A stretch of 22,290 nt of DNA. It comes from a virus. The position numbers and the translations under genes are program-made. Under the pieces are notes generated by a model, which saw nothing but the letters and a program-made list of their open reading frames with translations, did not search any database and was not told the DNA's origin. The stretch spans positions 1-22,290 of the IMG/VR virus record IMGVR_UViG_3300020404_002054. One strand, 5' to 3'. Position 1 is the stretch's first letter. Every line of letters starts with the position of its first letter. This document shows, piece by piece, positions 1 through 22,290 of this stretch.

Positions 1-8
1 TAAGTGAG

Positions 9-15
9 TATTTAA
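9..15 (-). promoter_or_regulatory. Possible T4-type late promoter box TTAAATA
   Basis: On the minus strand the sequence reads ATTAAATACTCA, close to the T4 late consensus TATAAATACTC. It lies just past the stop codon of the 112-aa gene, so it would drive the next gene beyond the left edge of the window. The same TAAATACTC string occurs at 3915-3923. Late promoters of T4-like phages lack a -35 element, so the short box is all that can be scored. Confidence 0.35.
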
Positions 16-25
16 TGATTTACAA

Positions 26-364
26 TTATGGTGTTGCTGTTGGGTCTAGCACTTCTATACCATGTACTAGAGCTGTACAGTCGTTCACGTCTGATCTGCA
101 CATTACTTTTGTGCCGTTGGCAGTTACAATGCCTGAGCGTTCAATTGAACCGTTTGATACAATCATAGTTTGATATTCGATGTATTCTTCTGCTGTTACA
201 GTAGTACCATCACCTGAACTAAGTGCAATATCGATCATAGCATCACCTGCACTTCTGTTTGCTACGTGAATTTTGATACTAGCGTATTTTCTATTTGTTG
301 GACATTCATAGATAACGTTCCAACTGTTTGCTCCAAGTTCGCCTGCTCCTAGTCTTCCACTCAT
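26..364 (-). CDS. Small late protein, probably virion-associated (112 aa)
   Basis: I do not recognise a named family. The protein has no Cys cluster, membrane segment or signal peptide. Its composition (Gly, Ala, Thr, Val and alternating polar/hydrophobic stretches such as IKIHVANRSAG) looks like a compact beta-rich domain, as in small phage head or fibre decoration proteins. The start is well supported: AAGGAG lies about 10 nt upstream of the ATG, and a T4-late-type box GATAAATA lies 20 nt upstream of it. That promoter argues for late expression and hence a structural role. This is an inference from regulation rather than from homology. Confidence 0.7.
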   Translation of the reverse strand: MSGRLGAGELGANSWNVIYECPTNRKYASIKIHVANRSAGDAMIDIALSSGDGTTVTAEEYIEYQTMIVSNGSIERSGIVTANGTKVMCRSDVNDCTALVHGIEVLDPTATP

Positions 365-384
365 GTTGTATTCTCCTTATACTT

Positions 385-392
385 TATTTATC
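385..392 (-). promoter_or_regulatory. T4-type late promoter box GATAAATA
   Basis: On the minus strand the box GATAAATA (7 of 8 matches to TATAAATA) overlaps the stop codon of the upstream nitrilase gene. It is followed by AAGTATAAGGAG and then the ATG at 364. Spacing leaves room for a leader of about 15 nt that carries the Shine-Dalgarno sequence. This arrangement separates the late 112-aa gene from the metabolic and replication genes upstream. Confidence 0.6.
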
Positions 393-1260
393 AAAACTCT
401 AATTCCAACGTAACTGAATCTTCACCACTTGGATCACACCATGCTATCCATTCTCCATTGGGTGCAATGATGCCTGTTTTTACCTGTACTCGATCTACCT
501 CCATAGGTGCTACCCTTGGTCCTGTACACAGTGCTCCTGATGGTTCGTGACGCACAGGCTGTTGCATAGGCATACTCAAACTGCTGTTGCTCACAACTAT
601 GTACACTTGGTTTTGTTTGGCCAGTGTGCGTAGCATCACATCGTGATAGTCATATACCAATTGATCAAAGTCAGCTGAAGGAACATTGCAGTTTGCACTT
701 ATAAAAAATATCTTTACGCCATGCTGTTGTGCTAGTTCACTTATAAAATATGGATTGCCTGCAGGGCTCACCATAGGTGTTGCCCAAGCATCATTACAGA
801 TCAACGAGCTGGCTACTATTCTATTTTCTTTGTCAGCATAGAACAGCGTAGGTTCAAACCCTTGTAGATAGTGCAGTAGTTCTCCTCCTCCACCTGGTCT
901 ACGAGTTAATAATCTTTTTTGATATGTGCCTACTAGGTCACCCATGTTGTTGTATATTCTAGTTTGGTTGTAAGGAAAGCCGTCATGTTCTCTCCAACCT
1001 GTGCCTAGTATCAAACCTGTACGTTGTGTTGCGGCAAAGTCTTCTAACTGTTCTAAACAGTCTCTGAGATTTTCTTCTTGTTTTAGATCTTTACTAGCAA
1101 GTGTGGGTGGCATAAAGTAACCACTCAATGCACACTCAGGAGTTAGTATCCATTCACTTTCTAAGTTGCTGAGTATACAGCGTTTGATAGTTTTGTGATT
1201 TGCCTTTACATCATCTGTAACTGGTATTTGTAAACTAGTGACTTTGACTTTGATTGACAT
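391..1260 (-). CDS. Carbon-nitrogen hydrolase (nitrilase superfamily)
   Basis: The 289-aa length is typical of single-domain nitrilase-superfamily enzymes, which hydrolyse amides, N-carbamoyl compounds or nitriles through a Glu-Lys-Cys triad. All three residues can be placed: Glu42 in TPECALSGY, Lys115 in YQKRLL, and Cys155 in SLICNDAWATP. The later VVSNSS motif and the near C-terminal GIIAPNGEWIA (compare the family's S-I-I-P-G) also fit. The fold is cytosolic, with no signal peptide. Substrate cannot be read from the sequence; carbamoyl-polyamine amidase, omega-amidase-type and N-carbamoyl amino acid hydrolase activities are all possible. The start overlaps the preceding 62-aa gene by 26 nt, so the two are probably translated from one message. 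As a phage-borne gene it is an auxiliary metabolic gene candidate. Confidence 0.85.
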   Translation of the reverse strand: MSIKVKVTSLQIPVTDDVKANHKTIKRCILSNLESEWILTPECALSGYFMPPTLASKDLKQEENLRDCLEQLEDFAATQRTGLILGTGWREHDGFPYNQTRIYNNMGDLVGTYQKRLLTRRPGGGGELLHYLQGFEPTLFYADKENRIVASSLICNDAWATPMVSPAGNPYFISELAQQHGVKIFFISANCNVPSADFDQLVYDYHDVMLRTLAKQNQVYIVVSNSSLSMPMQQPVRHEPSGALCTGPRVAPMEVDRVQVKTGIIAPNGEWIAWCDPSGEDSVTLELEF

Positions 1261-1423
1261 CTTCTTGTTTACCTTGTAGTTGTTCTAGTCTATCTTCTAA
1301 CCAACCTATTGCAGTGTGTATGTGTCCTGTGTCATGTGGTTGTAGTTGACTTTTAGCATATTCTATTTCAGAACGTATAACATCAGCTCTTACTAGATCA
1401 TGTATTAGTGTTTTTTGGCTCAT
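1235..1423 (-). CDS. Conserved small phage protein, unknown function (62 aa)
   Basis: This charged, probably helical protein contains the segment LQPHDTGHIHTAIGWLEDRLEQL, given here only as a landmark around residues 27-49. It resembles small hypotheticals of T4-like cyanophages that carry the same Q-P-H-D-T-G-H core (recalled, not searched). It has no Shine-Dalgarno sequence directly before the ATG. It overlaps the start of the nitrilase-family gene by 26 nt, so the pair is probably co-transcribed. Function is unknown. Confidence 0.6.
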   Translation of the reverse strand: MSQKTLIHDLVRADVIRSEIEYAKSQLQPHDTGHIHTAIGWLEDRLEQLQGKQEDVNQSQSH

Positions 1424-1499
1424 ATAATTAGTTATTTTTGCTAGGTGTACAATGTGCTTGTTCTGGCTAATATGCCGCTGTATGACGCTTATATTGCGT
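1424..1499. other. Short intergenic gap with no clear signal
   Basis: This is one of the longest non-coding gaps in the window, at 76 nt. I see no strong terminator hairpin and no good sigma-70 or late promoter. On the minus strand TTGTAC followed 16 nt later by TAATTA sits just before the ATG at 1423, but the match is weak. Confidence 0.4.
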
Positions 1500-1745
1500 T
1501 TAAGACACCGGTTTAGCCTTGGGATATTTCAATGCAAACAATGTGCCCTGCTTGGTATTTTCAACATCTACATAGATATCACATCTACAGTATATGTCAT
1601 CGGGTAGGGTCTGACTGTTGCTGTGTATGAAATGTAATTCGAATCCTGGTTGTAAACAAGCCTGGTATAGTTCTTGTCCTAACTTACGCATGACCCACAT
1701 GTCTTCCATACGCTTGCCTTTGTGGGTCCATTTGAACTCACACAT
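1500..1745 (-). CDS. Small unknown protein (81 aa from ATG)
   Basis: Not a recognised family. The protein begins MCEFKWTHKGKRMEDMW and has a Cys-rich patch (IYCRCDIYVD) near residue 55, but no complete zinc-binding set. I chose the ATG at 1743-1745. A TTG at 1761-1763 would add six residues (87 aa) but has no Shine-Dalgarno sequence. A GAGG lies 12 nt before the ATG, inside a small inverted repeat. It follows the GNAT-like gene closely and is probably in the same operon. Start choice is uncertain. Confidence 0.55.
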   Translation of the reverse strand: MCEFKWTHKGKRMEDMWVMRKLGQELYQACLQPGFELHFIHSNSQTLPDDIYCRCDIYVDVENTKQGTLFALKYPKAKPVS

Positions 1746-1748
1746 ATC

Positions 1749-1761
1749 GAGGTAATACCTC
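1749..1761. repeat. 13-nt perfect inverted repeat over the ribosome-binding region
   Basis: The plus strand reads GAGGTAATACCTC, a perfect palindrome around a single central base. In the minus-strand mRNA it would form GAGGU-AUU-ACCUC, a 5-bp stem with a 3-nt loop that holds the GAGG of the downstream gene. It could modulate translation or act as a small operator, or be chance. Confidence 0.35.
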
Positions 1762-1763
1762 AA

Positions 1764-2219
1764 TCAGCTATACTCAAAATTTTGGCAAAGGCTCCCTTTA
1801 CGGAAAAACTTTGCTCCATTACGTAGGTGAAACTTTTCAGCCATTTCGGTTAAGGGTGATAGGGTCATAAAGCGTACAATGTCATCTCTTGTTTTTTTTA
1901 TGTGACGTTGTACTGCATTTACTATTTCTCTACCAGCACCCTTGTCATAACTCCACACTGTATAGAACATAGCAGTGTCAGGGTCATCAGTATTGTTAAG
2001 ATCTTTTTCAGTTAGTCCTACACCCTTGGTATAGGCTACACAAATTACTGCTCTGGGTCCTTCAAACATTACAGGGGCCGCTTCTGCATATTGGTCTTCA
2101 TACAGTGCGTATACTTCACGCCCATGCATTAGCCGCCAATCAGCAGGCAGATGTGGGCGAACCGGATCGTCCTTAGATAAAGGGTATACCTGTTCTAATG
2201 TTTCAAGTTTGACTAGCAA
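1764..2219 (-). CDS. GNAT-like N-acetyltransferase domain protein
   Basis: The 151-aa protein has the size and layout of a single GNAT domain. A central beta-strand segment (AVICVAYTKGVG) is followed by AMFYTVWSYDKGAGREIVNAV, resembling the strand-4 and acyl-CoA-binding helix region. The C-terminal part (PLTEMAEKFHLRNGAKFFRK) resembles the 'moves to next helix, then N-G-F/A' end of GNAT proteins. Substrate is unknown. The start is a TTG at 2217-2219, supported by AGGAGAG about 7 nt upstream; the coding region overlaps the end of the DnaE-like gene by 7 nt. The family call is by pattern, not search. Confidence 0.55.
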   Translation of the reverse strand: MLVKLETLEQVYPLSKDDPVRPHLPADWRLMHGREVYALYEDQYAEAAPVMFEGPRAVICVAYTKGVGLTEKDLNNTDDPDTAMFYTVWSYDKGAGREIVNAVQRHIKKTRDDIVRFMTLSPLTEMAEKFHLRNGAKFFRKGSLCQNFEYS

Positions 2220-3868
2220 ATATTACTCTCCTGTAGTTTTTTATTCCATTCTTGTAAAGTATATATCTTAGAATCTGTAGATTGAATGTAATCTGAGTTG
2301 TTGCTGTGCTTGATTTGACCCGAGCCAACTACTACATCACCATCCCTATATGCAAATGGACGCTGTATAGTTACGTCAATATATTCACCATAGTTTGTGC
2401 CTAGTGTAAGAAATGTAACCCAGCGATTGCCTTTGCCTCTAAACACCCTACCATTTGCAATTACTCCTGCAAATGATACACGCTCTAGCCATTGTTGTTT
2501 TACTCCACACCCTTTAATAAATCCGTGTTGCCACCAACCTGGTTTAGTATCTATACCTTTGCGATGTGCTTCACATTGATACACCCACTGCTTGTATGAT
2601 CCTTGACAGTGTTTGAGATTGGCACGCCAAAATGCTTCTGGGTTATGTGCTTTCTGATATGCTAGAGCCCATATAAGTCTGCCTAAGTTTACAGCATGTG
2701 CTCTACATAATCCAAAGCCTGATAGTTCTTGTAGTGCGGCCATTGCTTCTGCCTTACGTGGATTGTTACCCATACGCTCTACAAACTCTAATATCTTTTC
2801 ATCATTCTTTTTTGCAAACGCTCGTCTGTACATGTCTGCTTCGTACATGTCGACACCTATAATGTTTGAGATAATATCAATAGCATCATCTTCAAACACA
2901 ATACTATCCTGTACAACTTCTTGTGACCAGTCTTGGAACATAGCGGCCTTTTGTCTTCCGCTCATTGCAACAGGACGTATCATTGCAGTAGCGAACACAC
3001 AGTCGTATACGCTAGTCGGTTGTATAGCTCTAAACAGTCTACGCATTGCAGGTGATTCACCTTGTGTTACACCTAGTACATCTCCTCTAGACAGTAATGC
3101 ACTTGCTAGTTCATCTGTCTCTGGATATTCAGTTAATGGTGTGTGAGGATCAATCTCCATAAGTTGTGACAGTCCTCTGTTTGCTAGTATATCAACTTTG
3201 AGATGTTCTAAGTCTTCTACTTCATGTTTGTCTAATAGTATTTGGTTGTCTTGTGATATTAATGATTTTGGTAATTGCCTTGTAAACATAACTACGCCTC
3301 CACAGTGTTTTGATATTGCTCTTTTCTTACCCATCAGCTTACGTTCAATACGCTTTGCTTCTTTTGGATCTACACCTACGTTTTCGTAAGTGAAGTTGCG
3401 TGGAAGATTACCTGTGGCACCGAGTCGCTTCGCCGCTTCTCGTCTTGCCGACTTTTCTTTATAGGTTACGTAGTTGCTCAATCGAGCAGTCTTACCTGGC
3501 CATTTCTTGAATATCCTTTCCATGACTTCCGTCTGTCGATGATGTTCAAAGTCTATGTCAACATCTGGCAGGTCGTCCCTTAAAGGGTTCATGAACCGTG
3601 CCACAGGTATGTTCCACTTTATTGGGTCTACATCTGTAATACCCAACAAGTAGCATACAAGACTGCTTCCTGCAGAACCTCTAGTCATATGAGTAAGGTC
3701 TGTAGTTAAGTCAATGATGTCACAAATTTGTAGGAAGTAATCAGTGAATCGCTGGTTTATGATGAGCTCAAATTCTTCTGCCAGTCGATTTTGATAGTTG
3801 TCTCCGAATGGAATAGGCCTTTTAAATCTGTCTAATAGCCTTTGTATATTTTCTAAATCTGTTGCCAT
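2213..3868 (-). CDS. dnaE-like: DnaE-like (C-family) DNA polymerase III alpha protein lacking the PHP domain
   Basis: This 551-aa protein aligns by eye with the palm, thumb, fingers and OB portions of bacterial Pol III alpha. Landmarks are RGSAGSS (residues 63-69; GRGSAAGS in DnaE), PDVDIDF (101-107, with Asp104 and Asp106 as the metal-binding pair), KHCGGVV (188-193), LKVDIL with the third Asp at 226, the VTQGESPAMRRL segment, ATAMIRP, and the GLCRAHAVN motif (FNKSHA in DnaE). A C-terminal GVIANGRVFRGKGNRWVTFL segment matches the OB fold. The N-terminal PHP exonuclease domain and the C-terminal tail are absent, so it is less than half of the usual about 1,100 aa. AAGAGG sits just upstream of the ATG. 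It lies directly downstream of the replicative helicase gene, so a replication role is likely; whether it is an active polymerase cannot be decided here. Confidence 0.85.
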   Translation of the reverse strand: MATDLENIQRLLDRFKRPIPFGDNYQNRLAEEFELIINQRFTDYFLQICDIIDLTTDLTHMTRGSAGSSLVCYLLGITDVDPIKWNIPVARFMNPLRDDLPDVDIDFEHHRQTEVMERIFKKWPGKTARLSNYVTYKEKSARREAAKRLGATGNLPRNFTYENVGVDPKEAKRIERKLMGKKRAISKHCGGVVMFTRQLPKSLISQDNQILLDKHEVEDLEHLKVDILANRGLSQLMEIDPHTPLTEYPETDELASALLSRGDVLGVTQGESPAMRRLFRAIQPTSVYDCVFATAMIRPVAMSGRQKAAMFQDWSQEVVQDSIVFEDDAIDIISNIIGVDMYEADMYRRAFAKKNDEKILEFVERMGNNPRKAEAMAALQELSGFGLCRAHAVNLGRLIWALAYQKAHNPEAFWRANLKHCQGSYKQWVYQCEAHRKGIDTKPGWWQHGFIKGCGVKQQWLERVSFAGVIANGRVFRGKGNRWVTFLTLGTNYGEYIDVTIQRPFAYRDGDVVVGSGQIKHSNNSDYIQSTDSKIYTLQEWNKKLQESNIC

Positions 3869-3933
3869 AATAGCCTCTTACTTTCTTGTATGCCTAACGC
3901 ACTACATTGTGCAAGAGTATTTAGCTCTGTAAA
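3869..3933. other. Intergenic gap between helicase and DnaE-like genes
   Basis: This 65-nt spacer contains a CTAAATACTC late-type box (minus strand) and an imperfect GCAC-AATGTA-GTGC inverted repeat. It ends in AAGAGG before the DnaE-like ATG. No terminator with a U-run is visible. Confidence 0.4.
3918..3924 (-). promoter_or_regulatory. Possible T4-type late promoter box CTAAATA
   Basis: The minus strand reads GAGCTAAATACTCTTG, matching 9 of 10 positions of the T4 late consensus core TATAAATACTC except at the first bases. It lies 49 nt upstream of the DnaE-like ATG. A late promoter ahead of a polymerase gene would be unusual, so it may be fortuitous. Confidence 0.35.
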
Positions 3934-5367
3934 TTACTCGTCACCTAAATTGTTGAGGAATTGTTTTAATTTTGTAGAGTCTACTTCTGCTTTAATTTTG
4001 CCAACAGTATCTCCTTCTGAAGGATCTTGATGTTCGCTACCTGGCTCTATTGGTGCTCCACTGCCACGTTTGATTTGATCAAACACAGTTGACTTACGTT
4101 TCTGAAACTCTTGATATTCTTCATCTTCACCTAAGTCACGTATACGTAAACTATCAACATCAAATTCTAAATCAATCTTTTGTCCAACACCACTCGAACT
4201 TCTAGTTTTCATTAACTGTATCTGATAACGTCCACGCTCACGCATAGCTCTACTTGTAAAGATACCAATCAAGTTATCAGCAGTATTAATCTTAGATATA
4301 CCACCACTGATGTGCGAATGATCAAACTCAATCTCTTCTACCGAACTTCTATTCAACTGCGATGCTGTTACAAATAATGTGTTTAATTCCATAGCCAAGT
4401 TACGTAGTTCTTCAGATACATACTTGTCTTTTACAAACAAGTTCTCTGCACTAATCTTAGCCGCAACAGGATGCATCAAATCTAAATAATCTACAAGCAA
4501 TACATCTACTTTCTTACCTGTTTTGATTTCATATTCTTTTAAGAATGCTCTAATATCATTTGCATTTTTGCCTGTAGGCATATACTTAACTTGGAAAGCA
4601 CCAGACTTCTTACCGATCATCTTAACTTTCATTTCAACATCATCTATACTCTTAAAAATATCTCTGCTTGGAATATCTGTAGTCATACTATCTACACGCA
4701 TACTAACCAAGTTTTCAGAAAGTTCAAATGTCAAATAAATTACGTTCAATCCTGCTAGTGCCCAGTTCACTCCTAAGTTTGCTAAGAACAAACTCTTACC
4801 ACTACCACTACCACCTGCAAATATATTCAGTTCACCTCTGTTGAATCCGCCAAACAGTTTCTTATCTAGTGCAGGCCAACCTGTGCTTACTTGTCCATTC
4901 TTATCTTTGATTGCTTCTAGTCTTGCTCTTGGATCTTGCCAATAGTCTGTACCTAAGTCTTTTTGCAATCCTATTTGTACAGCCTTCTTAACTAAATCTT
5001 CTACAGGACCATACTCACCTTTTTCAAGTAAGTCTGCACTTTTAAGTATTGCACTTTCTAATGCCTTATGTCTACTAAATGTTTCAAAGTCTGTTAGCAA
5101 CCAATCATAGTGTTCTTCTTTTAATGTTTCTGCAGGTTGTTCAAGATTACTTTTTGCACTTGCATTAACCATATCAAATGTAGGAAGTGCATTATGTTCA
5201 GTTACATAATCAAATATAAATTGTGCAGGGTCTTGTAATCTTCTGTCAAATGCTTTTGGATCAAATACATTCTGACAACGCACAAAACTTTCTGCATCTG
5301 TCAAGAACATTTCTAAATATACTTTTTGTATATCATATCCATAATCTGCATTTTGTCTTACAGCCAT
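3934..5367 (-). CDS. 41: Replicative DNA helicase, DnaB/gp41 family
   Basis: The protein has 477 aa, the usual size of T4 gp41-type hexameric helicases that unwind the fork 5' to 3' and work with primase. An N-terminal helical domain (about 1-150) is followed by a RecA-like domain: GGFNRGELNIFAGG leads into Walker A GGSGSGKS (185-192), FELSENL is the H1a-like segment with catalytic Glu, and VDVLLVDYLDL (288-298) is Walker B. FVTASQLNR is motif H3. The C-terminal tail is acidic and low in complexity. The ATG overlaps the stop of the upstream oxygenase gene as TAATG, indicating translational coupling. The downstream neighbour is the DnaE-like gene. Confidence 0.93.
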   Translation of the reverse strand: MAVRQNADYGYDIQKVYLEMFLTDAESFVRCQNVFDPKAFDRRLQDPAQFIFDYVTEHNALPTFDMVNASAKSNLEQPAETLKEEHYDWLLTDFETFSRHKALESAILKSADLLEKGEYGPVEDLVKKAVQIGLQKDLGTDYWQDPRARLEAIKDKNGQVSTGWPALDKKLFGGFNRGELNIFAGGSGSGKSLFLANLGVNWALAGLNVIYLTFELSENLVSMRVDSMTTDIPSRDIFKSIDDVEMKVKMIGKKSGAFQVKYMPTGKNANDIRAFLKEYEIKTGKKVDVLLVDYLDLMHPVAAKISAENLFVKDKYVSEELRNLAMELNTLFVTASQLNRSSVEEIEFDHSHISGGISKINTADNLIGIFTSRAMRERGRYQIQLMKTRSSSGVGQKIDLEFDVDSLRIRDLGEDEEYQEFQKRKSTVFDQIKRGSGAPIEPGSEHQDPSEGDTVGKIKAEVDSTKLKQFLNNLGDE

Positions 5368-5993
5368 TATTGCATTCTTCCTTGTATCATATCATATTTC
5401 AATTCTGTCAAATCACCTGCTGACCCAAAGCCTTCTATGGGTACACTATTCAAGCTCATACTATATCTTTTTACATCAGTATTTACAGTTACTTCATGCT
5501 CTAACCAACTAGGAAAGAGTATAAGTCCGTACTTCATAGGTTGTATATGATATTGATTGTACGGCGCTATTTCTACATTACGTTTTACCATTAAGAAGTC
5601 ATCATCTTCTTTTGTGAACGTAATGGCAGTATCGTGATCATCAAAATAAAACACACCACTTATCAAACTGTTTGGGTGTTTGTGTGCAATGTGTTTTTGT
5701 GAATTATCCTTGATACTTACCCAACTCTGTGTTAGCGCCATACCTGCAATGTCATAACCTAAAACTCTTATTGAATATTCATCTAAGCAATCTATAATCC
5801 AATTGCGTAGTGTTGACACTTCAGGATTGTTTAGTACATAACTACTTGCACTTCTAAAGCCATAGTTGTCTGTAACTTCATCTGTTGTTTTAGCCAACGG
5901 TAATTTTTGTAAAAAAGTGACATCACTTTCAATATCCAAATTACAGATATCCATAAAAATATGTGTTGGAAATAATTGTTCTACTCGTCCCAT
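5367..5993 (-). CDS. Putative Fe(II)/2-oxoglutarate oxygenase (TIGR02466-like)
   Basis: The 208-aa protein from the ATG at 5991-5993 resembles the TIGR02466 group: an N-terminal LFPTHIF, then QSWVSIKDNSQKHIAHKHP, SLISGVFYF, and later ILFPSWLEHEVTV with KRYSMSLN. Candidate metal ligands are among His101, His104 and His106 plus His166, and Arg176 is a candidate 2OG-binding residue. Such enzymes hydroxylate or demethylate unknown substrates. A TTG at 6027-6029 would extend the frame by 12 residues, but the extension would include a consensus promoter. I choose the ATG, which lies exactly 6 nt past the -10 box and has no Shine-Dalgarno sequence, suggesting a leaderless start. Confidence 0.75.
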   Translation of the reverse strand: MGRVEQLFPTHIFMDICNLDIESDVTFLQKLPLAKTTDEVTDNYGFRSASSYVLNNPEVSTLRNWIIDCLDEYSIRVLGYDIAGMALTQSWVSIKDNSQKHIAHKHPNSLISGVFYFDDHDTAITFTKEDDDFLMVKRNVEIAPYNQYHIQPMKYGLILFPSWLEHEVTVNTDVKRYSMSLNSVPIEGFGSAGDLTELKYDMIQGRMQ

Positions 5994-5999
5994 ATTACT

Positions 6000-6029
6000 A
6001 TTATACAGCCTTATACCATTGTTTGTCAA
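6000..6029 (-). promoter_or_regulatory. Consensus sigma-70 promoter, leaderless arrangement
   Basis: On the minus strand TTGACA (6024-6029) and TATAAT (6000-6005) are both perfect, with an 18-bp spacer. Six nt (AGTAAT) separate the -10 box from the ATG at 5993, so the expected +1 is the A of ATG. The promoter lies in the 3' end of the carbamoyltransferase gene. This looks like an early promoter recognised by unmodified host RNA polymerase. Confidence 0.8.
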
Positions 6030-7002
6030 GTGTTATTTTGTTTCTAGCCTTAGCCAAAACTGCTCCAATACAACTGCCTGGATCGCCTGGATTAGGCGGT
6101 ACATATACGCTTTCCCATTGATTACGTATTTTGTCAACTGCATCTTTATTAAGAGCTCCGCCTCCTGCTAGTGCTACATGTCTTGCACCTGTAACTACTT
6201 TGGCATAGATACTCAATATGTTTACTGCATATTCAAAAATTGTTTGAGTAGCCGCGGCTAAATCATACAGCTCTTGTTTAGATTTTATTTCTGGTCTCCA
6301 CCACATACACCCTCTGTGTAAATTTTCTCTCATCTTAATTTCTTGCGGATTACGTTTAGTATGATCAACATTGATTATTTCATCACGTAAGAAACCTGCG
6401 TATCTTTTTGCATCTCCTTTTTTTGCCCATTGAGCAACTAGGTATTCATCACGTTGGGGTTGTAAGCCTAAGCGTTGTGTCATTGCACTATAGAACAATC
6501 CTAAACTGTGTGGATAGCTCTGACTATGTATGTTTTGTAATTTGTTGTTCTTTCCATGCCACATAGTCAGTGTTTCAAATTCTCCTATGCTGTCTAAACA
6601 TATTACTGCACAGTCATCTTGAGGCTGTGTGTAATATGCATATGCCGCATGTGATTCGTGATGTTGTGTATACTCTATAGGATGATTTATATCCCAACGT
6701 GCTAGATAATCTTTTATGTTATTTTCTTTGTAAAGCCAACCTTGTCCTGCTCTCCATTGACGCAATGTTTTTAAGAAAGGTCTTTCGTACCAAACAATCT
6801 TATGTGGCGGACCAAAGCTCTGACGTGCAACTTCTAATTGTGTCCAATTAGGATCAGGGTCATTAGGAACTTTACTAAAGTCCTTTGCTAAACTAGCCCA
6901 CAATAAATCTGTGCGTCTATGATCAGTCAATCCTGCTATGTGTGTATCAAAGACGGCTAAACTAGCGTCATGGCTATTGCCAACCATTCCCCATATAATC
7001 AT
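6001..7002 (-). CDS. Carbamoyltransferase, NodU/TobZ-like, Kae1-type domain only
   Basis: This enzyme class moves a carbamoyl group from carbamoyl phosphate to a sugar or antibiotic hydroxyl. The protein shows the Kae1/ASKHA-like features of the N-terminal domain: NSHDASLAVF near residue 9, HHESHAA (114-120, the metal-binding HxxxH), CLDSIGEFET, SLGLFYSAMTQRLG, the glycine-rich ALAGGGALN and PPNPGDPGSCIGA. At 333 aa it stops where full-length family members (about 550-600 aa) continue into a YrdC-like carbamoyl-adenylate domain. NodU-type genes are known from T4-like cyanophages. I start at ATG 7000-7002, preceded by GAGGA with a 5-nt gap; a GTG at 7014 is also in frame. A consensus promoter for the next gene is embedded in its 3' end. 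Confidence 0.85.
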   Translation of the reverse strand: MIIWGMVGNSHDASLAVFDTHIAGLTDHRRTDLLWASLAKDFSKVPNDPDPNWTQLEVARQSFGPPHKIVWYERPFLKTLRQWRAGQGWLYKENNIKDYLARWDINHPIEYTQHHESHAAYAYYTQPQDDCAVICLDSIGEFETLTMWHGKNNKLQNIHSQSYPHSLGLFYSAMTQRLGLQPQRDEYLVAQWAKKGDAKRYAGFLRDEIINVDHTKRNPQEIKMRENLHRGCMWWRPEIKSKQELYDLAAATQTIFEYAVNILSIYAKVVTGARHVALAGGGALNKDAVDKIRNQWESVYVPPNPGDPGSCIGAVLAKARNKITLDKQWYKAV

Positions 7003-7010
7003 ATGATTCC

Positions 7011-7133
7011 TCACTTGTATATAAACGGATCTTGCTTCTTCAACTCTTCAATTCTTTTCTTGATTAGTTGTTTACGTTTGTATTCAGTAATAGGCCAAGT
7101 TACCCATTCCCATATCTTTTTTATGTAAACCAT
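7011..7133 (-). CDS. Conserved 40-aa basic phage protein
   Basis: A complete small ORF starts at the ATG 7131-7133 and ends in TGA at 7011-7013. The protein starts MVYIKKIWEWVTWP, continues with a Lys/Arg-rich helix and ends KKQDPFIYK. The Trp-rich start and D-P-F-I-Y-K ending resemble a tiny protein found in T4-like cyanophages (recalled, not searched). It overlaps the primase 3' end by 13 nt and its stop lies 9 nt before the carbamoyltransferase ATG, whose GAGGA binding site overlaps its stop codon. An amphipathic, membrane- or nucleic-acid-associating peptide is possible. Function is unknown. Confidence 0.65.
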   Translation of the reverse strand: MVYIKKIWEWVTWPITEYKRKQLIKKRIEELKKQDPFIYK

Positions 7134-8125
7134 TTTTTCTGCCTTAATTTAATTTTTAGTGAAGATTCCTCTGCACCAGTTACAATACTATAAAGTGTAT
7201 ATAGACGTCCGTACTTATTCACTGCATCGCCGATATCACTTATATCTTGGCTCCACTCTGGCATACTTACGCTCCAGCCTAGTTCAATTGCTTGGCTAAT
7301 TAGTTTACTTCCTGCTTTGTCTCTATCAGGCACAATTATAATTTGTTTCTGTAACTTGTTCAATAACATAGCCTGTTGCTCTGATACTTCACTGCCTCCT
7401 AATGCACACCCTTCAACATGTATAGCATCTATTTGTCCTTCACACACAATAGTAAAAACTTTATTGTGTCTTTGTTCATCTAATCCATACACATATCCTG
7501 GCTGTACCTCAGTTAAGTATTTTGGCTTTTTATCCTGTTGTATAGTACGAGCAGTCCACCCTACTATACGCCCTTCATAATAAAAAGGTATAATAAGTCT
7601 GTCTCTATAAGCAAGTTCAGGAGTCCAATAGTAATCTGTATCGTCAATATACAAATTACGATCTTTCATATATTCAAATATTTTAATTAAGTTCTTATCA
7701 ACTCCTGTAGGCTCTAAAGCACAATAGTCTGCCCAGTCCTGCAATTTACGTGCAGTCTCTGGTAAAGGCACTGTAGTGAAACTAGGCAATAGTGTTTTGT
7801 GTTTTTGTATTTCAACACCCTCATTTTCACGCATAACATCTAGTGCTACCTTATTGATTATATCGTCAGGCGTACTCATCCATTGAAGTAACTTACGCAT
7901 CTTATGTGAAAATGGTCTACCAGGCTTCCAACTTGCTTTGAATCCACAGTTGAAACAATGATAACTTATACCATCGTCATTTTGAATTACGCCACCGCGT
8001 TGCCTCTTATCTGCTGTGTGGCCGTTGTGATGACAACACGGAGCGTTGAATGAAGTCCACCCACTAGGAGTTGTTTTCCTCTTAGAAGGCAAATAAGTCA
8101 GAACTGTTTCTACGACTACACTCAT
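7121..8125 (-). CDS. 61: DNA primase, DnaG/gp61 type
   Basis: The 334-aa protein (from ATG 8123-8125) makes RNA primers on the lagging strand together with the gp41-like helicase. An N-terminal zinc-binding module is visible: CC and HH at residues 30-33 and the pair CFNC (57-60), a CHC2/CHCC-type ribbon. A TOPRIM domain follows: TIVCEGQIDAI carries the catalytic Glu, and IIIVPDRDKAG carries the DxD. KPKYLTEVQPGYVYGLDE is typical of DnaG-like cores. A TTG at 8159-8161 would extend it by 12 residues but would include the promoter. The chosen ATG sits 7 nt past a consensus -10 box with no Shine-Dalgarno sequence. Confidence 0.9.
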   Translation of the reverse strand: MSVVVETVLTYLPSKRKTTPSGWTSFNAPCCHHNGHTADKRQRGGVIQNDDGISYHCFNCGFKASWKPGRPFSHKMRKLLQWMSTPDDIINKVALDVMRENEGVEIQKHKTLLPSFTTVPLPETARKLQDWADYCALEPTGVDKNLIKIFEYMKDRNLYIDDTDYYWTPELAYRDRLIIPFYYEGRIVGWTARTIQQDKKPKYLTEVQPGYVYGLDEQRHNKVFTIVCEGQIDAIHVEGCALGGSEVSEQQAMLLNKLQKQIIIVPDRDKAGSKLISQAIELGWSVSMPEWSQDISDIGDAVNKYGRLYTLYSIVTGAEESSLKIKLRQKKWFT

Positions 8126-8132
8126 ACTATGT

Positions 8133-8161
8133 ATTATAGTGTCTGTATAGCCAGATGTCAA
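8133..8161 (-). promoter_or_regulatory. Consensus sigma-70 promoter before the primase
   Basis: On the minus strand TTGACA (8156-8161) and TATAAT (8133-8138) are perfect with the ideal 17-bp spacer. Seven nt (ACATAGT) separate the -10 box from the primase ATG. The expected transcription start is therefore the base before the ATG or the ATG itself. The -35 region reads TTGACATCT, as does the one at 19271-19279. Confidence 0.85.
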
Positions 8162-8164
8162 CCT

Positions 8165-8572
8165 TTATTGGTTATAATAGCCTTGTTTTTGTAAGTCTTT
8201 TTTTGCTTTTTGCATTTGCTGAAAGTCATGCATCAATATGAAGTTATATGTTGTATTATTGAACGTTTGTGTTTCATCTACAAACATATATTTGTCTTGA
8301 TTATATAGTTCAGTTATTTCGTTATGCATTGTAGTATATTCATCTCTAGTTACAGGAAAGTCTAATAAAAATATTGCAACATCTACATTCCAGTTACTAG
8401 CAGTGTAATCTATCGCACCAGAAAGTCTTCCATAATCTTTACAACTATGAAAACTAATTTTATTTTGTTGAAGTGCTGGACCTGCAAACGGACATCTTGC
8501 TATGCCATTATGCTCGGGTAATTTTTCGCTGAGATAATTGTTGATCCAGTTTTTTATATCTTGTTCAAACAC
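8165..8572 (-). CDS. Conserved phage protein of unknown function (135 aa)
   Basis: The 135-aa soluble protein has an N-terminal ARCPFAGPALQQNKI segment with a second Cys about 18 residues later (HSCKDY). A C-P-F-A segment of this kind occurs in conserved hypothetical proteins of T4-like marine phages. The central part (VDVAIFLLDFP) looks like a buried beta strand. The C-terminus is Lys/Gln-rich. The start is a GTG at 8570-8572 with no convincing Shine-Dalgarno sequence; there is no alternative ATG nearby. It lies 7 nt after the stop of the virion-type gene. Function cannot be stated. Confidence 0.65.
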   Translation of the reverse strand: MFEQDIKNWINNYLSEKLPEHNGIARCPFAGPALQQNKISFHSCKDYGRLSGAIDYTASNWNVDVAIFLLDFPVTRDEYTTMHNEITELYNQDKYMFVDETQTFNNTTYNFILMHDFQQMQKAKKDLQKQGYYNQ

Positions 8573-8579
8573 AAGGTAT

Positions 8580-9359
8580 TTAATTACGTACTAATACTTT
8601 GTCTATAGTTCCGGCAACAGGCTCGTGCTTAATACGTATCCAACTAAACACACCATTGAAGTTTATGTATGTTGGTTCTGTAGGATTTGTTAAAGATGCT
8701 GTACTAACATCGACCCAGTTTGTATTACTGTCTACTAAGTTCTCTAATGTTGCTTGGATTGTTACATCACCCGTATATCCTGTTGTGTAAATTGCTGTGG
8801 TATGTAATGCTTCGTTACCGTTAAGAGCAGGTTCTGCTTCTATTGATTCACTTACATATACTTCAGAACTTGCTTCTGTAAACTGGCTTATACTATAAGA
8901 TTTTTTAGGCCCAGGTAATGTACCTGAATCTAGTTCAATAGTTCCTTTCGCTCCAAACTGTGCGTCTGCATATGTAACTATGTCATTGTCATTACTATCT
9001 ACAAGATAAACGAAGTATGTAAGGTATTGCCCGTCAAGGTTAAGTGTATCATTATCTGAAACAGTTATTGTAAACTGTCCTTTGTAGTTAGGTGTCGTTG
9101 TTTCTTTTATAGTACCTATCTTTTCTAATACTAATGTATTCGATTCATCGAATGCTTGGAAGTGAGCTGTATATGTATTTAAAATACTTATAGGCTTTTG
9201 ATCTTGATTTTTTATTTCAAAAGTAAGAACATTGTCTATACCTTTAATAATTTTTAGTTGTCTGTTATACACTTTTCTATACTCCGTAAGAGTCCCTGCC
9301 CAGTCATCTAAGACGAGGACCGTTTTGTTTGTTGCTAAATACCTTGACGTTAGTTGCAT
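8580..9359 (-). CDS. Putative virion structural protein (259 aa)
   Basis: The N-terminus (SRYLATNKTVLVLDDWAG, then YNRQLKIIKGIDNVLTF) resembles a family of structural proteins in T4-like marine phages. The rest is rich in Thr, Ser, Asn and beta-type alternation, with an immunoglobulin-like look (KPISILNTYTAHFQAFDESN; FTITVSDNDTLNLDG; WIRIKHEPVAGTIDKVLVRN). No enzymatic motif is present. It may be a baseplate, neck or fibre-associated protein. A late box GATAAATA lies only 4 nt upstream of the ATG, and there is no Shine-Dalgarno sequence; no other start codon exists in the first 20 codons. Late expression fits a structural role. Confidence 0.7.
   Translation of the reverse strand: MQLTSRYLATNKTVLVLDDWAGTLTEYRKVYNRQLKIIKGIDNVLTFEIKNQDQKPISILNTYTAHFQAFDESNTLVLEKIGTIKETTTPNYKGQFTITVSDNDTLNLDGQYLTYFVYLVDSNDNDIVTYADAQFGAKGTIELDSGTLPGPKKSYSISQFTEASSEVYVSESIEAEPALNGNEALHTTAIYTTGYTGDVTIQATLENLVDSNTNWVDVSTASLTNPTEPTYINFNGVFSWIRIKHEPVAGTIDKVLVRN
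9335..9341 (+). promoter_or_regulatory. Possible late promoter box CTAAATA for the plus-strand gene
   Basis: The plus strand reads GCTAAATACC 38 nt upstream of the ATG at 9380. It resembles the box at 3918-3924. A TTGACG follows at 9343-9348 but no fitting -10 box is placed 17 nt later. The call is weak but is the only plausible promoter for this lone plus-strand gene. Confidence 0.35.
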
Positions 9360-9363
9360 ATTA

Positions 9364-9371
9364 TATTTATC
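9364..9371 (-). promoter_or_regulatory. T4-type late promoter box GATAAATA, abutting a start codon
   Basis: The minus strand reads GATAAATATAATATG, with the virion-type ATG at 9357-9359. T4 late transcription normally begins about 6 nt past the box, so the message would start at or within the ATG. The box lies within the 20-nt gap between divergently oriented genes. Confidence 0.5.
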
Positions 9372-9379
9372 GGAATTTT

Positions 9380-9748
9380 ATGTTAAGAAAAGAATTAGAA
9401 GACAATTATCCTTTTTTAAGTGTGGTTACGTATGGCGGTGTGGAATACATCGGCATTATAAACAATCAAGACAGTAGTATCACAAGCATGTATGTGTATA
9501 CTGATCTACGCAGTGACACACAAAAGAAGCAGTTTATAAAATGTGGTGAAGACTGGTGGTGGGAATCAAATCGAATGATTCCTATTAGTATCTTTTTGAA
9601 AAAGGATATGGATCCGTTTAAGTATGTGTTACAAACTATGAATACAAAAGATGTAAAAGTAACACACGGACCAACTGTAGATTTAAGTAATCTTGCAATT
9701 AAAAGAGTTAAACGTAAAAGTATTCAACTAATACGTAAGCCTAAATAG
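9380..9748 (+). CDS. Conserved phage protein, only plus-strand gene (122 aa)
   Basis: This is the only gene on the plus strand. It resembles a conserved hypothetical of T4-like cyanophages, with the features GVEYIGIINNQD near the start, CGEDWWWESNRMIPISIFLKKDM in the middle (residues about 52-74) and a basic C-terminus (IKRVKRKSIQLIRKPK). The basic tail suggests nucleic-acid contact; function is unknown. I start at ATG 9380, with GGA 7 nt upstream, rather than an upstream in-frame start at 9329 inside the divergent gene. It converges with the short DnaE-like gene and overlaps its end by 8 nt. Confidence 0.8.
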   Translation: MLRKELEDNYPFLSVVTYGGVEYIGIINNQDSSITSMYVYTDLRSDTQKKQFIKCGEDWWWESNRMIPISIFLKKDMDPFKYVLQTMNTKDVKVTHGPTVDLSNLAIKRVKRKSIQLIRKPK

Positions 9749-10304
9749 ACTGAAATTTTTCACACAATAAATTCATGTGTACAACACACGCCATAGCATA
9801 AGATACAGCGTGTGCTTTTTTAAAATAATATTCACCGTTTGTTGGTTTGATCCAAACTTCTTTCATTATCGTCTCCCAGTCTTTGCTTGCTAGATGTCTC
9901 TTTGCTGGCCTTATTATCGCTAGTGTTGCCGCCAATTGTTCTACCGATTGCGGCTTCAATTGTTGCAACAGACTGTCGTGTCCGCTTAGATGAAAAACTT
10001 TTTCGACGAAGTCTTTGTGAACTAATAACTCCCATAGTGGCTCCTTTCTCATTAGGCTCATTAAATGTGTCTCGTCTCTTATATCTTTGTATATAGACAC
10101 ATTTAGAAAATCCAATTTAAAGTATCCGCGGTCTTCTGCTGTTTCGTAATCAATAGTTGAAAGTTTATCCACTGGGTTATGAGGACACTCAGTTACATAC
10201 ACACCTGTGTTATGTTTTTTACCTGTATCTAATTTTGCCACGCGGTGTTCTATCTTATCTAAGATAATATTTCTGTCAGCGAAATCTATATCAATATCAG
10301 GCAT
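9741..10304 (-). CDS. Miniature DnaE-like protein (187 aa)
   Basis: The protein begins MPDIDIDFAD, exactly at the catalytic motif of Pol III alpha palms. It then shows KHNTGVYVTE (compare H-A-A/G-G-V), RGYFKLDFLNV with the third catalytic Asp (Asp65; the first pair is Asp5 and Asp7), HLSGHDSLLQQLKPQSVEQLA, LAIIRP, and YYFKKAHAVSYAM (compare FNKSHAAAYAL). The N-terminal GRGS region, about 70 residues between the first two motifs, most of the fingers and the OB fold are missing. Similar short proteins seem to exist in other T4-like marine phages (recalled). Its ATG follows the stop of a 54-aa ORF directly (TAAATG). It may be a non-catalytic replication partner or regulator; activity is unproven. 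Confidence 0.75.
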   Translation of the reverse strand: MPDIDIDFADRNIILDKIEHRVAKLDTGKKHNTGVYVTECPHNPVDKLSTIDYETAEDRGYFKLDFLNVSIYKDIRDETHLMSLMRKEPLWELLVHKDFVEKVFHLSGHDSLLQQLKPQSVEQLAATLAIIRPAKRHLASKDWETIMKEVWIKPTNGEYYFKKAHAVSYAMACVVHMNLLCEKFQSI

Positions 10305-10469
10305 TTATATTGTCCAACTCTTTAGTTGTTGTTTAGTAGGCTCCATAGGTTTTACTTTTTCTATCTTGCCACCCTTTGCTAAAAACTTCGCCATGCGTTC
10401 GTCCAGTTGTCTTTGTAACTCTGCAGGTGACGGAGTTGTATAGTCTTTTTCTTTATTATCGTTAGGCAT
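10305..10469 (-). CDS. Small unknown protein (54 aa)
   Basis: A complete ORF runs from ATG 10467-10469 to TAA 10305-10307 and fills the space between deformylase and the short DnaE-like gene. The protein starts MPNDNKEKDYTTPSPAELQR, then ERMAKFLAKGGKIEKVKPM, and ends LKSWTI. It is charged and probably helical with no enzyme motif. The start overlaps the deformylase stop by 8 nt, and the stop abuts the next ATG, so all three are probably one translation-coupled unit. Function is unknown; it could be a partner of the miniature DnaE-like protein. Confidence 0.65.
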   Translation of the reverse strand: MPNDNKEKDYTTPSPAELQRQLDERMAKFLAKGGKIEKVKPMEPTKQQLKSWTI

Positions 10470-10956
10470 ACTTTGCTATCTTTGTCGCTTTCTTTTTAGC
10501 CATATCCCATTTAAGTTTACTAACACGATCTTTAAATGTGATACCTTGTAAATGATCCCACTCATGCAAAAAACATTTTGCACTGTAACCATCTATCTTG
10601 ACTTGTTGTTTTTTTAGTTCATGATCGTAAAATTCTACTAGTATTTCTTTAGGACGTGAAACCTTTACATATACATTAGGGAAACTTAAACAACCTTCTA
10701 CATCTAATGCTGTATCTTTTGTATGTTGTAATATCTGTGGATTGATACAAATAATTGTGTTATCTTGTTTATCACCCATAATAAAAAGTTGTGCGTCTAG
10801 TCCAACTTGATTAGCACTAAGGCCAATACCGTTGTTATCTAACATAATTTTAGTCATATCTTCTTTTACTTTTACAGGATCAAAACCGGGATTGTTTATA
10901 TCTACGTCTTTAACTTTTTTGTCTAAGAATTCGTTTGGATAATATAATAGTTTCAT
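10462..10956 (-). CDS. def: Peptide deformylase
   Basis: The enzyme removes the formyl group from N-terminal methionine of new proteins and needs a divalent metal. All three family motifs are present: GIGLSANQ (43-50), EGCLS (87-91) and HEWDH (131-135). The metal ligands are Cys89, His131 and His135, and the catalytic base is Glu132. At 164 aa it is close to bacterial Def length and longer than the shortest phage forms, with a Lys-rich C-terminus instead of an extended helix. Marine phages commonly carry def. The ATG overlaps the stop of the 47-aa ORF as ATGA. Confidence 0.95.
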   Translation of the reverse strand: MKLLYYPNEFLDKKVKDVDINNPGFDPVKVKEDMTKIMLDNNGIGLSANQVGLDAQLFIMGDKQDNTIICINPQILQHTKDTALDVEGCLSFPNVYVKVSRPKEILVEFYDHELKKQQVKIDGYSAKCFLHEWDHLQGITFKDRVSKLKWDMAKKKATKIAKYA

Positions 10957-11096
10957 TTTTTTAGTTCCTTAACAAGGAAATCAAGCAATTCGATAAATTC
11001 ATATATCTTTGTTTTTTTCTCCTCTTCACTTTTATTACTTTGTACTGTTTTTAAAAGTTTAGGATATTCCTCTGTTAACTTTTGGTTGATATTCAT
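10953..11096 (-). CDS. Small charged protein (47 aa)
   Basis: The ORF begins at ATG 11094-11096 and ends TGA 10953-10955, with ATGA overlaps at both ends (zinc-finger gene upstream, def downstream). The protein is Lys/Glu-rich (MNINQKLTEEYPKLLKTVQS, then KIYEFIELLDFLVKELKK) and probably forms helices or a short coiled coil. The precise double coupling is the main support that it is real. No family recognised. Confidence 0.65.
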   Translation of the reverse strand: MNINQKLTEEYPKLLKTVQSNKSEEEKKTKIYEFIELLDFLVKELKK

Positions 11097-11791
11097 AGTT
11101 TACTTTCTTGTGCTACGTCCTTAACTAATTCAACATCTTTAGGATTACGTTTAAATCGCATAGCCCAGTGTTCTGGATCCATGACGTGATAAATCATACC
11201 TAGTTGTTCATCGTTAAATTTACTTAGCATCTCTTTTCCGCTCTTACAATTTAAGATGAGCCAAGGACTAACCTTGCCATCTTTGATATGCCACACAGCT
11301 CTGTTCAAACTTATGTGTGCAAAGTAATGATTCCACGGTGCAGGTTCATTTTCTTCTGCCCACTCCATCATAGTCATTACACTTCTTTCTAGTGCAGTTT
11401 CTACGCCTTCTTTACGTATAAGATCAACTGCATACTTTTCGTACATTTCTTCTTTACACCAATGATCAAGTTTTACTCTACTTGTTACAACATGATCAAT
11501 ATAACGCTCAGGATATAAAGGACGCACATTATTGATAAACGAACCAAACTTGACAAATGCATTGTAGTAAGGAGACTTACAAAATTCTTCATATGTTTTT
11601 TCTTTCTTTGCACCTGCACTTAATTTATAAAAACGTTGGAATGCATAAAAGCCAAACCGTACACGCTTCTCGTCTTTTTGTAATGCTCTACGTTTTTGTT
11701 CGCACATATGTACTGCAAGAGTCTTTTCTCTTGTATAGCCAGTGCCACAGTATTCACATACGTAAGGCTTAGAGTTTGATGTCGACACCAT
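11093..11791 (-). CDS. Zinc-finger phage protein of unknown function (232 aa)
   Basis: An N-terminal C2HC-type finger is visible: Cys12 and Cys15 in YVCEYCGTGY, then His28 and Cys30 in LAVHMCEQKRR. After it comes a conserved alpha-helical part (FGFYAFQRFYKLSAG; YYNAFVKFGSFINN) and a C-terminal region ending in MDPEHWAMRFKRNPKDVEL. Proteins with this layout are common hypotheticals in T4-like cyanophages (recalled). The finger suggests nucleic-acid or protein binding. I start at ATG 11789-11791; a TTG at 11839 is in frame but overlaps the neighbour by 71 nt. The Shine-Dalgarno-like GAAGGA is very close to the ATG and would fit a GTG start one codon later. Confidence 0.75.
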   Translation of the reverse strand: MVSTSNSKPYVCEYCGTGYTREKTLAVHMCEQKRRALQKDEKRVRFGFYAFQRFYKLSAGAKKEKTYEEFCKSPYYNAFVKFGSFINNVRPLYPERYIDHVVTSRVKLDHWCKEEMYEKYAVDLIRKEGVETALERSVMTMMEWAEENEPAPWNHYFAHISLNRAVWHIKDGKVSPWLILNCKSGKEMLSKFNDEQLGMIYHVMDPEHWAMRFKRNPKDVELVKDVAQESKL

Positions 11792-12224
11792 GTCCTTCAG
11801 CCAATTCTTTGAGTTCTTTTTTTGTAGATGTTCCAGCAAGTAATTCTACCTCGTCCTCTTTCATATTAGGATAAATTTGTTTAATAAGTTTCATGCCAGC
11901 GGCAATGTTCTTACCCTCTTTCTTTTTCACGCCTATCCAAGGATGATATTCAATTTTTCCTGTGTTACCAGATAAGCATAATAGTTGCCATTGTAGTTTA
12001 GGATGTTTGCTTACAACCATATAGTTCTTATTGTAATATTCGTTCGTTTTGAATAAAGCAAGTTCTTGTTTTTCTCTGTTACCTGCTACTGCACTTACGT
12101 ATCTATTTAATAACCAAAAACTAACTTGCTTACGCTCGTCATCTGAAATCTCGTCCCATACATTTTTTGCACCCATATCTATGGCCGCTAATATATCTTT
12201 TATTGGGAGTTTTGTTTGTGCCAC
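11769..12224 (-). CDS. Conserved T4-like phage protein of unknown function (151 aa)
   Basis: The protein begins MAQTKLPIKDILAAIDMG and continues WLLNRYVSAVAGNREKQELALFKTNEYYNK, features I recall from hypotheticals of T4-like marine phages that sit next to the zinc-finger gene. It is soluble with a Lys/Glu-rich C-terminal third (TSTKKELKELAEGHG). No catalytic motif is visible. The start is a GTG at 12222-12224 inside the end of kdsB (25-nt overlap). The gene order next to the zinc-finger gene suggests these two work together. Confidence 0.7.
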   Translation of the reverse strand: MAQTKLPIKDILAAIDMGAKNVWDEISDDERKQVSFWLLNRYVSAVAGNREKQELALFKTNEYYNKNYMVVSKHPKLQWQLLCLSGNTGKIEYHPWIGVKKKEGKNIAAGMKLIKQIYPNMKEDEVELLAGTSTKKELKELAEGHGVDIKL

Positions 12225-12877
12225 TTGTCTAAATCCTCTGGTGTGTTAATTTCTGTGCCTTTAAAGTCAACTTCAACACAGCCTATTTCTACATGGTTTT
12301 GTATCCAACGTAATTGTTCTAATTGTTCTGCCTCTTCTTCTGCACTAGGTTTTGATTCTTTTAGTATTTGTGCAAGTCCAGATCTATATCCGTATATGCC
12401 AAGATGCCAATCACCATATGCAAGTTTAGCTCTACAAAACCAATGTGCGTAATCTCCAGTACGTATTAGTTTAACAGTATTTGGATCTTTTTGCAACTCT
12501 TTTGGCATAGTAGTATATGCAGTTGCTACATCATATAAGTCTAATTTGTCTCTTACAGACTTAACAATCTTACGTGTTATGTCAGGCATGTCGCCTTGTA
12601 CATTAATTACTTTATCATACTCTGTAGGTAAACGTGAAAGAGCTCCGAAGCATCTTTCAGTCCCGTTTTGGTAATCTCTATTATCTATAATAGTTTGTCC
12701 TTCAGGTATAACTTCTGCAACACGTTCATCGTCTGTAAGTACAAAGGTATCAATTTCAGCAGGGCAGTTATCATACACACGTCTAACCATAGGAGTACCA
12801 TTTAGTAGTGCAAGAGGCTTATCAGGAAACCTTGTACTTGCTACTCTAGCCGGTATAAGAATAACGCACGATTTCAT
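12200..12877 (-). CDS. kdsB: 3-deoxy-manno-octulosonate cytidylyltransferase
   Basis: KdsB activates KDO with CTP to CMP-KDO, the donor for LPS core and some capsules. The 225-aa protein is slightly shorter than bacterial KdsB (about 245). Landmarks match along the length: LIPARVASTRFPDKPL (8-22), NGTERC (71-76), VINVQGDMPDI (90-100, with Asp96 a metal ligand), FCRAKLAYGDWHLGIYGYR, AEQLEQLRW, and NTPEDL near the end with the second Asp ligand. The usual QGDEP is QGDMP here, a change next to the metal site. The ATG lies within the end of kdsA (32-nt overlap), so the two genes are coupled. Confidence 0.9.
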   Translation of the reverse strand: MKSCVILIPARVASTRFPDKPLALLNGTPMVRRVYDNCPAEIDTFVLTDDERVAEVIPEGQTIIDNRDYQNGTERCFGALSRLPTEYDKVINVQGDMPDITRKIVKSVRDKLDLYDVATAYTTMPKELQKDPNTVKLIRTGDYAHWFCRAKLAYGDWHLGIYGYRSGLAQILKESKPSAEEEAEQLEQLRWIQNHVEIGCVEVDFKGTEINTPEDLDKWHKQNSQ

Positions 12878-13619
12878 CTACGACCCTTTCAAAGTTATCT
12901 AGTTGTAACATATTTGGCCCGTCACTTGGCGACTGATCAGGCATAGGGTGTACTTCGATGAAGAAGGAACTGATCCCAAGAGCAGACCCGCTACGAGCCA
13001 ACCCAGGCACGTAATCACGATTGCCACCTGAACTAGTCCCGAGTCCCCCGGGCTTTTGGACAGAGTGCGTAACATCAAACACGATATCAGCATCAATATT
13101 GTCGAGCATATACATAAGACCAGTATAGTCGACCACAAGGCTATTGTAACCAAAACTCGTACCTCTCTCAGTTATCCAAACTTCTTTTGCTCCTGTAGTT
13201 TTACTAAGTATTCCTTGTACGTCCCAAGGTGCTAAGAATTGCCCCTTTTTTATATTTACAATTTTGTTAGTAGAGCAAGCCGCCTTTATGAGATCTGTTT
13301 GTCTACTTAAAAACGCAGGTATTTGTATTACGTCTACTGCATCATTGTAGTAAGCCGCAATTTTTAAAATTTCATTTTGATTATGTACGTCTGTAAGTGT
13401 TTTACAATCTACTTCTTGTTTGATAGCAAGAAAATCAGCCATTGTTGATTTTAATCCAACACCACGTACACCATCTATGTTTGTTCTATTTGCCTTGTCA
13501 AAACTTGCTTTGAATACATAATCTATATTATGCTTGTCACATACTCTTTTACATTCTTTAGCAATCATCAAACTATCAGTAAGTGTTTCATGTTGACAAG
13601 GTCCTGCTATAATTCTCAT
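12846..13619 (-). CDS. kdsA: KDO-8-phosphate synthase, metal-dependent class
   Basis: KdsA condenses PEP and arabinose-5-phosphate. The 257-aa protein is somewhat shorter than E. coli KdsA (284). Motifs: IAGPC (4-8), YVFKASFDKANR (34-45), PAFLSRQTDL (101-110), NIKKGQF (122-128), FGYNSLVVD (156-164), FDVTHSVQ (181-188) and FFIEVHP (219-225). Cys8, His185, Glu222 and Asp233 match the four metal ligands of the metal-dependent class (Aquifex type), whereas the E. coli type has Asn in place of the Cys. The ATG overlaps the upstream stop (ATGA) and has AGGAAA upstream. A consensus promoter precedes it. Residues about 181-220 are encoded by DNA far richer in GC than the rest. No kdsD or kdsC is seen, so the host must supply arabinose-5-phosphate and the phosphatase. 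Confidence 0.93.
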   Translation of the reverse strand: MRIIAGPCQHETLTDSLMIAKECKRVCDKHNIDYVFKASFDKANRTNIDGVRGVGLKSTMADFLAIKQEVDCKTLTDVHNQNEILKIAAYYNDAVDVIQIPAFLSRQTDLIKAACSTNKIVNIKKGQFLAPWDVQGILSKTTGAKEVWITERGTSFGYNSLVVDYTGLMYMLDNIDADIVFDVTHSVQKPGGLGTSSGGNRDYVPGLARSGSALGISSFFIEVHPMPDQSPSDGPNMLQLDNFERVVDEIVRYSYTG

Positions 13620-13882
13620 TTTTTTATTTCCTGTGTTTTTATAATATAATATGTATTCACTAGTTTGTCAAGTTGTTTTTTTAAAGTTATGTTATTTTCT
13701 GCCATAATGCACAAGTCTTGCCATTCTGTATAATCAAAAAAGTTACCCTGTGCCCTAGCAACAGCACCTGGATCGCCGCCTACTATCCAGCGGTCGATCT
13801 CAGGTCTGTTCTGATAACGAGCATAGGTAACTCCGTTAGCTCGCTCGTATATCAAAGGTTCATTTGGGATTAAACTCCCCAA
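13616..13882 (-). CDS. Conserved small phage protein, unknown function (88 aa)
   Basis: The protein begins MGSLIPNEPLIYERANGVTYARYQ, then a central GGDPGAVARAQGNFFDYTEWQDL, and ends in a Lys-rich helix. It resembles short hypotheticals of T4-like cyanophages that share the I-Y-E-R-A-N-G-V-T-Y-A core (recalled). The start is a TTG at 13880-13882 right after the stop of the transporter gene; the first in-frame ATG is much later. Its 3' end carries the kdsA promoter, and its stop overlaps the kdsA ATG. Confidence 0.65.
   Translation of the reverse strand: MGSLIPNEPLIYERANGVTYARYQNRPEIDRWIVGGDPGAVARAQGNFFDYTEWQDLCIMAENNITLKKQLDKLVNTYYIIKTQEIKK
13643..13671 (-). promoter_or_regulatory. kdsA: Sigma-70 promoter before kdsA
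   Basis: On the minus strand TTGACA (13666-13671), a 17-bp spacer and TATATT (13643-13648) lie inside the 3' end of the preceding small gene. There are 23 nt between the -10 box and the kdsA ATG, including AGGAAA, so this transcript has a normal short leader. It gives kdsA and kdsB their own start in addition to read-through. The -35 region reads TTGACAAAC, as does the one at 6021-6029. Confidence 0.7.
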
Positions 13883-14560
13883 TTACTTAGAAGCCTTTGG
13901 CTTACGTCCACGCTTTGGCTTTACTTCATCTTTCAAAACTAATGGATCTACGCCCATTTTGCTTTTCAAGTATTTCAGTAACAATCCATACGCTGGTAGG
14001 AACACAATTAAGCCTACAACAATTTTTGTTAATGTATTGTTGAATGCTACTGGTCCAACCCACGGCGCTGGATAAAACGCTGTGTAAAAGAAAGTATATG
14101 TATCAATGATGTTAGCCGCGATAGTTGAAATCGCCGGTGCCGCCCACCACATATCTGTATACTTTTCTCTAATGTGTTGGAACACATATACGTCAAGCAT
14201 TGTACCTACTGCATATGCAGTACCTGATGCAATACCTACTCTGTATGCATGTTCATCGCCTAGTGCAAGTAATACTAACACTGATGCAATAATTGCAGGA
14301 ATAATTGCCATTGCTACAACAGCTCTACCTGCCTGCTTACCGACCATACGTACTGTTAAGTCAGTTGCAACGACTACAATTGGAAATGTAAATGCGGCCG
14401 CCGCTAATGGAAACTCACCAAACAATGGTAAGTCTGCACCTGGGAACACATTAAATCTAATTGTAACTAAGTAATTACTTACTGCAATTACAAGTGTGTG
14501 TAGTATTACAAGATTTCTAATTAGAGTCTTGTCTACACCTTCTAAAAGTTTTCCGAACAT
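13883..14560 (-). CDS. yhhQ: Queuosine precursor transporter, YhhQ/VUT family
   Basis: The family imports preQ0 or preQ1-type 7-deazaguanine bases across the inner membrane. The 225-aa protein has about six hydrophobic segments: VILHTLVIAVSNYLV; PLAAAAFTFPIVVVATD; VVAMAIIPAIIASVLVLLAL; ASGTAYAVGTMLDVYVF; a later ISTIAANIIDTYTFFY; and IVVGLIVFLPAYGLLL. The family-like TDLTVRMVGKQAGR (with the conserved Asp and Gly) and SGTAYAVGTMLDVYVFQ are visible. The C-terminal tail is Lys-rich and cytosolic. AAGGAG precedes the ATG by 5 nt. No queCDE, tgt or dpdA gene is in the window. Phages with 7-deazaguanine DNA modification sometimes carry such transporters, so a role in DNA modification or tRNA-Q supply is possible. 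Confidence 0.85.
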   Translation of the reverse strand: MFGKLLEGVDKTLIRNLVILHTLVIAVSNYLVTIRFNVFPGADLPLFGEFPLAAAAFTFPIVVVATDLTVRMVGKQAGRAVVAMAIIPAIIASVLVLLALGDEHAYRVGIASGTAYAVGTMLDVYVFQHIREKYTDMWWAAPAISTIAANIIDTYTFFYTAFYPAPWVGPVAFNNTLTKIVVGLIVFLPAYGLLLKYLKSKMGVDPLVLKDEVKPKRGRKPKASK

Positions 14561-14571
14561 AAGTTCTCCTT

Positions 14572-14931
14572 CTATTTTTTCTTTACTGTAGTGCCTACTG
14601 TACGACGAACAATGTCATCGTGATTAAATTCAGCCCAGTAGAGTTCAAAAGCGACACCGTCTTCTAAACCTTCGAACTGGTGAATCTTACCTGGCTTCAC
14701 TTGTGTGAAGTCGCCTGGACCAAGAATAGTTTCATCAACTAATCCATCCTGATCCCCATCTTGCCAAACACGAACAATCATCTTGCCCGATTCAACATAG
14801 AATCCGTTCCATTTATATTTGTGTTCATGTTCTGAACACTTGTAACCTGCTTTGTATTCGATACGGTGAAATTCTAATACACCGTTAGCATGGATCAATT
14901 CTGTCTGACCCCATATCTTTCCTGCCTTCAT
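14572..14931 (-). CDS. Cupin-domain protein (119 aa)
   Basis: A single conserved small beta-barrel is suggested by the cupin motifs: YKCSEHEHKYKWNGFYVESGKM (around residues 30-51, with His-x-His and a downstream Glu as metal ligands) and GDFTQVKPGKIHQFEGL (about 73-89, with the third His). It has no signal peptide or extra domain. Substrate is unknown; neighbours are two 2OG oxygenase-like proteins and a transporter. The ATG overlaps the stop of the upstream oxygenase-like gene by 4 nt. Confidence 0.8.
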   Translation of the reverse strand: MKAGKIWGQTELIHANGVLEFHRIEYKAGYKCSEHEHKYKWNGFYVESGKMIVRVWQDGDQDGLVDETILGPGDFTQVKPGKIHQFEGLEDGVAFELYWAEFNHDDIVRRTVGTTVKKK

Positions 14932-15497
14932 TCTTTCTCTCCTATTTGGTATTCAAAGTCACAAACCAAAACTTTTCTATCAAACTGTGTAGGATATGTT
15001 CCATGATATACCATACCGTCCATTAGTACAACAGTACCTGGTACAGGATCCCATGTTTCCATTTTAGTTTTCTTTCCGTCGGCTACTATAGCAAATAAAG
15101 TTCCTGGTTCTAGCATATGATTGCCTGATATATGTCCTTCTAAAAATAGGACAGTTGTAAACACATTAGGACTTTCATGTCTATGTACACCAACAAAACA
15201 ATTTTTAAATGCAGGGTAATGTACCCACCATGTGCGTAATAACTTAATATTAGTTAATGGAAATTGTGCCTGCACAGACTCTTTTATAAAGTTTGCATAC
15301 GCACCTTGATCAATATCATGTGGATATTCAAATTCTTTATCGCTGTAACTGTCAGCATCTAAACTACCTGTAGGTAATTTATATTTGTAACTTGGACGTT
15401 TCTCGATATCAAACAAATCAAGGAACTGTGCATAGTCTTGATATTGTGTATCAAAGAACCAATTTTGATGTATCTTATTATATTCTTCTACGTTCAT
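14928..15497 (-). CDS. Putative Fe(II)/2-oxoglutarate-type oxygenase (189 aa)
   Basis: The second half looks like a double-stranded beta-helix: WWVHYPAFKNCFVGVHRHESP with candidate ligands His105 or His107, then TTVLFLEG, PGTVVLMDGMVYHGTYP with His165, and RKVLVCDFEY with Arg174 as the co-substrate anchor. The classic HxD is not seen (HRHE instead), so catalytic competence is less certain. The first 90 residues are poorly conserved. Overlaps: 4 nt with the next 2OG gene upstream and 4 nt with the cupin downstream, giving an operon. Confidence 0.65.
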   Translation of the reverse strand: MNVEEYNKIHQNWFFDTQYQDYAQFLDLFDIEKRPSYKYKLPTGSLDADSYSDKEFEYPHDIDQGAYANFIKESVQAQFPLTNIKLLRTWWVHYPAFKNCFVGVHRHESPNVFTTVLFLEGHISGNHMLEPGTLFAIVADGKKTKMETWDPVPGTVVLMDGMVYHGTYPTQFDRKVLVCDFEYQIGEKE

Positions 15498-16081
15498 TTA
15501 TCTACGTTATGGTTTCCTAATCTAAAGTTAAGCATGTCACCGTTACCGACTACCCAACCTGTTAGGATATATTTTGTATTGCTTAGAGGTGGATTGCCTC
15601 TATGTAAGTGTGTCCAACCAGCAGGCCAAATAACTACTCTGCCTTGTTTTGCATTTACTCTTTTTGCTTGGTATAGGAATTCTGTCTCTCCGCCTTCTGC
15701 TACGTCATTCAAATATATAGTCCATGCTAATACACGTTCAACTGTTGCTTCACCAAATCTTTCAGCATGCCATAAATGATAACCTTCACCTGACTTAGGC
15801 TCTGTACGTTGCATTATACACAAACTACTTATCAGGTCTCTATTTTTCAAATACGGAAAGTCATTTGCATATTCTTCTAAGCAAGGACCTAAACAATTAT
15901 ATATGTTATCTACAAAGTCTTTTCTTACTCCGTCTAATGCAATCTGTGTATCAGAAATAGCACTGCTATTCCTTTGCACCATTCTACCGCTGGTACTAGA
16001 TATTTGAAACCAACTTACTAATTCTTTTGTAAGTTCTTCTGGTATCCTATTATCATATATCCTAATAAAATCTTCTTCCAT
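15494..16081 (-). CDS. Fe(II)/2-oxoglutarate oxygenase, prolyl-hydroxylase-like (195 aa)
   Basis: The layout matches phage 2OG oxygenases related to prolyl 4-hydroxylase: GYHLWHAE (100-107), RVLAWTIYLNDVAEGGETEF (116-135), QGRVVIWPAGWTHLHRGNPP (146-165) and TKYILTGW (169-176). His105, Glu107 and His158 or His160 would be the iron triad, with Glu replacing the usual Asp of HxD, and Lys170 would bind 2OG. Oxygenases with these segments are frequent in T4-like marine phages; substrates are unknown. The ATG overlaps the preceding stop as TAATG. Confidence 0.85.
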   Translation of the reverse strand: MEEDFIRIYDNRIPEELTKELVSWFQISSTSGRMVQRNSSAISDTQIALDGVRKDFVDNIYNCLGPCLEEYANDFPYLKNRDLISSLCIMQRTEPKSGEGYHLWHAERFGEATVERVLAWTIYLNDVAEGGETEFLYQAKRVNAKQGRVVIWPAGWTHLHRGNPPLSNTKYILTGWVVGNGDMLNFRLGNHNVDK

Positions 16082-16587
16082 TAAAACAACTTTCCGTAAT
16101 CAATTAATTCAGTTTGACGTGTAACATCTCTTATAAAATATGCACACAAAGGATCTTTATCCATCGTAATAGGTACTGTTAATAGTTGTCCATTTTTTAC
16201 TTTTGGAAAAAACCATTTGACATCATTATAAAAATTAGTTACCTTGATATCACCAAAGTCAGGCTTAAAGCTGGTTAAAGGATTATATAGAAATGCTTCG
16301 AACCCTCTATCTGCTATGCTTGTTAATTGTAAAACTTCTAAATCATTTCCGCTTTCACTACATCCTACTGCCATATGCCAATCTATAGGCATCATTACTT
16401 CTTTACCTGCTATCTCTAAAACAATCGCCGGACTACTAAAAGATTCTAAAAATATTAAAGGCACATAAAAGAAATCTGGTTCCTTTGCATCTGAATTATC
16501 TAGTATACTAAATCTTATATCTTCTTCTAATTCATCAGGTAACTGTTGTAGATCTAGTGGCTCATTATCTAATGTTAATATTCTCAT
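16081..16587 (-). CDS. Conserved protein paired with uvsW (168 aa)
   Basis: The protein resembles hypotheticals that lie next to uvsW in T4-like cyanophages (recalled). Segments such as DFFYVPLIFLESF, VMMPIDWHMAVG, LTSIADRGFEAFLYNPL and VKWFFPKVKNGQLLTVPI are characteristic. It has no known enzyme motif. The N-terminal 35 residues are acidic. Its ATG lies right after the helicase stop (TAAATG), so it is translated with the helicase, and a role in recombination or replication is suggested by context only. Confidence 0.7.
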   Translation of the reverse strand: MRILTLDNEPLDLQQLPDELEEDIRFSILDNSDAKEPDFFYVPLIFLESFSSPAIVLEIAGKEVMMPIDWHMAVGCSESGNDLEVLQLTSIADRGFEAFLYNPLTSFKPDFGDIKVTNFYNDVKWFFPKVKNGQLLTVPITMDKDPLCAYFIRDVTRQTELIDYGKLF

Positions 16588-18045
16588 TTATTTCCAATCC
16601 ACTTTTTCTATTGTAAAAGGGTACTCTGCTTCCTTATAAAACTTTTTACGTTGTGTAAGGTGCCGCTTCGCAAACTTACATGTAGATGTAAGATCCCATA
16701 TCTGTACGAAGTCTTTGTCCTTTGCCTTTCTTACGCCTCTGCCTATTGATTGTATTACTCTTACAAAACTTTTACCAGGTTCAATAAGTACAAGATTAAA
16801 AATACGAGGTATGTTTATACCAACAGCCGCAACACCATAAGTAGCAATTACTACATGGTTGGTGCCTTCATTGATTTCATCATATGCTTCTTTTCTATCT
16901 TTTAACTTTACATCACCTTTGACAAACGTACTGCCTGGTATAAGTTCAGCAAGTGTTTCTCCTGCTGATATTCTGTCTACTAGTATTAATGTGTTGCCTG
17001 ATTGTTTTACATTGTTTAAAAGTTTGCCTATATACTCCATTCTTTCTTTATTTGTAACTAGATATTTTAATTCTGATTGATAATCACTATGCGATACTGT
17101 ATCCATTAATTGAACAACATTCACGTGACATTGTGATAGAACGCCTTTATCTTGTAATTCTTTTGCACTTATATTACCTATGACTGGTCCTAAACTTGCA
17201 TGAATACTTTCAAATTCAAATTTTTCTTTAGGTATAGTGCCTGTCAGTCCCCAACGTATAGGTGCATTTCTTAAATTTCTTGTTAGTAAGTTTTTCAGCA
17301 CTTCTGCTTTTGCTTGGTGTACCTCGTCAATAATAATAGTGCTTACACCTTCTAAAAACTCTGCAAGACTCAATACGGCTGAACCGTCTTTATGTTTCTT
17401 GTCAAGTATGTTTAAACTTTGCCAAGTACAAATTGTATGAGTCTTGCCTAGCTCTTTTCTGTCGCCAAAGTATACGCCAACATCAAGTCCACAGTTAATG
17501 TAGTCTTCTTCGGTTTGTGTTACCAAACTCTTATTAGGGACTACAACTAGACTACGTCCATATGGTTCTGTGATCTTCGATAGTGTAGCAGTGATAATAG
17601 TCTTTCCAGCGCCTGTAGCCACTTCTTGCAATGCTTGAGGATTTTGCAAAAAGTTGTTTACAACTTCTACTTGATAATCCCTTAATCGTATTGGTTCGCC
17701 TTCGGCAGGATGACCTTTTGGCCAGGTTTTATTACCCCAGAAATCTTCTTGTATATCTTTAAAATCTAATTGTATAGGATGACGTTTATCTTCAATGTCA
17801 ACTATTTGAACATTATTTTTTGCCAATACATCACTAATAATATTGAGATGATTAACATAACCGGAACCGCCGATACCAAAGAAAGCAACTTTGCCATCCC
17901 ATCTTCCCAACTTATATTGTGGCATGTATCTAGCGTATGGCACTTCAAACTTAAGAGCGTTAGCGAGCTTCCTGCGTACATCTACTTCTAGTCCTTCTAG
18001 TTTAATATTTACTTCGTCTTCAATTACTAATTTACATGTTGCCAT
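16588..18045 (-). CDS. uvsW: UvsW-like recombination helicase (superfamily 2)
   Basis: T4 UvsW unwinds branched DNA, including D-loops and stalled forks, and shifts phage replication from origin- to recombination-dependent start. The 485-aa length fits (T4 UvsW is about 500). SF2 motifs: RDYQ (122-125), Walker A VATGAGKT (142-149), DEVH (240-243), GLTGT (266-270), and QSIGRGVRKAKD near the end as motif VI. The N-terminal domain (about 1-100) has PYARYMPQYKLGRWDG and GSGYVNHLN, as in UvsW proteins. It starts with TAATG overlap to the 399-aa upstream gene. Confidence 0.92.
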   Translation of the reverse strand: MATCKLVIEDEVNIKLEGLEVDVRRKLANALKFEVPYARYMPQYKLGRWDGKVAFFGIGGSGYVNHLNIISDVLAKNNVQIVDIEDKRHPIQLDFKDIQEDFWGNKTWPKGHPAEGEPIRLRDYQVEVVNNFLQNPQALQEVATGAGKTIITATLSKITEPYGRSLVVVPNKSLVTQTEEDYINCGLDVGVYFGDRKELGKTHTICTWQSLNILDKKHKDGSAVLSLAEFLEGVSTIIIDEVHQAKAEVLKNLLTRNLRNAPIRWGLTGTIPKEKFEFESIHASLGPVIGNISAKELQDKGVLSQCHVNVVQLMDTVSHSDYQSELKYLVTNKERMEYIGKLLNNVKQSGNTLILVDRISAGETLAELIPGSTFVKGDVKLKDRKEAYDEINEGTNHVVIATYGVAAVGINIPRIFNLVLIEPGKSFVRVIQSIGRGVRKAKDKDFVQIWDLTSTCKFAKRHLTQRKKFYKEAEYPFTIEKVDWK

Positions 18046-19244
18046 TATACTATCTCAAAGTTCCTATTTGCATATCTATCTATCATTCCCATTTCATCGT
18101 AATAATGTAACAACAAATCTAAGTTTTCTACATAAGATTTACTCTTAGCTGAAGGACCTAAGTTTGCAAATGTTATACACATTGCAGGCTTAAAATCACT
18201 AACAACTAAAGGCTTAGGAACTTTATTATCTTTAATATACACTATTTTGGTATTTTTTGCAACCGAATTATTAAGTTTTTTTGCCTGTATATATTTGTTA
18301 AAATCTTTACTTGCTTGATCCATGTTATCTAATCTAAACAAGACACTATGGTCTTCTGCAGGTATTACTCCTTTACTTGCTTCATAAAATTCTTCTAACA
18401 TATGTATAGAGCTGTTACCTAAAATTACAATTATAGGATATCTTTTTAATTCTAATATAGTATCTACAACATTATTAAGATTATATTTTTTCTCTGCAAT
18501 AAAGATATTAGGTAGTTCTCGTTGTATAATTTTACTAGTTAATGTTGTGTAGTTTCTTAAATCTTTTTCAATTTCTTGCTCATCGAATATATGCAAACCA
18601 TATAAAAATCTTCTGTCATAATATAAACTTATATTTTCTCTAACATCGCCACAATCTTTTTCTAAATATTGTAATCCTTTTTCAGGTAAATTTTTAACTT
18701 GATAGTTGTATACACCTGGCACATATTCTTCTCTATTTTCTTGCATCAAAGTAAGCATATCATAAGTTTCAAGTAACTCATTTTCTATTTCAAACTTTTC
18801 ACCAAAGCGTTTTGCAATAGTTACTAATTGATAAAGATAATTTTCTGTGTAAGGAAATGTATGTGTATGTTCTTTGTACGTATGTACTTTAGGATCAATT
18901 CTTCTTATTTCTTCAATCCTGTCTATAATTTTTTTGCTGAAAGGAAAACGTATTTGTAACACATCATTAAGTTTTCTTAGCCAATGACTTCTATCTATTT
19001 CTCTTAATGGCAAACGTAATTCGTTTATATAGTTGTCTATATCTATATCTTGTTTTTCAAATTGCTTTCTATATTCTAATAATTTAGTTTTAACTAATTC
19101 ATATTGTCTATCAGTTAGAGCTGTGCCTTTTCTAAGTTGCCTAGCAATACTCGTAAGTATAGTAACATCTGGCTTTTCTATAACAAAAGCAGGTTCATAT
19201 ACAAGAGTTTCGAGACAACACTCGATAGATTTTACCTTAAACAT
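18045..19244 (-). CDS. Large conserved phage protein of unknown function (399 aa)
   Basis: I do not recognise a named family. Proteins with the segment LTSIARQLRKGTALTDRQ (residues about 30-47) are found in T4-like marine phages next to uvsW (recalled). The middle is charged and helical. The C-terminal third has alternating strands and helices (YPIIVILGNSSIHMLEEF, KIVYIKDNKVPKPLVVSDF, PAMCITFANLG) that could form a Rossmann-like or primase/helicase-associated fold. No Walker A or zinc motif is seen. Translation is coupled to uvsW by TAATG. It has its own consensus promoter with the ATG at the predicted +1. Confidence 0.75.
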   Translation of the reverse strand: MFKVKSIECCLETLVYEPAFVIEKPDVTILTSIARQLRKGTALTDRQYELVKTKLLEYRKQFEKQDIDIDNYINELRLPLREIDRSHWLRKLNDVLQIRFPFSKKIIDRIEEIRRIDPKVHTYKEHTHTFPYTENYLYQLVTIAKRFGEKFEIENELLETYDMLTLMQENREEYVPGVYNYQVKNLPEKGLQYLEKDCGDVRENISLYYDRRFLYGLHIFDEQEIEKDLRNYTTLTSKIIQRELPNIFIAEKKYNLNNVVDTILELKRYPIIVILGNSSIHMLEEFYEASKGVIPAEDHSVLFRLDNMDQASKDFNKYIQAKKLNNSVAKNTKIVYIKDNKVPKPLVVSDFKPAMCITFANLGPSAKSKSYVENLDLLLHYYDEMGMIDRYANRNFEIV

Positions 19245-19250
19245 AATGCT

Positions 19251-19279
19251 ATTATACTTTAATTTAACTTAGATGTCAA
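19251..19279 (-). promoter_or_regulatory. Consensus sigma-70 promoter, leaderless arrangement
   Basis: On the minus strand TTGACA (19274-19279), a 17-bp spacer and TATAAT (19251-19256) form a perfect promoter. The ATG at 19244 lies after exactly 6 nt (AGCATT), so its A is the expected +1. The -35 box is inside the last codons of the upstream gene. This starts the unit of the 399-aa protein, uvsW and the genes downstream. Confidence 0.85.
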
Positions 19280-20110
19280 GTGATTAATAGGTATTCCTTG
19301 AGAAATTTCTTCAACTGTCCATTCGGTATGTGCATAGTCATTAAGCCATTGTTGCCTATCTGGACGAATAGGATCTAATATTTTAGCCATATTACTAATG
19401 TCGTTTGCTACAGGATAAGCAAGACTGCTAGGGCCAACAAAAGCAGGAACACCGTTGATGATAGAATGAATCCCAGGATTGCTACTCCAAGAAACAGTAG
19501 CAAATATATCGCTAAACCCCATATCAAAATCGTCGTAAGTACCATTAATATACTGTGGCTCCCGTCTAGTTACATTATGTAATCCACGTTCTATGTGTTC
19601 TAATCTACAACGAGGATGAGGTCTAAATATAATAGGCTTATCTGTATACTTGCGGATTTCATCATATGTATTTAAGAACCAATTACTCATACGTGACATG
19701 TTTGTCCATTGCAGACTTTTATCATGTTGCCCACATATTAAAATATTTTTACCTTGTGTTTGCCAAGGTAATAGTTTTAGTCCTAGCTGAATGCTACGAG
19801 TATCATCGTTGCCATCATAACCAAAAAAAGCGTCTCTGTTAATCCCATTGAGTCCTACCTTCCATGTTGTTCCACGTTTAATACCGCCAACTTCTAATAC
19901 TATTGTTGGTCTGTTTTCTCTTTGGTTCCTTTCCCATATATCTTTGTTTCCGCCCATTCTGCCATGAAAAAGAACACTCCAAATGACATCAATGCCATCA
20001 TCACCATCAAGCACAACATCATGACCGAGAGCCAAAGCACCATCACGAAAGGCGTTAAAAACAGGCTTGCTATTAAGGGCACCAAATCTTTCATGTAAGT
20101 TAAACTTCAT
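19259..20110 (-). CDS. KpsC/KpsS-like putative glycosyltransferase (copy 1)
   Basis: The C-terminal half resembles the capsule-synthesis family (Capsule_synth; KpsC and KpsS are beta-KDO transferases). Landmarks: KNILICGQHDKSLQW, KPIIFRPHPRCRLEHIER (strand followed by H-P, a nucleotide-sugar-site type motif), DIFATVSWSSNPGIHSIINGVPAFVGP (S-x-x-G-I-x-S-I-x-x-G-x-P-A) and a final WLNDYAHTEWTVEEI. The 283-aa protein has no membrane segment. I start at ATG 20108-20110, which overlaps the stop of the upstream gene by 11 nt, rather than a TTG at 20140. Sister proteins are at 20936-21874 and 21871-22290. Substrate is not proven. Confidence 0.65.
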   Translation of the reverse strand: MKFNLHERFGALNSKPVFNAFRDGALALGHDVVLDGDDGIDVIWSVLFHGRMGGNKDIWERNQRENRPTIVLEVGGIKRGTTWKVGLNGINRDAFFGYDGNDDTRSIQLGLKLLPWQTQGKNILICGQHDKSLQWTNMSRMSNWFLNTYDEIRKYTDKPIIFRPHPRCRLEHIERGLHNVTRREPQYINGTYDDFDMGFSDIFATVSWSSNPGIHSIINGVPAFVGPSSLAYPVANDISNMAKILDPIRPDRQQWLNDYAHTEWTVEEISQGIPINHLTSKLN

Positions 20111-20939
20111 TCCAATATGCTTCTGGTCTATGCTGAACAAGATCTTTTGCTAGGCTTTTACCAGAATCTTTCCTTCCGCCTTTCATATGATCGAACCATG
20201 TACCTAAAACACAATTTATTAACGGATGTCCTCCGCCTCCTGTCTTGGCAGTCCTGTTAACAATGTTTGCTGTATAGTCTAGAACATTATCATCAATAGC
20301 TCTTAATTGATTGAGTATGTGTCCAAACACATAACTGTCATGCCATTCTTCCAATTCAAATATACCATTATCGGCATCTTCATAAAACCTTTCAAATTCT
20401 TTTAGGAACTGTATACACATAGGATGTCTCAAGTTCATTCCGTAAAATCCACACTCTGGCCAACTACGTGCATCTTTACCTCTACCTACAAATGTTAACC
20501 ATTTATCGTTAGGTAGTAGTTCAGCAAATTCTGGATAAGTTAATTCTTTATGTACATATGTGTCAGCATCTATCCATACTAACCAGTCAGTTTCTTTATC
20601 TTGGGCGGCATGAAAAACTGCATATACTTTGTTAGCAAATCTAACTGCGTCCCATTTAAATTCTTTATGATGGTCACGTGGACGTCTTTCTGGCCAAGGA
20701 CACTTGCCATTTGCTTTTGGAACATTGCCCCAACGTTCTTTAAATTTGTTTAATTTATGTAGGTTATACTTTGCATCATATATATCAACATGTCCGCCTT
20801 TAGATTCAGGCAAACAATCTTCAGCATAAACTTTAAGTTGTATCTTAGGATCTACTTTATCTGCATAACTGTCAATAAACCTTTGGCCATATTTTACTAA
20901 GCCTGGTTGATGAAATGTTGTTACTGCTGTTATTTTCAT
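20100..20939 (-). CDS. GT-A-like glycosyltransferase (279 aa)
   Basis: A retaining-type or GT8/GT-A-like nucleotide-sugar transferase is suggested by WLVWIDADTYVHKEL (119-133), where Asp124-Ala-Asp126 is a DxD metal motif. FKWDAVRFANKVYAVFHAA before it and ARSWPECGFYGMNLRHP after it fit the family's acceptor side. The N-terminus MKITAVTTFHQPGL is a normal strand start. I start at ATG 20937-20939, coupled as ATGA to the upstream gene, instead of a start at 21032. It sits between two KpsC/KpsS-like genes, so it probably adds sugars to the same glycan. The substrate is unknown. Confidence 0.75.
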   Translation of the reverse strand: MKITAVTTFHQPGLVKYGQRFIDSYADKVDPKIQLKVYAEDCLPESKGGHVDIYDAKYNLHKLNKFKERWGNVPKANGKCPWPERRPRDHHKEFKWDAVRFANKVYAVFHAAQDKETDWLVWIDADTYVHKELTYPEFAELLPNDKWLTFVGRGKDARSWPECGFYGMNLRHPMCIQFLKEFERFYEDADNGIFELEEWHDSYVFGHILNQLRAIDDNVLDYTANIVNRTAKTGGGGHPLINCVLGTWFDHMKGGRKDSGKSLAKDLVQHRPEAYWNEV

Positions 20940-21874
20940 TTTGGTATTGCCCAATTTTTCATATGTTGCCAACATGCTCCAGATTTTAATTCGTCTAAAC
21001 GCCAATGACACATTGCTAAACGTTGTATCCATGTTTCTCGATCAAACAATCTTGGATGTTCTATCTCATTCAAATCCGTATGTGCTACAGGACCTGCTTG
21101 TGCTCTAGAAGGATCTGTTACAAATACAGGTATTCCTTCAATAGCGGCGGCAACAGTTGGACTACTATTATGATTTACTACTGCCTGGGCTCCTTGAAAG
21201 TCTGCCATTATTGGTTTTGTTAATTCACTTACTGTAACATTTTTATGTCCTAGTCTACTAATTTTTAATGCATGATCTTTTGCTTTTTTATCGCCCGGGT
21301 GTAATCTAATACGTATAGGTCTATCAGTAACTCTTTTGATTCTTAATATCATAGGATGTAACCAAGGTATTACATGTTTGCCTTCCATACTCCAACCACC
21401 ATCTCTTTGACAGCAAATTAAAATATGATGACCTTGCTTTCTATTTGGTTGCAATTTTATTCCTATGTCTTTTTGTATTTGTTCCCAACGCTTAGGATCA
21501 GGATTGTCCCAACAGTATTCTCCTGTATCACAAAATATTCCATCGTAACTATATCTTAAATATGTTCTTGAATTTTTTGGATCTGCATACAAAAATAGGT
21601 TTGCATCTGCAATTATTGTTCTTTTATTTTTACTTTTTTGATATTCTAAAACTTCTCTACGTAAATTCAAATGAGGTACATGTTTACTTTGAGGATGAAC
21701 AAAGCCTTGCAATACTGCTACATCACTAGGATAATGATGATAGTTAGTTATAACTTTACCGTTATCTCCGCTTCTGTTTACACCTTCTATAAAATATTCT
21801 AATAGTTTAGGTTTTTCAGGATTTGAATTTCCAGGAGGTATACCTTTCATATATGCATGTACACTTAGACTCAT
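20936..21874 (-). CDS. KpsC/KpsS-like putative glycosyltransferase (copy 2)
   Basis: The 312-aa protein has the same second-half pattern as its neighbours: HHILICCQRDGGWSMEGK, RPIRIRLHPGDKKA (H-P motif), ADFQGAQAVVNHNSSPTVAAAIEGIPVFVTDP and a terminal WIQRLAMCHWRLDEL. The N-terminal half (VHAYMKGIPPGN, SDVAVLQGFVHPQSKHVP, RTIIADANLFLYAD) resembles the ligand-binding lobe of GT-B proteins. It looks like a Capsule_synth-type enzyme, as copy 1. ATG 21872-21874 overlaps the upstream stop (ATGA). Confidence 0.65.
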   Translation of the reverse strand: MSLSVHAYMKGIPPGNSNPEKPKLLEYFIEGVNRSGDNGKVITNYHHYPSDVAVLQGFVHPQSKHVPHLNLRREVLEYQKSKNKRTIIADANLFLYADPKNSRTYLRYSYDGIFCDTGEYCWDNPDPKRWEQIQKDIGIKLQPNRKQGHHILICCQRDGGWSMEGKHVIPWLHPMILRIKRVTDRPIRIRLHPGDKKAKDHALKISRLGHKNVTVSELTKPIMADFQGAQAVVNHNSSPTVAAAIEGIPVFVTDPSRAQAGPVAHTDLNEIEHPRLFDRETWIQRLAMCHWRLDELKSGACWQHMKNWAIPK

Positions 21875-22290
21875 AGATTGTATTCCTTCTGTATTCTCAT
21901 TGCCTTGCCATTCGTCATTTCAAATGGTGTATATTGACAATATGCTATCCAATGCCAAAATTTATTCACCAAAATTTCATCTGGATAAAAAGGTTCTTCA
22001 AGTTTACTTATATCTGTATTACAAATGATATCTCCAGCGTGGGGCGCCATTGTAAACGCAGGTATTCCATAATGCACTGCTTCTAGTGCCGCAATACTAT
22101 TATATGTTACCACTGCCCAGATATTATCTTTTGCACATTGGGCACCTATGCTATGTTCATTTATTCTGTTACCTCTTACTACTTTGTTCCTTATTATGAT
22201 ACGTCTATCTGTATATGTAGATATGATTGAAATAGTGTCTTCTACCCATTTATTTCTATCTATTCCGTAATACTGACATGGCTTACCGCT
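21871..22290 (-). CDS. KpsC/KpsS-like putative glycosyltransferase (copy 3, partial)
   Basis: The reading frame is open to the right edge of the window (at least 139 residues), so the 5' end is outside. The last 80 codons after the in-frame GTG at 22111-22113 are only the end of the gene. Before it the frame reads GIDRNKWVEDTISIISTYTDRRIIIRN, parallel to the strand before the H-P motif in copies 1 and 2. TYNSIAALEAVHYGIPAF matches SSPTVAAAIEGIPVF and SSNPGIHSIINGVPAF. The ending WHWIAYCQYTPFEM is the terminal helix. It is a third member of the tandem set. Confidence 0.65.
   Translation of the reverse strand, partial: SGKPCQYYGIDRNKWVEDTISIISTYTDRRIIIRNKVVRGNRINEHSIGAQCAKDNIWAVVTYNSIAALEAVHYGIPAFTMAPHAGDIICNTDISKLEEPFYPDEILVNKFWHWIAYCQYTPFEMTNGKAMRIQKEYNL

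Follow-up and report, generated by a model that had tools for sequence, protein, structure and literature searches.

In 2021 Iyer et al. (PMC7824862) reported that T4-like jumbo phages of group 2.2 carry a minimal Pol III alpha beside gp43, and that this minimal enzyme is split into two distant genes, one for an NTP-binding half and the other for a metal/DNA-binding half. In bacterial replicases the PHP domain was described as strictly conserved (PMC3666897). The window analysed here, an IMG/VR virus record of 22,290 bases, contains two DnaE-like open reading frames where the original prediction had placed them, both on the minus strand, one coding for 187 aa (9741-10304) and the other for 551 aa (2213-3868). 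We consider it probable that the 187-aa protein is the C subunit of a split Pol III alpha that stands beside gp43, and that the 551-aa protein is an independent, likely active accessory polymerase. The C-terminal family and the genomic block are common to the system of PMC7824862 and to the window, the division into an NTP-binding and a metal/DNA-binding half is likewise found, and gp43 is present alongside in relatives. The locus differs in that the N-terminal half (N unit) lies outside the 22-kb window, and in that part of the marine clade adds a third C-family gene, that of the 551-aa protein, which the passages of PMC7824862 consulted do not mention.

By its sequence, the 187-aa protein corresponds to the C-terminal half (C unit) of a minimal DNA polymerase III alpha that is split in two, and its family was already described in 2021. 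It matched the profile phrog_11778 ('DNA polymerase') with an E value of 1.5e-59 over residues 3-183, and comprises the latter half of the palm, including the metal-binding residues D3, D5 and D65, as well as a reduced fingers region. Its N-terminal start reads MPDIDIDF, and the prediction that it begins at PDIDIDF and keeps all three catalytic Asp residues held, as D3, D5 and D65 align with D401, D403 and D555 of E. coli DnaE and were invariant in 87 of 87 aligned sequences. The residues H31, G34, K63, R132, P133, K162, H165 and Y169 were also invariant in this set, and the motifs LAxIRP and FKKxHAxxY of the remaining fingers were kept and nearly invariant. As to what has been lost, absence of the N-terminal half and of the mid-fingers was recognized correctly (occupancy of 0.14 over E. 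coli residues 641-740, including RRAMGKK at 709); to this the thumb has to be added, with an occupancy of 0.12 over residues 433-510 in the alignment. An AlphaFold model of the protein (mean pLDDT 93.4) was structurally similar to E. coli alpha 2hnh residues 400-781 (VIA Z 9.1) and to Taq alpha 3e0d (VIA Z 10.0). The first 14 structural matches were all Pol III alpha or PolC (Z 6.3-10.0, with 172-185 of the 187 residues aligned), and the next one was an unrelated protein at Z 3.5. Since dN/dS was about 0.07-0.14 for the 187-aa protein against its relatives and about 0.02-0.10 for the 551-aa protein, neither reading frame is a product of chance or decay.

The half that is missing from the 187-aa protein was found in relatives as a separate N-terminal protein of ~170-185 aa (phrog_11127), which has a GRGSS motif and is encoded far from the C unit, so that both halves of the split enzyme, phrog_11127 and phrog_11778, were recovered in this analysis. 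According to its profile, the N unit corresponds to E. coli alpha as far as residue 393, and the C unit begins, at PDIDIDF, with the equivalent of residue 400; the N half is the natural partner of the 187-aa protein. The proposal of a split C-family enzyme was thus right about the split, with the partner being phrog_11127 and not the 551-aa or the 54-aa protein encoded nearby. All five isolates had the N unit, as did two long IMG/VR genomes to which the 187-aa protein had led. In the 22-kb window, which is an incomplete genome, it was absent, and an N-unit search there matched the 551-aa gene only.

In order to count co-occurrence, 16 records of at least 190 kb were tested for the N half, the C half and a family B polymerase, and the N half, the C half and gp43 were found together in 14 of them. 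Seven of these genomes had been reached through the C half, which makes their N half an independent find, and seven through the N half, for which the same is true of the C half. The suggestion that DnaE-like proteins had replaced gp43 is not supported, as gp43 is present in all 14 genomes that hold both halves, namely PA5oct, Atu_ph07, Phosso, RaK2, Vibrio 2.275.O and nine IMG/VR genomes. The original prediction had taken gp43 together with a loss of the catalytic Asp residues in relatives as evidence against itself; gp43 was indeed present and the Asp residues were invariant. The N unit occurred in seven of the eight records of at least 190 kb reached through the C half, the eighth being the incomplete record G014. 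Two of the 16 records, G014 and G055, were without one of the halves. G055 (191 kb) has only the N half and no PolB, and the exception of G014 is explained by truncation of the record, as the N unit and gp43 of the collinear G029 lie in the part that is missing from G014. G014 (L552-L557) also has, at about 154-245 kb, a large variable region of ~90 kb with almost no counterpart in G029.

Within the window, again an incomplete genome, there was no PF00136 (DNA_pol_B) match, and neither the N unit nor gp43 was found in the window-type contigs with the 551-aa gene, which are all fragments of at most 183 kb. One of these, G030 (155 kb), shows collinearity with G029 over no more than 0-79 kb of the latter, and in G029 the N unit lies at 183 kb and gp43 at 211 kb, beyond the collinear part. 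A loss of gp43 in window-type phages can therefore not be claimed, as both G030 and G014 miss the region of G029 in which gp43 and the N unit reside. We strongly expect that the phage of the window carries gp43 and the N unit; the window-type contigs checked are fragments without exception. No family A polymerase was matched in 26 records.

The 551-aa protein (2213-3868) has the features of a compact single-chain Pol III alpha, as seen from Pfam matches, a structural model and the catalytic Asp residues, and is encoded by an accessory gene. It matched DNA_pol3_alpha (E 1.5e-44) and DNA_pol3_finger (E 1.3e-13) and, in agreement with the prediction of a Pol III alpha-like protein without PHP, no Pfam match to PHP was found in it or in 30 members of its family. 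In the predicted model (pLDDT 83.3, pTM 0.82) the palm, thumb and fingers extend over about residues 1-445, aligned to E. coli alpha 284-822, with VIA Z values of 19-25 to DnaE-type alpha, and are followed at about 460-538 by an OB fold with a Z of about 9 to SSB and PriB. Only ~15 residues separate the end of the fingers match (445) from the OB fold (460), leaving no beta-binding domain. As the model starts near E. coli residue 284 and passes from the fingers to the OB fold, the protein lacks both the PHP and the beta-binding domain. Its residues D102, D104 and D226 align with E. coli D401, D403 and D555 and were invariant in 152 aligned sequences of the 551-aa type, so that palm, thumb and fingers with the catalytic Asp triad are present as in cellular DnaE. 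Like bacterial DnaE-type Pol III alpha, the 551-aa protein thus has palm, thumb, fingers, OB fold and catalytic Asp residues; unlike it, it is without PHP and beta-binding domains, is about half as long and falls in a viral clade of its own.

A maximum-likelihood tree of 259 columns resolved three clades, the 551-aa type (98%), the split type (100%) and full-length DnaE (70%), with the deep branching order among them unsettled. A 187-aa protein that is a fragment or a recent duplicate of the 551-aa gene is ruled out, since the two sit in separate clades. The uncultured phage LR756508 (484 kb) codes for gp43 and for a 574-aa homologue, with 37% identity over 95% of the 551-aa protein, which aligns with it over its whole length and has an intact active site; unlike the 551-aa gene of the window, the gene of this homologue adjoins no recognized replication gene. 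Among bacterial genomes there were only two distant hits to the 551-aa type, one of them a full-length DnaE of 1,123 aa at 24% identity, and plasmids yielded ordinary dnaE only (26-28%). One plasmid record, 'plasmid 4' of Listeria (L566, NZ_LR134401.1), is 810 kb long, contains core genes such as dnaE and accD, and is probably a piece of a chromosome under the wrong label. No description of a single-chain PHP-less form was found in the open-access literature searched, in which this family appears to be undescribed, and an earlier description elsewhere is possible.

The original prediction also raised the possibility that the 551-aa and 187-aa proteins are the subunits of one C-family polymerase. 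Some 6 kb separates the two genes, which belong to the same block, and the 187-aa protein is also encoded in 23 of the 24 checked contigs that bear a gene of the 551-aa type. Nevertheless, we regard such an enzyme as very improbable. With palm, thumb and fingers all complete, the 551-aa protein has no need of a second catalytic half. A gene of the 551-aa type was found in none of the 14 genomes with the N half, the C half and gp43, and in only five of 29 loci of the 187-aa protein with at least 1.5 kb beyond dnaB; conversely, LR756508 has the 551-aa type with neither split half. The related locus L006, for the most part 77-83% identical to the window, is without exactly the 551-aa gene. DNA identity is 79% on one side of the empty site and 77% on the other, and positions 3934 and 2221 of the window correspond to 14180 and 14190 of L006. 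As L006 retains the 187-aa protein, the 551-aa gene is accessory and its product is not the partner of that protein. The 54-aa neighbour, which the original prediction had wished to see included in a modelled complex, is ruled out as a subunit by its absence from L006, and it was present at one of 81 loci, that of the window itself.

It was further suggested that the 187-aa protein could be a regulatory decoy, that is, a catalytically dead regulator of host Pol III which, for example, occupies holoenzyme subunits. Such a role would agree with the lack of the nucleotide-binding half, the thumb and the mid-fingers, owing to which the protein cannot polymerize alone. We find this role unlikely, as there is no variation in the three catalytic Asp residues or in K63, R132, K162, H165 and Y169 among the 87 sequences, the same genomes preserve an N half that fits the protein, and the parts of alpha that bind the holoenzyme (the PHP, beta-binding and C-terminal domains) are absent from the 187-aa protein. 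A possible, if doubtful, alternative is that the split pair is a nucleotidyltransferase of another kind, acting in end modification, short gap filling or priming, and not a template-directed polymerase. The absence of a thumb and of the RRAMGKK segment of the fingers points in this direction and means that template-directed synthesis by the pair is not assured, and relatives have a normal gp43 available for genome replication. On the other hand, the nearly invariant LAxIRP and FKKxHAxxY motifs suggest that contacts with template and nucleotide were retained.

The favoured reading, a split Pol III alpha beside gp43 together with a separate 551-aa polymerase, draws on sequence anatomy, conservation, predicted folds, co-occurrence, separate ancestry and the empty site, which were computed directly; from it we infer that the N and C units form a heterodimer, that this has polymerase activity and what its role in the cell may be. 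The N half would contribute the opening half of the palm, including GRGSS, the nucleotide-phosphate motif, and the C half the two-metal Asp triad and the reduced fingers region, so that the heterodimer might rebuild a nucleotidyltransferase site of ~360 aa without PHP, thumb and clamp-binding parts. The pair would work beside the gp43 replicase, and its most likely tasks are repair, the filling of gaps or a specialized step of replication; the missing thumb and mid-fingers argue for short or specialized synthesis rather than processive replication. As the exact split point and the missing parts are now fixed, reconstitution is directly testable. The 551-aa gene may have been gained by some members of the group, or lost by others, next to the DnaB helicase gene, and its product is most likely, from its conserved domains and residues, an active accessory polymerase that would stand alone, with the template strand perhaps held by its OB fold. 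We give about even odds to a marine T4-like jumbo group with three polymerases, namely gp43, a thumb-less Pol III core of ~360 aa made from two genes and a single-chain, PHP-less 551-aa Pol III with an OB fold.

With the 187-aa protein, the split enzyme, so far recognized from sequences alone, is extended to hundreds of virus contigs. The 551-aa family has the appearance of a family C polymerase that dispenses with PHP, the domain reported to be strictly conserved in the replicases of bacteria. On the three-polymerase reading, the 551-aa form would represent a compact and so far undescribed branch of family C, derived independently and functioning with neither PHP nor clamp binding. Were it active, it would establish a compact core in a single chain and could offer a small and convenient model enzyme.

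The C unit belongs to a conserved block in which it is followed by a convergent gene, a virion protein gene, the primase gene and the DnaB helicase gene. This order is the same in PA5oct and RaK2 and, with one extra gene, in Phosso. In the window the convergent gene is small, lies on the plus strand (9329-9748) and matched phrog_11637 (E 1.4e-35), which has no assigned function. It also adjoins the C unit in Atu_ph07 and Vibrio 2.275.O and was present at 79 of 81 loci, being almost as widespread as the C unit itself, to which it could be functionally linked. The gp61/DnaG-like primase (7121-8161, phrog_47, E 1.7e-40) and the DnaB/gp41-like replicative helicase (3934-5367, phrog_19, E 1.7e-69) are both encoded on the minus strand, as is a UvsW-like helicase (16588-18045, phrog_16, E 8.8e-81) at the upstream end of the replication block; uvsW is likewise upstream of the C unit in RaK2. 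In the clade of the window the 551-aa gene is directly downstream of the DnaB/gp41-like helicase gene, and a helicase was near the gene of the 551-aa type in 42 of 51 loci tested; in the two more distant loci with neighbours examined, the DnaB helicase gene was not nearby.

Several further genes were observed in the window, all on the minus strand, and anti-phage defence models gave no match. A carbamoyltransferase and a 2OG-Fe(II) oxygenase are encoded between the primase and helicase genes (5367-7014), and a membrane protein of the Vut_1 family, a putative vitamin uptake transporter, is present in this phage genome at 13883-14560. Adjoining genes for a CMP-Kdo-synthetase-like cytidylyltransferase and a DAHP/KdsA-like synthase were found at 12200-13619, a pair which suggests synthesis or modification of a surface sugar. 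The 54-aa reading frame just upstream of the C unit (10305-10469) matched Pfam SutA-RBD, the domain by which SutA binds RNA polymerase, with 29.5 bits against a cut-off of 29.3, and its product is possibly a phage peptide that binds RNA polymerase.
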